DNA of 64,000 nt from Oceanicaulis sp. MMSF_3324 (GTDB lineage Bacteria; Pseudomonadota; Alphaproteobacteria; Caulobacterales; Maricaulaceae): NCBI RefSeq assembly GCF_030733545.1, contig NZ_JASHIU010000001.1, positions 310,001 through 374,000 of the forward strand. The letters are read 5' to 3'. A program made the translations under genes and the position numbers. Positions 1-64,000 of the stretch are shown one piece after another. The notes beneath the pieces are model-generated. The model had not been told where the DNA came from, ran no database searches, and saw only the letters and a program-made list of their open reading frames with translations. How positions within the stretch are numbered: position 1 is the stretch's first letter; every line of letters starts with the position of its first letter.

Positions 1-1
1 G

Positions 2-517
2 CGTCACGGGAGTCCCTACCGTGCATCATATTCGGCAGCCGAACTCGTAGAGCCGCGTAAATGGGCCGCGGCGTGGCTCAAATTGAATGGGAACAGTGAC
101 GAGGTTGGATCGGCTCTAGAACGTGTCCGTATTCTCTATCGCTCAGCAGGTGTAGCTGTTCCGGCTTTCCGCTTGAGGGGGCTCTCAGCGAAAGAACGCG
201 CCCGAAAAGCATGGGCAAGGCTTCGGGATGCGCAGGTTCCACCGGAGCGTATTCTTGCGGCGTGGTTGGCGGTTCAGAGGGCGCTTGCCACTGACCCTGA
301 AGCAGATAGTCGGCCTGAGTTTGCAAGAGTCCAGGCGGCTAAGCTTGTCCATCGGCTCGCTTCGGGAACACGGAAGACATGGGTTCAGGAGAGGCTAGAC
401 GGCGGAAAGAGAGTTGAGCGGATTGAGGTCTATCCCAGGAGCCGCGGGAAGGTTCTGCGCGTTTTAGGCGAGCAAATTGCGGATGCAGCTGACCCGATAA
501 GCGCCTTATTACAATAG
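2..517 (+). CDS. Unknown protein, 5' end outside the window
   Basis: The reading frame is open from base 2, with no stop before 517, so the gene probably starts left of the window. The first internal start-like codon is a TTG at 83, which has no convincing Shine-Dalgarno, so I treat the visible part as the C-terminal 171 codons. The protein is basic and mostly helical in composition, with no signal peptide, membrane segment or motif that I recognise. A short basic stretch near the end contains YPRSRG. Base composition is lower in GC than the genome after 2970, in line with an island gene. It precedes the operator region of the next gene and may belong to the same mobile segment. No function is proposed. 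Confidence 0.6.
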   Translation, partial: RHGSPYRASYSAAELVEPRKWAAAWLKLNGNSDEVGSALERVRILYRSAGVAVPAFRLRGLSAKERARKAWARLRDAQVPPERILAAWLAVQRALATDPEADSRPEFARVQAAKLVHRLASGTRKTWVQERLDGGKRVERIEVYPRSRGKVLRVLGEQIADAADPISALLQ

Positions 518-537
518 GTTATATGTATTTGTATCAT

Positions 538-632
538 GTGGGTATCACAGAAATCCACTCTACCCATAAAAATTGATTGACCGGTCAGCGCGTTTCATTA
601 ATGTGGGTATATCGGATATCGGACTTACCCAC
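538..632. promoter_or_regulatory. Duplicated inverted-repeat operator
   Basis: GTGGGTA at 538-544 faces TACCCAT at 561-567, and GTGGGTA at 603-609 faces TACCCAC at 626-632. Arm-to-arm distance is 23 bases in both pairs and the pairs are 65 bases apart. The second pair ends ten bases before the ATG at 642. Repeated, equally spaced inverted heptamers just ahead of a start codon suggest binding sites for a dimeric repressor. RNA hairpins are a less likely reading because the loops are long. Confidence 0.55.
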
Positions 633-641
633 AGGAAAATC

Positions 642-1724
642 ATGGTAACGCTACGCGATGAATTTCATACCCGGCTTGAAGAGTTCAGGGATGTTTACTG
701 TTTCTATGAGCAAGATGAGGTCATTCGTTCTCTGGCTGTAACTGGAGAAATACTTGACCTCGTCTTCGTAGGAGATGAGGCCGCCATGGCTATGGCGCTT
801 CTAGCTAAGATCATCAGTAAAGGAACGGCCGACAGCTGGGATCGTCTCAAGTTGAGCGAGACGAGGCCGGATCAGAACTGGCGAGAAACTTGGGCTGAGA
901 TCGATGGTTGGGATTCCAGCTCCACTCCGCCTTTTCTCGATGAGCTCCATGAGCTTAGCGCGTTTGCCAACTACGGAATCATGACGATTTGGGATATCCA
1001 AGAGGATGCGCATGATTACCTGGAGGTCAGGCATCTGAAGGAGAGAATGGCTGATGCGAAGAACCCGCCTAAGTGGGTTCAAAAAGTCTGCTCAAAGATC
1101 GAGCGGTTCGAAGCGCTTGTCGGTTCTGTCGAGGGTAAAACGAAGCTCGAATACCTTCCCGCGCTCAGGGAGCAAGCCCTGGCTCGTGTGAAGCTTGATG
1201 GAGGCGAGCCGCTAACAGTCAGTGAGCTGGCAGTACTATCAGGCGTTTCCATGAAGCGTCTCCAGAATGCGATCTATGCTCAAAGTGAAGGGGCGCCTAC
1301 GGTTTCAAAAGGCGGATTAATAGCTCCTGAGGCTTGCGCTCGATGGCTGAACGAGCGCGATTACCGATGGTCGATTTGGCAGGATATTGTCGCGGAATAT
1401 CCCCTTAAGGCGAATTGGGGGGAGAGCACAGAGCTCTCGCCGCATGATGCTCTTAAGGAGCATGAGGATTACCTTTTCGTGCCAGTCGCTTTGGATGGGT
1501 CGGTTTTTTCGCCCGATCTTGGTAGCGGGCCTTCCGGTCAACAATTTCGAGTTGGGCCTAAGGGCGAAGAGGTAAACGTTGAAGGTTTCGAAGAGGCTCT
1601 CCAACGCCTAACCAAGATGGAAACGCCTCGTTGGCGTCGTCCTAATCCTGAGAGCGGACGTTTGGGGATCGTATCGGGGCAGTCTTGGAAGCGAGTTCGT
1701 CGTTCTGAATTGGAGGTGCGTTGA
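642..1724 (+). CDS. Unknown island protein with central HTH-like segment
   Basis: This is the first gene of a three-gene unit. The ATG at 642 is preceded by AGGA at 633-636. The longer frame opens with a TTG at 573 that has no ribosome site and would place the duplicated operator inside the coding region, so I choose 642 (360 aa). Residues about 189-212 (LTVSELAVLSGVSMKRL) look like a helix-turn-helix. The C-terminal quarter has a distinctive segment with VGPKGEEV, ALQRL and PRWRRPN, which looks like a conserved domain, but I cannot name it. There is no signal peptide or membrane segment. The stop shares its last base with the ATG of the next gene, so translation is probably coupled. A DNA-binding or sensor role is inference only. 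Confidence 0.65.
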   Translation: MVTLRDEFHTRLEEFRDVYCFYEQDEVIRSLAVTGEILDLVFVGDEAAMAMALLAKIISKGTADSWDRLKLSETRPDQNWRETWAEIDGWDSSSTPPFLDELHELSAFANYGIMTIWDIQEDAHDYLEVRHLKERMADAKNPPKWVQKVCSKIERFEALVGSVEGKTKLEYLPALREQALARVKLDGGEPLTVSELAVLSGVSMKRLQNAIYAQSEGAPTVSKGGLIAPEACARWLNERDYRWSIWQDIVAEYPLKANWGESTELSPHDALKEHEDYLFVPVALDGSVFSPDLGSGPSGQQFRVGPKGEEVNVEGFEEALQRLTKMETPRWRRPNPESGRLGIVSGQSWKRVRRSELEVR

Positions 1725-2002
1725 TGAATCAAGATCATCTGAAGACCCCGATGACGCACCATGCTGAGCGTAGGAGTGTAGATCGCAACATCCCGGAGAT
1801 CGCGCGTTGGCTCTTGCTTGATTATGGAAGGCGTCAGCCCGCCGGTGGCGGTAGCACTCGATACGATTTCGATAAGCGATCTTGGAAAGAGGTGGAGCGG
1901 TTTTTTGGTCGCTGGCGACTCAAGGAAATGACTCAATTAAGAAATTCGTACCTGATCCAAAGTCAGGACGGCGCAATTATTACAGTGGCATACAGAGACT
2001 AA
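1724..2002 (+). CDS. Small DUF4258-like protein
   Basis: This 92-residue protein starts at the ATG at 1724, with GGAGG at 1712-1716. A TTG three bases earlier is too close to that ribosome site. The pattern fits small DUF4258-like proteins: an early THHAERR-x(n)-R-x-IP stretch, a middle segment with a GR/GG turn, and a C-terminal IITVAYR strand. DUF4258 members are often compared with RelE/BrnT-fold toxins, but I see no catalytic signature that proves toxicity here. It shares one base with the upstream gene, and the downstream gene begins one base after its stop, so the three genes are probably translated together. It could be a toxin, a small nucleic-acid-binding subunit or a regulator. Confidence 0.6.
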   Translation: MNQDHLKTPMTHHAERRSVDRNIPEIARWLLLDYGRRQPAGGGSTRYDFDKRSWKEVERFFGRWRLKEMTQLRNSYLIQSQDGAIITVAYRD

Positions 2003-2003
2003 A

Positions 2004-2768
2004 ATGTATCAACAATATATCGACATTATTAAGTCACACATTAGACAGGGCTCTCTTATCGAAAACATTGAAGCTGATCTTACGCTGTATGAAGACGGGC
2101 GTCTTCGAGCGGAGTATGCACCCTTTGATTATGTCGAGAGGAGTGCACGGGTTGTGATAGTTGGCCTTACCCCAGGCCGACAACAGGCCCGTAATGCTTT
2201 GAGGGCGTTGATTGAAGCTTTGCAGGGTGGTGCGAATGTCGAAGTCGCTCTTGAAGTGGCGAAAAAGACCGGAAGCTTCAGCGGGCCGCTTCGGCGTAAT
2301 TTGACTGCAATGCTCGATCACATTGGGGTCAATACGCTTTTAGGCGTTCAATCTGCTGAGCAGCTTTTTGATGAAGAAGCTCGTGGCGCACATTTTACTT
2401 CAGCTTTGAGGTATCCCGTGTTCGTTAACGGGGAGAATTACAGCGGAGCGCCAAAGCCTCTGGGTGTTCCGGCGCTGAAGTCAATGATTGAAACGTATCT
2501 AGCTGAGGAGACGGCGATTCTAGATCGAGCGATCTGGATACCACTCGGCACTCACGCATCAGATGCTTTGTTGCACTTGGTTGCTTCCGGAGCATTGGAT
2601 CGTGACCGCGTATTGGCTGGACTACCCCACCCCAGCGGGGCAAATGCGGAAAGGGTGGCTTACTTTTTGAATCGTAAGGGACGCGATGAGCTTTCCCGAA
2701 AGACTCGTCCAGAATCAATCGAGCAGGCGCGTGAACAGCTTAAGGGGCAAATTGCCAAACTCAGCTGA
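2004..2768 (+). CDS. Uracil-DNA-glycosylase-superfamily-like protein
   Basis: This 254-residue protein carries two blocks typical of the UDG superfamily. A first-strand motif VVIVGLTPG lies at residues 50-58, where family members bind the substrate and activate water. A late LPHPSGAN lies at 207-214, matching the HPS-type motif that inserts into DNA. A strand with IWIPLGTHA at 178-185 sits between them, as in SMUG/family-4-like folds. I see no four-cysteine iron-sulfur cluster. Known members excise uracil or modified bases; some island-borne relatives act in phage defence. It starts one base after the preceding stop and is the last gene of the unit. Substrate and activity are unknown, and the usual acidic residue of motif A is not evident. 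Confidence 0.65.
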   Translation: MYQQYIDIIKSHIRQGSLIENIEADLTLYEDGRLRAEYAPFDYVERSARVVIVGLTPGRQQARNALRALIEALQGGANVEVALEVAKKTGSFSGPLRRNLTAMLDHIGVNTLLGVQSAEQLFDEEARGAHFTSALRYPVFVNGENYSGAPKPLGVPALKSMIETYLAEETAILDRAIWIPLGTHASDALLHLVASGALDRDRVLAGLPHPSGANAERVAYFLNRKGRDELSRKTRPESIEQAREQLKGQIAKLS

Positions 2769-2858
2769 CTGCACAGAAAATCACACAGACCAAGATCATG
2801 CTGAGTCTAGAAGATATAGTGCCAACTAACTGTAATACAAAAGGAAAGTAGTATGGCG

Positions 2859-2892
2859 GGTTCGAGTGCGGACAATCTTCTCCTGGGCACCA
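2859..2892 (+). other. tRNA-Leu 3'-end remnant, probable island att site
   Basis: CTTCTCCTGGGCACCA at 2877-2892 looks like the 3' strand of a tRNA: five T-stem bases, the acceptor strand CCTGGGC, a discriminator A and CCA. Its complement GCCCAGG is a typical 5' end of tRNA-Leu. A T-loop-like GGTTCGAGT lies at 2859-2867, but nine unrelated bases separate it from the rest and no cloverleaf can be built. A truncated 3' end followed by a host terminator is what an element integrated into a tRNA 3' end leaves at its far side. The intact tRNA and an integrase would then lie left of the window. Confidence 0.5.
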
Positions 2893-2916
2893 TCCTTCCT
2901 TCCAAGGATGATCGAG

Positions 2917-2954
2917 ACCAAAAAAGCCGCTGCACCCGCAGCGGCTTTTTTGGT
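2917..2954. terminator. Rho-independent terminator, bidirectional
   Basis: GCCGCTGC (2926-2933), loop ACCC and GCAGCGGC (2938-2945) form an 8-bp GC stem. It is flanked by A6 on the left and T6 on the right, so it works on either strand. On the + strand it fits the end of a tRNA transcript; on the minus strand it lies just after the end of ohrR. Confidence 0.85.
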
Positions 2955-2969
2955 TCCGGGCTGGGGCGG

Positions 2970-3434
2970 TCAGCCCCCGGCGCACTGCGCCTTTTTCAGC
3001 GCTTCATTGCGCAGATGACCCAACGCCTCGATCCAGGGTTTGAGATCCACATCCGCTTCGCTGGCCATGGCGTGCACGCAGGCCAAGGCGTCCGAGGCCT
3101 GCCCCTGCAGGGCGCGGCCCTGATCGGTCAGGCGGATGCGCACCACGCGTTCGTCCTTGGGGTCGCGCGTGCGCGTGAGATGGCCCATCCCCTCCAGGCG
3201 TTTGAGGAGCGGGGTCAGGGTGTTGGTGTCCAGAAACAGGCGCTTGCCCAGCGCCCCGACGGTGACATCGTCTTTTTCCCACAGCGCCAGAAGCGCGATG
3301 TATTGCGGATAGGTCAGGCCCAGCTTGTTCAGATAAGGCCGATACATGCGGTTGATCGCCGTGTTCGCCGAATAGATCGCAAAGCACAGCTGATCATCCA
3401 GTGTGGCGAGATCGGGCGTATGGGGCGCACTCAT
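2970..3434 (-). CDS. ohrR: OhrR, MarR-family organic-peroxide sensor
   Basis: A MarR-type winged-helix repressor of 154 aa. The start at 3434 has AGGGAC upstream; a longer frame to 3467 lacks a better site. The N-terminal LDDQLCFAIYSAN holds the reactive cysteine (C17) of OhrR proteins, oxidised by organic hydroperoxides to release DNA. C119 and C151 are candidates for the second, disulfide-forming cysteine of two-Cys OhrRs. The wing has TRTRDPKDERVVRIRLT, the usual MarR DNA-contacting hairpin. The gene is divergent from ohr across a 114-bp spacer containing an AT-rich palindrome, the standard arrangement for autoregulation and ohr repression. Family and context agree, so confidence is high. 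Confidence 0.92.
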   Translation of the reverse strand: MSAPHTPDLATLDDQLCFAIYSANTAINRMYRPYLNKLGLTYPQYIALLALWEKDDVTVGALGKRLFLDTNTLTPLLKRLEGMGHLTRTRDPKDERVVRIRLTDQGRALQGQASDALACVHAMASEADVDLKPWIEALGHLRNEALKKAQCAGG

Positions 3435-3500
3435 CGTCAGGTCCCTTCGAATAATCGCACACGACAATATCGTTACGTCTTGACGACGACAAGCGCATGA

Positions 3501-3532
3501 TTATATCGCGTACCGTTATATCGCACGCGATA
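3501..3532. promoter_or_regulatory. Probable OhrR operator
   Basis: TATCGC at 3519-3524 and GCGATA at 3527-3532 form a palindrome. A second related half-site (TATATCGCGTAC) begins at 3502. They lie in the ohrR-ohr spacer, immediately ahead of the ohr ribosome site. OhrR is known to bind AT-rich dyads in this position; assignment to this protein is inference. Confidence 0.6.
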
Positions 3533-3548
3533 AATAAGGAGCGATCTC

Positions 3549-3968
3549 ATGTCCATTCTCTACACCGCCCGCGCCAGCGCGAACAAAGGCCGCCAGGGCC
3601 GCGCCTGGTCTGATGACGACCGGCTGGATGTCCAGCTGTCCACCCCGTCCGAGCTGGGGGGTGATGGCGGTTCCGGCACCAATCCCGAGCAATTGTTCGC
3701 AGCGGGCTATGCCGCCTGCTTCATGAGCGCGATGGGCCTGGTGGCGCAGCAGGACAAGATCACGCTGCCCGAGGATGCGAAAGTGGACGCCGAGGTCGGG
3801 ATCGGCCCGCGTGACGCGGGCGGGTATGGCCTGGAAGTGACGCTGATCGGGCATCTGCCCGGACTCGACACCGAACAGGCCAATGCCTTGATGGCGAAGA
3901 CCGAGCAGGTCTGCCCCTATTCCAACGCGACCCGCGGCAATGTGAAAACCACGCTCAAGCTGGGATAG
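3549..3968 (+). CDS. ohr: Ohr organic hydroperoxide reductase
   Basis: A 139-residue OsmC/Ohr-fold thiol peroxidase that reduces fatty-acid and alkyl hydroperoxides in the cytoplasm, usually with lipoylated proteins as reductant. The two catalytic cysteines are C57 (AAGYAACFMSA) and C122 (VCPYSNATRGN), both in the Ohr contexts rather than the OsmC ones. The basic residue in NKGRQGRAW and the Glu in NPEQLF (E47) match the active-site Arg/Glu pair of the family. Length is normal. An AAGGAG-type ribosome site lies just upstream. Divergent pairing with ohrR supports peroxide induction. Confidence 0.95.
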   Translation: MSILYTARASANKGRQGRAWSDDDRLDVQLSTPSELGGDGGSGTNPEQLFAAGYAACFMSAMGLVAQQDKITLPEDAKVDAEVGIGPRDAGGYGLEVTLIGHLPGLDTEQANALMAKTEQVCPYSNATRGNVKTTLKLG

Positions 3969-3990
3969 ATCGATCGACCGGATGGTGTCT

Positions 3991-4022
3991 AACGCGCCCG
4001 GGTCCCGTGACCCGGGCGCGTT
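3991..4022 (+). terminator. Strong hairpin after ohr
   Basis: A perfect 14-bp stem (AACGCGCCCGGGTC with its complement) has a four-base loop CCGT. It starts 23 bases after the ohr stop. Only TT follows, so the U-tract is weak, but position and stability fit a terminator. Confidence 0.7.
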
Positions 4023-4119
4023 CTGCGATCTGCGCTGCAGAGCGGGCGCGCATTGACGCTATCGGGCGAACGTCCGATACCCTGATGGTTCAAGAGAATT
4101 GCAGCTGTGGAGCGCAGGC

Positions 4120-4734
4120 ATGACCATTCACTTCCATCGCGGGGATCTGCCGGACGGCCTGGACCTGGGCAAGCGGGTCGCGATCGACACCGAAACCCAA
4201 GGGCTGTCGCTGGTGCGCGATGGGTTGTGCCTGGTCCAGCTCTCGGCCGGCGATGGCGACGCCCATATCGTCCAGCCGGACCGGTCCACCTATGACTGTC
4301 CCAATCTCAAGGCGCTGCTGGCCGATACGAGTGTCGAAAAGCTCTTGCACTTCGCCCGCTTCGATCTGGCGATCATCGAGCGCGATCTCGGCGTGACCAT
4401 GACGCCGGTCTATTGCACCAAGATCGCGTCCAAGCTGGTGCGCACCTATACTGATCGCCATGGGCTCAAGGAAGTCTGTCGCGAGATCGCCGGGGTCGAG
4501 CTGTCCAAGCAGCAGCAAAGTTCGGACTGGGCAGCTTACGATCTGAGCGAGGCGCAGCTCAACTATGCGGCCTCCGACGTCCTGTACCTGCACGCCATCG
4601 CGGATGGTCTGTCCGCCATGCTTGAGCGCGAGGGCCGCGTGGAAATCGCACAGGCCTGTTTCGAGTTCCTGCCTCAGCGGGCGCGGCTTGATCTGATGGG
4701 CTGGGATGAAACCGACATCTTCGCCCACTCCTGA
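4120..4734 (+). CDS. rnd: Ribonuclease D-type 3'-5' exonuclease
   Basis: A DEDDy exonuclease of 204 aa, the short single-domain form found in alphaproteobacteria without the HRDC domains of enterobacterial RNase D. Exo I is AIDTETQGL (metal-binding D and E), Exo II is HFARFDLAII, and Exo III is YAASDVLYLH with the defining Tyr. It would trim tRNA and other small-RNA 3' ends. The ATG at 4120 has GGAG at 4109-4112; a TTG at 4099 is upstream of that site and is rejected. It opens the conserved alphaproteobacterial order rnd-lptC-lptA-lptB-rpoN-hpf-ptsN. Confidence 0.9.
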   Translation: MTIHFHRGDLPDGLDLGKRVAIDTETQGLSLVRDGLCLVQLSAGDGDAHIVQPDRSTYDCPNLKALLADTSVEKLLHFARFDLAIIERDLGVTMTPVYCTKIASKLVRTYTDRHGLKEVCREIAGVELSKQQQSSDWAAYDLSEAQLNYAASDVLYLHAIADGLSAMLEREGRVEIAQACFEFLPQRARLDLMGWDETDIFAHS

Positions 4735-4804
4735 GCCTGCTTGCGCGCAGCGGCGATGACGGCCACAAAGGTTAGTTCACAATTCTGCTTCGGAGCCCGC
4801 CTGC

Positions 4805-5530
4805 ATGTCTGCGGCCCTGACTTTCTCAGACGGTCACATGATTGGCCAGCGCCGCGCCAAGTCGCTGGCGTCGGCGCGCTCGCGCTCGCGCTTTGTGGCT
4901 GGTCTGCGTCTTGTGCTGATTGCCGCGGGCGTTCTTGTGGCGCTCAACGCGCTGGTTCAGATCGTATTGACGGGGGGTCGCAACGGCTCAGCGCCTGAGA
5001 TCGCCCTGAGTGCGAGTGCTGGCGAGTCCGAACGCATCATCAATCCGCGGTTTACCGGTCGGGACGAGGGCGGCACGCCCTATGTCATCACCGCTGACAC
5101 CGCAGAACGTCGGTCGGGCGCCGAGCAGGCCCTGATCGATCTTGAGCAACCCGCGCTGGATTATGCGCTTCTGGATGACGGGGCGGATGCCTCCCGGGTG
5201 CTGGCCCAGCATGGCGTGTTCGATGACGCCAGCCTGTCCTTGCATCTTGAAACCGATGTGCGCCTGACAACCCGCTCGGGCTATGTCTTTGATACCCAGG
5301 CGGCCACGCTGTATTTGCGTGAAGGCGTGGTGGTCGGACCGGAGCCGGTCCACGGTCTGGCGCCCTGGGGCGCCGTGCGCGCAGATCAGTTTGAAGTGCG
5401 CGAGGACGGCCAGCATGTCATCTTACGCGGTGACGTCCGCACGCGCTTCAATGCGCCGGGATCCGCCGATGCGTCCACCCATTCCAATTCTGACGCCGGC
5501 GCGGTCCGGTCAGAGGAGAACGAGCCATGA
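4805..5530 (+). CDS. lptC: LPS export protein LptC
   Basis: A bitopic inner-membrane protein of 241 aa that takes lipopolysaccharide from the LptBFG transporter and passes it to LptA. A basic N-terminus is followed by one membrane segment at about residues 34-57 (LRLVLIAAGVLVALNALVQI). The periplasmic part has the beta-rich LptC pattern with NPRFTGRDEGGTPYVITAD and a late QFEVREDGQHVILRGDV. The tail after about 215 is acidic and Ser-rich. GGAG at about 4793 supports the ATG at 4805. Its stop overlaps lptA by four bases. Sequence identity in this family is low, so identification leans on the operon. Confidence 0.85.
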   Translation: MSAALTFSDGHMIGQRRAKSLASARSRSRFVAGLRLVLIAAGVLVALNALVQIVLTGGRNGSAPEIALSASAGESERIINPRFTGRDEGGTPYVITADTAERRSGAEQALIDLEQPALDYALLDDGADASRVLAQHGVFDDASLSLHLETDVRLTTRSGYVFDTQAATLYLREGVVVGPEPVHGLAPWGAVRADQFEVREDGQHVILRGDVRTRFNAPGSADASTHSNSDAGAVRSEENEP

Positions 5531-6108
5531 TTATGCGTGTCCTGATCGCCGCCTGTGCTGCGGCGCCGCTGCTTGTGACGGCGCCTGCGCTGGGTCAGGC
5601 GCTGGGCTCTGGTGAAGGTCCGGTCGATATCAGCGCTGATGATTTTGAAGCCTTCGACGCCCAGGGCATGGGGGTCTACACAGGCGATGTGAATGTGGTG
5701 CGCGGCAATGTGCGCCTGCGCGCGGACCGGTTAGAAGCCTATTATGTCCGGCGCGACACCGGCGGGCCCGAACTGCAGCGCATCGTGGCCGAAGGTGATG
5801 TCTTCTACATCACCGAGGACGAGATCGCGCGCGGCGACCGCGGTACTTATGATCTGACTGAGGAAGTCATCGAGCTGATGGGCTCGGTGGTGCTCACCCA
5901 GGGCTGCAACGTCTCCACGGGTGAATATCTGCACGCCGAACTCGCCAATGGCGTCGCCCGCCTGGAAGGCGGCGAAAACAGTTCGGGCCGGGTGCGTTCG
6001 GTCTTCTTCACCGATGAGGACGCGGCGGCCGCCCAATCCTCCCAGGACTGCCCCCAGCCGGTCATTCCGGGTGATGGCCCGCGTCCCTACGAAGCGCCTG
6101 AAGGGTGA
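5527..6108 (+). CDS. lptA: LPS transport periplasmic protein LptA
   Basis: An OstA-like protein of 193 aa that forms the periplasmic bridge between LptC and LptD. An N-terminal signal peptide ends near residues 22-26 (APALGQA). The mature part shows the typical beta-jellyroll repeats: ISADDFEAFDAQGMGVYTGDV, NVRLRADRLEAYY, IVAEGDVFYITEDE and VIELMGSVVLTQG. The Pro-rich tail is probably flexible. The start overlaps lptC by four bases (ATGA), indicating coupling. A single pair of cysteines, one in TQGCNV and one near the end, could form a disulfide. Confidence 0.9.
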   Translation: MIMRVLIAACAAAPLLVTAPALGQALGSGEGPVDISADDFEAFDAQGMGVYTGDVNVVRGNVRLRADRLEAYYVRRDTGGPELQRIVAEGDVFYITEDEIARGDRGTYDLTEEVIELMGSVVLTQGCNVSTGEYLHAELANGVARLEGGENSSGRVRSVFFTDEDAAAAQSSQDCPQPVIPGDGPRPYEAPEG

Positions 6109-6163
6109 GGTTTCGCGCCGAAAGCGCCGGACTTCACAGTTTTTTAGGCCGTCGGAGTTAAGC

Positions 6164-6931
6164 ATGACGACCATGGAATACGAGCGGATCGACACGCCGT
6201 CCGAGGCGTTCGCCGGGGAGGGGATTCAGGTTGAAAACCTGGGCAAGTCCTATGGCAAGCGCACGGTGGTCAAGAATGTCTCGCTATCGCTGAAACGCGG
6301 CGAAGTGGTGGGGCTTCTGGGACCGAACGGGGCCGGCAAGACGACCTGCTTTTACATGATCACCGGCCTGGTTTCGGCCGATCACGGACGCATCATGCTC
6401 GACGGCGAGGACATCACCGGCTTTCCCATGTACCAGCGCGCGCGGCTGGGCATTGGCTATCTGCCGCAGGAAGCCTCGATCTTTCGCGGCCTGACGGTGG
6501 GCGAGAATGTCGCCGCCGTCGCCGAGATCGTCGAGCCGGATCGTAAACGCCGCGAGACCCTGGTCGATGAATTGCTTGAAGAGCTTCATATCGGCCATTT
6601 GCGTCACAGCCCGGCCATGGCGCTGTCGGGCGGGGAGCGTCGCCGGGTGGAGATCGCCCGCGCGCTGGCCGCGCAGCCGAGCTTCATGCTGCTGGACGAG
6701 CCGTTCGCCGGCATCGACCCGCTGGCGATCGCCGATATTCGCGATCTCGTGGATTATCTCAAGCAGCGCGGCATCGGCATTCTGATCACCGATCACAATG
6801 TGCGCGAAACGCTGGAGATCACCGATCGCGCCACGATCATTCACGATGGGGAAGTCCTCTTCGAGGGCGCGCCCGAGGCGGTCCGCAACGACCAGGATGT
6901 GCGCCGGTACTATCTGGGCGAGCGGTTTTAA
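6164..6931 (+). CDS. lptB: LPS export ABC transporter ATPase LptB
   Basis: The cytoplasmic ATPase of the LptBFGC transporter, 255 aa. Walker A is GPNGAGKTT (residues 53-61), the Q-loop is in LPQEASIFRGLT, the signature is LSGGERRRVEIA, Walker B is FMLLDEPFAGID and the H-loop is LITDHNVRE. This is the LptB subgroup pattern. The ATG at 6164 has GGAG at 6154-6157; the open frame back to 5921 runs through lptA and is a shadow. LptF and LptG are not in the window. rpoN follows after 12 bases. Confidence 0.95.
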   Translation: MTTMEYERIDTPSEAFAGEGIQVENLGKSYGKRTVVKNVSLSLKRGEVVGLLGPNGAGKTTCFYMITGLVSADHGRIMLDGEDITGFPMYQRARLGIGYLPQEASIFRGLTVGENVAAVAEIVEPDRKRRETLVDELLEELHIGHLRHSPAMALSGGERRRVEIARALAAQPSFMLLDEPFAGIDPLAIADIRDLVDYLKQRGIGILITDHNVRETLEITDRATIIHDGEVLFEGAPEAVRNDQDVRRYYLGERF

Positions 6932-6943
6932 TCAGGGACATTA

Positions 6944-8452
6944 ATGGCCGGACTGGGACATAAGCTTGAGGCCCGCCAGGGTCAGGGTCTGGTAATGACC
7001 CCTCAGCTGCAGCAGGCGATCAAGCTGCTGCAGTTGAACAATATCGAGCTGGCCGAGTTCGTGGAAACCGAGCTGGAGCGCAATCCGCTGCTGGAACGCG
7101 ATGAGCGTTCCGATGCGCCGGCGTTTGATGAATCCGCCCCTGCCGAACCCGCCGAGAAGACCCGCGAGAGCGGAGATGAGCTGAGCTTTGACGCGCCGGG
7201 CAAGGCGGATGAAGCGCTCGATGCGGACAGGGAGGCCATGTATTCGGACTCCAAATCCGACATGGCCGGCGCGGATAATACAAGCGGGGCTGTGGACTGG
7301 TCCCGCGCCGGATCGGGCGGCTCTTTCAACGCCTCCGAGTTTGACGCCGCGGACCATGCCAGTCGTGAAAAGACCTTGCATGAACATCTGCATGACCAGC
7401 TGGCTGATCTGGCGCTGCAGCCGGCCGATCGGCTGATCGCGGCGCATCTGATCGATCTGGCGGATGAAGACGGCTATCTGCGCACCGATCTGGGTGAGAC
7501 GGCGGATCGTCTGGGCGTGACCCGGTCCGAGGTCGAGGCCGTTCTGGCGGCGCTGCAGAAGTTCGAACCGACGGGCGTCATGGCCCGCAATCTTCAGGAA
7601 TGTCTGGCGTTGCAGCTTCGAGAGCGCGACCGCCTGGACCCGGCCATGGCGGCTCTGGTGGATCACCTGCCGCTCTTGGCCAAGCATGACTATGCCGGGC
7701 TCAAGGCCTTGTGCGAGGTGGATTCCGAAGATCTCGAGGACATGATCGCCGAGCTCAAGCGTCTGACGCCCAAGCCTGGCCTCGGCTTTGGCGCGGATGG
7801 CGCGCGGGCCGTGGAAGCCGATGTCATGGTGCGCGAGCGCCCCGATGGCGGCTGGGCGGTGGAGCTCAATACCGACACCTTGCCGCGCGTTCTGATGAAC
7901 AATCGCTACGCTGCTCAGATCAGCAAGTCGGCGCGGTCAGAAGACGAGAAGGTCTTCATCAGCCAGTGCGCCCAGAACGCCTCCTGGCTGGTGAAAAGCC
8001 TCGATCAGCGCGCCCGCACCATTCTCAAGGTCGCCAGCGAGATCGTGCGCCAGCAGGACGCCTTCTTCGCCAAGGGCGTCGCCTGGCTGCGGCCCTTGAA
8101 CCTGAAAACGGTTGCGGACGCGGTGGGCATGCATGAATCCACGGTCAGCCGTGTGACCTCGAACAAATACATGGCCACCCCACGCGGCCTGTTCGAGCTG
8201 AAATACTTCTTCACCTCCGCCATTGCGTCAGCAGACGGCGGCGAGGCCTATTCCGCCGAAGCGGTCCGGTTCCGCATCAAGGCGATGATCGATTCTGAAA
8301 CCATCGATGACGTGATGAGCGACGACAAGATCGTCGAGCGTCTGCTGGCCGATGGCGTCGATATTGCGCGCCGTACGGTGGCCAAATACCGCGAGGCGAT
8401 GAACATTCCCTCTTCGGTCAAGCGCCGCCGCAAGCTCAAGGGCATGAACTGA
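6944..8452 (+). CDS. rpoN: RNA polymerase sigma-54 factor RpoN
   Basis: Sigma-54 of 502 aa, directing polymerase to -24/-12 promoters under control of AAA+ enhancer-binding proteins. Region I is the Gln/Leu-rich MTPQLQQAIKLLQL at residues 18-31. Region II is acidic and low-complexity (about 45-130). The core-binding domain follows, then the HTH (MHESTVSRVTSNKYMATPRG), and the diagnostic RpoN box near the end (ARRTVAKYREAMNIPSS). Length is standard. The position between lptB and hpf is the same in many proteobacteria and may link envelope and nitrogen-PTS control. Confidence 0.97.
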   Translation: MAGLGHKLEARQGQGLVMTPQLQQAIKLLQLNNIELAEFVETELERNPLLERDERSDAPAFDESAPAEPAEKTRESGDELSFDAPGKADEALDADREAMYSDSKSDMAGADNTSGAVDWSRAGSGGSFNASEFDAADHASREKTLHEHLHDQLADLALQPADRLIAAHLIDLADEDGYLRTDLGETADRLGVTRSEVEAVLAALQKFEPTGVMARNLQECLALQLRERDRLDPAMAALVDHLPLLAKHDYAGLKALCEVDSEDLEDMIAELKRLTPKPGLGFGADGARAVEADVMVRERPDGGWAVELNTDTLPRVLMNNRYAAQISKSARSEDEKVFISQCAQNASWLVKSLDQRARTILKVASEIVRQQDAFFAKGVAWLRPLNLKTVADAVGMHESTVSRVTSNKYMATPRGLFELKYFFTSAIASADGGEAYSAEAVRFRIKAMIDSETIDDVMSDDKIVERLLADGVDIARRTVAKYREAMNIPSSVKRRRKLKGMN

Positions 8453-8606
8453 GCGATCGCCTTGCTGCACTGCATGATGCGATTGCCCTACCTGTCGTTC
8501 ACCGTGTCGCACCGGTTCTGATTGACGGGCCTGCTTTGGCGCCTCTACCGTGAATGTCCGGTCTTTCTGACAGACCGGCCGCGCCCGGCGCGGGAGTGAC
8601 CCTTAA

Positions 8607-8642
8607 GGGGTCCAACGCGCCGAAGGCGCGCTGTTGGACCCC
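8607..8642 (+). promoter_or_regulatory. Long hairpin ahead of hpf
   Basis: GGGGTCCAAC (8607-8616) pairs with GTTGGACCCC (8633-8642), and inside it GCGCC pairs with GGCGC around a GAA loop. The stem ends nine bases before the hpf ribosome site GGGAG (8651-8655). It may terminate rpoN transcripts in part, protect the 5' end of a hpf transcript, or limit translation. No T-tract follows. Confidence 0.55.
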
Positions 8643-8660
8643 CAGTTGAAGGGAGCTCTC

Positions 8661-9299
8661 ATGTTTATCCAGTTCGTTTCCAAAGGCATCGACGTTTCCC
8701 CCGCTCTGCGTGAGCGCATGGAGACTCGCATCACGGACGCCGGCTCGAAATATTTCAATCGTCCGGCCGAAGCCTTTGTCGTCGCGAGCAAGGAGGGGTA
8801 CGGCTTCAAGGTGGACATTTCGCTCCATCTGCCGTCCGGGGCTTTTCTTCAGGCGTCCGGCTCGGCCGAGGACGCCTATGGCGCGGCCGAGGACGCGGCG
8901 GGCCATCTCGAGAAACGATTGCGTCGTTATAAGCGCCGTTTGAAGGACCATCACGCTGATTCCAAGTCCGATCTGCCGGCGGCGGAGCCGACCCCGGTTC
9001 TCGTGCTGCGGTCTGATGGACGCCAGGGCGATCTGTCAGACGAGGCGTTCGACGATGATGATGGCGGCGCGGTCGGCGGTGACGAACCGGTGATCATCGC
9101 CGAGCAGGCGGCGGAACTGAAAACGCTCACCGTGTCCATGGCGGTGCTGGAAATGGACCTAGCGGATGCGCCCTTCGTGCTGTTCCGCAACGCTGCCAGC
9201 GGGGCCATGAATTTCGTCTATCGCCGTCCGGACGGACATGTGGGCTGGATTGATCCGTCCCGAGGCGCTAAAGACGCGGCCAGCGCGGCTGCGGAGTGA
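8661..9299 (+). CDS. hpf: Ribosome hibernation promoting factor, long form
   Basis: A 212-residue long-form HPF, which dimerises 70S ribosomes into inactive 100S particles in stationary phase. Residues 1-100 are the RaiA/YfiA domain (FIQFVSKGIDVSPALRERME, then EDAAGHLEKRLRRYKRRLKD). An acidic Asp/Gly-rich linker lies around 125-150. The C-terminal dimerisation domain at about 150-205 has MDLADAPFVLFRNAASG and FVYRRPDGHVGWIDP. The ATG at 8661 has GGGAG at 8651-8655; an upstream TTG at 8634 lies inside the hairpin and is rejected. The location between rpoN and ptsN is typical. Confidence 0.93.
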   Translation: MFIQFVSKGIDVSPALRERMETRITDAGSKYFNRPAEAFVVASKEGYGFKVDISLHLPSGAFLQASGSAEDAYGAAEDAAGHLEKRLRRYKRRLKDHHADSKSDLPAAEPTPVLVLRSDGRQGDLSDEAFDDDDGGAVGGDEPVIIAEQAAELKTLTVSMAVLEMDLADAPFVLFRNAASGAMNFVYRRPDGHVGWIDPSRGAKDAASAAAE

Positions 9300-9341
9300 G
9301 TGAAATTCCCAGCCGCTGGGCAGCCAGCAGTTGAGCGTTTC

Positions 9342-9806
9342 ATGGCTCTGAGCACTCTCATTCCGCCAGGCGGCGTCTCCGCCGAACTGGCAGCGACCAG
9401 TCGCAAGCAGGCCCTAGTGGGCCTTGCCGAACTCGCAGAACGGGCTCTGGGCGTCTCCGCACGACCGGTTCTGGATGCGGTGATCGAACGCGAGAAACTC
9501 GGATCGACCGGGGTGGGGGATGGCGTGGCCATTCCCCATGCCCGCACCGATCTGGTGGATCGGGTGTGCGGCGTGTTCGCGCGTCTGAAAAGTCCTGTGG
9601 ATTTTGACGCCATCGACGGTCAGCCCGCCGATCTGATTTTCCTGCTCCTGGCGCCGGAAGACGCCGGGGCGGATCATCTCAAGGCGCTGGCCCAGGTGTC
9701 GCGCTTCTTCCGGCGTGAAGAACTGCGCCGCGCCGTGCGCGCGGCGCCGGATGCAGACGCGGTCGCGGCCTTGCTCAACAATGGCGTGGAAAGCGACGCG
9801 GCCTAG
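9342..9806 (+). CDS. ptsN: Nitrogen PTS enzyme IIA (EIIANtr)
   Basis: A regulatory phosphotransferase subunit of 154 aa, phosphorylated on a histidine by NPr and used for signalling rather than sugar uptake. The phosphorylated His is in VGDGVAIPHARTD. The C-terminal part has FLLLAPEDAGADHLKALAQVS, as in PtsN. The start at 9342 (MALSTLIPP) matches the family's N-terminus; a GTG at 9300 would add 14 residues that do not look like PtsN and has no ribosome site. Last gene of the lpt-rpoN-hpf-ptsN block; a bidirectional terminator follows. Confidence 0.93.
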   Translation: MALSTLIPPGGVSAELAATSRKQALVGLAELAERALGVSARPVLDAVIEREKLGSTGVGDGVAIPHARTDLVDRVCGVFARLKSPVDFDAIDGQPADLIFLLLAPEDAGADHLKALAQVSRFFRREELRRAVRAAPDADAVAALLNNGVESDAA

Positions 9807-9829
9807 AGCTCGCGTCTCTGCGCTGAAAC

Positions 9830-9861
9830 AAAAAGCCCCGGCCTGATGGTCGGGGCTTTTT
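9830..9861. terminator. Bidirectional terminator between ptsN and the isoaspartyl peptidase gene
   Basis: AAAAAGCCCCG and CGGGGCTTTTT flank a ten-base loop. A-tract on the left and T-tract on the right serve both convergent genes. Confidence 0.9.
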
Positions 9862-9869
9862 CTTGTGTC

Positions 9870-10730
9870 TTAGCTCATCCGCACATCGATGCGGCCATCG
9901 GAATGCACGATGGCGCGCTTCATGCCCGGCGAATTGAACTGGGCGGTCACAGCCCCCGAGGCGTCCACCGCGATCAGCCCGCCTTCACCGCCCAGCCGCG
10001 CCACATCTTCAAGAGCGCCTTCAACCGCTTCGGCGAGCGGGCGTCCGGCGTATTTCACGCGGGCGGAGACATCGGCGGCGGCGTTGGCGCGCATGAAATA
10101 CTCGCCCTGGCCCGTGCAACTGACGGCGACGCGCTCGTCCGCCCAGGTGCCCGAACCGATGATCGGCGTATCGCCGACCCGGCCCCAGACCTTGTTCAGC
10201 GTGCCGCCCGTCGAGGTCGCCGCTGCGAGGCGGCCCTGCAGATCCAGCGCCACCGCGCCCACCGTGCCGGTCGGGATGGGGCGGGGGTCGGGATCCGCGG
10301 CGGATTTGTAATAGCTGTCGGGGTCTTCGACCTGAGCGAGGCCTGCTTTTTCCGCAAAGGCTTCCGCGCCCTTGCCGGCCAGCAGGACATGCGGGGTCTC
10401 TTCCATGACCGCCCGCGCCGCCTTGATGGGCGATAGGAAGCCGGTCAGCGCCGAGACCGCGCCGGCATTGCGGGTGGAGCCCTCCATCACCGCCGCATCC
10501 AGCTCATACCGGCCCGCCGCATTGGGGGCGCTGCCCTTGCCGGCCACATACAGCCCGGACGCTTCCAGATCGGCGACCGCTTCGACAACGGCGTCCAGCG
10601 CGGACTGGCCCGCCAGCAGCTTGGCGCGGGTGCGTTCGGCGAGATCGGTCAGATGTGTGATCTCACGCTCATAGCTACGATCCGCGAGAACGCCCGCGCC
10701 GCCGTGAAGAACCAGAACCGGTGTGGTCAT
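9870..10730 (-). CDS. iaaA: Isoaspartyl peptidase / L-asparaginase (plant type)
   Basis: An Ntn-hydrolase of 286 aa that self-cleaves into two subunits, exposing an N-terminal Thr, and hydrolyses isoaspartyl dipeptides or asparagine. The cleavage motif GTVGAVALD gives catalytic T156. The N-terminal half has LVLHGGAGV and YELDAAVMEGSTRNAGAVSAL (about 75-95), both conserved. The substrate-loop GGTLNKVWGRVGDTPIIGSG is also present. Length is slightly short for the family (about 300-320). It has GAGGG as ribosome site and is a single gene, convergent with ptsN. Confidence 0.92.
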   Translation of the reverse strand: MTTPVLVLHGGAGVLADRSYEREITHLTDLAERTRAKLLAGQSALDAVVEAVADLEASGLYVAGKGSAPNAAGRYELDAAVMEGSTRNAGAVSALTGFLSPIKAARAVMEETPHVLLAGKGAEAFAEKAGLAQVEDPDSYYKSAADPDPRPIPTGTVGAVALDLQGRLAAATSTGGTLNKVWGRVGDTPIIGSGTWADERVAVSCTGQGEYFMRANAAADVSARVKYAGRPLAEAVEGALEDVARLGGEGGLIAVDASGAVTAQFNSPGMKRAIVHSDGRIDVRMS

Positions 10731-10932
10731 GCCGCCCTCGCACCTGAATGAATGAACTCAGTATCGCCGATCGCATTAACACCCCAGCGGTCAGGGTGGA
10801 AGCGCGGCGTCATGCCCATGAGAGACGCATTCCAATTTGTAGGGCGAGACGCTATGTCAGGGGGGGAGAGGGCCGGTTACTCCGGCCTGTCACCTCCACG
10901 TCCAAGAACACTCACACCCAGGGGAGAGACAC

Positions 10933-11706
10933 ATGGATTTCAAAGGCATTGCAGCGGTCGTCACGGGCGGCGCATCCGGTCTGGGCGAAGGCACCGCCCG
11001 TCGTCTGGCCGCCGAGGGCGCCAAGGTTACCCTGTTTGACCTCAATGAAGAGCGCGGCGAAGCCGTGGCCAAGGAAATCGGCGGTGTGTTCGCCAAGGTG
11101 AACGTGGCCGATCCTGAAAGCGTGAAGGCCGGTTTCGAGAAAGCCCGCGCCGCCCATGGCCAGGAACGGGTTCTGGTGAACTGCGCCGGCATTGGCTGGG
11201 CCGAGAAGACCGCACGTCGCTCCTCATCGGGCGATATCGTCATGCACCAGCTCGACAAATTCCAGCTGGTGGTCAATGTGAACCTGATCGGCAGCTTCAA
11301 CTGCGCGGCCATCTCTTCGGCCGGCATGCTGACGCTGGACCCGACCGACTCCGGTCGCGGCGTGATCATCAATACCGCGTCGGTCGCCGCTCAGGACGGC
11401 CAGATCGGCCAGGTCGCCTATTCCGCGTCCAAGGGCGGCATTTACAGCATGACCCTGCCCATGGCGCGTGATCTCGCCCGTGAAGGCGTGCGGGTGAACA
11501 CCATCCTGCCGGGCTTCTTTGAAACCCCGATCTACGAGCAGATGCCGCCGGAAGTGAAAACTAATCTCGCCGCCAACCTGCAATTCCCGCAGCGCTTCGG
11601 CACCCCGGCGGAATACGCCGACCTCGTCGCCTTCATGGTGTCGAATGATTATATTAACGCCGAATGCGTCCGCCTCGACGCCGGCGCGCGCATGCCCCCG
11701 AAATAA
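10933..11706 (+). CDS. SDR dehydrogenase, 3-hydroxyacyl-CoA dehydrogenase type 2-like
   Basis: A classical short-chain dehydrogenase of 257 aa. The NAD site is TGGASGLG (residues 11-18), with D36 in LFDLN favouring NAD over NADP. NCAG lies near 83, and the catalytic Ser-Tyr-Lys are in NTASVAAQDGQIGQVAYSASK. The insertion around EKTARRSSSGD and the C-terminal pattern resemble HSD17B10/3-hydroxyacyl-CoA dehydrogenase type 2 proteins of beta-oxidation. A GGGGAG ribosome site lies at 10921-10926. The 202 bases upstream hold no gene, only a short GGCCGG/CCGGCC hairpin. Exact substrate is not provable from sequence. Confidence 0.85.
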   Translation: MDFKGIAAVVTGGASGLGEGTARRLAAEGAKVTLFDLNEERGEAVAKEIGGVFAKVNVADPESVKAGFEKARAAHGQERVLVNCAGIGWAEKTARRSSSGDIVMHQLDKFQLVVNVNLIGSFNCAAISSAGMLTLDPTDSGRGVIINTASVAAQDGQIGQVAYSASKGGIYSMTLPMARDLAREGVRVNTILPGFFETPIYEQMPPEVKTNLAANLQFPQRFGTPAEYADLVAFMVSNDYINAECVRLDAGARMPPK

Positions 11707-11730
11707 GGGCGGATTCAGCGCTGAAGCGAC

Positions 11731-11761
11731 AAACCCCGGAGCCTGCGCTCCGGGGTTTTTT
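11731..11761 (+). terminator. Terminator after the SDR gene
   Basis: AAACCCCGGAGC pairs with GCTCCGGGGTTT around a CTGC loop and runs into T6. Confidence 0.9.
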
Positions 11762-11857
11762 GCGTTTGGCGTCTATGCCGCGTGAAAAAGGGGGAAGACA
11801 GCTCCGGCCTGATCGCGCAAAGACAGGCCGATTTTGATCCGGATCAGGGAGCCATCC

Positions 11858-12142
11858 ATGGGGTTTGCCGCGATTTTCTTCGCCGTTTTTCTGGCCGAGC
11901 TGGGCGACAAGACCCAGATCGCTTCCGCCGCCTTCGCCGCGGGCGATCCGGGCCGTGCCTGGAAAGTCTTCGCGGCCTCCTCGCTGGCGCTCGTCTGTTC
12001 CACCGCCATCGCGGTTTTCGTGGGCCAGTTTGCGGGCGAGCATCTGGCGCGCCTGCCCCTCAAACTGATCTCCGGGATCGTTTTCATCGCGCTCGGCGCT
12101 CTGGCGGTGCTGGATCATTTCCGCACGGCTGCGGGCGCTTGA
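11858..12142 (+). CDS. Half-length TMEM165/GDT1-family membrane protein
   Basis: A hydrophobic 94-residue protein with the family signature ELGDKTQ at residues 12-18, which lines the cation path of TMEM165/GDT1/MneA-type manganese or calcium transporters. Three membrane segments can be drawn (about 1-22, 34-56 and 67-86). Full-length relatives have two such halves with two signatures; this one has a single copy and would have to work as a dimer, as UPF0016 half-proteins are thought to do. The ATG at 11858 has GGGAG at 11847-11851. Flanking terminators make it a single-gene unit. Confidence 0.8.
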   Translation: MGFAAIFFAVFLAELGDKTQIASAAFAAGDPGRAWKVFAASSLALVCSTAIAVFVGQFAGEHLARLPLKLISGIVFIALGALAVLDHFRTAAGA

Positions 12143-12151
12143 GGCATGAAA

Positions 12152-12180
12152 AACGCGCCCGCTGATCCAGCGGACGCGTT
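12152..12180. terminator. Terminator between convergent genes
   Basis: AACGCGCCCGCTG pairs with CAGCGGACGCGTT (one mismatch) around a three-base loop. It lies between the GDT1-like gene and the convergent lipoprotein gene. Confidence 0.7.
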
Positions 12181-12201
12181 CTTGAAGTCTGGTCGCGAGA
12201 T

Positions 12202-12720
12202 CTAGTTGGTCGCCGGACGCTGGACGCGTGGCCCGAGATTGGCCAGCACTTCGCGGGCATTGAAGGCGTCGGGGGTTTCGGGAACCGCGCCGCGGCCCAG
12301 TACGATTTCCGCCATGGCTTCATAGCGGGTGACTTCACGCAGATTCACATCATTCCAGAACGGATCGTAATGGCCATACCAGCCATGCGCCGGGTGGAAA
12401 TAGCGATAGCGAAGCCCGAACCGGTCATAGCCTGACGACCCCATCAAGCGGGTATTGCTCTCGGTGTCGCGCTGGGCGAGGCGGAAATAGTCATAGCCCT
12501 GATCCAGCGTCAGCTCGGCGGCGCGATAGAGCAGATAGGTTTCCACCGTATCGCGATCGGTCAGGGAATTGCCGCTGAAGCTGATCCGGAAGCGGTCGGA
12601 TTCCACTTGCTGCTCGGTCAGGCCGTAACGGGAGTCGCCCGCCGGCGCGTAAGGCGTTGGGCCGCTTGCACAGCCAGCAAGTATGGCGGCCAGGCTGATG
12701 ACGGTGAGTGTTCTGAGCAT
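12202..12720 (-). CDS. CC0125/CC1285-type lipoprotein
   Basis: A 172-residue exported lipoprotein: hydrophobic signal with lipobox LAGC (Cys at 17). The mature part has the pattern of a family named after Caulobacter CC0125/CC1285: YGLTEQQVESDRFRISFSGN, then ETYLLYRAAELTLDQGYDYF, then a Tyr/His-rich region near 105-122. It probably sits in the outer membrane facing the periplasm. Function of the family is unknown. It is the first of three minus-strand genes separated by gaps of about 100 and 60 bases. Confidence 0.8.
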   Translation of the reverse strand: MLRTLTVISLAAILAGCASGPTPYAPAGDSRYGLTEQQVESDRFRISFSGNSLTDRDTVETYLLYRAAELTLDQGYDYFRLAQRDTESNTRLMGSSGYDRFGLRYRYFHPAHGWYGHYDPFWNDVNLREVTRYEAMAEIVLGRGAVPETPDAFNAREVLANLGPRVQRPATN

Positions 12721-12824
12721 GATCGGAGTCCTCTCATGACGTTGCTTCCTTCAAATATGGGGGGAAGTTCGCGCCAAGTGAAGCCGACAGAGGCGAAATT
12801 TAACCTTATGACCGACGCGCCCGC

Positions 12825-12980
12825 CTAGAGCTGGATCAGCCACCCGCGCAAGACCACCATGTTCTTGTCCGCCTCGATCAGCTTGCGGGCGGCGGGGGAC
12901 AAGGTGCGGCCCCGACCGGCCTGTTCGGCGGTCCGGGCGGTCCTTTCCGCCAGGGCCAGTATGTTCATGGAACGTCGCAT
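12825..12980 (-). CDS. Small conserved-looking 51-aa protein
   Basis: A 51-codon frame not obvious by length but with a strong AGGAGAG ribosome site seven bases before its ATG. Codon use has the high third-position GC of the genome. The product is basic and helical: MRRSMNILALAERTART, a Gly/Arg-rich turn, then LSPAARKLIEADKN and VVLRGWLIQL. It has no signal peptide. The gene lies between the lipoprotein and the TPR gene on the same strand. I do not recognise the family. Ribosome site and codon pattern make it likely real. Confidence 0.6.
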   Translation of the reverse strand: MRRSMNILALAERTARTAEQAGRGRTLSPAARKLIEADKNMVVLRGWLIQL

Positions 12981-13037
12981 GGGTCTCTCCTGTAGATTGG
13001 AGAGGAGAGTGCACCCATGGGTTGATTGTGAAAAGCC

Positions 13038-13670
13038 CTATCCCGTACGGCGGGCATTGATGATCTGTCCTCTCAGAACAAGAATATCAATGTTTTCAGG
13101 GGAGAGGGCCCGAGCCGCCTCAATGTCCGACAAGGCGGCGTCAAAGTCGCTCTTGGCGAGACGCGCCTCGGCGCGCAGGCGGTATGCCAGCGGGTCTGAG
13201 CGATCGTGTTCCAGGGCGGCGCTGGCGGAGGCTTCCGCCGCGTCAAAGGCTTCGAGCGCCAGCTGGGCCTGGGCGAGGCCGGTCAGAAGACCGCGATCCT
13301 GGGGCGCGAACTCAAGGCCCTGTTCGAAGCTGATCGCAGCTTGCTCATATTCTTCCGCCGCCAGAAAGGCGTCGCCGGACTGGCCCAGCATGATGGCGCG
13401 GCTGAGATCGCTCGCCAGGCCCGCCTCCAGCGCGGCTTCGCGCAAGCGCAGGGCGCCCGGCGCTTCCTGACCCAGCGCGATCAGCGCCAGGGAAATACAG
13501 TGTTCCGCCGGCCATCCGCCCCCTTGGTGTCGCCAGGTCAGCGCCGCCTCATAGGCGGTCTCGGCATCATCGCTGATGGTGGCGAGACAGGTCTCGAGCC
13601 GTGTCTGATCGCTCACGGGCGCGGACTGGGCCAGAGCCAGAGACAGGGTCAGTACAAGAACAGGCGCCAT
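13038..13670 (-). CDS. Exported TPR protein
   Basis: A 210-residue protein with a signal peptide (MAPVLVLTLSLALAQS, cleaved near 16) and tandem tetratricopeptide-like helices from about 65 to 205, including EYEQAAISFEQGLEFAPQD, FDAAEASASAALEHDRSDP and DFDAALSDIEAARALSPEN. Two cysteines (CLATISDD and HCISLAL) could pair in the periplasm. I choose the ATG at 13670 because it gives a clean signal peptide; the frame extends to 13826 but into sequence that overlaps the divergent SDR gene. TPRs suggest a scaffold role; the partner is unknown. Confidence 0.75.
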   Translation of the reverse strand: MAPVLVLTLSLALAQSAPVSDQTRLETCLATISDDAETAYEAALTWRHQGGGWPAEHCISLALIALGQEAPGALRLREAALEAGLASDLSRAIMLGQSGDAFLAAEEYEQAAISFEQGLEFAPQDRGLLTGLAQAQLALEAFDAAEASASAALEHDRSDPLAYRLRAEARLAKSDFDAALSDIEAARALSPENIDILVLRGQIINARRTG

Positions 13671-13731
13671 GACGGGTTTCCCAAGGGCTGCAACGGGGTC
13701 TAAGCCTATCGGGCCAATCAAGGAGACGTCC

Positions 13732-14580
13732 ATGAGCGCGCGCAGCATCACCCTTTTCGGCTTCGGCTTCACCGCCCGGGCCATCGCTCGCCGGTTGAGC
13801 GCGGAAGGGTGGCGGGTGAAGGCCACAACGCGCTCTGAAGATCAGGCGGATGCGATTGCGTGCCTGGGGCATGAACCGGTCATCGCCAATCCCGCCAGGG
13901 CGTCTGATCATGCCCAGCTGCAAGCCGCCGCCGAGACGTCTGACGCCTGGGTCTTCTGCGCCCCGCCGGGCGAAGAGGGTGATCCTTTCTATCCAGCCCT
14001 TGAGGCGGTCGAGACGTCGGGCAAATGGCTGGGCTATCTGTCCACGACCGGGGTTTATGGCGACCGACAGGGCGGCTGGGCATTCGAGTATGAACCCACC
14101 TCACCCGGCCAGGATCGCTCCTTCCGTCGTGAAAGGGCCGAAACGCAATGGCGGATGCGAGGAGCGCGCCTGTTTCGGTTGGCGGGCATTTACGGGCCGG
14201 GCCGGTCCGCCTTTGACCGGCTGGAGGCGGACAAGACGGTTTTTGACAAGCCCGGCCATGTCTTCAGCCGTATTCATGTGGAGGATATCGCGCAGGCGGT
14301 GTCGCGGGCGCTGGCTCGCCCCCATATCGAAGGGGCGTTCAACATGGCCGATGACTGGCCCGACACTCAGCCTCATGTGATGACCGGGGCGGCCCGGATC
14401 GCGGGCCTGCCAGCGCCGACGATCGAACCGTTTGACCCCGAGAACGCCACGCGCATGCAGGCGAGCTTTTATGCCGAATGCCGTCGGGTCTCCAATGCGC
14501 GCGCCAAGGCGGCGCTGGGCTGGCGGCCGGACTATCCGAGCTGGCGTGAAGGCCTTCAGGCCATCTGGGATCAGCGCTAG
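13732..14580 (+). CDS. NAD-dependent epimerase/dehydratase-like protein (YeeZ type)
   Basis: An atypical extended SDR of 282 aa. The nucleotide motif is LFGFGFTARAIARRL (residues 8-22), slightly divergent from GxxGxxG. Further SDR marks are LGYLSTTGVYGDRQGGW, with a catalytic Thr and Tyr, and FRLAGIYGPGRSAFDRL. RIHVEDIAQAV lies near 183. These match the YeeZ/NAD(P)-binding group whose substrates are not established. The ATG at 13732 has AGGAG at 13721-13725. It overlaps the 3' end of the convergent hydrolase gene by four bases. Confidence 0.78.
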   Translation: MSARSITLFGFGFTARAIARRLSAEGWRVKATTRSEDQADAIACLGHEPVIANPARASDHAQLQAAAETSDAWVFCAPPGEEGDPFYPALEAVETSGKWLGYLSTTGVYGDRQGGWAFEYEPTSPGQDRSFRRERAETQWRMRGARLFRLAGIYGPGRSAFDRLEADKTVFDKPGHVFSRIHVEDIAQAVSRALARPHIEGAFNMADDWPDTQPHVMTGAARIAGLPAPTIEPFDPENATRMQASFYAECRRVSNARAKAALGWRPDYPSWREGLQAIWDQR

Positions 14581-15320
14581 ACGCTGACTTCGTCAATCAT
14601 CCGGATCAGCGCGGCCAGATCGTCAGGCGCGCCCATGCCGTGATCGCCGGCCTTGGACAGCTCATAGCGCACATCGTTTGAGGTGAGCTGTTCGAGCACG
14701 CGCAGGCCATGGCTCCAGGGCACGTCCCGATCGTGCCAGCCATGCAGGATGCGCACGGGACCGTCAAAGGGGATGGGGGCGTCGAGCACATTCCATTGCC
14801 GGCCGTCCTCGATCAGGGTTTTCGTGATCGGATAAGGCTCCCCATAGGGGTTGGGCCGAAGCCATTCCCCCTCTGTGTCGATCTGCTCGCGGATATGGAA
14901 GGGCAATTGCTCCCAGATCAGCGCATCGGTGAAATCCGCCGCCGGGGCGACCAGCACCAGGGCTCTGACTTTTTCAGGGCGCGTCAGGGCCAGAAGCAGG
15001 GCCATCCAACCGCCCATGGACGAGCCGACGAGGATTTGCGGACCGTCGGTTTCAAGATCGAGCATGGCGAGCGCATCCTCGCGCCACTGACTGATCGTCG
15101 CGTCCGCCCATTCGCCGTCCGACGCGCCATGAGCGCTGTAATCAAACCGCAGGAAGGCGCGCTCGGTCCTGTCCGCCCAGGCCTGAAGCGCGCTGGCCTT
15201 GGTGCCCGTCATGTCGGACTTGAACCCGCCCAGGAACATGACGCCCGGGCCGGAACCCGTGCGGCGGTGATAGGCGAGGCCGGGCTGGCCGGGGCGGTTC
15301 AGGCGTCTTGGGTCGGTCAT
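14577..15320 (-). CDS. Alpha/beta hydrolase (ABHD10/carboxylesterase type)
   Basis: A serine hydrolase of 247 aa. The nucleophile elbow is GSSMGG (Ser near residue 100), the oxyanion-side loop is FLGGFKSDMTGTKA near 30, a LHGWHDRDVP strand near 193 gives the acid, and DHGMG near 227 gives the His. This motif set is shared with ABHD10-like palmitoyl thioesterases and related bacterial esterases. No signal peptide is visible. Substrate is unknown. It is convergent with the preceding epimerase-like gene. Confidence 0.8.
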   Translation of the reverse strand: MTDPRRLNRPGQPGLAYHRRTGSGPGVMFLGGFKSDMTGTKASALQAWADRTERAFLRFDYSAHGASDGEWADATISQWREDALAMLDLETDGPQILVGSSMGGWMALLLALTRPEKVRALVLVAPAADFTDALIWEQLPFHIREQIDTEGEWLRPNPYGEPYPITKTLIEDGRQWNVLDAPIPFDGPVRILHGWHDRDVPWSHGLRVLEQLTSNDVRYELSKAGDHGMGAPDDLAALIRMIDEVSV

Positions 15321-15428
15321 CCAGGTCTCCTTGGCGGCGCCCAGATGGTTTACGGACCCGCCCGGTCGCGGTTATCTGAAGGTCTTGCGGGCCGTCAACC
15401 GGTTCGCCCGATCAGAAGGCGCACGCGT

Positions 15429-16547
15429 TTGAACATCTTGCAGGTCATCCCCCAGATGCATGCGGGCGGCGCTGAGCGCACAGTCATCGAGGTGGCCCAA
15501 GCCATCGTGGAGGCCGGGGGACAGGCGATCGTCGCCAGCTGCGGGGGCCGACTGGTCGCGGATCTGGAGGCGGTGGGCGCCCGCCATGTCACCCTGGACA
15601 TGAAGACCAAGAATCCGCTCAAGATCTGGTCAAACGCCGGCAAGCTGGCGCAGCTGATCGAGGCGGAGTCCATTGACCTCATTCACGCCCGCTCGCGCGC
15701 CCCCGCCTGGAGTGCGAAATGGGCGGCCCGACGCACGCATATTCCGTTCGTGACGACCTATCACGGCTTCTATAAGGCGAAGGGGCGGCTCAAGCGCTGG
15801 TACAATTCCATCATGGCGCAAGGCGATCTCGTCATCGCTAACTCCGAATTCACCGCCAACCATGTGCGCGATGAGCACGCGATCGAGGATCGCCGCCTGC
15901 GCGTCATTCCGCGCGGGGTGGATCTGGACCAGTTCGACCCGGCGAAGGTGAACCCGGACCGGATCCGGGATCAGCGCAAGAGCTGGGGGGCGGGCCCGGA
16001 GCGTTTGACGATCGTTCTGCCTGGGCGGCTGACCCGCTGGAAGGGGCAAAGCCTGATGATCGAGGCGCTGGCCCGGCTCAGGCTTGATCCGGCGCCGCTC
16101 CTGGTCTGCCTGGGTGAAGGCGGGGGCAAGCTGGAGTATCAGGCCGAATTGCGGACGCTGGCCGAACAGGCCGGCATCGACCTGGCGATGCCCGGTCACA
16201 CCACCGATATCGCCGCCGCCTATCTGGCGGCCGATCTGGTCGTCTGCCCGTCTCTGGAGCCTGAAGCGTTCGGGCGCACGGCAGCCGAGGCGCAAGCCAT
16301 GGGCGCAAGGGTCATCGTGGCCGACCATGGCGGCGCGCGCGAAGTCGTCCGCGACGGCGAAACCGGGTGGCGTGCGGCGCCGGGCGATCCCGAGGCCTGG
16401 GCCACAGCGGTGAAAGCCGCCTTGTCTGTCAACGCCGATGGCGCCAACACTCTCGCCCAGGCCGCCCGCAAGCGGGTGCGCACCTATTTTTCCAAGGCGC
16501 AACTGCAACAAGCGACCTTGCGGGTCTATCAGGAGCTTCTAGACTAA
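15429..16547 (+). CDS. Glycosyltransferase family 4
   Basis: A GT-B retaining glycosyltransferase of 372 aa, probably for lipopolysaccharide core or another surface glycan. N-terminal LQVIPQMHAGGAERTVIEVA (acceptor side) and C-terminal CPSLEPEAFGRTAAEAQAMG with the EX7E pattern are typical of GT4. The donor region has LPGRLTRWKGQ. I choose the TTG at 15429, which puts the first strand at residue 2 as in relatives and has AGAAGG at 15414-15419; an ATG at 15345 would add 28 residues that look non-native. The next gene starts five bases after the stop. Confidence 0.82.
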   Translation: MNILQVIPQMHAGGAERTVIEVAQAIVEAGGQAIVASCGGRLVADLEAVGARHVTLDMKTKNPLKIWSNAGKLAQLIEAESIDLIHARSRAPAWSAKWAARRTHIPFVTTYHGFYKAKGRLKRWYNSIMAQGDLVIANSEFTANHVRDEHAIEDRRLRVIPRGVDLDQFDPAKVNPDRIRDQRKSWGAGPERLTIVLPGRLTRWKGQSLMIEALARLRLDPAPLLVCLGEGGGKLEYQAELRTLAEQAGIDLAMPGHTTDIAAAYLAADLVVCPSLEPEAFGRTAAEAQAMGARVIVADHGGAREVVRDGETGWRAAPGDPEAWATAVKAALSVNADGANTLAQAARKRVRTYFSKAQLQQATLRVYQELLD

Positions 16548-16551
16548 GCCC

Positions 16552-17535
16552 ATGTCAGAAGACGCCGGAAAAGAACAGATCCTGGTGATCCACGAGGGCG
16601 AGCTCACCGAGGTCGTCCGCATGCTTGCGGCCGCCAAGATGATCCGTGACCATCATCGCAAGGCGCGCATCACCCTGCTGTGTGGTGAGGAATACGAGGG
16701 GCTGCTCAAGCATTGCCCGTATTTCAATTCGGTCGAGACCAATCTCGAAGACACCGCCAAGCGCAATTTCTTTGACCGGCTGAAGGCCGCGCGCAATTCC
16801 GGTTTTGATGTCATCTACGATCTGTGCGGCACCGAAGGCGCCAAGAAGATCGGACGCGCCGTCCGGTTTTCCCGCACGCGCTGGGTCAGCGCCGTACCGC
16901 GCCCCGATCGTCCCGGACATCCGCTCGAACAGGTGGCGGGCCGGCTGGGCGAGGCGGGACTGGGTCCGACGCAGTATCGTCTGGGTGAAGCATCGCCGCC
17001 GGATCTGAGCTGGATTGATTTTGTCGCCAAGCGGTCGCGAACGCTGGAGCCGGAATATTTCGGCCTGCTGGGCCGGTACGCCCTGTTCGCGCCGGCCGGT
17101 GACGATGTGGCGCCCGCCCAGCGTTGGCCCAAGGAGCGCTGGGCGTCGCTGGCGCATGAATTGCTGGAAACCGGGGTCGAGCCGGTGATCGTCGGCGGAC
17201 CCAACACCCGCGAAGTGGGGCGCTATGTGGCGCATGTGACGCCGGGCGCCCGCGACCTGACCGGACGCGCCAATCTGATCCAGCTGGCGGGGCTGGGCCG
17301 CAAGGCCAGTTGCGCCTTTGGCGAAGCGGCTGGCCTGCTGCACCTGATGGCGGCGGCGGGCTCACCCTCCGTGCTCTTCCATCCGGGTGAGAACGCACCG
17401 CTTGAAAGCGCGCCGCGGGGGGAATCCCCCACCTTGCTGATGCATGCGCCGACCCTGGCGCAGATCAATGCGAAAGAGGCCGTTCAGGCCATGCGCTGCG
17501 CGGGAGGCTTCGCAGACGCGTCAAACGCGGCCTGA
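16552..17535 (+). CDS. Glycosyltransferase family 9 (heptosyltransferase-like)
   Basis: A 327-residue GT9-type protein. An N-terminal domain ([20 protein letters not shown], where typical GT9 has the G-D acceptor loop) is followed by a donor domain with [21 protein letters not shown] and GGPNTREVG, then [18 protein letters not shown], as in ADP-heptose:LPS heptosyltransferases. Family members add heptose or related sugars to the inner core at the cytoplasmic membrane face. The late motif is [18 protein letters not shown], a common GT9 form. It directly follows a GT4 gene, so both probably act on the same glycan. Actual sugar is unknown. Confidence 0.8.
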
Positions 17536-17635
17536 ACACCTTGATTTTCACGCCCTGATCGCGATATTCGCTACCGATCCCGCGCAATATCGGTTAATTT
17601 GCGCACTTTACACGCAGTTGCCATGGAGAAGACGC

Positions 17636-18175
17636 ATAGCTCGACGTCCGCATGCCGCGCCCCCGCCTAAGAAAGAAGGGCCGCGCATCAACAGAGAAAT
17701 CCGCGTACCGCGGGTTCTGTTAATTGATGAATCTGGGGAAAAACAAGGTGAAATGCCAATCGACGCCGCGCTTGAAGCTGCGTCCGAGGTTGGTCTTGAC
17801 CTTGTAGAAGTTTCGCCGAACGCCAACCCGCCGGTCTGCAAGATCGTCGATTACGGCAAGCTCAAATACCAAGAGCAGAAGAAAAAGGCTGAAGCGCGCA
17901 AGAAGCAGAAGACCCAGGACGTCAAGGAAATCAAGATGCGTCCGAACATCGACATCCACGACTACCAGGTCAAAACCAAGGCGATGACCCGGTTCTTCGA
18001 GGATGGCGACAAGGTCAAGGTCACCCTGCGGTTCCGCGGTCGCGAAATGGCGCACCAGGAACGCGGCATGGATGTGATGAAGCGCGTCAAGGAAGACTTC
18101 TCCGAAGTCGCCAAGGTCGAGCTGGAACCCAAGCTCGAAGGCCGCCAGATGATCATGGTCATGGCGCCGCGCTAG
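17636..18175 (+). CDS. infC: Translation initiation factor IF-3 (AUA start)
   Basis: IF-3 of 179 aa, which binds the 30S subunit and checks the start codon. The N-domain has [19 protein letters not shown] and [20 protein letters not shown]; the C-domain has [17 protein letters not shown] and [17 protein letters not shown]. No ATG, GTG or TTG in frame fits. The expected N-terminus ([18 protein letters not shown], as in other alphaproteobacteria) begins right after an ATA at 17636-17638, with GGAG at 17625-17628, seven bases away. A rare start codon is known to allow IF-3 to repress its own translation. A strong terminator follows. Confidence 0.93.
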
Positions 18176-18201
18176 GGCGTTCCGACACCCTGACTGGTTT
18201 G

Positions 18202-18236
18202 AAAAACCCTATCGTCAATCGACGATAGGGTTTTTT
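18202..18236 (+). terminator. Terminator after infC
   Basis: AAAAACCCTATCGTC and GACGATAGGGTTTTTT form a 15-bp stem with loop AATC and a U6 tail. Confidence 0.95.
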
Positions 18237-18390
18237 CATGCCGCGTTCAGATTTGCCGTCCCATGATGCTCTGAGATATTCGCGCAAAAGGGTCGCAGGC
18301 GAACGGTTTCGTCTGGTCCTTTAAACCAACCCTGCTTAGGGTGTTCGGGTAAAGCCGCATCACTCTGCGGGGGACTATGGGGGACGTATT

Positions 18391-19329
18391 ATGAAGACAC
18401 GATTTGGCGCTCTGAGTGCAGGGGTTCTTGCTATCGCCGCTCTGGCCGGCTCCGCGCTGGCCCAGGATTATACCGAGCCGCCGTCATTCGGCCGGGTGAG
18501 TCTGAGCTCGGGCTTCACGCCGGATCCCTATGTCCGCAATCTGACGGCGGGCGGGCCGATCCGCGCCCAGGACCGGTTTTCCGAATGCCGCGGCTATATC
18601 GCCAATGCGCCGGACTTCTCGATCAACTACACCTCCGGTTCGTTTCCGCTGATCTTCACCGTGGATTCCGACACCGACACCACCCTGGTGATCAACGGCC
18701 CCGACGCGCGCTGGTATTGCGATGACGACGGCGCGGAAAGCCCGTTGAACCCGATGGTGCGCTTCTCCAACCCGCAATCGGGCCGGTATGACATCTGGGT
18801 CGGCACCTATTCGCGCCAGGCCGGCCAGCCGGCGACGCTGTTCGTGTCTGAACTGGGCGAGCATACCCGCGACGGACAATCCGGCGGCATGAATTACGGC
18901 GGCGGCCTGGATATCAGCCTGCCCTCGCGCTTTGCAGACATCACCCTGAACGGCGGTTTCCTGCCTGATCCGTATCAGCTGCGACTGACAGCGGGCGGAT
19001 CGGTTGCTGTCAGTGACGCCGTGCAATACGCCACCGGGTCATGCCGCGGCTATGTCACGCGCGAACCGAGCGTGGAGCTCGATTATACGGGCTATGGCGA
19101 TCTGTACATCTATACGAGCGGGGACGCCGACACGACGCTGGTCATCAATGGTCCGGACGGGCAATGGTATTGCTCGGACGACGAGATCGGCACCGATGCA
19201 GGGCTTGATTTCACGAACGCCACCCAAGGCGTCTACGACATCTATGTCGGGACGTATTCGCGGGGCGATCGCCAGACGACTCTCATGATCTCCGAGATTG
19301 AAATGGGCTATCAGCCGGCTCGGAAATAA
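18391..19329 (+). CDS. Secreted protein with two 120-aa GTYS-type repeats
   Basis: A 312-residue exported protein with signal peptide (cleaved after SALA, about residue 24) and two homologous units at about 31-151 and 176-306. Each unit runs from SGFTPDPY through AGG, C-R-GY, DTTLVINGPD, W-YC-DD and YDIWVGTYS (or YDIYVGTYS) to a final SE-containing strand. Each has two cysteines, likely a disulfide. The Asp-rich loop (CDDDG) could bind calcium. Similar domains occur as accessory modules beside secreted proteases in other bacteria; no catalytic domain is present here. It is the first of three paralogous genes. No function can be assigned. Confidence 0.8.
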   Translation: MKTRFGALSAGVLAIAALAGSALAQDYTEPPSFGRVSLSSGFTPDPYVRNLTAGGPIRAQDRFSECRGYIANAPDFSINYTSGSFPLIFTVDSDTDTTLVINGPDARWYCDDDGAESPLNPMVRFSNPQSGRYDIWVGTYSRQAGQPATLFVSELGEHTRDGQSGGMNYGGGLDISLPSRFADITLNGGFLPDPYQLRLTAGGSVAVSDAVQYATGSCRGYVTREPSVELDYTGYGDLYIYTSGDADTTLVINGPDGQWYCSDDEIGTDAGLDFTNATQGVYDIYVGTYSRGDRQTTLMISEIEMGYQPARK

Positions 19330-19431
19330 ACGGTTCGCTGGCGGGCGCGGGGCTCGCCAGCGTTCACTCGGACAGCGCCGTCCGGGCGGCCCGGGATCAC
19401 GGGTCGATAGGGGACAGGAAAGGGACACCTC

Positions 19432-19893
19432 ATGTTTCGTACGATGCTTACCGCCGCTGTTGCCGTCAGTGCTCTGGCTGTCGCCGCCGAGGCTCAGAAC
19501 TATTCGCTCAGCCCGACTTACGGCACGGTCAGCCTGAACAGCGGCTTTTCACCGGATCCGTATATCGTCAACGTTCAGGCTGGCGGCTCGATCTCGGCCT
19601 CCAATGTGGGCTGTGCGGGCTATATCGCCAATGCGCCGGATTTCCGGATCAACTACAGCGCTGGCAGCTCCCTGCCGCTGATCATTTCGGTCAATGCGTC
19701 TGCGGACACCACGCTGGTCATCAACACCCCCAGCGGCGGCTGGTCGTGCAATGACGATGGCGGCAATGGCACCAATCCGTCGATCCGTTTCAACAGCCCG
19801 CAATCGGGCCAGTACGACATCTGGGTCGGCACCTATTCCAGCGGCGGCACCCAGCCGTCTCAGCTGCATATTTCCGAGCTCTACAGCCAGTAG
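19432..19893 (+). CDS. Secreted single-repeat paralog
   Basis: A 153-residue exported protein: signal peptide to about residue 21 (VAAEAQ), then one copy of the repeat seen in the neighbours. It keeps SGFSPDPYIVNVQAGG, GCAGYIANAPDFRINY, DTTLVINTPSGGWSCNDDGG, NSPQSGQYDIWVGTYSSGG and a final LHISELY. Its repeat is the simplest of the set and defines the unit at about 125 residues with two cysteines. The ribosome site GGGGACAGGA lies about 20 bases upstream and AAGGGA is closer. A strong terminator follows at 19940. Confidence 0.8.
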   Translation: MFRTMLTAAVAVSALAVAAEAQNYSLSPTYGTVSLNSGFSPDPYIVNVQAGGSISASNVGCAGYIANAPDFRINYSAGSSLPLIISVNASADTTLVINTPSGGWSCNDDGGNGTNPSIRFNSPQSGQYDIWVGTYSSGGTQPSQLHISELYSQ

Positions 19894-19939
19894 GCTCCAG
19901 CGTCGCTTCTCCCGCTTCAGGACAGCGGCGCACAGTTAC

Positions 19940-19967
19940 GGCCGGCGGGTATTCCCGCCGGCCTTTT
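19940..19967 (+). terminator. Terminator after the single-repeat gene
   Basis: GGCCGGCGGG and CCCGCCGGCC form a perfect 10-bp stem with a TATT loop, followed by TTTT. Confidence 0.88.
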
Positions 19968-20089
19968 ACCAGGCGGCCGCCCGGGATATGTCATCGAAAA
20001 AATCTCCGGAGCGGCGCCGGACAGCCATGATCTGGCCCGTTTGTACACGATGAATGGACAGATCAGGCACTGACTCAAAGGGGGGCGCC

Positions 20090-21850
20090 ATGACGCCATC
20101 ACTCAAACTCACCGCTTCCGCAGCAGCACTGGTTCTGGGGTTGAGCGTCCCGGCCTTCGCCCAGACTTTCTCCGGTGACCCGGCCTATGGCGTGCTCTCG
20201 CTTGAAAGCGGCGCGACTGAAACCGGCGTGCGCGCTGGCGGCGCCTGGAATGCGGACCTGCTCGAGCAGGGCTGTTACGGCTTCATCACCGAGACGCCGA
20301 CCCTGGCGGTCAACTATCAGGGCGATGAAGACCTCTATCTGTCAGCGGGAGCGGACGAGGACACCACCATGATCGTCCGTGCGCCGGACGGTTCCATGCA
20401 TTGTGATGATGACGGGGCGGGCGATTTCAATCCGGGCCTTGTCTTCGCCAAGGCGGATGCCGGCCTTTATGAAGTCTGGCTGGGCACCTACGGCGCAGGC
20501 ATGGGCACGCCTCCGGCTCGTTTTCATGCCTCCACGACCGGCTTTGACACGTCCAACCCCTACACGGTGAACCCGAATCCGGCCCTGCCAGGCGAGCAGA
20601 CAGCGCGTTTGCGGTCCGGATTCCGTAATGATCCTTACGAGATTGAAGTCGTCGCCGGCGGCGGCGCGCGTCTCGAGAGCCTGGGCGATATGTGCTATGG
20701 CTATGCCGGTGAGGCTGCCGATCTGGCGCTGAGTTATCGGGCCCGGTCCCTGCCGCTCTATATCGCCATGGAAAGCGAACGCGACGGCGTGCTGGCGGTC
20801 CAGACGCCCTCTGGCGAGATGCTTTGCAATGATGACGCTGTGGGCCTGAACCCGGGGCTCCACATCGACAGCCCTGAAAGCGGTGAATACCTCATCTGGG
20901 CGGGGCTTCTGGGCGATCGCGGCGCAACGGACGCCGGCGTGCTGTCCATTTCCGAAATAGGCTATCAGGGCGTTGATCGGCGTCTTGATCTGACGGCGAC
21001 GCCCCGCTTCGGCGCAGGCGTCCTGCGCGCCGGTTTCCTGCCGGATCCGTCCGTCATCGAGGTCGAGGCCGGCGGCCCGATCCAGGCGGGCATGGCGGTT
21101 GAAGATGGTGTGACCGCGATCGGGTATTGCACGGGCGATATCACGCGCGAGCCGACCTATGAGCTGACTTACGAGGCGGGCGGCAATGCCCCTCTCTTCA
21201 TCTCGGCCATCTCTGATGACGACACCACCCTGGTGGTGAACGGCCCGGACGGCGCCTGGATGTGCGATGATGACGGGGGCATGGGTGTTAATCCGCTGCT
21301 CACCGTCGAGAACGCGCCAAGCGGCGTGTACGATATCTATGTGGGTCGGTTCTACGGCGAAGGCGAAACGTCCGACGCGACGCTGTACATTTCCGAGATT
21401 GGCGGCGGCGCCGATCCGGTCAATTCGCGCGTGGATATCAGCCAGCCGGCCCTGTTCGGCGATCATGCGCTGGAGGCGGGCTTTGTGCCGGACCCCTATC
21501 GCATCCAGATCGAGGCTGGCGGCTCGCTTGAAGCGTCCATGTCGGGCATTGCTTCGGATGAAGACTGGTGTGCGGGCCATTACACCATGGCGCCGACGGC
21601 CCAGCTGGACTGGACGGGGGGCGATGGTCCGTTGTCGATCTATGTCGAGGGCGAGCGGGACACCACGCTGGCGATCAACATGCCCGATGGCAGCTGGCGC
21701 TGTAATGATGATGGCGGTCCGGGCCTGAGCCCGGCGCTGGAGTTCGGCAACGCCATGAGCGGCGTCTATGACATCTATGTGGGCGTGTTCAGCGGTGAAC
21801 CGGCCTCGGCCGAGCTGATGATTTCCGAATTCGACGCGCCGTCCGACTAG
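20090..21850 (+). CDS. Secreted protein with four GTYS-type repeats
   Basis: A 586-residue exported protein with signal peptide (to about residue 24, PAFAQ) and four diverged copies of the same unit. They begin near AYGVLSLESG, TARLRSGFRNDPY, AGVLRAGFLPDPS and ALEAGFVPDPYRI. Each keeps the paired cysteines and a YEVWLGTY/YDIYVGRF-like strand. Repeats 1 and 2 have lost parts of the DTTLVIN and CDDDG core, so 3 and 4 are closest to the neighbouring paralogs. The ATG at 20090 has AGGGGGG at 20080-20086. It is almost entirely repeat and so could be a surface or matrix protein. No sorting signal is visible at the C-terminus. Confidence 0.8.
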   Translation: MTPSLKLTASAAALVLGLSVPAFAQTFSGDPAYGVLSLESGATETGVRAGGAWNADLLEQGCYGFITETPTLAVNYQGDEDLYLSAGADEDTTMIVRAPDGSMHCDDDGAGDFNPGLVFAKADAGLYEVWLGTYGAGMGTPPARFHASTTGFDTSNPYTVNPNPALPGEQTARLRSGFRNDPYEIEVVAGGGARLESLGDMCYGYAGEAADLALSYRARSLPLYIAMESERDGVLAVQTPSGEMLCNDDAVGLNPGLHIDSPESGEYLIWAGLLGDRGATDAGVLSISEIGYQGVDRRLDLTATPRFGAGVLRAGFLPDPSVIEVEAGGPIQAGMAVEDGVTAIGYCTGDITREPTYELTYEAGGNAPLFISAISDDDTTLVVNGPDGAWMCDDDGGMGVNPLLTVENAPSGVYDIYVGRFYGEGETSDATLYISEIGGGADPVNSRVDISQPALFGDHALEAGFVPDPYRIQIEAGGSLEASMSGIASDEDWCAGHYTMAPTAQLDWTGGDGPLSIYVEGERDTTLAINMPDGSWRCNDDGGPGLSPALEFGNAMSGVYDIYVGVFSGEPASAELMISEFDAPSD

Positions 21851-21870
21851 GGCGCGTCGACCCGGTGTAA

Positions 21871-21899
21871 AAGGCGCCTCGGCCCGTCCGGGGCGCCTT
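21871..21899 (+). terminator. Hairpin after the four-repeat gene
   Basis: AAGGCGCC at 21871-21878 pairs with GGCGCCTT at 21892-21899, with CGG/CCG inside. A short T-containing tract (TTGCATTTT) follows. Confidence 0.7.
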
Positions 21900-22034
21900 G
21901 CATTTTGAGTGGGGACGCGTATAACCCGCGCTCTTACTCACCGGCCACCCCGGCCTTATCGACATGCCGGGCAGCCGAGAACGCTGGAATGACGGGCCTC
22001 AGGGCCCGATTTCCCCGCAGGAATGGAGAGCGAA

Positions 22035-22238
22035 ATGTCGAAACTGAAGACCAAGTCGAGCGCCAAGAAGCGTTTCAAGGTCACGGCCTCCGGCAAGGTT
22101 CTGGCCGGCCAGGCGGGCAAGCGCCACGGCATGATCAAACGCACCCCGAAGCAGATCCGTCAGAAGCGCGGCACCACCGCCCTGGCTGCTCCGGACGCGA
22201 AAGTCGTCAAGCGCACCTACATGCCGTACAACCGCTAA
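22035..22238 (+). CDS. rpmI: 50S ribosomal protein L35
   Basis: A 67-residue basic ribosomal protein of the large subunit. It has the L35 pattern [20 protein letters not shown] and [18 protein letters not shown], ending [10 protein letters not shown]. The ATG at 22035 has GGAGA at 22025-22029. It is followed by rplT after 47 bases, as in nearly all bacteria; in many species infC precedes them directly, but here the secreted repeat genes lie in between. A CGGGCC/GGGCCCG hairpin lies in its leader, at about 21990-22010. Confidence 0.97.
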
Positions 22239-22285
22239 GGCGGACGGCTCAGCCCACCTTGTAACGAGATTTAGGAGACAGCCCT

Positions 22286-22645
22286 ATGGCTCGCGTGTCC
22301 TCCGGTCCGGCCCGTCATGCCCGGAAAAAGAAGATCATTTCCCAAGCGAAAGGCTATTATGGCCGTCGCAAGAACACCTTCCGCACTGCCAACCAGGCGG
22401 TGGAGAAGGCGGGTCAGTACGCCTATCGCGACCGCCGCGCGAAAAAGCGGACTTTCCGCGCGCTGTGGATCCAGCGGATCAACGCTGCTGCCCGTCTGAA
22501 CGACTTCACCTATGCCCGCTTTATGGACGGGCTCAACAAGGCCGGCATCGAGCTGGACCGCAAGGTCCTCGCCGACATCGCCGTGCATGAGCCCGAAGCC
22601 TTCGCCTCGCTGGTCGCACAGGCCAAGCAGGCTCTGCAGGGCTAA
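22286..22645 (+). CDS. rplT: 50S ribosomal protein L20
   Basis: A 119-residue protein, essential for early 50S assembly and in some bacteria a translational repressor of the rpmI-rplT operon. It has the long basic N-terminal helix ([37 protein letters not shown]) and the globular C-domain ([36 protein letters not shown]). Length is standard. Preceded by TAGGAG. A terminator closes the operon. Confidence 0.98.
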
Positions 22646-22678
22646 GTCGAACCCGTTTGTTCGACAGCTTGTGACAAG

Positions 22679-22711
22679 CGCCCGCCTGCAGATGCTGCAG
22701 GCGGGCGTTTT
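22679..22711 (+). terminator. Terminator after rplT
   Basis: CGCCCGCCTGCAG and CTGCAGGCGGGCG form a 13-bp stem with a three-base loop, then TTTT. Confidence 0.92.
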
Positions 22712-22785
22712 CGCGTTTGAGATCAGGCGCGGGCCTCGCTAAACCCCTATCTGAATAACCGCTCGTCCGATCCCCGGAGTGACCA

Positions 22786-23868
22786 ATGACCGCCTCTTCC
22801 GATCTTGAAGCGCTGGAAGCGCGCCTGTCCGCCGATATTGAAGCGGCGTCCGATCTTGCCGCGCTCGACGCCCTGCGCGTCGGCGCCCTGGGCAAGAAGG
22901 GCGAGGTGTCCCTGAAAATGCGCGAGCTGGGCAAGATGAGCCCGGAAGAGCGCCAGGTGATGGGCCCGGCGCTCAACGGTCTGAAGGATCGCCTGAACGC
23001 GCTGGTCGAGGCCAAGAAGACGGCCCTGGAAGACGCGGCCCTGAACGCGGCGCTCGCCAGTGAGAGCGTGGACGTCACCCGCCCGGTGAAGCGCGAGGCG
23101 CAAGGCTCGCTGCACCCGGTCGCCCAGGTGATGGAAGAGCTGGCGGTGATCTTCGCCGATATGGGCTTCGCCGTGGCCGAGGGGCCGGATGTGGAAGACG
23201 ACTTCCATAACTTCACCGCCCTCAATTTCCCGCCCGATCACCCCGCGCGCGACACCCACGACACCTTCTTCATGAAGGCGGAGGATGGCGAAACGCCAAA
23301 AGTCCTGCGCACGCATACGAGTCCGGTGCAGATCCGCACCATGCTCAAGAACAAGCCGCCAATCCGCATCATCGCGCCGGGCCGGGTGTATCGCTGTGAC
23401 TGGGACCAGACCCACACGCCGATGTTCCACCAGGTCGAGGGCCTGGTGATCGACAAGGAAACCCATATGGGCCACCTCAAGGGCTGCCTGATGGATTTCG
23501 TCGCGGCCTTTTTCGAGACCGACACCGTCGAGGCGCGCTTCCGCCCCCACCACTTCCCCTTCACCGAGCCGAGCGCGGAAATGGATGTGCGCTATGAGCG
23601 CGTGGGCGACGCGGTGAAAGTGGGCTCGGGCGACAAATGGATGGAAATCCTGGGCTGCGGCATGGTCCATCCCAATGTGATCAAGTCGTGTGGTCTCGAT
23701 CCGGACGAGTACCAGGGCTTCGCCTTCGGCATGGGCGTGGACCGTCTCGCCATGCTCAAATACGGCATGCCCGATCTGCGACCCTTCTTCGAGCCGGACA
23801 CCCGCTGGCTGAGCCATTACGGCTTCAGCCCGCTCCTGCAGGCGAATCTCGCCACGGGTTTGAGCTAG
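22786..23868 (+). CDS. pheS: Phenylalanyl-tRNA synthetase alpha subunit
   Basis: The catalytic class II subunit of the alpha2-beta2 enzyme that charges tRNA-Phe, 360 aa. The N-terminal coiled coil spans about 1-100. Motif 1 is around [19 protein letters not shown]. Motif 2 is [14 protein letters not shown] and [21 protein letters not shown]. Motif 3 is [16 protein letters not shown] near the end. Length fits the bacterial type (about 340-360). It is followed by a small membrane-protein gene and then pheT. Confidence 0.97.
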
Positions 23869-23878
23869 GACGCGCGCG

Positions 23879-24436
23879 ATGCGGCTTGATTCCAATTACC
23901 TGCAAGCCTTCGGCACCCTGGCCGCCGCGGTGGCGGCGCTTATTGCGCTGTTTGTGGCCTGGGATCAGGGCCGGGTGATGCGCCAGGAAATCCGCGCCTC
24001 GGTCTGGCCGGCCTTGCAGGTGGATGGTTTTTCCACCCAGCGGGACGATGACATTGTCCAGGGGCTCAACATCCAGAACGCCGGTGTTGGTCCGGCCCGG
24101 ATCGATTCCATCGCCGTCTTCTACCAGGGCGCGCTCGTGACCGATCTGGAAGCGCTGTCAGACTTGTTTCCAGGACATACCGGTCGCTCTGCGACCAGCG
24201 TCTCCGGACGCATCATCGGTGCGGGCGACACGGTCGAGGTCTTCTCGTTCCAGTTATTGCGCGCAGACGGCGATGACGCTGTCGAGATGATGTACGACCT
24301 CGCCAGCAACTACACCGTGGACGTGTGCTATTGCTCGGTTCTGGATGAATGCTGGATCGCGCATACGAGCGGCGCCGCCACCCCGAAACCTGAATCTGTG
24401 GACGCCTGCCCTGCCGAGGGCGTCAGCAATCTCTAA
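23879..24436 (+). CDS. Unknown membrane-anchored protein between pheS and pheT
   Basis: A 185-residue protein with one N-terminal membrane helix (about residues 9-27) followed by a soluble beta-rich domain with LNIQNAGVGPARIDSIAVFYQG. The start (MRLDSNYLQAFGTLAAAVAAL) and the INVQN-like strand resemble small anchored proteins that precede a sensory or Ig-like fold. Three cysteines lie near the end (VCYCSVLDECW). It begins ten bases after pheS and ends 25 before pheT, so it is co-transcribed. Codon use matches neighbours, giving no sign of recent transfer. Its role in the operon is unknown. Confidence 0.72.
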   Translation: MRLDSNYLQAFGTLAAAVAALIALFVAWDQGRVMRQEIRASVWPALQVDGFSTQRDDDIVQGLNIQNAGVGPARIDSIAVFYQGALVTDLEALSDLFPGHTGRSATSVSGRIIGAGDTVEVFSFQLLRADGDDAVEMMYDLASNYTVDVCYCSVLDECWIAHTSGAATPKPESVDACPAEGVSNL

Positions 24437-24461
24437 CTCTCCGACCCTTTGGACCTGACCG

Positions 24462-26852
24462 ATGAAATTCACCTATTCCTGGCTCAAAGAGCATCTGGAC
24501 ACTGATCTCAGCCTCGCCCAGCTCGACGAGGCGATGACCATGGCCGGTCTGGAGATCGAGGAGATTGAAGATCCGGGCGCCAAGCTGGCCGATTTCTCCA
24601 CCGCCTATGTGACCGACGCCCAGCCGCATCCGGATGCGGACAAGCTGCGGGTCTGCACGGTGGAGACCCGGGACGGGACCAAACAGATCGTTTGCGGCGC
24701 GCCCAATGCGCGGGCGGGCATGACGGCGATCTATGCGCCGCTGGGCGCGTATATTCCCGGCCTTGATTTCAGTCTCGACAAGAAGCCGCGCAAGATCCGC
24801 GGCGTCGAGAGCCATGGCATGATGTGCTCGGCCAAGGAGATCGAGGCGGGCGAGGATCATGACGGCATCGCCGATCTTCAGGGCGACTGGCCGGTGGGCA
24901 CCCCCGCCGCCGAGGCGCTGGGCGTGAATGATCCGGTCATCGATTTCGAAGTCACCCCGAACCGCCCCGACTGGCTGGGCGTTTATGGTATTGCGCGCGA
25001 CCTCGCCGCGGCGGGCGCCGGCACGCTGAAAACCGGCCCGGTTAAACCGGTTCCGGGCAGTTTCCCCTGCCCGGTGACGGTGAAGCTGGACTGGCCCGAA
25101 GCCTGCCCGATCTTTGCCGGCCGGGTGATCAAGGGCGTCAAGAACGGTCCCTCGCCGGACTGGATGCAGAAGCGCCTCCTGGCCATTGGCATCAAGCCCA
25201 AGAACCTCTTGGTCGATGTGACCAATTATGTGGCGTTCGATTATGCCCGCCCGCTGCACGTCTATGACATGACGAAAATCGGCGCCACGCTGTATGCGCG
25301 TCAGGGCCGGGGCGAGGCGGACGCTCATGTGGCGCTCGATGAAAAGACCTACACCCCGTCGCAAACCGATTGCGTGATCGCCGATGATGAGCGCGCACTG
25401 GGTCTTGGGGGCATTATGGGCGGCCAGTATTCAGGCTGCTCGTCCGAGACCACGGATGTCTTCCTGGAGAGCGCCTGGTTTGACCCGGCCATCATCCGCA
25501 AGTCCGCCCGGGCGCTGGGCATTGAATCGGACGCCAAATACCGCTTCGAGCGGGGCGTGGATCCTGAAAGCCCGGTGGATGGCATTGAACGCGCCACCGC
25601 GCTGATCCTGGAATATGGCGGCGGTGAAGCGTCTGAAGTGACCGTGTCGGGTGAAGCCCCGGCGCGCCCGGACGACATCGCGTTCGATCCGTCCCGCATC
25701 CAGCGGCTTCTGGGTCTGGAGCTGAGCGAGGACCGGATCGAGGAGATCCTCGTCTCGCTGGGCTTTGGCGTCACCCGCGGCGAACGCTGGACAGTGAGCG
25801 TGCCCAGCTGGCGTCGTGACGCCACGATGCAGGCGGACCTCATCGAGGATGTGGCGCGCATTGCGGGTTATGACAATCTGCCGGTCGTCTCCTTCCGTCG
25901 TCCTGAAGGCGAGCGGTTTGACGCCCCGGCGACCGAGCTTCAGAACCGGGTGCGCGCCGCGCGCCGGTCAGCGGCCAATCGCGGCTATCGCGAAGCCATC
26001 ACCTGGTCCTTCTGCCGGTCTGATCAGGCCGACCTGTTCGGCGGCGTCGGCAAGGGTCTGGTGCTGGAAAACCCGATCAGCACCGAGCTTGATGTGATGC
26101 GCCCTTCCGCGCTCATCCATCTTCTGACCAGCGTGCAGAAAAGCGCCGATCGCGGTTTTGATGACGCTCGCTTCTTCGAGGCGGGGCCGATCTATCTTGA
26201 TGATACGCCCAAGGGGCAGCAGACCGTGGTCGCCGGCGTGCGCCGGGTGGTCGCCGCGCGTGACTGGCGGGGCGAGGGCGCTCCGGACGTCTTTGACATC
26301 AAGGCGGACGCCATGGCGGCTCTGGACGCGGCGGGCGCCCCGGTGGACAAGCTGCAAGTGACCGCCGATGCGCGCGATTACTGGCATCCGGGCCGCTCGG
26401 GCGTGCTGCGTCTGGGCCCGAACGTGCTGGCCGAGTTCGGCGAAATCCATCCCAAGACGCTCAAGGCGCTGGATGTGGATGGCCGCGTGCTGGCGTTCGA
26501 GGTCTTCCTCAACGCCATCCCGGCGACCAAGAAGAAAGCGCTCAAGGCGCGTCCGCCGCTGGAATTGTCCGGCCTGATGGCGGTCAAGCGCGATTACGCC
26601 TTCCTCATGGATGCGTCTGCGCCGTCCGCGGATCTGATCAAGGCGGTCAAGGGCGCGGAGAAACAGCTCATCACCGATGTGGCGCTGTTTGATGTCTATC
26701 AGGGCCAGGGCGTGCCCGAAGGCCAGGTCTCGCTGGCGCTGGAAGTCACCATCCAGCCGACCGACAAGACCCTGACCGACAAGGAGATCGAGGCGATCAG
26801 CGCCAAGATCATCGCCAACGCCCAGAAAGCCGGCGCATCGCTGCGCGGATAG
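24462..26852 (+). CDS. pheT: Phenylalanyl-tRNA synthetase beta subunit
   Basis: The tRNA-binding and editing subunit, 796 aa. N-terminal EMAP/OB-type tRNA-binding domain at about 40-150 (DKLRVCTVETRDGTKQIVCG). The B3/B4 editing domain is around 205-390 (KNLLVDVTNYVAFDYARPLH, GLGGIMGG). B5 is at about 400-475 (AFDPSRIQRLLGLELSEDRI), followed by a pseudo-catalytic core. The C-terminal anticodon-binding FDX-ACB domain starts near 705 (AVKRDYAFLMDASAPSADLI). Length is typical. A terminator follows. Confidence 0.97.
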   Translation: MKFTYSWLKEHLDTDLSLAQLDEAMTMAGLEIEEIEDPGAKLADFSTAYVTDAQPHPDADKLRVCTVETRDGTKQIVCGAPNARAGMTAIYAPLGAYIPGLDFSLDKKPRKIRGVESHGMMCSAKEIEAGEDHDGIADLQGDWPVGTPAAEALGVNDPVIDFEVTPNRPDWLGVYGIARDLAAAGAGTLKTGPVKPVPGSFPCPVTVKLDWPEACPIFAGRVIKGVKNGPSPDWMQKRLLAIGIKPKNLLVDVTNYVAFDYARPLHVYDMTKIGATLYARQGRGEADAHVALDEKTYTPSQTDCVIADDERALGLGGIMGGQYSGCSSETTDVFLESAWFDPAIIRKSARALGIESDAKYRFERGVDPESPVDGIERATALILEYGGGEASEVTVSGEAPARPDDIAFDPSRIQRLLGLELSEDRIEEILVSLGFGVTRGERWTVSVPSWRRDATMQADLIEDVARIAGYDNLPVVSFRRPEGERFDAPATELQNRVRAARRSAANRGYREAITWSFCRSDQADLFGGVGKGLVLENPISTELDVMRPSALIHLLTSVQKSADRGFDDARFFEAGPIYLDDTPKGQQTVVAGVRRVVAARDWRGEGAPDVFDIKADAMAALDAAGAPVDKLQVTADARDYWHPGRSGVLRLGPNVLAEFGEIHPKTLKALDVDGRVLAFEVFLNAIPATKKKALKARPPLELSGLMAVKRDYAFLMDASAPSADLIKAVKGAEKQLITDVALFDVYQGQGVPEGQVSLALEVTIQPTDKTLTDKEIEAISAKIIANAQKAGASLRG

Positions 26853-26864
26853 GGCACAAGAAAA

Positions 26865-26893
26865 CGCCCCGGAGGCTTGAGGTCTCCGGGGCG
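26865..26893. terminator. Terminator after pheT
   Basis: CGCCCCGGAG and CTCCGGGGCG form a perfect 10-bp stem with a nine-base loop, preceded by AAAA. It may serve pheT and the convergent gene. Confidence 0.8.
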
Positions 26894-26925
26894 CTCTCAC
26901 ATCGCCCAGCCCTGTTCTTTGAACG

Positions 26926-28095
26926 CTAGACCCTGAGATTCACGCCGCTCTGGGCGATTTCCTGCGGGGTCACGGCGTTATCAAGGTTGTTATCCAGCGG
27001 TTGGCTGACCTGCCTGACGCGCTGAGGCTCCTGAGCGGTCTCGCTCAGCCGATCCACGAGTGAGGGGGTCGGATCGGTCTGGCTGAGCCCGTTATCACGG
27101 GTGGAGAGCCCGCTGTCCGCGCGGTCGAACCGCGTTTCAAACCGGGTATTGGGCGTTGTCACTTCGGCATCCACATCGCCGATGCTGGCTCCGGTTTCAG
27201 GCCGTGTGACGGCGGCGGGTCCGGTCTCGTCAGCTTCCAGAGGCTCATCGGGTCGTGGCGCGATCTCGGCGCGCAGCGTTGCGGTTTCCTCAGGCTCTTG
27301 CGCCTGTTCCAGCGCGGCCGTGGTCGGGTTCACCTCCTGGGCGGCCCGGGCGGCGGCGTTCAGGCCGTCATCAGACGGGTCCTCGGATTGTTGCGCAGGG
27401 GCTTCAGGACGGGTGTTCAGTTCAGCGTCACGCGGACTGTCTGCGGGCTCGGCCCGGTTCAGATTGTCATCGATCCGACTATCGAGCCGCTGGTCCTGAC
27501 GTGCGCCGGCGTCTTCACGCTGGGCCTCGCGGATCGTCTCGGTTTGCTGGCGGCCCTCTTCAATCACGGTGCGGGTCTGATCGGCGCGCTGCTCACGCGT
27601 CTCCAGTTCATCAGACCGGGCCTGACGCTGTAGCGTTTCCGCCTGCTGCGCCTCGCTCAACCGGGCGGCAATGCTGGGCTCTTGGGCATCAACGGGCTGC
27701 GCCGGCGCCGGCGCCGTCTCAGCGCGCGCTTCAGGCGGCTCCGGCGTCTCGGCCGGTTCACGGGTCGGCTGGGGCGGTTCCTGGGAACGCGTGGCCAGAC
27801 GCTGCTCCTGCACCTCCAGAAGCACGGCATTGGTGGAGGCGTTCAAGCGATCCTGGCTGGCTTGCGCAAACCCTTCCGCCGCGGCGGAGCGGGTCGGCGT
27901 TTCCTCTTCGGAGGACCGGTTCTGCGCCGCGCCGCGATCCTGCCGATCCTGGGCGCTGTCAGCCCGTTCCACAGGCCGGACGGCCGCGGCATCGCTGGCG
28001 GCGGTGGAATTGATCAGAGCGGGATCGGACTCACGGGGCGGGGTCCGGTACAGATCAGCCAGATAACCCACTCCACTTGCAATATCGGCGACCAT
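26926..28095 (-). CDS. Large disordered Gln/Glu/Arg-rich protein
   Basis: A 389-residue protein with almost no hydrophobic core. From about residue 25 to 360 it is dominated by Gln, Glu, Ala, Arg, Asp, Thr and Pro, and predicted by eye to be disordered with charged helical stretches (about 140-190). Short ordered-looking ends remain: VADIASGVGYLADLY at the start and VTPQEIAQSGVNLRV at the end. The ATG at 28095 has AGAGG six bases upstream. There is no signal peptide. The ends resemble the style of small motility-associated or FliK-like proteins, but this is weak. Length and composition suggest a spacer, ruler or adaptor; I cannot assign it. Confidence 0.65.
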   Translation of the reverse strand: MVADIASGVGYLADLYRTPPRESDPALINSTAASDAAAVRPVERADSAQDRQDRGAAQNRSSEEETPTRSAAAEGFAQASQDRLNASTNAVLLEVQEQRLATRSQEPPQPTREPAETPEPPEARAETAPAPAQPVDAQEPSIAARLSEAQQAETLQRQARSDELETREQRADQTRTVIEEGRQQTETIREAQREDAGARQDQRLDSRIDDNLNRAEPADSPRDAELNTRPEAPAQQSEDPSDDGLNAAARAAQEVNPTTAALEQAQEPEETATLRAEIAPRPDEPLEADETGPAAVTRPETGASIGDVDAEVTTPNTRFETRFDRADSGLSTRDNGLSQTDPTPSLVDRLSETAQEPQRVRQVSQPLDNNLDNAVTPQEIAQSGVNLRV

Positions 28096-28194
28096 AGCGC
28101 ACCTCTGCACAGCTCGCGTATATTACAACTATATAGGTCTCAAGAATGCCTGTTAAAGGCGACCCTTTATGAGGGTTTCCATTTGGTAAAGAAA

Positions 28195-28221
28195 AGGCCC
28201 CGACGCGGAACGCCGGGGCCT
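28195..28221 (-). terminator. Terminator of the prolyl oligopeptidase gene
   Basis: AGGCCCCG and CGGGGCCT form an 8-bp stem; read on the minus strand it is followed by TTTTCTTT. It lies 25 bases after the stop of the minus-strand gene. Confidence 0.85.
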
Positions 28222-28245
28222 GATCAGATCGGAAGAGAATTCGCC

Positions 28246-30465
28246 TTAGCCTTCGCTGCCTTCGGCTTCGTCCTCATCCATGAGTTCTTCCATCAGGAAG
28301 GTGTATTCCAGCGCCAGACGACGCGCGCTTTCCTGAAGGTTGGCGGCGGCGGAGTGGCCGCCCTCCATGTTTTCATAATACAGCACGTCCTGCTCCATCT
28401 CGTTGAGGAGATAGGCCAGCTTCCGGGCGTGACCCGGATGGACGCGGTCATCCTTGGTGGAGGTCAGAAGGAACATGGGCGGATAGTCGACGCCGGTCTC
28501 CACATTGTGGAAGGGCGAGATCGAACGCAGGAAGGCGCGCTCTTCAGGATTCTCGTCCGGGAAGCCGTACTCGTCCTGCCAGCTGGCGCCCGCCAGCAGT
28601 GTGTGGAAGCGCAGCATGTCCAGCAGCGGCACCTGGCTGATCACCGCGCCCCACAGATCGGGACGCTGGGTGTACATCACGCCGGTCAGAAGCCCGCCAT
28701 TGGAGCCGCCCTGAACCGCCAGCTGGTCCGACGTGGTCACGCCGTCATCGATCAGGTCTTCGGCGACCGCGATCAGGTCATCATAGATGCGCTGACGGTT
28801 GGTGCGCAGACCCGCCTGGTGCCAGGCCGGACCGAACTCGCCGCCGCCGCGGATGTTCGCCAGCACATAGGTGCCGCCGTTTTCCAGCCACATGCGGCCG
28901 CGCGTGCCCGAATAGGACGGGGTCAGGCTGACCTGGAAGCCGCCATAGGCGTAGAGCAGCGTCGGCTGGGGCCCTTCCGCGCCTTCGGCATGGACCACGA
29001 AGTACGGGATCATCGTGCCGTCGGTGCTTTCGGCCTGACGCTGTTCGACCACAAGGCCTTCCGCATCAAACCAGGACGGGGCGGATTTCGCCGCTTCCAG
29101 CTCGAGATCGGCGGTCAGGCGGTAGAGCGCTTCAGGCTCCAGGAAGCCTTCCACGTTCACATAGGCCAGATCGGACTGCTCATCGGCGGTGACGATGGAG
29201 ATCGAGGCGTTCTCCGGCGTTTCCACGCTTTCGCTGGTCCAGCCGGCATCGCTGCGGGTGAAGGCTTCAAGGCCGCCCACAACATTGTCGTTGATCACCA
29301 TCAGAAGGTGGTTCTGGGTGGTGGCGACGCTGCCAATGGACTGGCGTTCGTTCGGCGTGAACACGACTTCGACGCTCGGCAGTTCGCCGGTTTCAACGAA
29401 CGCGCCCATGTCAAAGCTGAGGATCGAGCCGGTGGGGTAGGTTTCGCCGCCCTCGACCGGGGTCCATTCCTCTTCGATGGAGAAGACCAGCTGACCGTCA
29501 AACAGGGTTTGCGGGCTGGACTTGCGCGGCAGCGGCATCTGCACCGGCTCGCCGGTCGCGCCGTCGGGCAGGTAATAATAGACGCTTTCAAAGAAGCTCG
29601 CGGCCTGGATGGCCATCATGTAGGCCGTGCCGTCCGCCTGTTCGAAACGGGCGGGCCAGACGCCCACATTGCTTTCCTCGCCGGAAATGACGACTTCGGC
29701 CTCTTCGATCGGCGTGCCGCGGGTCCAGCGTTTCACCACGAAGGGATAGCCCGACTGGGTGGCTTCGGCCGGATCGAGCGCGGTGGCGATCAGCAGGGTG
29801 TCGTCATCAATCCAGGCGGTTGAGCCCTTGGTTTCATCAATGACAAAGCCGTCCTCGATGAACTCGCGGGTTTCCATGTTGAATTCACGGCGCACCGCGG
29901 CGTCAGAGCCGCCATCGGACAGCGTGATCATGCAGCGGGTGTAATCGGGCGCCAGGCAATCTGCGCCGCGCCAGACCCAGTTATGGCCTTCGGCTTCGCC
30001 CAGGGCGTCGAGATCGAGCACCACATCCCATTCCGGGTTTTCGGTGGCGTAGCTTTCCACCGAGGTCTTGCGCCACAGGCCTTTGACGTGGTCGGCGTCC
30101 TGCCAGAAATTCCACAGCTCGCCGTTGCGCACGCCGACATAGGGAATGCGGTCGGTGGATTGCAGAACTTCAAGCGCCTGATTGTACAGCGTGTCATAGC
30201 GCGGGTCCGAGGTCAGGCGGTCGAGCGACTGCTCGTTCATCTCGGTCGCGAAGGCGAGGGCGCGTTCGCCTTCCACCTCTTCAAGCCATTCAAGGCTTTC
30301 GGTTTCCGCCTGGATCGCGGCGTTCAGCTCCGCGCCGGGCAGGTTGGCGGTGTCTGTCACACCGGACTCCTCGGTTTCGGTCGTATTGCTTTGTTCGGAT
30401 GGCGAACAGGCCGCGAGCGCCAGAACGGCGGCAGCGGCGGACAGGTGATAACCCCAGCGGCGCAT
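28246..30465 (-). CDS. Prolyl oligopeptidase-family lipoprotein (S9A)
   Basis: A 739-residue serine peptidase exported as a lipoprotein: signal with lipobox LAAC near residue 20. The N-terminal part (about 60-440) is the seven-bladed propeller that filters substrates. The C-terminal alpha/beta-hydrolase domain has GGFQVSLTPSYSG, LANIRGGGEFGPAWHQAG and the nucleophile GGSNGGLL; the acid is in STKDDRVHPGHA and the His in EGGHSAAA. It cleaves after proline in peptides of limited size, probably in the periplasm. Two adjacent ATGs exist; 30465 has better spacing to GGGGAG. Divergent from dapF. Confidence 0.93.
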   Translation of the reverse strand: MRRWGYHLSAAAAVLALAACSPSEQSNTTETEESGVTDTANLPGAELNAAIQAETESLEWLEEVEGERALAFATEMNEQSLDRLTSDPRYDTLYNQALEVLQSTDRIPYVGVRNGELWNFWQDADHVKGLWRKTSVESYATENPEWDVVLDLDALGEAEGHNWVWRGADCLAPDYTRCMITLSDGGSDAAVRREFNMETREFIEDGFVIDETKGSTAWIDDDTLLIATALDPAEATQSGYPFVVKRWTRGTPIEEAEVVISGEESNVGVWPARFEQADGTAYMMAIQAASFFESVYYYLPDGATGEPVQMPLPRKSSPQTLFDGQLVFSIEEEWTPVEGGETYPTGSILSFDMGAFVETGELPSVEVVFTPNERQSIGSVATTQNHLLMVINDNVVGGLEAFTRSDAGWTSESVETPENASISIVTADEQSDLAYVNVEGFLEPEALYRLTADLELEAAKSAPSWFDAEGLVVEQRQAESTDGTMIPYFVVHAEGAEGPQPTLLYAYGGFQVSLTPSYSGTRGRMWLENGGTYVLANIRGGGEFGPAWHQAGLRTNRQRIYDDLIAVAEDLIDDGVTTSDQLAVQGGSNGGLLTGVMYTQRPDLWGAVISQVPLLDMLRFHTLLAGASWQDEYGFPDENPEERAFLRSISPFHNVETGVDYPPMFLLTSTKDDRVHPGHARKLAYLLNEMEQDVLYYENMEGGHSAAANLQESARRLALEYTFLMEELMDEDEAEGSEG

Positions 30466-30589
30466 CATGCTCTCCCCTAGTTGAGCGACGGCGTGCATTG
30501 AACAGGGCGTTGAGCCCGCGGTCAAAGTGATACTGTGTTACGCGCGCGTCATCTTGCAGGCGGACGCAGACAAGCGTATCGGTGCGGTC

Positions 30590-31411
30590 ATGAGAGCATA
30601 CGCCATGAACGGGGCGGGGAACGCCTTCATCGTCATCGATCGTCGCGAGGCGTCGGGCCCCGCCGCCTATGCTGCGGATCAGATCGAGGCGATGCGGGCT
30701 GTGCATCCCTTTGATCAGCTCATCGTGCTGGACCCGTCCGATGACGCGGATGCGGATCTGCGGGTCTGGAACAATGATGGCGGCGAAGTGGGCGCCTGCG
30801 GCAATGGCACGCGCGCGGCGGCCTGGTTGCTGTTTGAAGACGGCGCAAAGCCCCAGCTGCGGTTCACGTCCACGGGCGGCCTGATGCAGGCCCGAAGGCT
30901 TGATGGCGGCGCCGCGGAAGTGGATCTCGGCCCGGCGCGTCTGGACTGGCGGGAGATCCCGTTATCGCTGCCCATGGAGACGGTGCGGCTGGATTTCGGC
31001 GTCAACCTGCCTGATGGCGGACGGCTGGAAGGTCCCGGTGCGGTGTCCATGGGCAACCCCCATGTGGTCTTTGCGGTCGAGGATGTTCTGGCCCTGGCGC
31101 TGTCGGAGATCGGACCGTGTGTGGAGCACGACCCGCTGTTTCCTGAACGGGTCAATGCCGGCTTCGCCCAGGTGCGCGATCGCGATGATGTCCGCCTGAA
31201 AGTGTTCGAACGCGGCGCTGGGCTGACGCTGGCGTGCGGAACGGGGGCGTGCGCGGCTCTGGTCGCCTTGCATCGACAGGGGCTTGTGGACCGCGAAGCG
31301 GTGATCGAGGCGGATGGCGGCAAACTGCCCGTGCGCTGGGATGATCAGGGCCATGTGCATCTGTCCGGCCCCGTGGTGCTGGAGCGGGAGCTCGATCTGA
31401 GCGGCGTTTAA
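30590..31411 (+). CDS. dapF: Diaminopimelate epimerase
   Basis: A cofactor-independent epimerase of 273 aa making meso-DAP for lysine and peptidoglycan. The two catalytic cysteines are C70 (GACGNGTRA) and C216 (LACGTGACAAL), each in its usual motif. GNAFIVIDRR near the start and VSMGNPHVVF are also conserved. The ATG at 30590 matches the family N-terminus (MRAYAMNGAGNAF); an upstream GTG at 30527 adds 21 non-conserved residues. The ribosome site is weak. It is followed by a 416-base gene-free stretch with repeats before mtaB. Confidence 0.94.
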   Translation: MRAYAMNGAGNAFIVIDRREASGPAAYAADQIEAMRAVHPFDQLIVLDPSDDADADLRVWNNDGGEVGACGNGTRAAAWLLFEDGAKPQLRFTSTGGLMQARRLDGGAAEVDLGPARLDWREIPLSLPMETVRLDFGVNLPDGGRLEGPGAVSMGNPHVVFAVEDVLALALSEIGPCVEHDPLFPERVNAGFAQVRDRDDVRLKVFERGAGLTLACGTGACAALVALHRQGLVDREAVIEADGGKLPVRWDDQGHVHLSGPVVLERELDLSGV

Positions 31412-31435
31412 TTCCTCTCTCTCTTTCCAACTAGC

Positions 31436-31515
31436 GTCATCCCGGACTTGATCAGGGGATCCGGGGCCCATAGGCGCCCTGTGATCCCCTAGGTCCTGAC
31501 GTTCGTCAGGATGAC
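31436..31515. repeat. Intergenic palindromic repeat unit
   Basis: GTCATCC at 31436-31442 and GGATGAC at 31509-31515 are the ends of an 80-base dyad. Inside are CCTGACG/CGTCAGG and GGGGATC/GATCCCC pairings. The opening CATCCCGGACTTGATC is typical of interspersed palindromic repeats in alphaproteobacterial genomes. No protein is encoded. Confidence 0.6.
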
Positions 31516-31609
31516 GATAAGTGAATAGCTTTCTCACCCTGTCATCCCCGCATGAACCGGCGAATGACAGCCTCTTAAAATCAAAGACAACTACGAAACG
31601 CTTGTGAGC

Positions 31610-31734
31610 GTCCCTCTCCCCTTTCTGAGGGGAGAGGACAGGTGAGGGGTGAGCGGCGCTTGATCCTTCAGGCTGGTTGTGCGCTGAAGCGCACCCCCTC
31701 ACCCAGCCTCTCCCCCTTGGACAAGGGGGAGAGG
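31610..31734. repeat. Second intergenic repeat with nested hairpins
   Basis: A stem with CTCTCCCC and GGGGAGAG lies at 31610-31639, and a second with CCTCTCCCCCTTG and CAAGGGGGAGAGG at 31707-31734. GGTGAGGGG (31641-31649) can pair with CCCCTCACC (31695-31703), enclosing a small loop. The pattern is a common interspersed repeat of high-GC genomes. It fills most of the gap between dapF and mtaB; a shorter CATCCCCGC segment at about 31542 may be a third remnant. Confidence 0.6.
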
Positions 31735-31827
31735 GGTAGGGTCCAGCAACGCTCCAAACGCATACCCGCCTTGCAGACTCCCTTCCCCGCTTGACCGAAG
31801 GGCGTCTCAACCCCACTTTGCGCGCTC

Positions 31828-33141
31828 ATGAGCACACCTGTGGAAAACCCTGCCCTGTCCCCTGAGACTTCAGAGGGGCGCGATGTGGAGATCGTCACCT
31901 TCGGCTGCCGGCTGAACGCCTGGGAGTCCGAAGTGATGCGCGATCACGCGCGCGCAGGCGGGCTGGAAGACGCGGTGATCATCAATACCTGCGCTGTGAC
32001 CAACGAGGCGGTGCGTCAGGCGCGCCAGACCATTCGCCGGATGAAGCGCGAGCGGCCCGACGCCCGCATGATCGTCACCGGTTGCGCCGCCCAGATCGAT
32101 CCCGACCAGTTTGCGAAAATGGCCGAGGTCGACCAGGTGCTTGGCAATGCCGAGAAGCTGCGTCCGGAAACCTTCAAATCCACCGTCATTGGCGGCGGCG
32201 ACAAGGTGAAGGTGGATGACATCATGGCGGTCAGCGAGATCGCCAGCCATCTCGTCGATGGTCTGGATGGTCGCGCCCGCGCCTATGTGCAGGTGCAGAC
32301 CGGGTGTGATCACCGCTGCACCTTCTGCATCATTCCCTATGGCCGCGGCAATGCGCGCTCCGCGCCGGCCGGTGAGGTGGTCGATCAGGTCAAGCGTCTG
32401 GTGGAGACCGGCCATTCCGAAGTGGTGCTGACCGGCGTGGACATGACCAGCTGGGGTCAGGACCTGCCCGGAACGCCCAAGCTGGGTCGTCTGGTGCGGG
32501 CCATCCTCAAGCAGGTCCCCGAGCTTCAGCGCCTGCGCCTGTCGTCCATCGACGCCATCGAGATTGACGAGGATCTGTTCCGCGCCATCGCCGAGGAAGA
32601 GCGGCTCTGCCCCTATATGCACCTCTCGCTTCAGGCGGGCGATGACATGATCCTCAAGCGCATGAAGCGGCGACACTCGCGCGATGACGCCATTGCGCTG
32701 GCCCAACGCCTGCGCGCCGTGCGTCCGGACATCGCCTTTGGCGCGGACCTCATCGCAGGCTTCCCGACCGAGACCGAAGAGATGTTCCAGAACTCGCTGC
32801 GGCTTGTGGACGAGTGCGACCTCGCTTTCGTCCATGTCTTCCCCTATTCGCCGCGCCCCGGAACGCCCGCTGCGCGCATGCCGCAAGTGGACCGCGAAGT
32901 GGTCAAGGAACGCGCGGCGCGGCTGCGCGCGAAATCGCATGACGCGCTGCAACGTCATCTGGCGTCGCGCGTTGGCCATGAGATGACGGTGCTGGTTGAA
33001 AAGCCCGGCTTCGCCCGCGCGGATGACTTTACGCCTGTGCGCATGCAATCCAGCGCCCGGCCCGGCGCGCTTGTCCGGGCGATCATCACCGGGCATGACG
33101 AGAAAGCCCTGTTCGCAACACCGCTGGAGGCTGCCCGGTGA
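31828..33141 (+). CDS. mtaB: tRNA methylthiotransferase MtaB
   Basis: A radical-SAM methylthiotransferase of 437 aa that converts t6A37 to ms2t6A37 in tRNAs reading ANN codons. The N-terminal UPF0004 domain carries the second-cluster cysteines in FGCRLN, NTCAV and TGCAAQ. The radical-SAM motif is C160-x3-C164-x2-C167 (TGCDHRCTFCIIPYG). A TRAM-like segment closes the protein (about 375-435). The order mtaB-ftsY with a four-base overlap, and dapF just before, is common in alphaproteobacteria. Confidence 0.94.
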   Translation: MSTPVENPALSPETSEGRDVEIVTFGCRLNAWESEVMRDHARAGGLEDAVIINTCAVTNEAVRQARQTIRRMKRERPDARMIVTGCAAQIDPDQFAKMAEVDQVLGNAEKLRPETFKSTVIGGGDKVKVDDIMAVSEIASHLVDGLDGRARAYVQVQTGCDHRCTFCIIPYGRGNARSAPAGEVVDQVKRLVETGHSEVVLTGVDMTSWGQDLPGTPKLGRLVRAILKQVPELQRLRLSSIDAIEIDEDLFRAIAEEERLCPYMHLSLQAGDDMILKRMKRRHSRDDAIALAQRLRAVRPDIAFGADLIAGFPTETEEMFQNSLRLVDECDLAFVHVFPYSPRPGTPAARMPQVDREVVKERAARLRAKSHDALQRHLASRVGHEMTVLVEKPGFARADDFTPVRMQSSARPGALVRAIITGHDEKALFATPLEAAR

Positions 33142-34451
33142 GCTGGTTCAAATTCGGTTTCGGCAAGAAAAAGAAGAAAGACGAGGCTCCCTCTGAGGCT
33201 CCGGCCCTTGAAGCGCCGGACACAGAGGCTGAGGCCGAACCCGAAGCCCCGGTTGAATCCGCGGTCATCGCCGACGTCGAAAAAGCGCCTGAACATCTTA
33301 ATGAACCGCGCCCGGCCGAGCCGGCGCCTGCGCCCGTCGATCCTGATCCGCAGGTGGAAGAACGCGCTGAAGCGGTTGTCGACGAGGCGGCGCCAAGCCC
33401 TGACGACATCGCCGAAACCCCCGCGCAGGCCAGCGGGATCGAAGCGCTGGCTGAAACACTGTCTGAGCCCGACGCAGCCGATCCGGTGGCGGATGAGACC
33501 CCGTCCGAGCCCCAGCCTGAACCGGCTGAAGAGAAGAAAGGCTTCTTCGCCCGCCTCGCTGCGGGTCTGAAGAAATCCTCCTCCCGTCTCAGTGACGGGC
33601 TCAGCTCGCTGTTCACCCAGCGCAAGCTCGATCAGGAGGCGCTCGACGAGCTTGAGGAATTGCTGATCGCGGCGGATATCGGCGCGCCCACGGCCGCCAA
33701 GGTCGTCGCCCGTCTCGCAAAGGACCGTTTTGACAAGGATGTCAGCGATCTCGAGATCCGCGAAGCGCTGGCCGACGTGGTCGCTGAAACCCTGCAGCCC
33801 TATGAGCAGCCGCTCGACATGACCGGCGCGACGCCGAGTGTGGTCGTGTTTGTGGGCGTGAACGGCTCGGGCAAGACCACGACGCTGGGCAAGATCGCGG
33901 TGAAGATGACGCGCGAGGGCGCCGATGTGGTCACCGCCGCGGGCGATACTTTCCGCGCCGCCGCCGTCGAGCAGCTTCAGGTCTGGTCAGAGCGCGCGGG
34001 GGCGAAATGCCTGTCGCGAGAGCTGGGTGCGGATGCTGCGGGTCTGGCCTTTGACGCCATTCAGCAAGGCCGTTCCGATCAGTCCGATGCGGTTCTGATC
34101 GACACGGCCGGCCGGTTGCAGAACAAGGCCGAGCTGATGGATGAGCTCAAGAAGATCATCCGCGTCATCAGGAAGATCGACGAGACCGCGCCGCATCATG
34201 TGTTGCTGGTGCTCGACGGGACAGTGGGCTCGAACGCCATTTCCCAGGCCGAAGCCTTCATGGAAACCGCCAATGTTACCGGCGTCATCATGACCAAGCT
34301 TGATGGCACGGCGAAAGGCGGCGCGCTGGTCCAGGTCGCCGAACGCTTCAAGCTGCCCATCCATTTCATTGGCGTGGGTGAAGGCGAAGCCGATCTGCAG
34401 GCCTTCAAGGCGAAGGAGTTCGCGCGCGCGCTGGCGGGGCTTGAGGGGTAG
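33138..34451 (+). CDS. ftsY: Signal recognition particle receptor FtsY
   Basis: The GTPase that docks SRP-ribosome complexes at the inner membrane, 437 aa. A long acidic, Pro/Glu/Ala-rich A domain spans about 15-130, a short basic Lys run precedes it, and the N domain follows to about 225. G-domain motifs are GVNGSGKTTTLGK (about 238-250), DTAGRLQNKAELM (about 321) and TKLDGTAKGG (about 384). The gene overlaps mtaB by four bases. The acidic A domain is longer than average but normal for this group. Confidence 0.96.
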   Translation: MSWFKFGFGKKKKKDEAPSEAPALEAPDTEAEAEPEAPVESAVIADVEKAPEHLNEPRPAEPAPAPVDPDPQVEERAEAVVDEAAPSPDDIAETPAQASGIEALAETLSEPDAADPVADETPSEPQPEPAEEKKGFFARLAAGLKKSSSRLSDGLSSLFTQRKLDQEALDELEELLIAADIGAPTAAKVVARLAKDRFDKDVSDLEIREALADVVAETLQPYEQPLDMTGATPSVVVFVGVNGSGKTTTLGKIAVKMTREGADVVTAAGDTFRAAAVEQLQVWSERAGAKCLSRELGADAAGLAFDAIQQGRSDQSDAVLIDTAGRLQNKAELMDELKKIIRVIRKIDETAPHHVLLVLDGTVGSNAISQAEAFMETANVTGVIMTKLDGTAKGGALVQVAERFKLPIHFIGVGEGEADLQAFKAKEFARALAGLEG

Positions 34452-34549
34452 GCAAGGACGGTATGGGCCTCCGGATCAAGTCCGAAGGCCGAGAGGTTTG
34501 AGCACTATGGTCTCGGTCCTCGGGCTTGCCCTGGGGACCTATAAGGCGA

Positions 34550-35260
34550 CTAGCCCAGCCCCCGCACCCAGTGCGGCACCACTTCGGTCGCCGGCCCGTA
34601 ATGTGTTTCTTCGAACAGATCGCTGATTTCGCCCGGCTCAAGGGTCAGCTCGACCGTATGGGCGCCGCCCCGGCGGGCTTCGGCGACGAAGCCGGCGGCG
34701 GGATAGACCGTGCCGGACGTGCCGACCGCAACGAACAGATCGCACCGGTCGAGGGCGGCATAGATTTGATCGAGCCCGAGCGGCATTTCCCCGAACCAGA
34801 CCACATGCGGACGCAGGCCGCCGGCCTTGCCACAGCCCGGACAGGGGCGCTCACGCGTCATGTCCTCTCGGTCGGAAAACAGATGGCCGCACCGGGTGCA
34901 GCGGGTTTTCAGCAATTCGCCATGCATGTGCAGCAGGCCCGCCGAGCCCGCCTGTTCATGCAGGTCATCAATGTTCTGGGTGACCAGAAGGTAATTCGCC
35001 CGGCCATCGAGCATCCAGTTCTGTTCCAGCTCGGCCAGGGCGAAATGGGCGGCATTGGCCTTGGCGTCCGCGAGGTTCGCGCGCCGCGCATTGTAAAAGC
35101 CCAGCACTGTGTCGGGATCGGCCTCAAAGGCTTCGGGCGTGGCGAGTTTCATGGGATCGAACTTGGCCCACAGCCCGCCTTCATCGCGGAACGTGCCCAG
35201 CCCGGATTCCGCGGATACGCCGGCGCCGGTCAGGATGACGATGTTTTCATAGCGCGCCAT
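34550..35260 (-). CDS. cobB: NAD-dependent deacylase, class III sirtuin
   Basis: A Sir2-family enzyme of 236 aa that removes acyl groups from lysines using NAD. NAD motifs are GAGVSAESG (12-20), TFRD and QNIDDLHEQAG (95-105); the catalytic His is H113. A structural zinc is held by C121, C124, C140 and C143. Y56 and R59 (FYNARR) form the YxxR pocket of desuccinylase/demalonylase-type sirtuins, so the enzyme probably takes short dicarboxylic acyl groups as well as acetyl. The next minus-strand gene upstream ends eight bases away, so they may be co-transcribed. Confidence 0.94.
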   Translation of the reverse strand: MARYENIVILTGAGVSAESGLGTFRDEGGLWAKFDPMKLATPEAFEADPDTVLGFYNARRANLADAKANAAHFALAELEQNWMLDGRANYLLVTQNIDDLHEQAGSAGLLHMHGELLKTRCTRCGHLFSDREDMTRERPCPGCGKAGGLRPHVVWFGEMPLGLDQIYAALDRCDLFVAVGTSGTVYPAAGFVAEARRGGAHTVELTLEPGEISDLFEETHYGPATEVVPHWVRGLG

Positions 35261-35267
35261 GACGGCC

Positions 35268-36245
35268 TCATGGGTTAGGAAAACGGGTCTTGAGCCAGCC
35301 CAGCATCAGTTCGGACAGCTCGGCGGGCGCCTCATACTGGGTCCAGTGGCCGATATCCTCGATCACGTTCATGTCCAGATCCTTGCACAGGATCGGCATC
35401 CAGCCCGCCAGCTTGGGCGGCAGCATGTAATCACACTCCGCCGAGATCATCTGGCACGGCATGGAGAGCCGGTGATCCACACCGCCGAGTCGTTCCCAGT
35501 TCGCATCGAAATTGCGATACCAGTTCATGCCGCCGCGAAACCCGGTGCGCGCATAGGTTTCGGCGTAGACCTTGCGGATTTCGGGCGGGACGACGCAATC
35601 ATCCTCGCTCTTGAGACCGCCGCGTTTGACGAAATTATCGAACCGCTTGGGCAGGTGCGTGATGGAATCGGGCAGCTTGTCGAGATCGGCGCTGGGCGCC
35701 GGGGCGGCGAAGCTGAAGGCGAAGAAGTCGTCTTCGCGCCCCTTGAAGTAATCGTCCATCGCCTCGTCCTGGAAAGCGACGATGTAATGATCCTCGCCGC
35801 CGCGCTCGCGGAAGACCTCTGTGGGCGGGACCGAGCCGCGCGGCAGGTGCGGGGTGTTCACGCCCACCGCGCCCAGAAACCGTTCGGGGACCAGACAGGC
35901 GGCGTGCCACATCAGAATACCGCCCCAGTCATGGCCGACCCAGACCGCTTTCTCGATGCCCAGCGCATCCAGCAAGCCGGTGAAGTCACCCACCAGATGA
36001 TCCACGCCATAGGCGTCCACCGGGTGCGGCGCGTCAGAGGCGCCAAAACCGCGATTGTCCGCCGCGATCACCCGGTATCCCGCGTTCGCCAGATCCGCGA
36101 TCTGCTGCGCCCAGCTCAGCGCCAGCTCCGGCCAGCCATGCATCAGAAGGACCGGGACGCCGTCCTCGGGGCCGGCCAGATGCACCGAGAGCGTCACCTC
36201 CCCCACATCAATCCTCTGGGCGGGCGGCATGGGTGGGTGAGACAT
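35268..36245 (-). CDS. Epoxide hydrolase-like alpha/beta hydrolase
   Basis: A 325-residue hydrolase of the EPHX2/haloalkane type. HGWPE at 36-40 is the oxyanion motif. The nucleophile is an aspartate, D106, in GHDWGG rather than a serine. A cap domain at about 150-260 holds candidate ring-opening tyrosines (WYRNF, YAETYAR). The catalytic His is in DIGHWTQYEAP. The ATG at 36245 has GGAGGA eight bases upstream. It lies between the sirtuin and RarD genes on the same strand. Fluoroacetate- or haloalkane-dehalogenase activity is possible, but the cap looks epoxide-hydrolase-like. Confidence 0.85.
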   Translation of the reverse strand: MSHPPMPPAQRIDVGEVTLSVHLAGPEDGVPVLLMHGWPELALSWAQQIADLANAGYRVIAADNRGFGASDAPHPVDAYGVDHLVGDFTGLLDALGIEKAVWVGHDWGGILMWHAACLVPERFLGAVGVNTPHLPRGSVPPTEVFRERGGEDHYIVAFQDEAMDDYFKGREDDFFAFSFAAPAPSADLDKLPDSITHLPKRFDNFVKRGGLKSEDDCVVPPEIRKVYAETYARTGFRGGMNWYRNFDANWERLGGVDHRLSMPCQMISAECDYMLPPKLAGWMPILCKDLDMNVIEDIGHWTQYEAPAELSELMLGWLKTRFPNP

Positions 36246-36261
36246 CAATTCCTCCGGGCAG

Positions 36262-37203
36262 TCAGGCGGGCCGTATCCCCGCACGTTTTTGTTTTCGCTC
36301 GAAGTGTAGAAGCTCGAACACGAAGACGGCCAGCCCTAACCAGATGAAAATGAAGGTGGCGAGATAGGCCAGGCTGAAGGGTTCGCCATACATGAGCCCC
36401 ACAATGAACTGCAGGGTGGGCGCCACGAACTGCAACACGCCGATGATCGCAAAGCTCAAGCCCCGCGCGCCGGTCAGGAACAGGAGGAGCGGCAGCACCG
36501 TCATCGGGCCGGTCATCATCAGCAGGATCGCGTAATGGGGCCCGTCAAAGAAATGGCCCGCCTGCGCGCCGCCCTGAATCTCGAACACCGTGAGCACGAA
36601 CAGGGAGGGGATCGCCATGATCAGCGTCTCCCAGAACAGGCCGACCCGGGCATCCACCTGGATGGTCTTGCGCACATAGCCATAGGCGGTGAACGTGCCC
36701 GCCATGATCAGCGCGAAGACGGGCAGATGTCCCACGGTGACGATCTGATTGATCACGCCCAGCACCGCCAGGCCGATCGCGATGGCGCGCAACAGGCTGA
36801 AACGTTCTTTGGCGACAAACAGGCCCACCGCCACATTCATCAGCGGGTTGATGTAATAGCCCAGCGAGGCTTCCAGTACGCGGCCTGAATTGACCGAGAA
36901 GATATAGACCCACCAGTTCGCCCCGATCAGAAGGGCCGTGCACACGAGCACTATCAGGGTCTTGCGGTCATTGAGCACGCTGAGCGCGGGACCGAGCCGT
37001 CGGCTGACATACAGGAGCGCGAACAGAATGGGCGCCGACCAGACCACCCGTTGCAGCACGATCTCGCTGGGGTTCGCGAACGCCAGGAACTTGTAGAAGA
37101 TCGGCGACAGGCCCCAGATGAAATAGCCCGAAAAGGCGGCGAGCGCCGCCTGTTTGGGGTCGAGGCGATCCGGGGTGAGGGGCGGCTGGCTCATGCGGGC
37201 CAT
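36262..37203 (-). CDS. rarD: EamA-family transporter RarD
   Basis: A drug/metabolite-superfamily membrane protein of 313 aa with ten predicted helices in two EamA halves. RarD marks are FSGYFIWGLSPIFYKFL at the start, VWSAPILFALLY, then NWWVYIFSVNSGRVLEASLG and YYINPLMNVAVG. The substrate is unknown; the chloramphenicol link in the family name is old and not predictive. Two starts are possible (37203 and 37194), neither with a good ribosome site. Confidence 0.9.
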   Translation of the reverse strand: MARMSQPPLTPDRLDPKQAALAAFSGYFIWGLSPIFYKFLAFANPSEIVLQRVVWSAPILFALLYVSRRLGPALSVLNDRKTLIVLVCTALLIGANWWVYIFSVNSGRVLEASLGYYINPLMNVAVGLFVAKERFSLLRAIAIGLAVLGVINQIVTVGHLPVFALIMAGTFTAYGYVRKTIQVDARVGLFWETLIMAIPSLFVLTVFEIQGGAQAGHFFDGPHYAILLMMTGPMTVLPLLLFLTGARGLSFAIIGVLQFVAPTLQFIVGLMYGEPFSLAYLATFIFIWLGLAVFVFELLHFERKQKRAGIRPA

Positions 37204-37254
37204 TTAGGGCCGCACAGCGCTCCTGTCATCTCACGCGGCTGCGCCTGTCATGAT

Positions 37255-37578
37255 TTATTCGCGCGGGGTTCGGGACGTGCGGGCGATCCGTCCCAGGCGC
37301 CAGGCCAGCCAGACCGCGCTCCAGACATTGCCGAGGATGGGCAGCGGCAGGATAAACGCCAATGCGATCAGCTTGTTGGGTTCAAACACCCAGATCAGGA
37401 TCGCGATCAGCACAAAGCCCAGATACAGATCAATCAGGCTGACCACGCCCCAGGGTTCTGACACCAGCCACCCCACCGCTTCAGAGAGCGACTGCCCGGC
37501 TGTCATGGACGCCCAGACAATGGCGATGAGGAGCGCGATGGCGCCCAGTCCTGAAAGTATCCGAAAGCCTGTGGTCAT
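37255..37578 (-). CDS. Small membrane protein, possibly DUF1475-like
   Basis: A 107-residue protein with three likely membrane helices (about 5-25, 40-60 and 67-92). The central EPWGVVSLIDLYLGFVLIAILIW (given here by its span, about 41-63) has the DLY-x-GF pattern of small alphaproteobacterial membrane proteins of unknown role, perhaps DUF1475. The start at 37578 has AGGAGCGGGAC upstream; the frame extends to 37602 without a site. Function unknown. Confidence 0.65.
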   Translation of the reverse strand: MTTGFRILSGLGAIALLIAIVWASMTAGQSLSEAVGWLVSEPWGVVSLIDLYLGFVLIAILIWVFEPNKLIALAFILPLPILGNVWSAVWLAWRLGRIARTSRTPRE

Positions 37579-37667
37579 GTCCCGCTCCTGTGAATGCGTC
37601 ATAAGGTGATACGGGCGGGATGGCGGTTCGGTTCAGCTGATGACACGGATGGTCGGCCTGCAAAGAT

Positions 37668-37701
37668 AAGAAAAAGGGCGGCCCCGTCACTGGAGCCGCC
37701 C
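37668..37701 (-). terminator. Terminator of the symporter gene
   Basis: GGGCGG (37676-37681) pairs with CCGCCC (37696-37701); on the minus strand a TTTTTCTT tract follows. It lies 28 bases after the symporter stop. Confidence 0.85.
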
Positions 37702-37728
37702 CTTCTCGTCTCAGCCTATGCGAATGAC

Positions 37729-39051
37729 CTAGTCCCGGTCGGCGTCGGCCACGTCAGGGGTGGTTTTCGGCTCATAGGGCTGGTCGGCCGGATGGCGATA
37801 GCAATCCTCGTCCAGCTCGCCTTCCCACTTGGCCACAGCCGTTGCGACAGTGGCGTCGCCGGTGACGTTCAGCGCGGTGCGAGCCATGTCCATGATCCGG
37901 TCCACCGGCAGGATGAAGCCCACAATGATCGCCACCTGCTCCGCGCTGACGCCAAAGGTGTCGAGCACGATCGCCAGCAAGAACAGCGAGGCGGACGGAA
38001 TGCCGGCCGCCCCGATCGAGACGATGGAGGCGGTGAAGGCGATCAGGAAATAGTTCGCCAGCGTCAGGTCATAGCCGAAGGCCTGGGCCGTGAAGAGCGC
38101 CAGAATGCCCAAGTACAGCGCCGTGCCGTCCATATTGATGGTGGCGCCCAGCGGCAGCACCGAACCGGCGATGGAGCGTTTGACGCCCAGATTTTCGCTG
38201 GCGTTGGCGATGGTCACCGGCAGGGTGGCGCTGGAGGAGGCGGTGGAATAGGCCACGGCGATGGCGTCGAGCATGCCGCGCAGGAAGTTCATTACCGGCA
38301 GGCCGAGCACGAAGCGGATGAAGCCGCCATAGACGAGCACGGCATGGGTGAACAGGCCCACATAGACCGCCGCGATCAGCACTGCGATGGCGGCGAGCGC
38401 TTCAAAACCTTGCGACGCCACGGTGTGGCTGACCAGGGCGAAGACCCCGAACGGCGCCACTTCCATCACCAGATGGGTGACTTTCAGGATCACATTGGCG
38501 GCCTGGGTGAACACATCGCCCACCAGCTTGCCGTCACGGCCCGCCATCAGGATGCCAATACCCAGAAGCACCGCGAAGAAGATGATCGCCAGCACATCCC
38601 CGTCCGCCAGGGCGGCGATGGGGTTGTCCGGCACGATGCCCAGAAGCCGCTCGACGAGCGTCGGGGCTTCGCGCGATACCGGGACAGCGTCGGCGCCGCC
38701 CAGATCCACACCGTCGCCGGGGCGGAAGGTCAGGCCGAAAATCATGCCGATGATGTTGGCGAAGAAGGTAGTGGCGAAATAGAGCGCCATGGTCTTCAGA
38801 CCGATGGAGCCCAGCTTCTTGGGATCGCCAAGCGCCACGACCCCGGACACCAGCGTCGTCAGGATCAGCGGGACGATGAGCATCCGGATCAGGTTGATGA
38901 ACAGATCACCGACCGGTTTGACGAAGGTCTCGAGCCAGCTCGCTGCGGCCTCGCCGCCCATGATCCGGCTCAGGATACCGCCGAAAATCACGCCGATCAC
39001 GAGCGCGCCAAGCACGCGCTGCCACAGCGCGATCTTAAACCAACCTCTCAT
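37729..39051 (-). CDS. Dicarboxylate/amino acid:cation symporter (DAACS)
   Basis: A 440-residue glutamate/aspartate or C4-dicarboxylate transporter driven by Na+ or H+. The family's serine-rich hairpin is TASSSATLPVTI, the substrate/cation motif is GATINMDGTALY, and the last helices contain SIGAAGIPSASLFLLAIVLD. Eight helices plus two re-entrant loops are expected. A charged C-terminal tail (from about 410) is longer than in GltP. A substrate cannot be chosen between Glu/Asp and succinate-type acids. Confidence 0.92.
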   Translation of the reverse strand: MRGWFKIALWQRVLGALVIGVIFGGILSRIMGGEAAASWLETFVKPVGDLFINLIRMLIVPLILTTLVSGVVALGDPKKLGSIGLKTMALYFATTFFANIIGMIFGLTFRPGDGVDLGGADAVPVSREAPTLVERLLGIVPDNPIAALADGDVLAIIFFAVLLGIGILMAGRDGKLVGDVFTQAANVILKVTHLVMEVAPFGVFALVSHTVASQGFEALAAIAVLIAAVYVGLFTHAVLVYGGFIRFVLGLPVMNFLRGMLDAIAVAYSTASSSATLPVTIANASENLGVKRSIAGSVLPLGATINMDGTALYLGILALFTAQAFGYDLTLANYFLIAFTASIVSIGAAGIPSASLFLLAIVLDTFGVSAEQVAIIVGFILPVDRIMDMARTALNVTGDATVATAVAKWEGELDEDCYRHPADQPYEPKTTPDVADADRD

Positions 39052-39151
39052 ACAGGCCCCTCCCCGGCGGCTCTCATATCAGAACCGCGCCAGCCTAAGC
39101 CCGGATGCGGAGAGGTCAACGACCTGACGCCGTAAGGTTATCAGATGTAAA

Positions 39152-39457
39152 TCACAAATCTCTTGAACGGGTGGATTGGCCGACGGCCTTGAGGACGCCC
39201 ATACGCAATCCGTAAGCCAGCCAGAACGCACCGATGATCAGCATCCAGGGCGCGGTGGGCAGGGTCGGGTTCAATCGCGACAGCACGACGAGAATGCCGG
39301 CCATCACCACATGTCCGGTCACCACGCGCCAGCGCACGTCGCGATAGCTCTCGGCGGCCTTGATCGTCGCTTCCGAGAACCAGCGCCAGGCCCGGTTCAC
39401 CGAGCCAGAATCCCGCTCCCGGCGGGCCGTTTCGGATTGATCGGGCGGGTAGGACAT
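39152..39457 (-). CDS. Hypothetical two-helix membrane protein
   Basis: A 101-residue protein: polar, charged N-terminus (1-45, with ARRERDSGSVNRAWRWF) and two hydrophobic segments at about 48-62 and 69-88. Codon use is native. No family recognised. It stands alone between the symporter and ahpD genes, both on the same strand. Confidence 0.6.
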   Translation of the reverse strand: MSYPPDQSETARRERDSGSVNRAWRWFSEATIKAAESYRDVRWRVVTGHVVMAGILVVLSRLNPTLPTAPWMLIIGAFWLAYGLRMGVLKAVGQSTRSRDL

Positions 39458-39517
39458 ATTTTCAGGATACGGACTTGTTCAAACCCTGTCAAAATGACGT
39501 TTTCCAAGCGTGTGAAC

Positions 39518-39559
39518 AAAAAAACCCGCCGGGACGGTCATTGAGGACCGCCCGACGGG
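39518..39559 (-). terminator. Terminator of ahpD
   Basis: CCCGCCGGGACGGTC pairs, with one bulge, with GACCGCCCGACGGG; the minus-strand product ends in T7. It lies 26 bases after the ahpD stop. Confidence 0.88.
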
Positions 39560-39584
39560 CTCAGGAGAGATCGTGAATCAGGCG

Positions 39585-40115
39585 TTAGCCGAGATTGGCT
39601 TCCGCGCGGATCACGGCGGCCGCAGCGTTCACCACGGAGGCGATGCGGACCGCCGCCTGGATCTGTTCGGTGGTCAGGCCGGCCTTGCGCAGTTCGTGTT
39701 CGTGCGCATCGATGCACATGCCGCAGCCATTAATGGCGGAGACGGCGAGCGACCACAGTTCGAAGTCCGCCTTGTCCACGCCGGGATTGCCGATGACGTT
39801 CATGCGCAGCTTGGCCGGCATGGTCTTGTAATCGCTGGCGGAGACCAGGTGGTTGAAGCGATAGAAGACATTGTTCATGCCCATGATGGACGCAGCGGCC
39901 TTGGCGGCGCTGATCGCTTCGGCGGACAGCTTGTCTTCCACTTCGGCGACAATGTCGTTGAGGGTTTCGCGCTCGCCCACGGCATAGGCGGAGGCGAGAA
40001 AGACGCCGTATTTCTTCTGATCGTCGAGAACGGTTTCACGGCCCAGGGAGCTGAGATTCAGCTTGATGTCCTTGGCGTGATCGGGGAGGCGGTTCTTCAG
40101 GGCGTCAAGGCTCAT
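39585..40115 (-). CDS. ahpD: Alkyl hydroperoxidase AhpD
   Basis: A 176-residue carboxymuconolactone-decarboxylase-fold protein that reduces AhpC or alkyl peroxides through a CxxC dithiol. The active pair is C131 and C134 in [14 protein letters not shown], with the Glu/His relay. The start at 40115 has AAGGA seven bases upstream; the frame to 40130 is not used. It follows ahpC on the same strand after about 200 bases that contain two dyads, so co-transcription is possible but interrupted by hairpins. Confidence 0.94.
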
Positions 40116-40229
40116 GGCGCGTCCTTTCATGTTCTGTATCAGGTTTGGACCGGCCGTCCGGCAGGGCAGGAACGCCCGTCACCTGAAGGGGGGATAGGAT
40201 CGGGCGGGGGACATTGGGCGGCCGGTCCG

Positions 40230-40259
40230 GCTACGCTCATGGCGCGCCATGAACGTAGC
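40230..40259. repeat. 30-bp near-perfect palindrome
   Basis: GCTACG, then TCATGGCGCGCCATGA, then CGTAGC form a dyad with a single mismatch pair, centred at 40244/40245. It lies in the ahpC-ahpD spacer. It may be a palindromic repeat, a binding site or a stem in the mRNA. Confidence 0.5.
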
Positions 40260-40275
40260 GGGGCTGGTCGCCGTC

Positions 40276-40301
40276 GGACGGCTCTCGTGTGAGAGCCGTC
40301 C
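40276..40301 (-). terminator. Hairpin after ahpC
   Basis: GGACGGCTCTC and GAGAGCCGTCC form an 11-bp stem with a GTGT loop, 13 bases after the ahpC stop. No T-tract is visible, so it may stabilise the ahpC message or terminate weakly. Confidence 0.6.
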
Positions 40302-40314
40302 TTCAGCAAGACGT

Positions 40315-40866
40315 TTACGCTGCGAGCGTGTCGCCGCCAGCCTGGCGGTTGCACGGGCAGAGTTCGTCGGTCTGCAGGGCGTCCAGAACACGCAGGGTGT
40401 CTTCCGGGTTGCGGCCCACATTGAGGTTGGTCGCATAGACGTGCTGGATGACGCCATCCGGGTCCACGATATAGGTGTAGCGGTAGGCGACGCCTTCGGG
40501 GGAACGCACGCCCAGGCCGTCAACGAGGGAACCGGTGGTGTCAGCGAACTGCCACTGGTTCAGGCCGTTCAAATCCGGGTGCTCGCGACGCCAGGCCAGC
40601 TTGCAGAATTCATTGTCCACGGAGCCGGTCATGACGACGGCGTCGCGGTCTGCAAATTCATCTTCAAGATTGGCGAACGCGACGATTTCGGTCGGGCAGA
40701 CGAAGGTGAAATCTTTCGGATAGAAAGCGATGACTTTCCACTTGCCCGAGAAGGAATCCTGAGTGATCGGCTCGAAAGCGGACTCACCGTTTTCTTCGTG
40801 CTGATTGAACTTCGGCTTGACGCCCATGACTTCGAATTCAGGGATCTTATCACCAATACCCAGCAT
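40315..40866 (-). CDS. ahpC: Peroxiredoxin AhpC (2-Cys)
   Basis: A typical 2-Cys peroxiredoxin of 183 aa. The peroxidatic Cys is C57 in FYPKDFTFVCPTE. The resolving cysteine is in ELCPCNR near the C-terminus (C170 or C172). The tail after it is short, as in robust peroxiredoxins. AhpD, encoded next, is a known AhpC reductant in bacteria lacking AhpF. The gene is divergent from katG, across a 361-bp region with an inverted repeat, consistent with OxyR control. Confidence 0.96.
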   Translation of the reverse strand: MLGIGDKIPEFEVMGVKPKFNQHEENGESAFEPITQDSFSGKWKVIAFYPKDFTFVCPTEIVAFANLEDEFADRDAVVMTGSVDNEFCKLAWRREHPDLNGLNQWQFADTTGSLVDGLGVRSPEGVAYRYTYIVDPDGVIQHVYATNLNVGRNPEDTLRVLDALQTDELCPCNRQAGGDTLAA

Positions 40867-40954
40867 GTGTGTCTCTCCTGGCAGGTTTGAAATTGTTCAC
40901 GCGAGGGCGGTTGTTGAGGGCCGCCCTTCGACACTCTTGGATATGAACCCCGGC

Positions 40955-41006
40955 TATTGATAAATCCAATGGATTGTTCCTGTCGCTCCCATAGGATTTA
41001 TCAATA
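40955..41006. promoter_or_regulatory. 13-bp inverted repeat between ahpC and katG
   Basis: TATTGATAAATCC at 40955-40967 and GGATTTATCAATA at 40994-41006 are perfect complements, 26 bases apart. A third partial copy (TTTGATAAAT) lies at about 41158-41167, just ahead of katG. The gap of 361 bases holds no gene. AT-rich dyads here could be OxyR sites, since oxyR lies next to katG; the classical ATAG-N7-CTAT pattern is not clear. Confidence 0.55.
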
Positions 41007-41152
41007 AAAGGCCTGCTAGCGATATAATTCAATGAAATCAGTTAGATGCTTTTTGACTTTCGGCATCAATCCGACTGCAGGGCGTATGTGATCCGGCCTC
41101 GAAGAGGCATGGAGGCACTATATTGGGAAAAACTATAGGGTCCCGTGATTAA

Positions 41153-43402
<2,250 letters not shown>

Positions 43403-43411
43403 ATCCCAGTT

Positions 43412-43438
43412 GGAGCGCTCCCGCCGAGGGGGCGCTCC
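43412..43438 (+). terminator. Terminator after katG
   Basis: GGAGCGCTCCC and GGGGCGCTCC pair around a short loop, followed by TGCCTTTT. Confidence 0.75.
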
Positions 43439-43471
43439 TGCCTTTTCCGAACAAGCCGATCAGGATGCCGA

Positions 43472-44386
43472 ATGAGCAGTCACCTGCCCACGCTTCGACA
43501 ACTCACCTTCCTTCTGGCGCTCGCCGAGCACGGGTCATTCTCCCGCGCGGCTGAAGCCGCCCATGTCACCCAGCCCACCCTGTCCGCCGGCATCAAGGAG
43601 CTCGAGACGATTCTCGGCGCGACCCTGGTCGAACGCGGCGCCCGCGGCGCGGCCCTGACGCCGGCGGGCGAAGCGGCGGTGTCGCGCGCACGTATCGTGC
43701 TGACCGAAGCCGAAGACCTCGTGCATGTGGCGCGTGCGGCGGGCGAACCCCTGTCAGGGCCTTTCCGGCTGGGGGTCATCCCCACTATCGCGCCTTTCCT
43801 TCTGCCCAAGGCCCTGCCCAGCCTGCGCGAGCATTATCCCAAGCTGGAGCTGTTCCTGCGGGAGGATCTGACACATCGTCTGGTGGACGCGCTGAAGGAT
43901 CGCCGCCTGGATGCGGCGCTGATCGCCCTGCCCTATGACGCGCCGGGTATCGAAACCACTGGCCTGCTGGAAGACGAATTCCTGTTCGCTGCGTCGCCGG
44001 ACCACCCGCTGGCCCAGGCCGAAACGCTGAGCCCGGACATGCTGGCTGATGAACCGCTGCTGCTGCTGGAGGACGGGCATTGCCTGCGCGATCACGCTTT
44101 GGCGGTGTGCTCGGCCAGCCGGCCGGACACTCAGGATGCGCGCTCGGATTTCGCCGCCACATCGCTGCACACCCTGGTGCAAATGGTGAAATCGGGCCTG
44201 GGCGCGACCCTGCTTCCCAAGCTCGCCATCGATGCGGGTCTCGCCGACCGGCTTGATCTCGCCATCCGGCCCTTCGACCCGCCGGTCGCGGGCCGCGAAA
44301 TCGGTGTCGCCTGGCGCAAGGGCAGCGCCCGCGAGCACGAGGCGCGCATGCTGGCCGATGCCGTGCGCGAAGCGCTGAAGGGATAA
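43472..44386 (+). CDS. oxyR: Hydrogen peroxide-sensing regulator OxyR
   Basis: A LysR-type activator of 304 aa. The HTH is at about 20-45 (GSFSRAAEAAHVTQPTLSAG). The redox cysteines C204 and C213 lie in DGHCLRDHALAVC with the nine-residue spacing of E. coli C199/C208, which is diagnostic of OxyR within the LysR family. It would activate katG, ahpC and probably ahpD on disulfide formation. Location next to katG supports this. Confidence 0.94.
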   Translation: MSSHLPTLRQLTFLLALAEHGSFSRAAEAAHVTQPTLSAGIKELETILGATLVERGARGAALTPAGEAAVSRARIVLTEAEDLVHVARAAGEPLSGPFRLGVIPTIAPFLLPKALPSLREHYPKLELFLREDLTHRLVDALKDRRLDAALIALPYDAPGIETTGLLEDEFLFAASPDHPLAQAETLSPDMLADEPLLLLEDGHCLRDHALAVCSASRPDTQDARSDFAATSLHTLVQMVKSGLGATLLPKLAIDAGLADRLDLAIRPFDPPVAGREIGVAWRKGSAREHEARMLADAVREALKG

Positions 44387-44394
44387 AAAGATAC

Positions 44395-44424
44395 AAAAAA
44401 CCCCGGCCCTTTGAGCCGGGGTTT
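44395..44424. terminator. Bidirectional terminator between oxyR and fabB
   Basis: AAAAAACCCCGGC and GCCGGGGTTTT form the stem, with A6 and T4 at its ends. Confidence 0.9.
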
Positions 44425-44446
44425 TCGTTCGGCGCTGGGTGCGTCC

Positions 44447-45661
44447 CTAGTCGGGGCGACCCAGAATGATGGTGCCGTTGGTGCCGCCAAATCCGAAGGA
44501 GTTCGACAGCACGGTGTTGAGCTCGGCCTGTTTCGTCTCGGTGACGATGGGCAGGTCCGCCAACTCGGAATCCATTTCGGCGATGTTGATGGAGGGGGCG
44601 ATGAAGCCCTCTTTCATCATCAGCAGTGAGTAGATCGCTTCCTGGACGCCGGCGGCGCCCAGCGAGTGGCCGGTCATGGACTTGGTTGCGGACAGGGCCG
44701 GGACATCCTTGCCGAACACGGCGCGCAGGCCCTCCGCCTCCTTCACATCGCCCACAGGCGTGGATGTGGCGTGCGGGTTGAGATAGTCGATCTTGCGGCC
44801 CTTGGCTTCTTTCAGCGCCAATTGCATGCAACGCGCCGCGCCTTCGCCCGACGGCTGGACCATGTCATGGCCATCGGAGGTGGCGCCATAGCCGAGCACT
44901 TCGGCATAGATGGTCGCGCCGCGCGCCTTCGCCCGCTCATACTCTTCGAGCACGACAATGCCGGCGCCGCCGGCGATGACGAAGCCGTCGCGATCCTTGT
45001 CAAAGGCGCGTGAGGCCACAGCCGGCGTGTCGTTATAGTTCGAGCTCATGGCGCCCATGGCGTCAAACAGGTTCGAGAGCGCCCAGTGCAGCTCTTCGCC
45101 GCCGCCGGCGAACATCACGTCCTGCTTGCCCCACTGGATCTGCTCGGCGGCGGCGCCCATGCAGTGCAGGGAGGTCGTGCAGGCCGAGCTGATCGAATAA
45201 TTCAGGCCCTTGATCTTGAACGGCGTCGCCAGCGTCGCCGAGCCGGTCGAGGCCATGGCCTTGGGCACGGCGAACGGGCCGATGCGCTTGGGGCCTTTCT
45301 CGCGGGTGATGTCGGCGGCCTTGACGATGGCTTCCACCGACGGTCCGCCCGTACCCACGATCAGGCCGGTGCGTTCATTGGACACATCGCCCGGCTCGAG
45401 CCCGGCGTCCGCAATGGCCTGTTCCATGGACATGTAGGCCCAGCCAGCGCCTTCACCCATGAAGCGATAGGCGCGCTTGTCCACATGCTCAGCCGGATTG
45501 GCGTTCGGCCGGGCGTGCACCTGACACTTGAAGCCCAGTTCCGCATATTCGGGCGCAGCCACGACGCCGGACTTGCCCGCTTTCAGGCTGGCCGCGACTT
45601 CCTGGGCGTTGTCGCCAATGGATGAAACGATGCCGATACCGGTTACGACGACACGCCTCAT
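44447..45661 (-). CDS. fabB: Beta-ketoacyl-ACP synthase I
   Basis: A condensing enzyme of 404 aa, needed to elongate unsaturated fatty acids. The acyl-accepting Cys is in [12 protein letters not shown]; the two histidines are in [11 protein letters not shown] and [13 protein letters not shown]. The Gly-rich C-terminus [10 protein letters not shown] is typical. Its ATG overlaps the fabA stop by four bases, the classical fabAB operon. It would use cis-3-decenoyl-ACP from FabA. Confidence 0.97.
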
Positions 45662-46194
45662 GCTTGTCCTCCGCCATTGTTGATCTCTTCGGGCCGGAAC
45701 AGACCCACCCGCATATCCTTGGCGGTGTAGATGGTCTTCCCGTCTGCTTCTACGTGACCATCAGCAATGCCGAGCACAAGGCGACGATTGATCACACGCT
45801 TGAGATCAATGACATAGCGAACCTGTTTGACGCTGGGCGGGACCTGACCGGTGAATTTCACCTCGCCCACGCCCAGGGCGCGGCCCTTGCCGGGCGCGCC
45901 GGTCCAGCCCAGGAAAAAGCCCACCAGCTGCCACATGGCGTCCAGGCCCAGACAGCCGGGCATCACCGGGTCGCCCTGGAAGTGGCAGTCGAAAAACCAC
46001 AGATCGGGTTTGACATCGAGTTCGGCGACCAGAAGGCCCTTGCCGTGCGCCCCGCCATCGGCGGTGATTTCGGTGATGCGATCAAACATCAACATCGGGG
46101 GCAGCGGCAGCTGGGCATTGCCCTCGCCAAAGAGTTCGCCTTTGCCGCAGGCGATCAGGTCATCGTAATCGTAGCTGTTTTTTTGGTCTGTCAT
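45658..46194 (-). CDS. fabA: 3-hydroxydecanoyl-ACP dehydratase/isomerase
   Basis: A hot-dog-fold enzyme of 178 aa that introduces the cis double bond in fatty-acid synthesis. Catalytic H71 ([10 protein letters not shown]) and D85 ([10 protein letters not shown]) match E. coli H70/D84. The ATG at 46194 fits the family N-terminus ([21 protein letters not shown] is cited by span, about 3-23); the open frame to 46263 is not conserved. The ribosome site is weak. First gene of fabAB. Confidence 0.96.
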
Positions 46195-46308
46195 GGGGTC
46201 CGTCGAGCCGGTCCGGCGAGGGTGCGCCGGGTTCGGGAGTTGCGGCGAACGCGCCAGCGCCAAACGGGGTTCGCTCGGCGCCAGGCTCTCATCCTGGTTT
46301 CAGATCCG

Positions 46309-46899
46309 TCAGTCGGTCGGGGCGGAACCGGGTTGGTCCGCGGCCAACACGTCTGGCTCAGACGCAGAGCGGTAGCATGACGTTTGCCCCCCCTCAAGCG
46401 CGAGGCTCGGCTGGGTTTCTTCGCGATAGACGCCCCAGAAGGCGTCAGCGCGGGCCCAGCCGCGCCGATCTTCCGCTTCCAGACGGCACCAGCCGGCCCG
46501 GCAGCGTTCCAGCCAGAGCACGGCGCCCACCTGTACATCCGCAATCAGGGATGCCTCGACATCCGGCCGCGCATGCAGCTGTGTCGCTTCGCGAGCCCAG
46601 ACGGCGCGGCGACCGGTCAGCGTGCGGCGATGCATCCAGACTTCCTCGCCGTCGGGATCGCGCACGCGGCGCCAGTCCGGTGTTTCGGCGACGATCTCCA
46701 CCGGCAAGCCCTTGCGCTGATACAGCCAGGCGACCGGATGCGTGAAGGAGGGGCCGGCGCGTCCCCGGGTTTCATTGAATTTGAGCGAGACAAAGCGCGG
46801 CACGGGCAGGCCCGAGAAGGTGTCGCAGGTTTGCGCGCTTGCCGTGTACGGCGCCAGCAGGCCGCTCAGGAGCAAGATCAGGGCAAACAGCTTGGGCAT
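46309..46899 (-). CDS. Exported SH3-domain protein
   Basis: A 196-residue protein with signal peptide (to about 22, TASAQ) and a bacterial SH3 region at about 35-155. It has FVSLKFNETRGRAGPSFTHP, RDPDGEEVWMHRRTLTGRR and a second SH3-like block with LHARPDVEASLIADVQVGA. Two cysteines in the second block (LERCRAGWCRLE) may pair. Such domains bind peptidoglycan or proteins in the envelope. A C-terminal tail from about 165 looks disordered. It lies 114 bases upstream of fabA on the same strand, possibly in one transcript. Confidence 0.75.
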   Translation of the reverse strand: MPKLFALILLLSGLLAPYTASAQTCDTFSGLPVPRFVSLKFNETRGRAGPSFTHPVAWLYQRKGLPVEIVAETPDWRRVRDPDGEEVWMHRRTLTGRRAVWAREATQLHARPDVEASLIADVQVGAVLWLERCRAGWCRLEAEDRRGWARADAFWGVYREETQPSLALEGGQTSCYRSASEPDVLAADQPGSAPTD

Positions 46900-47039
46900 G
46901 AGGTCGTGACATCCCGGTCAGAGTGACTTTGCGGGCAAGGGTGACCGGGCATGATTAATAATGTTTTTCGCCGGGGGCTGGATAAGCGGGTCGCCTGCAC
47001 CCATCTTGCGCCCAGATCACAGCTCTTGAGGAGACCGTC

Positions 47040-47939
47040 ATGATCCGCACCGCGCTTTTCGCCAGCCTGGCCCTGACCGCCACGGCGCAGGCCCAGAACG
47101 ACAACCAGGTCTATGTGGAAACCACCGATCTGGGGTCTGGCCTGTACATGCTCGCCACCAACCAGGCTGGCAATGTGGGCGTCAGCGTCGGTGAAGACGG
47201 GGTGTTCATGATCGACACCCAGATGGAACGGTTCGCCGAAGCGATCGACCAGGCTCAGCGGGACGTGTCCGGCGACCGGGCCGTGGATCTGGTGCTCAAC
47301 ACGCACCTGCATGGCGACCATGTGCTCGGCAATGCCTATTTCGCCGAGCAGGGCGCGACGATCATCGCCCATCCCAGCGTGCGCGAGGCGCTGATGAACC
47401 CGGTGACCTCCCAGCTGACCGGCTCCACGCCGGAGCCGCTCTCGGGCGGATACCTGCCCACAGTGGGCGTCACCCATGGCGATGTGGTCACCCTGAACGG
47501 GCTGACCGCGCGGCTTCACCACACCCCGGACGCGCACACCAATGGGGACATCTTCGTCGTCTTCGAAGAGGCGAATGTCATCCATGCGGGCGATTTGCTG
47601 TTCTCGGGCTGGTTCCCCTATATCGATCTCGACAATGGCGGCACGGTGGACGGCTATATCGCCGGCATGCAGGCCATCGTCGATGAGGCGGACGCGGACA
47701 CCCAGATCATCGCCGGCCACGGCCCGCTGTCGACCGAGGCCGATCTGGAAGCGAGCATCGCCATGCTGACCGAAGCGAAGGCGCGGGTTCAGGCCCTGGT
47801 CGATCAGGGCATGAATTTGCAGCAGGTTCAGGACTCTGAACCGCTGGCGGACTTCCATGACGACTGGAATTGGGCTTTCATCACCACCGAACGCATGGTC
47901 TGGACGCTGTATCGGGATATCACTGGTGAAACCGAGTAA
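47040..47939 (+). CDS. Exported metallo-beta-lactamase-fold hydrolase
   Basis: A 299-residue zinc hydrolase with signal peptide (cleaved near 19, TAQAQ). Zinc ligands: H89, H91, D93 and H94 in THLHGDH, a distal His in the HTPDAHTNGD region, the bridging Asp in IHAGDLLF, and a final His in IAGHGPLS. The pattern fits the general MBL superfamily rather than a true class B beta-lactamase; many periplasmic relatives have unknown substrates. A GAGG-type ribosome site lies just upstream. The next gene encodes a small membrane protein. Confidence 0.85.
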   Translation: MIRTALFASLALTATAQAQNDNQVYVETTDLGSGLYMLATNQAGNVGVSVGEDGVFMIDTQMERFAEAIDQAQRDVSGDRAVDLVLNTHLHGDHVLGNAYFAEQGATIIAHPSVREALMNPVTSQLTGSTPEPLSGGYLPTVGVTHGDVVTLNGLTARLHHTPDAHTNGDIFVVFEEANVIHAGDLLFSGWFPYIDLDNGGTVDGYIAGMQAIVDEADADTQIIAGHGPLSTEADLEASIAMLTEAKARVQALVDQGMNLQQVQDSEPLADFHDDWNWAFITTERMVWTLYRDITGETE

Positions 47940-47955
47940 ATCGAAAACGGTCTGG

Positions 47956-48165
47956 ATGCCGGAGCCGCGCATCCTGACGCTTATCGGGATGATTGCGCTG
48001 GTGATGGGGCTGGTCTTCTCGGCCCTGCTCACCAGCTGGGTCTATGGCGCGGCCGTGGGTCTGGTGTTTGCGGGCGGCATCTACCTGTTTGTCGTCGTGA
48101 ACGCCCGCCGGGCCGCCAAGACCTTGACCCAGAACCATCACGGCAAGCATCGCGGTCGGATCTGA
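47956..48165 (+). CDS. Small two-helix membrane protein
   Basis: A 69-residue protein with two hydrophobic helices at about 5-25 and 29-50 and a basic C-terminal tail (ARRAAKTLTQNHHGKHRGR is near the end). The ATG at 47956 is 17 bases after the preceding stop; a GTG at 47926 overlapping that stop is an alternative. No family recognised. Confidence 0.55.
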   Translation: MPEPRILTLIGMIALVMGLVFSALLTSWVYGAAVGLVFAGGIYLFVVVNARRAAKTLTQNHHGKHRGRI

Positions 48166-48227
48166 CGCTTGCCGTTCTGGCCGGGTTCGGGGTAGGGAAG
48201 GGACAAATTGTCTCAGGTCCCTGACTG

Positions 48228-48482
48228 ATGTTTCCCAACCTCGCCACCCATCCGCGTCGCCGCGCCGATCTGACCCTTCTGTCTTTCATGTTGTTGGGGC
48301 TGGCGGTTGCGATTGTTGTCGGCGTGCTGGGACGTAGCGCCGTTCTCGCGGTTGTGCTCGGCCTAGCGCCGGGCCTGTTGCTGGGCGGCATCGCCTGGTT
48401 CCGGATCAGACGCGGCGGGTGCGGGGGGTGCCAGTTCTGTCCGATGCGCAAGCCGGGCAGCTGCGGGATGCCGGCAGACTGA
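48228..48482 (+). CDS. Possible small membrane protein with Cys-rich tail
   Basis: An 84-residue frame with two membrane helices (about 17-37 and 40-58), then a Gly/Cys-rich tail with GGCGGCQFCPMR and SCGM. The last 77 bases overlap moeB on the other strand, where the same DNA encodes the MoeB zinc Cys pair, so the tail cysteines may only reflect that. Its ribosome site is poor. It may be real, since the first part lies in otherwise empty DNA, but evidence is limited. Confidence 0.4.
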   Translation: MFPNLATHPRRRADLTLLSFMLLGLAVAIVVGVLGRSAVLAVVLGLAPGLLLGGIAWFRIRRGGCGGCQFCPMRKPGSCGMPAD

Positions 48483-49182
48483 CCGTCCGCATCCGGCCCG
48501 ACAATCCGTCATAAAGCCCGATCCGACCCAGCAAGGGCTCGCCGGCGCCGGAAATCAGCTTGATCGCTTCCATCGCCATCATCGACCCGATGACGCCTGT
48601 CAGAGCGCCGACAACGCCCATCACCGCACAGTCTTCCGCATCCGGCGGTATCTCCGGCACCCAGCATTGATAGCAGGGCGCATCATCCTTGAGATGCGGG
48701 GCGAAGACGCCGATTTGCCCGTCCCAGCGCCCAACGGCGCCGGAAACCAGCGGGATGCGCGCGTCCAGCGCGGCGCGGTTCACCGCGAAGCGCGTCTCGA
48801 AATCATCACAGCCATCCAGCACCAGATCGCTGTCGGCCAGCAGGCCGGGCAGCGTCTCCTGGGTGGCTTTCACGCTGACAGGATCGATGTCGATGCCCGG
48901 GTCCAGCGCTGTCAGCGCGTCTTTCGCCCGCTCGACCTTGCTGGCGTCCACATCTTCGGTGCGAAACAGGATCTGGCGTTGCAGATTGCTCAGGGAGACC
49001 GTGTCGGGATCCACGATCCGCAACTGGCCCACGCCGGCGGCCGCCAGATACAAGAGCGCCGGGGCGCCCAGCCCGCCCGCGCCGATCACGGTGATGCGGG
49101 CGCGTGAGAGCTTTTGCTGGCCCGGACCGCCCAGCTCCTTGAGCACGATGTGTCGCGCATGTCGTTTGACGTCCACGGCCAT
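48406..49182 (-). CDS. moeB: HesA/MoeB/ThiF-family adenylyltransferase
   Basis: An E1-like enzyme of 258 aa that adenylates a ubiquitin-like sulfur carrier such as MoaD or ThiS. The ATP motif is VIGAGGLGAPALLYLAAAG (about 32-50), with R-x-(n)-K and D-x-D features in DPDTVSLSNLQRQILF. Zinc cysteines are CYQCW and SCPAC. Another Cys is in PDAEDCAVMG. Without MoaD or ThiS nearby I cannot say which partner it serves. In relatives it lies near dut and coaBC, as here at a distance of 3-5 kb. Confidence 0.9.
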   Translation of the reverse strand: MAVDVKRHARHIVLKELGGPGQQKLSRARITVIGAGGLGAPALLYLAAAGVGQLRIVDPDTVSLSNLQRQILFRTEDVDASKVERAKDALTALDPGIDIDPVSVKATQETLPGLLADSDLVLDGCDDFETRFAVNRAALDARIPLVSGAVGRWDGQIGVFAPHLKDDAPCYQCWVPEIPPDAEDCAVMGVVGALTGVIGSMMAMEAIKLISGAGEPLLGRIGLYDGLSGRMRTVSLPASRSCPACASDRTGTPRTRRV

Positions 49183-49290
49183 GTCGGTCAGACCTGATGC
49201 ATGCTGGGGCGAACGGACGGTGTCTGCTCAGCCTGTGTTCATGAAGGCGAGTGTAGCTCAGAGTGAACCGCCAGCCATGGGGATGCACAG

Positions 49291-49710
49291 ATGAAATACC
49301 AGATCGCCGCCGCTCTTGCCCTGTTGGTGGCCGCTTGCGCCACTTCGGAAGGCTATCGCCAGCATATGAGCCAGCTGGTCGGTCGCACCCAGGATGTGGT
49401 GCTGGTCGAGTTCGGTTCGCCCGATCGCGTGGATGAGCTCAGTGATGGCGGCGAGGTGTGGAGCTATATGCGCGAGGAACAGCGCGTCATACCCGGCGGT
49501 TATCGCACCATCCCCAACGAGCGCCGCGTTACCTATGTGGATTCCAATGGCGAGCGTCATACCCGGATCGAGCGCTATGACGAGACGGTCTATGAGCCCG
49601 ATGAAACGCGCTGGGTGCAGTGCGAGACCCGGTTCGTCATCGACCCGTCCGGCGTTGTGCGTGATTTCCGCTTCGTGGGCGATGGCTGCGTGGCTGAAGA
49701 GTTGTACTGA
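49291..49710 (+). CDS. Small lipoprotein, BamE-like style
   Basis: A 139-residue lipoprotein with lipobox VAAC (Cys at 16). The mature part has GRTQDVVLVEFGSPDRVDEL followed by GEVWSYMREEQ, which is the style of the SmpA/BamE-type fold, and ends with CETRFVIDPSGVVRDFRFVG. The C-terminal strand pair is echoed in the next gene. Two late cysteines (VQCETR and GDGC) may form a disulfide. Not BamE itself, which lies elsewhere as a rule. Confidence 0.7.
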   Translation: MKYQIAAALALLVAACATSEGYRQHMSQLVGRTQDVVLVEFGSPDRVDELSDGGEVWSYMREEQRVIPGGYRTIPNERRVTYVDSNGERHTRIERYDETVYEPDETRWVQCETRFVIDPSGVVRDFRFVGDGCVAEELY

Positions 49711-49792
49711 CCGGCGCAGGCCCTCTCGAGTTCCTTTCAAAACTTGCATGAGCTGAACTGGCACGCATACTTTCTCCGTGGAGGAGAAGGTC

Positions 49793-50323
49793 ATGATGAA
49801 ACTTGCAGTCTGTGTCGCCGCAGCAATGCTTGCGTCCTCAGCCGCTCACGCGGAACGCCCCTATCTGCCGAACAGTTTTGAAGGCGCTCCCGTTGAGGCC
49901 ATGATCGACGCATACGGTCAGCCCGCCTATCAGACACTGTCTCGTGATGGGCGTGACGTTGTGGTTTTCGAGCTTGTTTCGTCTGAAACGCGTTCATCTC
50001 TCGCCCGAGCGAATGGACAAGCGCCCTCACGTCGAGATCTGGCGTTTTTCCGGGACGTTACGGCCGCAAGCGGGCATCTTGGCGCTTACACTCCATTTAG
50101 CCGGCGTCCTGACACTCCTGAATTGCGCCGTCAGGCTTTTCTTCAGAGCGTCAATGTTGAGCCGGAGCATGCCTATGCCCTGGGCAGCAATGATCTGGAC
50201 CGGGCGCGTCGCCATCGCCCGATCCTGATCGAGTGCCAGGTGGGCGCGACGCTTGATGAGTCCGGGCGTGTCAGTGAAGTTCATGTGAGCGATAACGCCT
50301 GCAGCACGCTCAATCTGCGCTGA
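49793..50323 (+). CDS. Exported protein related to the preceding lipoprotein
   Basis: A 176-residue protein with a signal peptide (to about 19, SAAHA). It has IDAYGQPAYQTLSRDGRDVV near 35-55 and ends with IECQVGATLDESGRVSEVHV then DNAC. These match, in the same order, the GSPDRVDELSDGGEVW region and the CETRFVIDPSGVVRDFRFV strands of the gene before, so the two are probably distant tandem paralogs. The ATG at 49793 has GGAGGAGAAGG upstream. Function unknown. Confidence 0.68.
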   Translation: MMKLAVCVAAAMLASSAAHAERPYLPNSFEGAPVEAMIDAYGQPAYQTLSRDGRDVVVFELVSSETRSSLARANGQAPSRRDLAFFRDVTAASGHLGAYTPFSRRPDTPELRRQAFLQSVNVEPEHAYALGSNDLDRARRHRPILIECQVGATLDESGRVSEVHVSDNACSTLNLR

Positions 50324-50388
50324 ACCCGCTCTCTGGCGGCTGAGCGCGAAACAGGCCAAGGTCGGGCTCTCTCAAAGGAGCCCTGACC

Positions 50389-51693
50389 GTGCTGACCCCT
50401 CGCCCCGGAATTACGCTTTCTCCTGACCAGCAGGCCGTGGTCGATTACGCCATCAATGGCGGCTCGCACCTGTTCCTGACGGGGCGGGCGGGGACAGGCA
50501 AGACCACGGTCACGCGCGCCATTCTTCAAAGGCTGGGGCCCCAAGCCGCCGTCGTCGCGCCGACCGGCGTTGCGGCCATGAATGCCGGCGGTCAGACCCT
50601 GCACAGCTTCTTCCGCCTGCCGCCACGCCTGATCACGCCGGGCGATATCCGCCGTTTGCGCAATGCACGCACGGTGAAGGCGTTGACCACCCTGGTGATC
50701 GACGAGATCTCCATGGTCCGCTCGGACATGATGCAGGCGGTGGATTTCTCCTTGCGGCTCAACCGCGACAGCAATGAACCGTTTGGCGGCGTGCGCATCA
50801 TCCTGGTGGGCGATCTGGCGCAGCTGCCGCCCATCGCCCAGGGCGAGGAGGGGATGTTCCTTGAAGAGACCTATGGCGGTCCCTTCTTCTTTCATGCCCC
50901 GGCCTTCCGCGACGCCGGTTTCACCATGGTCGAGCTGACCGAGGTGCACCGTCAGGCTGATCCCGAATTCGTCGAAGTGCTCAACGCCGTGCGCGATGGC
51001 GAGCTGACCGATGATCTGGCGGACATCCTCAACGCGCGTGTCACGGGCCGGATCGGGCTTGAAGCGTCGGGCACCCATGTGGTGCTGACCCCCACCAACC
51101 AGGCCGCCTCCGCGATCAATCAGGCGCGCCTTGAAGGCTTGCGGGGCGAACCGCGCGGCTTTTCGGGCAAGGTCGAGGGCGAGTTCGATCCGCGGCTCTT
51201 CCCCACGGACGACCCGCTCGTTCTGAAGGTCGGGGCGCGGGTGATGATGATCCGCAATGATCCCGGCGGACGCTATGTGAACGGTTCCATCGGCGAGGTT
51301 CTGGGCTTTTCCTCTGATGGCGTGAAAGTGCATGTGAACGATCAGGTCGTCACCATCGAACCGGTGAGCTGGGAACGCATCCGCTATGCCGCGGACGGCC
51401 AGTCCAGCAAGCTCAAGCGCGAGACCATCGGCTCCTATGTGCAGTATCCGCTCCGGCTGGCCTGGGCGATGACCATTCACAAGGCGCAGGGCCTGACGCT
51501 GGACAAGGTCTATCTGGATGTGTCCCGGCGCTTTTTCGCCCACGGTCAGGCGTATGTGGCGCTTTCGCGCGCCCGCTCGCTTGAAGGGCTGGAATTGTCG
51601 CGCGCGCTCAAGCCGACCGATATCATCACCGACCAGCGCCTGTTTGATGTGAAGGCGTTCTGCGACCCTGCGCCCTTGGGGATTGGCGGATGA
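50389..51693 (+). CDS. PIF1/RecD-like superfamily 1 helicase
   Basis: A 434-residue helicase with GTG start at 50389 and AAGGAG at 50375-50380. Motif I is TGRAGTGKTTVT (about 31-42), motif Ia APTGVAAMNAGGQTLHSF, motif II VIDEISMV, motif III LVGDLAQLPP, motif V about RLAWAMTIHKAQGLTLD and motif VI AYVALSRAR. This is the PIF1 set. A helicase of this kind would unwind DNA 5' to 3' and is often found near replication or mobile elements. It overlaps the next gene by four bases, so they are translationally coupled. Confidence 0.9.
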   Translation: MLTPRPGITLSPDQQAVVDYAINGGSHLFLTGRAGTGKTTVTRAILQRLGPQAAVVAPTGVAAMNAGGQTLHSFFRLPPRLITPGDIRRLRNARTVKALTTLVIDEISMVRSDMMQAVDFSLRLNRDSNEPFGGVRIILVGDLAQLPPIAQGEEGMFLEETYGGPFFFHAPAFRDAGFTMVELTEVHRQADPEFVEVLNAVRDGELTDDLADILNARVTGRIGLEASGTHVVLTPTNQAASAINQARLEGLRGEPRGFSGKVEGEFDPRLFPTDDPLVLKVGARVMMIRNDPGGRYVNGSIGEVLGFSSDGVKVHVNDQVVTIEPVSWERIRYAADGQSSKLKRETIGSYVQYPLRLAWAMTIHKAQGLTLDKVYLDVSRRFFAHGQAYVALSRARSLEGLELSRALKPTDIITDQRLFDVKAFCDPAPLGIGG

Positions 51694-52499
51694 CCCCTCA
51701 AGAGGCTCAAGCCGCGCTGGGGGTCGACGCCTGGGGCCTGAACCAGCTGGTTGCGCAGGGTGAATTCGCCGATGCGCTGGACGAGCGCAGCGTGAAACGC
51801 CTGGCCGAGCAACGCCGGCGCGTGCGCGCCCAGGCGCTCAAGGAGCTGGCGCAGATCGACGGCCCGCATCTGGCCCCGTCCAGCTCGGATGCGCCGGTGA
51901 TCGCTGCCCCTGAAGCGGTTGAATTACCAGACGACTTTGACCGACCGGCCGTCTTTCTGGATGCCTGCGTGCTGGCGGGCGCCGTGCGGCGACACCTGGT
52001 GCTGGCGCTGGCGGACGCCGGGTTCTTCTATCCGCGCTGGTCGGACGCGGTCCTGTTCGAGACAGGATACGCCCATGCGCGCATCGTAGATGGCAAGCCC
52101 GATCGCGACGGGCCGGGCGAAGCGTCCCGTCTGGTCATGGCGCTCGAACATGCCTGGCCCGAAGCCCTGACCCCGGCGGAGGACGCCATGGCGATCAAGG
52201 TGACCGGCAAGCTGCCCGATCCGGACGACGCCCATGTCATGCAGGCCGCCAGCGCCGGTCAGGCGCGGGTGATCCTGACCGAGAACATGAAGGATTTCCC
52301 CCGCGCCACGCTCAAGCCGCTGGGCCTATATGCGCGCCCCACAGGTGATTTCATCGCCAGCCGCCTGGGACTGGCGCCGGACGCGGCGCGCGCCGCCTTG
52401 TTGACAGCTGCGCACCGTCTCGGGCTCAGCGCGCCTCGTTTTGCGCTGGCCTTGCAGCGGTCCCGGCTGGGTGCGATTGCGAAAAAACTGGGTTTCTAG
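51690..52499 (+). CDS. HTH-PIN fusion protein
   Basis: A 269-residue protein. Residues about 1-60 resemble an excisionase/antitoxin HTH ([20 protein letters not shown] followed by [21 protein letters not shown]). Residues about 85-240 look like a VapC-style PIN nuclease: [14 protein letters not shown] (first Asp), a Glu in DAVLFETG, and [13 protein letters not shown], then [10 protein letters not shown] with a late Asp. In toxin-antitoxin pairs these two parts are usually separate genes; here they are one polypeptide. The gene overlaps the PIF1-like helicase by four bases. It could be an RNase tied to the helicase. The 3' end abuts dut on the other strand. Confidence 0.68.
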
Positions 52500-52942
52500 A
52501 CGCCGGTCGAACCGAAACCGCCCTGACCGCGTGCGGTTTCATCGAGCGCGTCGACGGGGTTCCAGCTGATCTGGGTGAACTGGCCGATCACCATCTGGGC
52601 GATGCGTTCGCCGCGCTGTACGACAAACGGCTCCTTGCCGTGATTGATCAGGTTGACGCGCAGCTCGCCGCGATAGTCGGCGTCCACCGTGCCGGGCGTG
52701 TTCACGCACGATATGCCCTTCTTGGCGGCCAGTCCGGAGCGGGGTCGGATCTGGGCTTCATAGCCTTGGGGCAGCGCAATGCAGATGCCGGTCGGGATTA
52801 GCTTCCATTCGCCCGGCGCAATGACCACGGGCGCGTCGGCGGGCACGGCGGCGGGCAGGTCGAGGCCAGCCGATCCCGCTGTCTGATAGGCCGGAAGCTC
52901 AAGGCCTTCGAAATGTTCCAGCGTTTTGACATTCAGCTTCAT
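52496..52942 (-). CDS. dut: dUTP diphosphatase
   Basis: A trimeric dUTPase of 148 aa that keeps dUTP low and feeds dTMP synthesis. Motifs 1-5 are in order: [44 protein letters not shown] and GQGGFGSTG. Length is normal. Ribosome site GGAAGGG. It overlaps the HTH-PIN gene by four bases tail to tail. Confidence 0.96.
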
Positions 52943-53002
52943 GACGCAACCCTTCCCGCCGCTTGAGTGAACGGGAAGGGTTAGCGTCTGAAACAGATGA
53001 AG

Positions 53003-53497
53003 TCAGCTGTCTTGTTCGGCTTGCGCCGTCATGTACGCATCGAGCGCCTGCTCACTTTCGGCGAATCCTTCAAGCGCGCCGATGATGCCGGTGCGTTCTT
53101 CGTCATTCAGCCCGCCCTGGGCCATCTGGACACGATATGTCGGCTCGGTCATCTCGCCGTTCTCGTTCTCCATGGCCGGCTGGAAGCCCAGGATCAGCAT
53201 CTGGGTGTTTTCGCCTTCGCCCTTGGAAATCAGAAGCGGGGTGGCGTGATAGCGCACCAGCTCGAAATCATTCGGACGCGGCACGATGCTGTCGCGTTCA
53301 CACGCGATGGCGTTGGCGCCGTCCGCCAGCGGCGGCGGGTCCATCAGGCCGTCAAGATCAGCGGCTTCGGTGACCGAATATCCGACCATCGGAACCGGTT
53401 CCTGGCCGGAGCCTTCCGGGTAGATGGAATAGCAGTCCGCCTGTGCGGCGGTCGCGCCAAGTCCGGCGAGCGCGAGGGCTGTCAGTACGGTTTTCAT
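53003..53497 (-). CDS. Hypothetical exported protein
   Basis: A 164-residue protein with signal peptide (cleaved about residue 20, AAQA). The mature part is acidic, with cysteines in DCYSIYPEG and IACERDS that may pair, and ends with a helical acidic tail. No family recognised. It lies between dut and coaB on the same strand. Confidence 0.6.
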   Translation of the reverse strand: MKTVLTALALAGLGATAAQADCYSIYPEGSGQEPVPMVGYSVTEAADLDGLMDPPPLADGANAIACERDSIVPRPNDFELVRYHATPLLISKGEGENTQMLILGFQPAMENENGEMTEPTYRVQMAQGGLNDEERTGIIGALEGFAESEQALDAYMTAQAEQDS

Positions 53498-53570
53498 GTC
53501 AGGTCCTGAGTTTGCTTAACCCGGGCAGCCTAACAAGCGTAAAGGCTGCATATCAAACGCAGTCTGAAGT

Positions 53571-54203
53571 TCATGAAAGGGCTTGGAAAATACGCTCGGC
53601 CAGAGTGCGGGCCAGCGCGGTCTTGGCGGCGCGGGCGAAGTGTTCTTCGCCCTGATCGGTGATCAGCAGGGCGGCGTTTTCCGATCCGCCCATGACATCG
53701 CCGGACACGTCATTGGCGACGATCCAGTCACAGCCCTTGCGCGTGCGTTTGGCCCGCGCGTGATCGATCACGTCATGGGTTTCCGCTGCAAACCCCACCA
53801 CCAGGCGCGGGCGCTGATTAGGAGTGTAGTGGGAGACGGTTTTGAGGATATCAGGGTTTTCGGCCAGCGGCAGGCTCGCCATTGCGCCCTTGTCGAGCTT
53901 GAGTTTCCTGTCCGCCGTTTCCGCTGGCCGCCAGTCCGCGACCGCGGCGACGGAGACAAAAACGTCTGCCGGCAGGTGCGCGTTAACGCTCGCCAACATC
54001 TCGCGCGCCGTCTCGATACGCACGGTCTGAAGGCCTTTGGGGTCGTTCAGCGCAACAGGGCCCGAGATCAGGACTACCTCGAATCCAAGGTCGCGCAACG
54101 CTTCGGCGATGGCGTAGCCTTGCTGGCCCGAGGAGCGATTGGAGAGAAAACGAACCGGATCGATCGGCTCCAGCGTCGGGCCGGCGGTGACTATGGCCTT
54201 CAT
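53571..54203 (-). CDS. coaB: Phosphopantothenate-cysteine ligase, stand-alone CoaB
   Basis: The C-terminal half of what is usually a fused CoaBC enzyme, here a 210-residue separate gene. It joins 4'-phosphopantothenate to cysteine. Motifs: VTAGPTLEPIDPVRFLSNRS with SGQQG at about 5-28, then SVAAVADWRP near 87 and VANDV near 160. Its ATG overlaps the coaC stop by four bases. Alphaproteobacteria normally have the fused form, so a true split or a frameshift at the junction must be considered; the clean start and complete N-terminus favour a real split. Confidence 0.9.
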   Translation of the reverse strand: MKAIVTAGPTLEPIDPVRFLSNRSSGQQGYAIAEALRDLGFEVVLISGPVALNDPKGLQTVRIETAREMLASVNAHLPADVFVSVAAVADWRPAETADRKLKLDKGAMASLPLAENPDILKTVSHYTPNQRPRLVVGFAAETHDVIDHARAKRTRKGCDWIVANDVSGDVMGGSENAALLITDQGEEHFARAAKTALARTLAERIFQALS

Positions 54204-54742
54204 GATTTCAGCGCGGTCTCGATGGCGTCGGCGATGCGCGCGGGTTCGGGCAGGCGGCCCGGACCGAACTCGCCGCAGGCCATTTCGCCCTCATCGGGGT
54301 CCATGACGGTGACGCCATGACTGCGCAGGGTCTTCAGATTGGCCTGGGTGGCGGCATGAGTCCACATGCGCACATTCATCGCCGGGGCCATCAGCACAGC
54401 CTTGTCGGTGGCCAGAAGCGTGGTGGTGGCGAGATCATCCGCCAGCCCGTTGGCCGCCTTGGCCATCAGATTGGCGGTGGCGGGGCAGACCACCACCAGA
54501 TCGGCCGAGCGCGACAGCTCGATATGGCCCATCTCGGCTTCGTCGGTCAGCGAGAACAGATCGGAATAGACCTTGTCGGCGGTCAGCGCGCCCACGCTCA
54601 TGGGCGTGACGAACTGCTGGCCGGCCTCGGTCAGGATGGCGCGCGTCCTGATGGATCGCCGCGCCAGCTCCCGGATGAGTTCAAGCGATTTATAGGCCGC
54701 GATGCCGCCGCCAATGATCAGAAGAATGCGTTTATCCGCCAT
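54200..54742 (-). CDS. coaC: Phosphopantothenoylcysteine decarboxylase, stand-alone CoaC
   Basis: An FMN-dependent decarboxylase of 180 aa. N-terminal GGGIAAYKSLELIRELAR binds FMN; a conserved His is in GHIELSRSADL; the substrate motif APAMNVRMW (PXMNXXMW type) is present; the flap Cys is in EGEMACGEFGPGR. Length fits the C domain alone of CoaBC. It is translationally coupled to coaB by an ATGA overlap. ubiB lies just upstream on the same strand. Confidence 0.92.
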   Translation of the reverse strand: MADKRILLIIGGGIAAYKSLELIRELARRSIRTRAILTEAGQQFVTPMSVGALTADKVYSDLFSLTDEAEMGHIELSRSADLVVVCPATANLMAKAANGLADDLATTTLLATDKAVLMAPAMNVRMWTHAATQANLKTLRSHGVTVMDPDEGEMACGEFGPGRLPEPARIADAIETALKS

Positions 54743-54809
54743 GACATGCCCCGCGGGTGTTTCAACTCAGGCTTAGCGCGAACGGCGCGCCGCGTCACCT
54801 GAGGACGGA

Positions 54810-56369
54810 TCACATCACCGCCAGCAGGACCGCAATCGCACTGGCGGCGCCGGCGATCACGCCCAGCCCGGCGATCAGCCAGCGCCGGTCCGATGGCGGA
54901 CGGGTGTCGCGTTCACGCAGCACCCGCGCCGTCTCGGTCAGTTCATCCAGCGTATCGGGCAGGCGCTTGATGGCGGATTTGGCGCGGTCAAACGCTTCGG
55001 TCAGGTCCTCGATCCGGCCTTGCGGGCCCAGCTCGCGGCGCATGAAGCGCTCCACGGCGGGGCCGGAGGCCTGCCACATATTGTGATCATCGGTCAGAAG
55101 CCGGCACACGCCCTCGGCCTGCACCATGGTCTTCTGCAAGAGGACCAGCTGGGGCTGAAGGTGCATGTCATAAAGATCGGTGATCTCGAACAATTGCATC
55201 AGCACACGGCTCATGGGCGTCTCGCCGGCGCTCTTGCCGAAGATCGGCTCGGCGACGGCGCGCAGGGCGCTGGCGAAATCGGCGCGGGAATGATGTTCGG
55301 GCACATAGCCGGCGTCGAAATGGGCCTGCGCCGCGCCATCATAATCACGGGTCAGGAAGCCATGAAGGATGCGCGCCAGATAGCGGCGCTCGCCCCGGCC
55401 CAGTCGTCCGATAATGCCGAAATCCACCGCCCAGAGGAGGCCCTGCTCGGTCACGAACAGATTGCCCGCATGCAGGTCGGCGTGAAACACGCCCTGTTCC
55501 AGCGCGGTCGACAGGAAGGCGTCGGTCAGATCGCCCGCCAGCTTGACGGTATCCACGCCCGCTGCCCTTACGGCGTCCAGATCGGTCAGGGGAATGGCGT
55601 CGATCCATTCGGTGGTCAGGACCTTCTTGGCGGTGAGCGGCCAGATGACGTCTGGGATGAAGAAGTTCTGTGCGGCGACGGCGGCTTCGCTCAGCTCATT
55701 GGCTGAGGCGGCCTCCAGTCGCAGGTCCAGCTCCAGCACCAGGGAACGCGCCACTGTCTCCACAAAGGCGCGCGGCTCCATGCGCTTGGACGCCGGGAAC
55801 AGGCCTTCGGCCAGTCTTGAACCCAGCCTCATGGCGGCGATGTCGCGCTTGATCCGCTCGGCCACGTCCGGGCGCAGGATTTTCACCGCCACATCGCGAC
55901 CATCGAGCGTTTTCGCCCTGTGAACCTGCGCGATGGAGGCGGCGGCGACCGGTTCGCCGAATTCCGAGAACAACGCGTCCACGGGCTGGCCGAATTCGGC
56001 CTCCAGCGTGGCGCGCGCCTTCTCCATGCCGAAGGGCTCCATCTTGTCCTGGAGCCGGGACAGGCCGCGGGCGAACTCGGCGCCGATGACATCCGCGCGC
56101 GTGGCCAGCACCTGACCGAATTTCACATAGGACGGGCCCAGCTTTTCCAGCGCATGGGCCAGGCGTTCGCCGGGATTTTTCGCGCGGTCACGAATGGCGA
56201 TCAGACGGGCGAGCTTGCCCAGCACCCGCGCCGGCGCCGGAAAGGCCGACTGGTACTCTTCGGGGAAGATCGCGTCATGACGGGCCAGCGTCCAGGCGGC
56301 GCGCGTCAGGCGAAGGAAATTTGAGATCGTTCCAAACACGGCTGAGAGGTTTAGGGCGCGCGCACGCAT
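54810..56369 (-). CDS. ubiB: Ubiquinone biosynthesis kinase-like protein UbiB
   Basis: A 519-residue ABC1/ADCK-family protein required for ubiquinone synthesis. It has the KxGQ motif in YVKFGQVLATR, the Ala-rich loop in VAAASIAQVHRA, VAVKILRP, and the catalytic-loop FHADLHAGNLF and AVDFGIIG. Two C-terminal membrane helices lie after about 490. It is transcribed toward coaC and in relatives follows ubiE closely; here it is separated from ubiE by about 2.4 kb holding an ECF sigma factor and YCII genes. Confidence 0.94.
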   Translation of the reverse strand: MRARALNLSAVFGTISNFLRLTRAAWTLARHDAIFPEEYQSAFPAPARVLGKLARLIAIRDRAKNPGERLAHALEKLGPSYVKFGQVLATRADVIGAEFARGLSRLQDKMEPFGMEKARATLEAEFGQPVDALFSEFGEPVAAASIAQVHRAKTLDGRDVAVKILRPDVAERIKRDIAAMRLGSRLAEGLFPASKRMEPRAFVETVARSLVLELDLRLEAASANELSEAAVAAQNFFIPDVIWPLTAKKVLTTEWIDAIPLTDLDAVRAAGVDTVKLAGDLTDAFLSTALEQGVFHADLHAGNLFVTEQGLLWAVDFGIIGRLGRGERRYLARILHGFLTRDYDGAAQAHFDAGYVPEHHSRADFASALRAVAEPIFGKSAGETPMSRVLMQLFEITDLYDMHLQPQLVLLQKTMVQAEGVCRLLTDDHNMWQASGPAVERFMRRELGPQGRIEDLTEAFDRAKSAIKRLPDTLDELTETARVLRERDTRPPSDRRWLIAGLGVIAGAASAIAVLLAVM

Positions 56370-56533
56370 TTGGCGAGGGGGCGCGGCGCCTTGCGGGCTG
56401 CGTCATGGTGATCCGCCGACACATGAGCGATCATTCCGGACGCGCTTGTTTCAGGGTGAAGGCGGACCTAGTGTTTCAGGGGAAAATCGCATCCATGGGT
56501 AGAATGTCGCCTTGTGATCAGGAAAGTCGGTTC

Positions 56534-56716
56534 ATGATCGAGGAACAAGACTCCCAACCAGGAGCCTGGCTTGGCTTGTCGCCAAGCCTCTGGATAGCCC
56601 TACTTTTCGGCGTCTTTGTATTGGGGCCTCTTGTCATGGCCCCGTTTCTGGACGGAGTGTCAGATGCGATTGCAGGTCGACCGAACGCGGTTCAGGAGCG
56701 CCTTCTAGAGGAGTGA
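56534..56716 (+). CDS. Possible 60-aa single-helix membrane protein
   Basis: A short frame starting MIEEQDSQPGAWLGL, with one hydrophobic helix (about residues 17-42) and a polar tail. AGGAAAG lies seven bases before its ATG. It overlaps the end of the convergent sigma-factor gene by 12 bases. Upstream in-frame starts exist, but the sequence before 56534 looks non-coding. Moderate support only. Confidence 0.45.
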   Translation: MIEEQDSQPGAWLGLSPSLWIALLFGVFVLGPLVMAPFLDGVSDAIAGRPNAVQERLLEE

Positions 56717-57958
56717 GGCCGCCCTGGCCTTTTCCAGATAGGCGCGCACGGCCGGGTCTGAACTCAGGGCGATCGCCCGGTCAAAAGCGTGCGCGGCGCC
56801 TGTCTTGTGTTCGGCCTGGGCCAGCCAGTGCGCCAACGCCGCCCAGTACGGTTGATAGGTCTCCGCCTGGTCCTTGAGTTCCGCCAAGCTTTCAAGCGCC
56901 CGTTCCGCGCCGAAGGCTTCGCCATGGGCGCAGGCGCGGGCGATCAAGGCGCCCAGCCCGGGCGCCTGCCGCACCAGAGCGTCATAGAGCGCTGCAGCGG
57001 CCAGCCAGTTCGTGTCGCCGGTCATGCGGCGTTCGGCGTGGACGGACTGGATCGACGCTTCCAGCGCATAGCGGGCGGGCGGGGCGAGTCTGAGCGCGCG
57101 GCGCAAGGCGGCTTCCGCCTGATTGAGGGTCGCCTCGCACCAGAGCCGGGGGTCCTGTTCAGACAGCGGAATGAACCGGCCCTGCTCATCGCGTCGCGCC
57201 GGTGTGCGCGCCTCGCAATGGGCGATCAGGGCATACAGGGCCCAGACTTCGGCGATGTCGGGCGCCAGTTCCGTCAGGATGCGGCTCAGATAGAACGCCT
57301 CGCTCGCCAATCCGCGCACCCGGCTCTCGCCGGCGCTGATCTCGTCCCATCCCGTGCCATAGGCGGCATAGATCGCATCAAGGACTGGCGAGATGCGTTC
57401 GTTCAGTTCAGCCTTGCCAGGTCGCTCGAACCGGGCGCGACGCTCTCTCAGCCGGGCTTTGCCGCGGGACAGGCGTTGGCCCATGGCCGCCGGGCTGACC
57501 AGGAAGGCCGAGCCGATCCGCGCCGCATCCAGCCCCAGCACGGCCTGCAACATGAGCGGCGTATGCAGCGCCGGGTCGAGATCGGGATGGGCGCAGGCGA
57601 GCATCAACCCCAGCCGGTCATCAGGCAGGGCGTCCGGGTCCTCGATATGCGCCAGTTCTTCGGCGCGCCGGATCAGGTCGGGCGCTGCCTGCGCCGCGCG
57701 GCCTGAATGCCGAGCGGCGTCAACCAGACGGTTGTGCGCGGATTTGAGCAGCCAGGCCTCGGGCCGTTTTGGCAGGCCTGTTTCGGTCCAGGCCTTCAGC
57801 GCGCGCTCAAAGGCGTCGGCAAGGGCGTCCTCGGCGCGTGTCAGATCCCCCCAACGCCGGGCGAGACTCGCAACCAGTCGTCCATAGGAGCGGCGCGCGA
57901 CAGCCTCGGCCATCGCGCGCGCGTTCGCATCACTCTTATTGAGTTCAGACGTCGCCAT
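56705..57958 (-). CDS. ECF42-type sigma factor with TPR-like C-terminus
   Basis: A 417-residue RNA polymerase sigma factor. Sigma region 2 is at about 25-90 (RRWGDLTRAEDALADAFERAL) and region 4 at about 110-180, with AAMGQRLSRGKARLRERR. The long C-terminal part (about 190-417) is helical, with TPR-like character and Ala-rich units. This architecture and the two adjacent YCII/DGPF genes are the hallmark of the ECF42 group. The ATG at 57958 overlaps the YCII stop by 14 bases; the frame to 58033 is not used. Confidence 0.88.
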   Translation of the reverse strand: MATSELNKSDANARAMAEAVARRSYGRLVASLARRWGDLTRAEDALADAFERALKAWTETGLPKRPEAWLLKSAHNRLVDAARHSGRAAQAAPDLIRRAEELAHIEDPDALPDDRLGLMLACAHPDLDPALHTPLMLQAVLGLDAARIGSAFLVSPAAMGQRLSRGKARLRERRARFERPGKAELNERISPVLDAIYAAYGTGWDEISAGESRVRGLASEAFYLSRILTELAPDIAEVWALYALIAHCEARTPARRDEQGRFIPLSEQDPRLWCEATLNQAEAALRRALRLAPPARYALEASIQSVHAERRMTGDTNWLAAAALYDALVRQAPGLGALIARACAHGEAFGAERALESLAELKDQAETYQPYWAALAHWLAQAEHKTGAAHAFDRAIALSSDPAVRAYLEKARAASLL

Positions 57959-58289
57959 AATCAGGCACGGGCCGGACCTCGATCTGGTCGCCCGGCAGGC
58001 GCGGGCACTGCTTCGCCCAGTCGAGCGCGGCATCCAGACTGTCGGCCTCGATCACGTAAAAGCCGCCCAGCTGTTCCTTGGTGTCGGCATAGGGGCCGTC
58101 CTGCACGCCGGCATCAGTGACCCGCCTGGCGGTTGCGGCCACGTCCAGCGGTTCGCCGGCGACCATCACCCCGGCCTTGTCCAGCGCCTCGGAATAGGCG
58201 CCGTGCTTTTCGAACATGGCCATTTGCTCGGCTTCGCTCAGGGCGGTCCACTGGCTTTCCGCGCCATAAATCAGAAGGGTGTATTTCAT
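57945..58289 (-). CDS. YCII/DGPF-domain protein
   Basis: A 114-residue protein of the YCII-related family, with the signature DGPYADTKEQLGGFYVIEA at about 64-82. Members fold as ferredoxin-like dimers and often sit beside ECF42 sigma factors; a role in stress response or antibiotic production has been proposed, but the reaction is unknown. It overlaps both the sigma gene and the next YCII gene, forming one unit. Confidence 0.88.
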   Translation of the reverse strand: MKYTLLIYGAESQWTALSEAEQMAMFEKHGAYSEALDKAGVMVAGEPLDVAATARRVTDAGVQDGPYADTKEQLGGFYVIEADSLDAALDWAKQCPRLPGDQIEVRPVPDYGDV

Positions 58290-58651
58290 ATGACGGTCTC
58301 CACGCTGTTGCTGATGAATTGAAGGGGGCGCACTTCCACGGCGCCATTGCGGGCCGCCGGGCAGCGCTCGGCCCAGCTCAGCGCATCCTCGACACTGTCC
58401 ATGTCGAGCATGATGACGCCGCCCAGCTGTTCAGGCGAGTCCGAATACGGCCCGTCCGAGATCCGGCGCATCGCGCCGTTGCGTCGAAACACGACGCCGG
58501 TGTCAGGCGTCTGAAGGCAGGCGCCCAGGCAGACCTGGTCGTCCAGTGCGCCTGAATAGGCGGCCCAGCTTGACCAGTAGGCGGCGGCTTCGGGCCCCCG
58601 CCTGCGCGCAAAGTCACACGCGCTTTCGTAAATGAGGAGTGCAAACTGCAT
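58286..58651 (-). CDS. Second YCII/DGPF-domain protein
   Basis: A 121-residue paralog with DGPYSDSPEQLGGVIMLD at about 65-82. It is more divergent and has extra cysteines (YESACDF, CLGACLQT). Two adjacent ATGs exist; 58651 has the better spacing to GGGAGGGG. Its stop overlaps the start of the first YCII gene by four bases. First gene of the three-gene unit. Confidence 0.85.
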   Translation of the reverse strand: MQFALLIYESACDFARRRGPEAAAYWSSWAAYSGALDDQVCLGACLQTPDTGVVFRRNGAMRRISDGPYSDSPEQLGGVIMLDMDSVEDALSWAERCPAARNGAVEVRPLQFISNSVETVI

Positions 58652-58756
58652 CATCCCCTCCCTGTTCCAGCCCTGCCCCGATGGCAGGGATGATCCAAGG
58701 ACGGTCGAGCCGGGCCCGTTTCGACAGCCCGGCTGAAAAAGTTTGCAAAAAGCCGG

Positions 58757-59530
58757 CTAGAGCTTCCAGCCCATATGGATGGCGGCGATGCCGCCTGACA
58801 GGTTGGTCACGCTGACGCGCTTGAACCCGGCCTCTTCCAGCTCGCTGGCGAAGGCGTCCTGATGCGGGAATTTGCGGATGGATTCCACAAGGTACTGATA
58901 GCTGTCGCGATCCTTCGCCACCCATTCGCCGATCTTGGGGATCGCGTTGAACGACCAGGCGTCATACAGCTTTTCAAGCGGACGTGTGGTGGGGCGGGAA
59001 AACTCCAGGCAGACAAAGCGCCCGCCGGGCTTGAGCACGCGGCGCATATCTGTGAGCGCCTTGATCCGGTCGGTGACATTGCGGATGCCGAAGCCGATGG
59101 TGATCGCATCCGCCACACCATCGTCAAACGGCATGCATTCCGCATTGGCCGTGCACCAGTCCAGCCGGTCGCGTTCGCCGCGCTTGAGGCCCGCAAGCAG
59201 CATCTGCTCATTGATGTCGGCGACCACGGCCTCGGCGTACTGGTCCGTACCGCGGCGCTGGGTCATGGCGTCAGCGCGATCGAGCCAGGCGCGGGCGATG
59301 TCGCCGGTGCCGCCGGCCACGTCGATCAGGCGCGCGCCCGGGCGCGGTCCGGCCTTGGTGACGGTGATGTCCTTCCAGACCCGGTGCACCCCCAGGCTCA
59401 TCAGATCGTTCATCAGGTCGTATTTGCGCGCCGAGCGGTCAAATACGTTGCGAACAAGGCCCTGCTTTTCGCCGCGGGCCACATCCTTGAAGCCAAAGGA
59501 GACGGTGTCGTGATCAGAGGTCTGGGTCAT
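58757..59530 (-). CDS. ubiE: Ubiquinone/menaquinone C-methyltransferase UbiE
   Basis: A SAM methyltransferase of 257 aa for the C-methylation step of ubiquinone. Motif I is LIDVAGGTGDIARA, post I VVADINEQML, and family marks are VFDRSARKYDLMNDLMSLGVHRVWK (by span, about 28-52), IGFGIRNVTD and FSRPTTRPLEKLYD with the C-terminal NLSGGIAAIHMGWKL. The ATG at 59530 gives a normal length; the open frame to 59722 is Arg-rich and not conserved. In relatives it lies beside ubiB and mutM. Confidence 0.95.
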   Translation of the reverse strand: MTQTSDHDTVSFGFKDVARGEKQGLVRNVFDRSARKYDLMNDLMSLGVHRVWKDITVTKAGPRPGARLIDVAGGTGDIARAWLDRADAMTQRRGTDQYAEAVVADINEQMLLAGLKRGERDRLDWCTANAECMPFDDGVADAITIGFGIRNVTDRIKALTDMRRVLKPGGRFVCLEFSRPTTRPLEKLYDAWSFNAIPKIGEWVAKDRDSYQYLVESIRKFPHQDAFASELEEAGFKRVSVTNLSGGIAAIHMGWKL

Positions 59531-59591
59531 GGGAGCCAAGCTAGTGCGCGAACGCCGGGAGCGCCAGCGTTCGATGCCGCGCCGAAACGCC

Positions 59592-60242
59592 TCATTCGAC
59601 ATCGAGCGATGTGAGCGCTCGCTCTCCGGCGACATAGCCATAAAGCGTGAAGCCGGCCGTCTCACGCCATCCCCCCGCCCCGCCATAAAACGCAAGCAGC
59701 ATGGGATCGCCCTTCGGCGCATAGGCGCTCAGCCGGTAGGCGCAGGCGGTGGCCAGGGACAGGCCGTCCACTTCGCGCGTCGGATCCGCCTGGGTGGCCA
59801 GCACTTTGAGGCCCGCGCCGGCCTGGGACAGGTCATCACAGGCCCGGCTGAGATGGGGCCACAGGCCGCGCCATTGGGTGCAGATCACCGCCGGCTGATC
59901 GAGCATGGCGCTGTCGTCCTCGGCATAGATCCTCCAGTTCACCGGATACGGGCCGCCCTCGGCCAGACGGACCTGCATTTCCGGAAGGGCGCGTGTCAGC
60001 GGCCCCATCAGGGCGGAGACTTCGTGACGGTGTCCGGCGTCCGCCGGGTTGGCGGTGAGGGTGTGATCGATTTCAAGCGCCAGCTCGATCGCCAGATCGC
60101 GGGTCCAGGGATTGCGGACCCGTCGGGCATAATCAAGGGGCGCATCCGCGTCCGCACGCCGTTCGGTCAGCGCCCTGAGGGCGGCTGTCACGCACTGGCG
60201 CGCGTCATGCGCATCGACAAGGCTCGCGCGCCTGTCGCTCAT
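59592..60242 (-). CDS. Hypothetical protein between ubiE and mutM
   Basis: A 216-residue cytoplasmic protein, without signal peptide or membrane segment. It begins MSDRRASLVDAHDARQC, has an acidic middle with a WRIYAEDDSAMLDQPAVIC stretch, and an Ala/Gly-rich end. No family recognised. Codon use is native. It may be co-transcribed with ubiE (61 bases). Confidence 0.6.
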   Translation of the reverse strand: MSDRRASLVDAHDARQCVTAALRALTERRADADAPLDYARRVRNPWTRDLAIELALEIDHTLTANPADAGHRHEVSALMGPLTRALPEMQVRLAEGGPYPVNWRIYAEDDSAMLDQPAVICTQWRGLWPHLSRACDDLSQAGAGLKVLATQADPTREVDGLSLATACAYRLSAYAPKGDPMLLAFYGGAGGWRETAGFTLYGYVAGERALTSLDVE

Positions 60243-60287
60243 GGCCTATCTCCTCCCCCCAAGGACCTCAGTTCCAGGATAGTCTAG

Positions 60288-61148
60288 ATGCCCGAATTGC
60301 CAGAAGTCGAGACGGTCAGGCGCGGACTGGCGCCCGCCATGGAGGGACGCCGCATCCTGAGCGCCGAGGCGCACCGGCCGGATCTGCGGTTCGCCTTCCC
60401 CGAACGGTTCGCGGCCCGGCTGACCGGAACCCGTGTGGAGCGGATCGACCGGCGGTCGAAATATCTCCTGGTGCGGCTGGGCTCGGGCGAGACCTTGCTG
60501 ATGCATCTGGGGATGTCGGGCCGGTTTTCGGTCACGGCCGAGGATATCAGCCGCCAGCCGGGCGATTTTGTCTATGCCGCGCCCGCCAATCCGGCCCATG
60601 ACCATGTCGTGTTCGAGATGGAGGGCGGGGTGACGGTCACCTATAACGATCCGCGCCGCTTCGGCTTCATGACGCTCTATGCGACAGACGCCGAGGATGA
60701 GCAGGCGTATCTCAAGGATCTGGGCCCCGAACCGCTGTCGAACGGGTTTTCCGAAGCGCGCCTGAACACGGCGTTCAAGGGCCGCCGCAGCCCGGTCAAG
60801 TCGGGCTTGCTCGATCAGCATGTCGTCGCCGGTCTGGGCAATATCTATGTGTGTGAAGCGCTCTGGCGGGCGCGGATCAGTCCGCGGCGTTTGTGCCAGT
60901 CCATACCCGGGGTCAGGGCGTCTCGCCTGGCGCCGGCGGTCCGGGCGGTGATCGCCGAGGCGATCGAGGCGGGCGGCTCCACCTTGCGTGATTACGCGGG
61001 CGCGGATGGGGCGATGGGCTATTTCCAGCACAGGTTCGATGTGTACGGCCGTGAGGGGGAGCCCTGTCATCGCTGTGAAGACGCAAGGGTCGAGCGGATC
61101 GTGCAATCGGGGCGGTCGAGCTTTTTCTGTCCATCTTGCCAGCGCTAG
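60288..61148 (+). CDS. mutM: Formamidopyrimidine-DNA glycosylase
   Basis: A bifunctional DNA glycosylase/AP lyase of 286 aa that removes 8-oxoguanine and related lesions. After Met removal it starts [13 protein letters not shown], with catalytic Pro and Glu. [10 protein letters not shown] carries the Lys and [11 protein letters not shown] follows. The zinc finger at the C-terminus has CHRC and CPSC with the conserved Arg in SGRSSFFC. ubiE lies divergently, as in many alphaproteobacteria. Confidence 0.97.
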
Positions 61149-61256
61149 GCGAAGCTGATCTCAACATGAACTTTTGGTAACTCTTCCGGTTTGGGTTGAA
61201 CCGCGAGGTGGGGCGTTTAACCCTTGCGGCCAAATCTTTTGAGGGATGAGGAACTG

Positions 61257-62171
61257 ATGCTCAAACGCATGCTTGCAGCCTGTTTAGGACTGACTGTACT
61301 CGCCGCCCCGGCGATGGCCCAAACCATGGACGTGGAAGAGGCCGAAATCGGTCCGGCCATCTGGATGCTCGAGGATGAGGACAATATCGCCTACATCTTG
61401 GGCACCATTCACCTGCTCAAGCCTGAAACCGAATGGCGCACCGAATTTTTCGATGAGATCCTGTCCGGAGCCGACCAGGTCTGGTTTGAAGCGGACGTCC
61501 ACAGCGCTGAAGCACAGGCTCAGATGCAGGCTCTGGTGCCGCAGCTCGGCATGAATCCGCAGGGCGTCACCTTGTCATCCATGCTCAGCGACGACGCCAA
61601 GGCTGACATGGCGACCCTCGCTGGGCGGATGGGCGTGCCTGAAACGGCGATGATGTCGTCCATGGATCCGCTCCAGCCCTGGCTGGCGAGTGTGTCCCTG
61701 GCGTCCACCATGGCCATGGCCCAGGGCTATGATCCGCAATATGGCGTTGAAGCCGCGCTGCGGCCGATGATCGAACCGGTGACCGACGATGTGCGGTATT
61801 TCGAGACGGCCGAGCAGCAGCTGGGCTTCCTGTCCGGTCTGCCCCGGGATGTGCAATTGCGCGACCTGGAAAGCGCCCTGGAGCAATCGGTTGAAGAGCC
61901 GCACCTGCTTGATGACCTGGCGATGGCCTGGGAAGTCGGCGACATCGACATGATTGACCATCTTATCAATGACCGGATGAAATCGGACTCGCCGGAGATG
62001 TATCAGGCCCTCATCGTGAACCGGAATTATGACTGGGGCGAGCAGATCGACCAGATCATGATGGGCGATGAGGATGTTCTTATCGCGGTCGGCGTGGGGC
62101 ACCTGCCCGGCGAGGACGGACTCGCGGAAGTGCTGCGCAATCTGGGATATGGTGTCTGGCGGGTTCAGTAG
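61257..62171 (+). CDS. TraB/GumN-family exported protein
   Basis: A 304-residue protein with signal peptide (to about 22, PAMAQ). The family motif is in YILGTIHLLKPETEW (about 45-60), and the closing part has ALIVNRNYDWGEQIDQIM and IAVGVGHLPGEDGLAEVLRN, the two hallmark GxH-type blocks of TraB/GumN proteins, thought to be metal-dependent peptidase-like. GAGG at 61248-61251 supports the ATG at 61257. Substrate is unknown. Confidence 0.88.
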   Translation: MLKRMLAACLGLTVLAAPAMAQTMDVEEAEIGPAIWMLEDEDNIAYILGTIHLLKPETEWRTEFFDEILSGADQVWFEADVHSAEAQAQMQALVPQLGMNPQGVTLSSMLSDDAKADMATLAGRMGVPETAMMSSMDPLQPWLASVSLASTMAMAQGYDPQYGVEAALRPMIEPVTDDVRYFETAEQQLGFLSGLPRDVQLRDLESALEQSVEEPHLLDDLAMAWEVGDIDMIDHLINDRMKSDSPEMYQALIVNRNYDWGEQIDQIMMGDEDVLIAVGVGHLPGEDGLAEVLRNLGYGVWRVQ

Positions 62172-62278
62172 ACGGGCTGAAGGCGCGGGGGTGACCCGCG
62201 CCTTCGCTTCCGCTAAGAGAGCGCCCGTTTTGCCGTCTATCCCGCGCTCAAGGGCGCGTAACTGCATCGGAGGGCCGC

Positions 62279-63055
62279 ATGGCCTACAATACGATCCAAG
62301 TGAAAACCGAAGGCCGGGTGGGCGTCATCACCCTGGACCGTCCGTCCGCCCTGAACGCGCTGTGCGACGAGCTCACCACCGAGCTCAAGGACGCCCTGTC
62401 CGCGTTCGAGCGTGATGAAGAGATCGGCTGCGTGATCCTGACCGGCTCCGCCAAGGCGTTCGCTGCGGGCGCCGACATCAAGGAGCTCCAGGAAAAGGAC
62501 TTCGTGTCCCTGTACAAGCACGATCCCTTTGCGGAGACCTGGGAAAGCGTGGCGCGTTTCCGCAAGCCGATCATTGCGGCGGTGTCCGGCTATGCGCTGG
62601 GCGGCGGCTGCGAGATCGCCATGATGTGCGATTTCATCATTGCGTCGGAGACCGCCAAGTTCGGCCAGCCTGAAATCAATCTCGGCGTCATGCCGGGCGC
62701 GGGCGGCACCCAGCGTCTGCCGCGCGCCGTGGGCAAGGCCAAGGCCATGGACATGTGCCTGACCGGGCGGATGATGCCGGCCGAAGAGGCCGAGCGTGCG
62801 GGTCTGGTGAGCCGCATCGTGCCGGCGGAAGAGCTGCTGGACGTGGCCATGGAAGCGGCGACCACGATCGCGTCCAAATCCCTGCCTATCGCCATGATGA
62901 CCAAGGAAGCGGTCAACATGGCCTTTGAGATGGGCCTGGCCGAGGGCGTGCGTTTCGAACGCCGCGTCTTCCAGTCCCAGTTCGCCACCGAAGACCAGAC
63001 CGAAGGCATGGCCGCGTTTGCTGACAAACGCGCTGCGCATTTCAAGCATCGGTGA
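62279..63055 (+). CDS. Enoyl-CoA hydratase
   Basis: A crotonase-fold enzyme of 258 aa, hydrating 2-enoyl-CoAs in beta-oxidation. The oxyanion loop is in AAGADIKEL and [15 protein letters not shown]. The first catalytic Glu is in [17 protein letters not shown]; the second position has Asp ([11 protein letters not shown]), the form common in bacterial enoyl-CoA hydratases. It ends [18 protein letters not shown] hairpin follows at 63064. Confidence 0.93.
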
Positions 63056-63063
63056 TGAATCTT

Positions 63064-63106
63064 GGCGTATACCGGTTGACCGCACCTGCGCGGACCGGTA
63101 TACGCC
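63064..63106 (+). terminator. Inverted repeat after the enoyl-CoA hydratase gene
   Basis: GGCGTATACCGGT and ACCGGTATACGCC are perfect 13-base complements with a 17-base loop. It starts nine bases after the stop. The U-tract is poor, so it may be a factor-dependent or weak terminator. Confidence 0.6.
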
Positions 63107-63175
63107 GCGCCTCATAGTTTTACCCGGCGGCCGGCTTTGGCCTGGCGCCCTTGATCATACGGATCTGGAGACCTC

Positions 63176-63445
63176 ATGGCGAACACGTCATCCGCCAAGA
63201 AAATGGCGCGCAAGATTGAGCGCCGCACGGCCCTGAACAAAGCCCGCCGCACGCGCATGCGCACCTACGTCAAGAAACTCGACGCGGCCATCGCGACCGG
63301 CGACCAGGAGCAGGCTCGCGCCGCACTGCGCACCGCGGAGTCCGAGCTGATGAAAGCGGTCAGCAAAGGCGTCATCCACAAGAACGCCGGCGCTCGCAAG
63401 GTGTCCCGCCTTTCGGCCCGCGTGAAGTCGATGACGGCTTCTTAA
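63176..63445 (+). CDS. rpsT: 30S ribosomal protein S20
   Basis: A small basic ribosomal protein of 89 aa. It has the S20 pattern [20 protein letters not shown] and [15 protein letters not shown], and the end [20 protein letters not shown]. Lys/Arg-rich helices bind 16S rRNA. rpsT next to dnaA is a conserved alphaproteobacterial pair. A strong terminator follows. Confidence 0.97.
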
Positions 63446-63471
63446 AAGCTGGTCCATACCCGGACTAAAAA

Positions 63472-63508
63472 AGAACGCCCGCACAAAGCTGTGCGGGCGT
63501 TCTTTTTT
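63472..63508 (+). terminator. Terminator after rpsT
   Basis: AGAACGCCCGCAC and GTGCGGGCGTTCT form a 13-bp stem with loop AAAGCT, followed by T6. Confidence 0.95.
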
Positions 63509-63674
63509 GTTCCGCATCAAAATGACCCACATACCAAAGTCCATATAAATCAACGCAGTAATAAGTTAATTCGGGCGGGATCGGCGGCTGGCGCTAGATC
63601 ACCAAAACGCGCCAAGGCAAGCCCTGAAAACAGCGAAAATTTTTTTCAGAACGCAAACGCCCGACCTGCTTTAG

Positions 63675-63730
63675 GAATCAACCTGTCAAGCGCGGAATCC
63701 GAAAATTGCGTGGGTTAATCATGTTGATTC
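63675..63730. promoter_or_regulatory. GANTC cluster upstream of dnaA
   Basis: GAATC at 63675-63679, GAATC at 63695-63699 and GATTC at 63726-63730 are CcrM methylation sites, three within 56 bases. The gene-free stretch 63509-63946 also has TTGTCCCCA at 63768, a poor DnaA-box match. In Caulobacter, dnaA expression depends on GANTC methylation; extending this here is inference. No clear origin was seen. Confidence 0.5.
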
Positions 63731-63946
63731 GCACGCGCGCGGCGGTAACCTGACGACCTCGACGGAGTTGTCCCCACACGGACCGAAGCTAGTCCGCCGA
63801 GCGCGAAAATATGCGTGCTCGGTGCGGGAGAACTACGTTCAAAATCAAGCCGCGACTTCGGTCATACCGGGGCGCGCAGAGTGGAATAAAGGTTGGGGCT
63901 CATGGGGTATTCTCAAGATGCGACGGCGCGGCGTAGCGGGATGGAT

Positions 63947-64000
63947 ATGACGGATTCCAGCTCGATCGTCGCCGTCTGGCGCGCTGTCCGCGCCCGCTTG
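63947..64000 (+). CDS. dnaA: DnaA, first 18 codons only
   Basis: The frame from the ATG at 63947 is open to the end of the window and reads MTDSSSIVAVWRAVRARL, which fits the DnaA N-terminal helix (domain I, xVWxxVxxRL). An alternative ATG at 63941 adds two residues. The identification rests mostly on rpsT next to it and the GANTC-rich leader, both usual for alphaproteobacterial dnaA. The rest of the gene lies outside the window. Confidence 0.65.
   Translation, partial: MTDSSSIVAVWRAVRARL

What the first reader, a model, noticed from the sequence alone, without database searches (positions are those of the whole stretch)
642..2768. Island operon with a UDG-superfamily protein: candidate undescribed system
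Three genes are coupled by a one-base overlap and a one-base gap. They encode an unknown protein with a central HTH-like segment, a DUF4258-like small protein, and a protein with UDG-type GLTPG and LPHPSGAN blocks. They lie in low-GC DNA ending at a tRNA-type attachment remnant, with a duplicated operator in front. Glycosylases that attack modified phage DNA are known, so a defence role is plausible. The three-gene combination is unfamiliar to me. Function is inference.
Basis: partly seen in the sequence, partly recalled or inferred. Interest (0 to 1): 0.75.

Follow-up and report, generated by a model that had tools for sequence, protein, structure and literature searches.

The report
Toxin-antitoxin-like pair with a DNA glycosylase
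Three bacterial genes that often travel together on plasmids and mobile islands encode a base-removing DNA enzyme plus a toxin-antitoxin-like control pair, probably a virus defence that strips unusual bases from invading DNA, though no activity has been tested.

Summary
Window 642-2768 encodes three tightly coupled genes: A (P1, central HTH), B (P2, DUF4258-like) and C (P3, uracil-DNA-glycosylase superfamily). They end a tRNA-Leu-integrated island that also carries a Type ISP restriction-modification enzyme and a GmrSD-type protein.

The trio is conserved: 43 of 80 related genome loci carry A, B and C together, mostly as A-B-C (21) or B-C-A (21); 19 have C alone. In a class sample of 385 genomes C occurs in 3, all with the trio. 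The duplicated operator is a TGGG-N20-CCCA palindrome pair, kept before A in three relatives.

C is modelled at pLDDT 96; its first 34 PDB matches are UDG-type enzymes, though remote (best E 0.004). The host has three other UDGs. Two pocket positions are invariantly Thr and Ser, suggesting another substrate. DUF4258 is listed in print among RelE/ParE-type toxins, so A-B resembles a toxin-antitoxin pair.

Best reading: a Brig-like base-excision immunity gene wired to a self-regulating toxin-antitoxin-like pair. Defence, substrate and toxicity are inferred. Brig1-3 make the principle known; I saw the three-gene unit in no paper my searches listed.

The parts
539..566 (.). Operator O1, TGGGTA-N16-TACCCA palindrome, 103 bp upstream of the A start
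   Evidence: same kind of pair before A in L020, L022, L028
577..604 (+). Sigma-70-like promoter TTGACC-N16-TAATGT lying between O1 and O2
   Evidence: pattern match in the window only; the same pattern was not found in L020, L022 or L028; inference
604..631 (.). Operator O2, TGGGTA-N16-TACCCA palindrome, overlapping the end of the promoter-like site
642..1724 (+). Gene A (P1, 360 aa): helical N-terminal part, central HTH, beta-rich C-terminal domain (FVPV..GPKG..WRRPN); likely autoregulator and antitoxin-like partner
1724..2002 (+). Gene B (P2, 92 aa): DUF4258-like, RelE/ParE-superfamily-like small protein; H13, R21, T87 invariant in 39 of 39 aligned members
2004..2768 (+). Gene C (P3, 254 aa): UDG-superfamily DNA glycosylase, motifs GLTPG (54-58) and LPHPSGAN (207-214); T56, F92, S133, H209 invariant in 55 of 55 aligned members
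2876..2893 (.). attR: 18-bp repeat of the tRNA-Leu(CAG) 3' end; right border of the island

Best explanation
The unit is an anti-invader base-excision module. C is a UDG-superfamily glycosylase whose pocket no longer fits uracil in the usual way; it flips out and removes a non-canonical base from phage (or other incoming) DNA, leaving abasic sites that stop replication, as Brig1 and Brig3 do. A and B form a toxin-antitoxin-like pair: A (HTH) binds the two TGGG-N20-CCCA operators that flank the promoter and holds its own operon down; B (DUF4258, BECR-toxin-like) is A's partner and either modulates repression or acts as a second effector when A is lost during infection. Shown here: gene structure, conservation of the trio, predicted UDG fold, operator conservation, island setting. 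Inferred: DNA binding by A, toxicity of B, the base removed by C, defence.
For: Trio conservation: of 80 genome loci 43 ABC, 15 AC, 3 BC, 19 C only; 6 of 15 plasmid loci ABC; orders A-B-C 21, B-C-A 21, B-A-C 1. Class sample: C in 3 of 385, B in 12 of 385; in all 3 C genomes the B match lies within 30 bp of C, and the two besides the window's own also have A. B in 24 of 40 C-bearing genomes, in at least one of them (G401) not adjacent to C. C fold: pLDDT 96.0, pTM 0.91; the first 34 PDB matches are UdgX, SMUG1, family-4, TDG or UNG-type glycosylases. Accessory: 2 of 61 relatives, none of 14 other genomes of the genus; own genome has three other PF03167 enzymes. No match in 50,697 phage records at E 1e-5. 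Defence setting: own island carries a Type ISP R-M enzyme (PF18135 4.3e-107) and a GmrSD_N protein (PF03235 6.4e-25); 147 neighbour proteins hit 120 PADLOC families against 25 for 125 control proteins. Operator pair conserved before A in L020, L022, L028. DUF4258 listed as a BECR-fold TA toxin family with antitoxin-upstream order (PMC11980606, passages).
Against: No activity is shown. 19 of 80 genome loci, 6 of 15 plasmid loci and 6 of 9 viral-contig loci have C without A or B in reach, so A and B may not be needed (some loci are cut near C, and the profiles may miss distant partners). A-B occurs without C (L113, L172) and B with other HTH proteins (L117, L118, L121, L173), so the pair may be an independent module. 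P2 itself has no DUF4258 match at E 1. No PDB match of C reaches E 0.001; best 3.8e-3, TM 0.31-0.47 over the first 34. Brig1 and Brig3 sequences were not compared. The two-site operator was found only in the four close A-B-C loci; a fifth locus, L054 (C only), has one site, probably chance. PADLOC numbers are family counts, and the control also holds some defence families (ShosA, PsyrT/A, mad3, BrxHI). Nine viral contigs encode C relatives, two of them over short stretches only.
Confidence: 0.58

Rival explanations
1. An addiction or stability module of mobile elements: A is antitoxin, B an RNase-type toxin, and C an accessory that attacks or repairs DNA of cells that lose the element; no phage defence.
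For: C relatives match 35 plasmid records, 19 of them over at least 80% of C, and lie on tRNA-adjacent islands; DUF4258 is listed as a TA toxin family; A-B pairs exist without C.
Against: C occurs with neither A nor B at 19 of 80 genome loci, and it lies among defence systems, in the window's island with a GmrSD-type protein and a Type ISP enzyme.
Confidence: 0.2
2. A horizontally moved repair enzyme: C removes uracil or deaminated bases from element DNA during transfer or replication, with A-B merely regulating it.
For: Predicted UDG fold with H209-P-S motif; found on plasmids, three of the 15 fetched being typed conjugative.
Against: The host already has three other PF03167 enzymes; T56 and S133 stand where uracil-acting families usually have other residues, invariantly (family roles partly recalled, motif 2 placed by eye); defence-rich neighbourhood.
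Confidence: 0.12
3. A, B and C share an operon only because islands collect cargo; the three act independently (A-B one TA module, C a solo Brig-like gene).
For: C-only and A-B-only loci exist.
Against: Two equally common gene orders with short gaps or overlaps at most junctions (seven of the gaps listed exceed 280 bases), and 3 of 3 class-sample genomes with C keeping A and B, are hard to explain by chance gathering.
Confidence: 0.1

Closest known systems
Brig1 / Brig3 (with BapA), anti-phage DNA glycosylases (PMC11078745, passages; PMC13160076, outline, sections 8 and 11 and passages); Brig2 only named there
   Same: UDG-superfamily fold, several-gene operon, defence islands. By motif spacing P3 T56-P57-G58-R59-x-Q61 lines up with the published Brig3 N50-P51-S52-R53-x-E55 (the paper lists Brig1 Q81 beside Brig3 E55), and A213-N214 recalls Brig3 A224-N225, the residue inserted into DNA (residues from the papers; my alignment by eye).
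   Different: Thr and Ser at the places compared; partner genes are HTH and DUF4258-like proteins, not the ASCH-type BapA hydrolase. No Brig sequence was compared here.
Type II toxin-antitoxin modules with DUF4258 (PF14076) toxins (PMC11980606, passages)
   Same: Small DUF4258-like protein directly downstream of, and overlapping, an HTH gene with a palindromic operator pair.
   Different: A is 360 aa, larger than a usual antitoxin (recalled), and a third gene, a glycosylase, is coupled to the pair.
Bacterial UDG families 4, 5 and UdgX
   Same: Fold, P-G after motif 1, aromatic F92, H-P-S motif 3.
   Different: A longer stretch between motifs 1 and 2 (77 residues, against 38 in the host family-4-like enzyme L109), T in motif 1, S for N in motif 2; mobile and rare.
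Predicted UDG-containing system in DefensePredictor Fig. 6F (PMC13092281, legend section and passages)
   Same: A UDG domain predicted as defensive, untested there.
   Different: Only the legend was readable; whether it is this family or has A/B partners cannot be told.

Membership tests
UDG superfamily (PF03167) | Profile match above the curated cut-off | tested here: met
   29.5 bits against 24.3; 27.3 bits in the genome search
UDG superfamily (PF03167) | UDG fold | tested here: met
   pLDDT 96.0; first 34 PDB matches are UDG-superfamily, 22 of the first 24 with probability 0.91 or more, but best E 3.8e-3 and TM 0.31-0.47
UDG superfamily (PF03167) | Motif 3 His-Pro-Ser | tested here: met
   H209 55 of 55, P210 54 of 55, S211 55 of 55
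Uracil-acting UDG families 4/5 | Asn in motif 2 and the family's own motif 1 | tested here: not met
   S133 55 of 55 and T56 55 of 55; host family-4-like enzyme has GEAPG and N154. Motif 2 placement is by eye
Brig anti-phage glycosylases | Sequence homology to Brig1/Brig3 | not tested
Brig anti-phage glycosylases | Excision of a modified phage base and phage protection | not testable with these tools
   needs bench work
Brig anti-phage glycosylases | Location among defence genes | tested here: met
   own island; 147 neighbours against 125 controls
DUF4258 TA toxin (PF14076) | Profile match | tested here: inconclusive
   P2 none at E 1; 16 of 39 family members match at E 0.1, best 5.5e-6
DUF4258 TA toxin (PF14076) | HTH antitoxin-type gene directly upstream, same operon | tested here: met
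   one-base overlap in the window; A-B gap median -4 over 27 loci, with longest-ORF starts. In B-C-A loci A is not upstream of B
DUF4258 TA toxin (PF14076) | Toxicity neutralised by A; BECR fold | not tested

The most novel reading that the evidence does not exclude
The trio is a new class of immunity: a DNA glycosylase under the control of, or armed by, a toxin-antitoxin pair, so that infection releases two blows, base excision from invader DNA by C and an RNase-type stop by B, with A as the sensor and switch. C would read a base modification not covered by Brig1-3.
Probability: 0.3. Interest if true: 0.8.

Novelty: new variant of a known kind. Interest (0 to 1): 0.62.

Why it matters
Base-excision immunity is a young field; the Brig papers I saw name three enzymes, Brig1-3. 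This would add a family found in many genomes (415 of 493 candidate stretches in one scan encode a relative), though rare in any one group (3 of 385 in the class sample), with a different pocket and a conserved regulatory or toxic pair, linking glycosylase defence to toxin-antitoxin systems. It gives a defined three-gene unit, invariant residues and an operator that can be tested directly in laboratory strains.

Tried and rejected
Searching genome contigs with P1 alone found no relative, so the second scan used the C alignment. NCBIfam gave nothing for the four proteins tried and PHROGs only weak, unnamed matches. PADLOC's only hit for the trio, AbiEi for C at E 0.0034 over 54 residues, was set aside as chance. 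Searches of solved-structure sequences gave no convincing relative of A, B or C (best E 1, 1.3, 0.2 and 0.033). A's model has no good whole-chain match in the PDB (best E 0.11); local Hint-like and BldC/RacA-type HTH matches are weak and not relied on. hhalign of C against host family-4-like UDGs aligned only motif 1 and the F-G segment, probability 15 percent, E 0.0017. The idea that C is mainly a phage gene was rejected (no match, 9 viral contigs). The P1 C-terminal domain also sits in an XRE-like protein on E. coli plasmids and in an exonuclease protein near a GQDPY-type UDG; a lead, not resolved. Rows dropped: 15 of 35 plasmid records were fetched; the tool kept the best 80 of 415 genome relatives; 26 of 64 long loci went into the neighbour test; 40 of 80 genome loci were handed; 15 of 20 control stretches asked for existed. 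Open reading frames in scripts start at the first ATG/GTG/TTG, so printed gaps lean towards overlaps. Some loci end close to C, so absence of A or B there is not certain.

Full report
WHAT IS THERE. Window 642-2768 holds three + strand genes. A (642-1724, 360 aa) ends in TGA whose A starts the ATG of B (1724-2002, 92 aa); one base separates B from C (2004-2768, 254 aa). Pfam names only C: UDG superfamily PF03167, E 9.2e-7, above its cut-off. GC is 0.512-0.531 over the first 3 kb and 0.585-0.687 in the 1-kb windows after it.

ISLAND. The window is G000:C11:310001-374000. Upstream DNA (L002) has an intact tRNA-Leu(CAG) at C11:299054-299140. Its 3' end, TCTTCTCCTGGGCACCAT (18 bases, the last one just past the gene), recurs at window 2876-2893. 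Between the two copies lie, in order: an integrase-like gene (Phage_integrase E 4e-5, below its cut-off), a 648-aa GmrSD_N protein (6.4e-25; PADLOC HEC-05 1.3e-40), a 1628-aa Type ISP restriction-modification enzyme (PF18135 4.3e-107), a resolvase, two genes without a Pfam match, and the trio at the right end (a few short open frames not counted). GmrSD is named with Brig1 and Brig3 as recognising modified phage DNA (PMC13160076, section 11), which makes the company telling. Relatives also lie near tRNAs: tRNA-Thr in L020, tRNA-Leu with a gene that reads like an integrase in L028, and tRNA-Ser beside an A-B pair in L113; L177, L178, L023 and L026 have none in the stretch scanned.

CONSERVATION OF THE TRIO. 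tblastn of C found 35 plasmid records, 19 with at least 80% of C covered; 15 were fetched. A profile of C with 11 plasmid relatives (A1) found 415 relatives among 493 candidate stretches of genome contigs, of which the best 80 were kept, and 9 viral contigs. I built profiles of A and B from the window and plasmid loci and searched open frames of 105 loci (window, 15 plasmid, 80 genome, 9 viral). Within 3.5 kb of C: genome loci 43 ABC, 15 AC, 3 BC, 19 C only; plasmids 6, 2, 1, 6; viral 2, 1, 0, 6; window ABC. Gene orders in genomes: A-B-C 21, B-C-A 21, B-A-C 1, A-C 14, reversed A 1, B-C 3, C 19. The C-A gap is -4 in 13 of 22 loci and the A-B median is -4 over 27; seven of the listed gaps exceed 280 bases. 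The loci were chosen by similarity of C, not by neighbours, but they include close kin (two pairs come from one genome each).

SAMPLE NOT CHOSEN BY C. In 385 genomes of the class, C occurs in 3 at E 1e-10 and B in 12 at E 1e-5. All three C genomes carry a B match within 30 bp of C, and the two besides the window's own also carry A (L122, L123). The chance that 3 random genomes all fall in the 12 is about 2e-5; leaving out the window's own genome, 2 of 2 gives about 8e-4 (my arithmetic). Within the relatives C is in 2 of 61 and in none of 14 other genomes of the genus. The own genome has three other PF03167 enzymes. No phage record of 50,697 matches C at E 1e-5.

PROTEIN C. AlphaFold2 with an alignment of 55 sequences gives pLDDT 96.0 and pTM 0.91. 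No PDB match passes E 0.001, but the first 34 are UdgX, SMUG1, family-4, TDG and UNG-type glycosylases, best E 3.8e-3, TM 0.31-0.47. The sequence alone finds no solved relative. In 55 sequences T56 (GLTPG), F92, S133 and H209 are invariant, Q61 is kept in 53 and N214 in 51. The host's family-4-like enzyme has GEAPG and, 38 residues after that A, the Asn of ITNVV; in C, T56 and S133 are 77 apart. In Brig3 the published N50 and D127 are also 77 apart, E55 reads the 5-hydroxymethyl group, and N225, after A224, enters the helix (PMC13160076, sections 8 and 11). C has Q61 and A213-N214 at the corresponding spots by motif spacing. This match is by eye from paper residues; no Brig sequence was aligned. 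I infer a glycosylase with a non-uracil pocket.

PROTEIN B. P2 has no Pfam match, but 16 of 39 family members match DUF4258 at E 0.1, best 5.5e-6. H13, R21 and T87 are invariant in 39 of 39. PMC11980606 (passages) lists DUF4258 among BECR-fold RelE/ParE-superfamily toxins, antitoxin gene first, activity unknown. Outside C loci, B lies behind HTH genes that read as XRE-type in L117, L118, L121 (no profile run on them) and an annotated HTH regulator in L173, and behind a P1-like A in L113 and L172. So HTH-B is a recurrent pair of its own.

PROTEIN A AND OPERATOR. A's model (pLDDT 84.8, pTM 0.68) has a helical N-terminal part, an HTH region and a beta-rich end; no good whole-chain match. The C-terminal domain type of P1 is found in 18 of 71 A proteins; in others XRE-type HTH models match instead (14 of 48 HTH_31). 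Two TGGGTA-N16-TACCCA palindromes stand 65 bp apart before A. A like pair with 58-63 bp spacing stands before A in Maricaulis L020, Hyphobacterium L022 and Hyphomonas L028 (one outer base differs in L022 and in L028), where A is 77, 62 and 45 percent identical to P1. Over 105 loci the 20-base spacer gives 7 exact hits (six in these four loci, one in the C-only locus L054), every other spacer from 8 to 31 gives 0-2; two sites in one region came up in 0 of 10,500 shuffles, at least one in 0.5 percent. The other trio loci lack the exact pattern in the region scanned. A promoter-like TTGACC-N16-TAATGT lies between the sites in the window only. This fits autoregulation by A in one lineage; binding is not shown.

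DEFENCE NEIGHBOURHOOD. 147 neighbour proteins from 26 of 64 long genome loci hit 120 PADLOC families at E 1e-10 (Type I restriction, CBASS cyclase, DRT, AbiE, BREX A/B, PD-T4-1, Shos, Vsr and others among the 25 shown). 125 proteins from 15 arbitrary stretches of C-bearing genomes of the same set hit 25 families, 15 of them DpdF models, the rest including ShosA, PsyrT/A, mad3 and BrxHI. These are family counts, not protein counts. Seven of the 147 match phage integrase and two ADP-ribosylglycohydrolase; brig1 and brig3 were also found near such hydrolases.

LITERATURE. Seven paper searches listed Brig1, Brig3, TA and other papers. None of the titles, abstract starts or passages that I saw describes an HTH-DUF4258-UDG operon; eight papers hold the word DUF4258, and I opened two of them by passage. 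DefensePredictor (PMC13092281, legend section and passages) names a UDG in a predicted, untested system that I could not identify. What genes a and b of the three-gene brig1 operon encode was not in the passages I saw. Brig2's own paper did not come up.

VERDICT. A real, conserved, mobile three-gene unit. Most likely a Brig-like base-excision defence coupled to a toxin-antitoxin-like regulator pair. New variant of a known kind; function untested.

Noticed in passing
L002:8671-15511 (G000:C11:300671-307511), upstream of the window: GmrSD_N protein and single-chain Type ISP restriction-modification enzyme side by side in the same tRNA-Leu island.
   Followed up: partly
L117:7411-9363 and 4671-4994: A GmrSD-type protein 67 percent identical to the window island's one lies near an HTH plus DUF4258-like pair without C, so these parts mix between islands.
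   Followed up: partly
L175:2779-4291 (E. coli plasmid): The P1 C-terminal domain is fused to an XRE-like HTH in front of a 292-aa protein that reads like a PD-(D/E)XK nuclease (my reading of the sequence, no profile run).
   Followed up: partly
L176:1-3219 (Alloyangia pacifica plasmid): An exonuclease-domain protein carrying the P1 C-terminal domain lies near a GQDPY-type UDG not matched by the C profile: a second link of this domain to glycosylases.
   Followed up: partly
L015:4422-5386: C is split over two frames on a Pleomorphomonas plasmid; described only.
   Followed up: no
window 2970-3968: Downstream of the att remnant, a MarR-like regulator divergent from an Ohr/OsmC-like gene (named from recall of the sequences, no profile run); ordinary chromosome.
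   Followed up: no
window 27001-28000: Strong AT skew (-0.316) with GC 0.687, out of line with the rest of the window.
   Followed up: no
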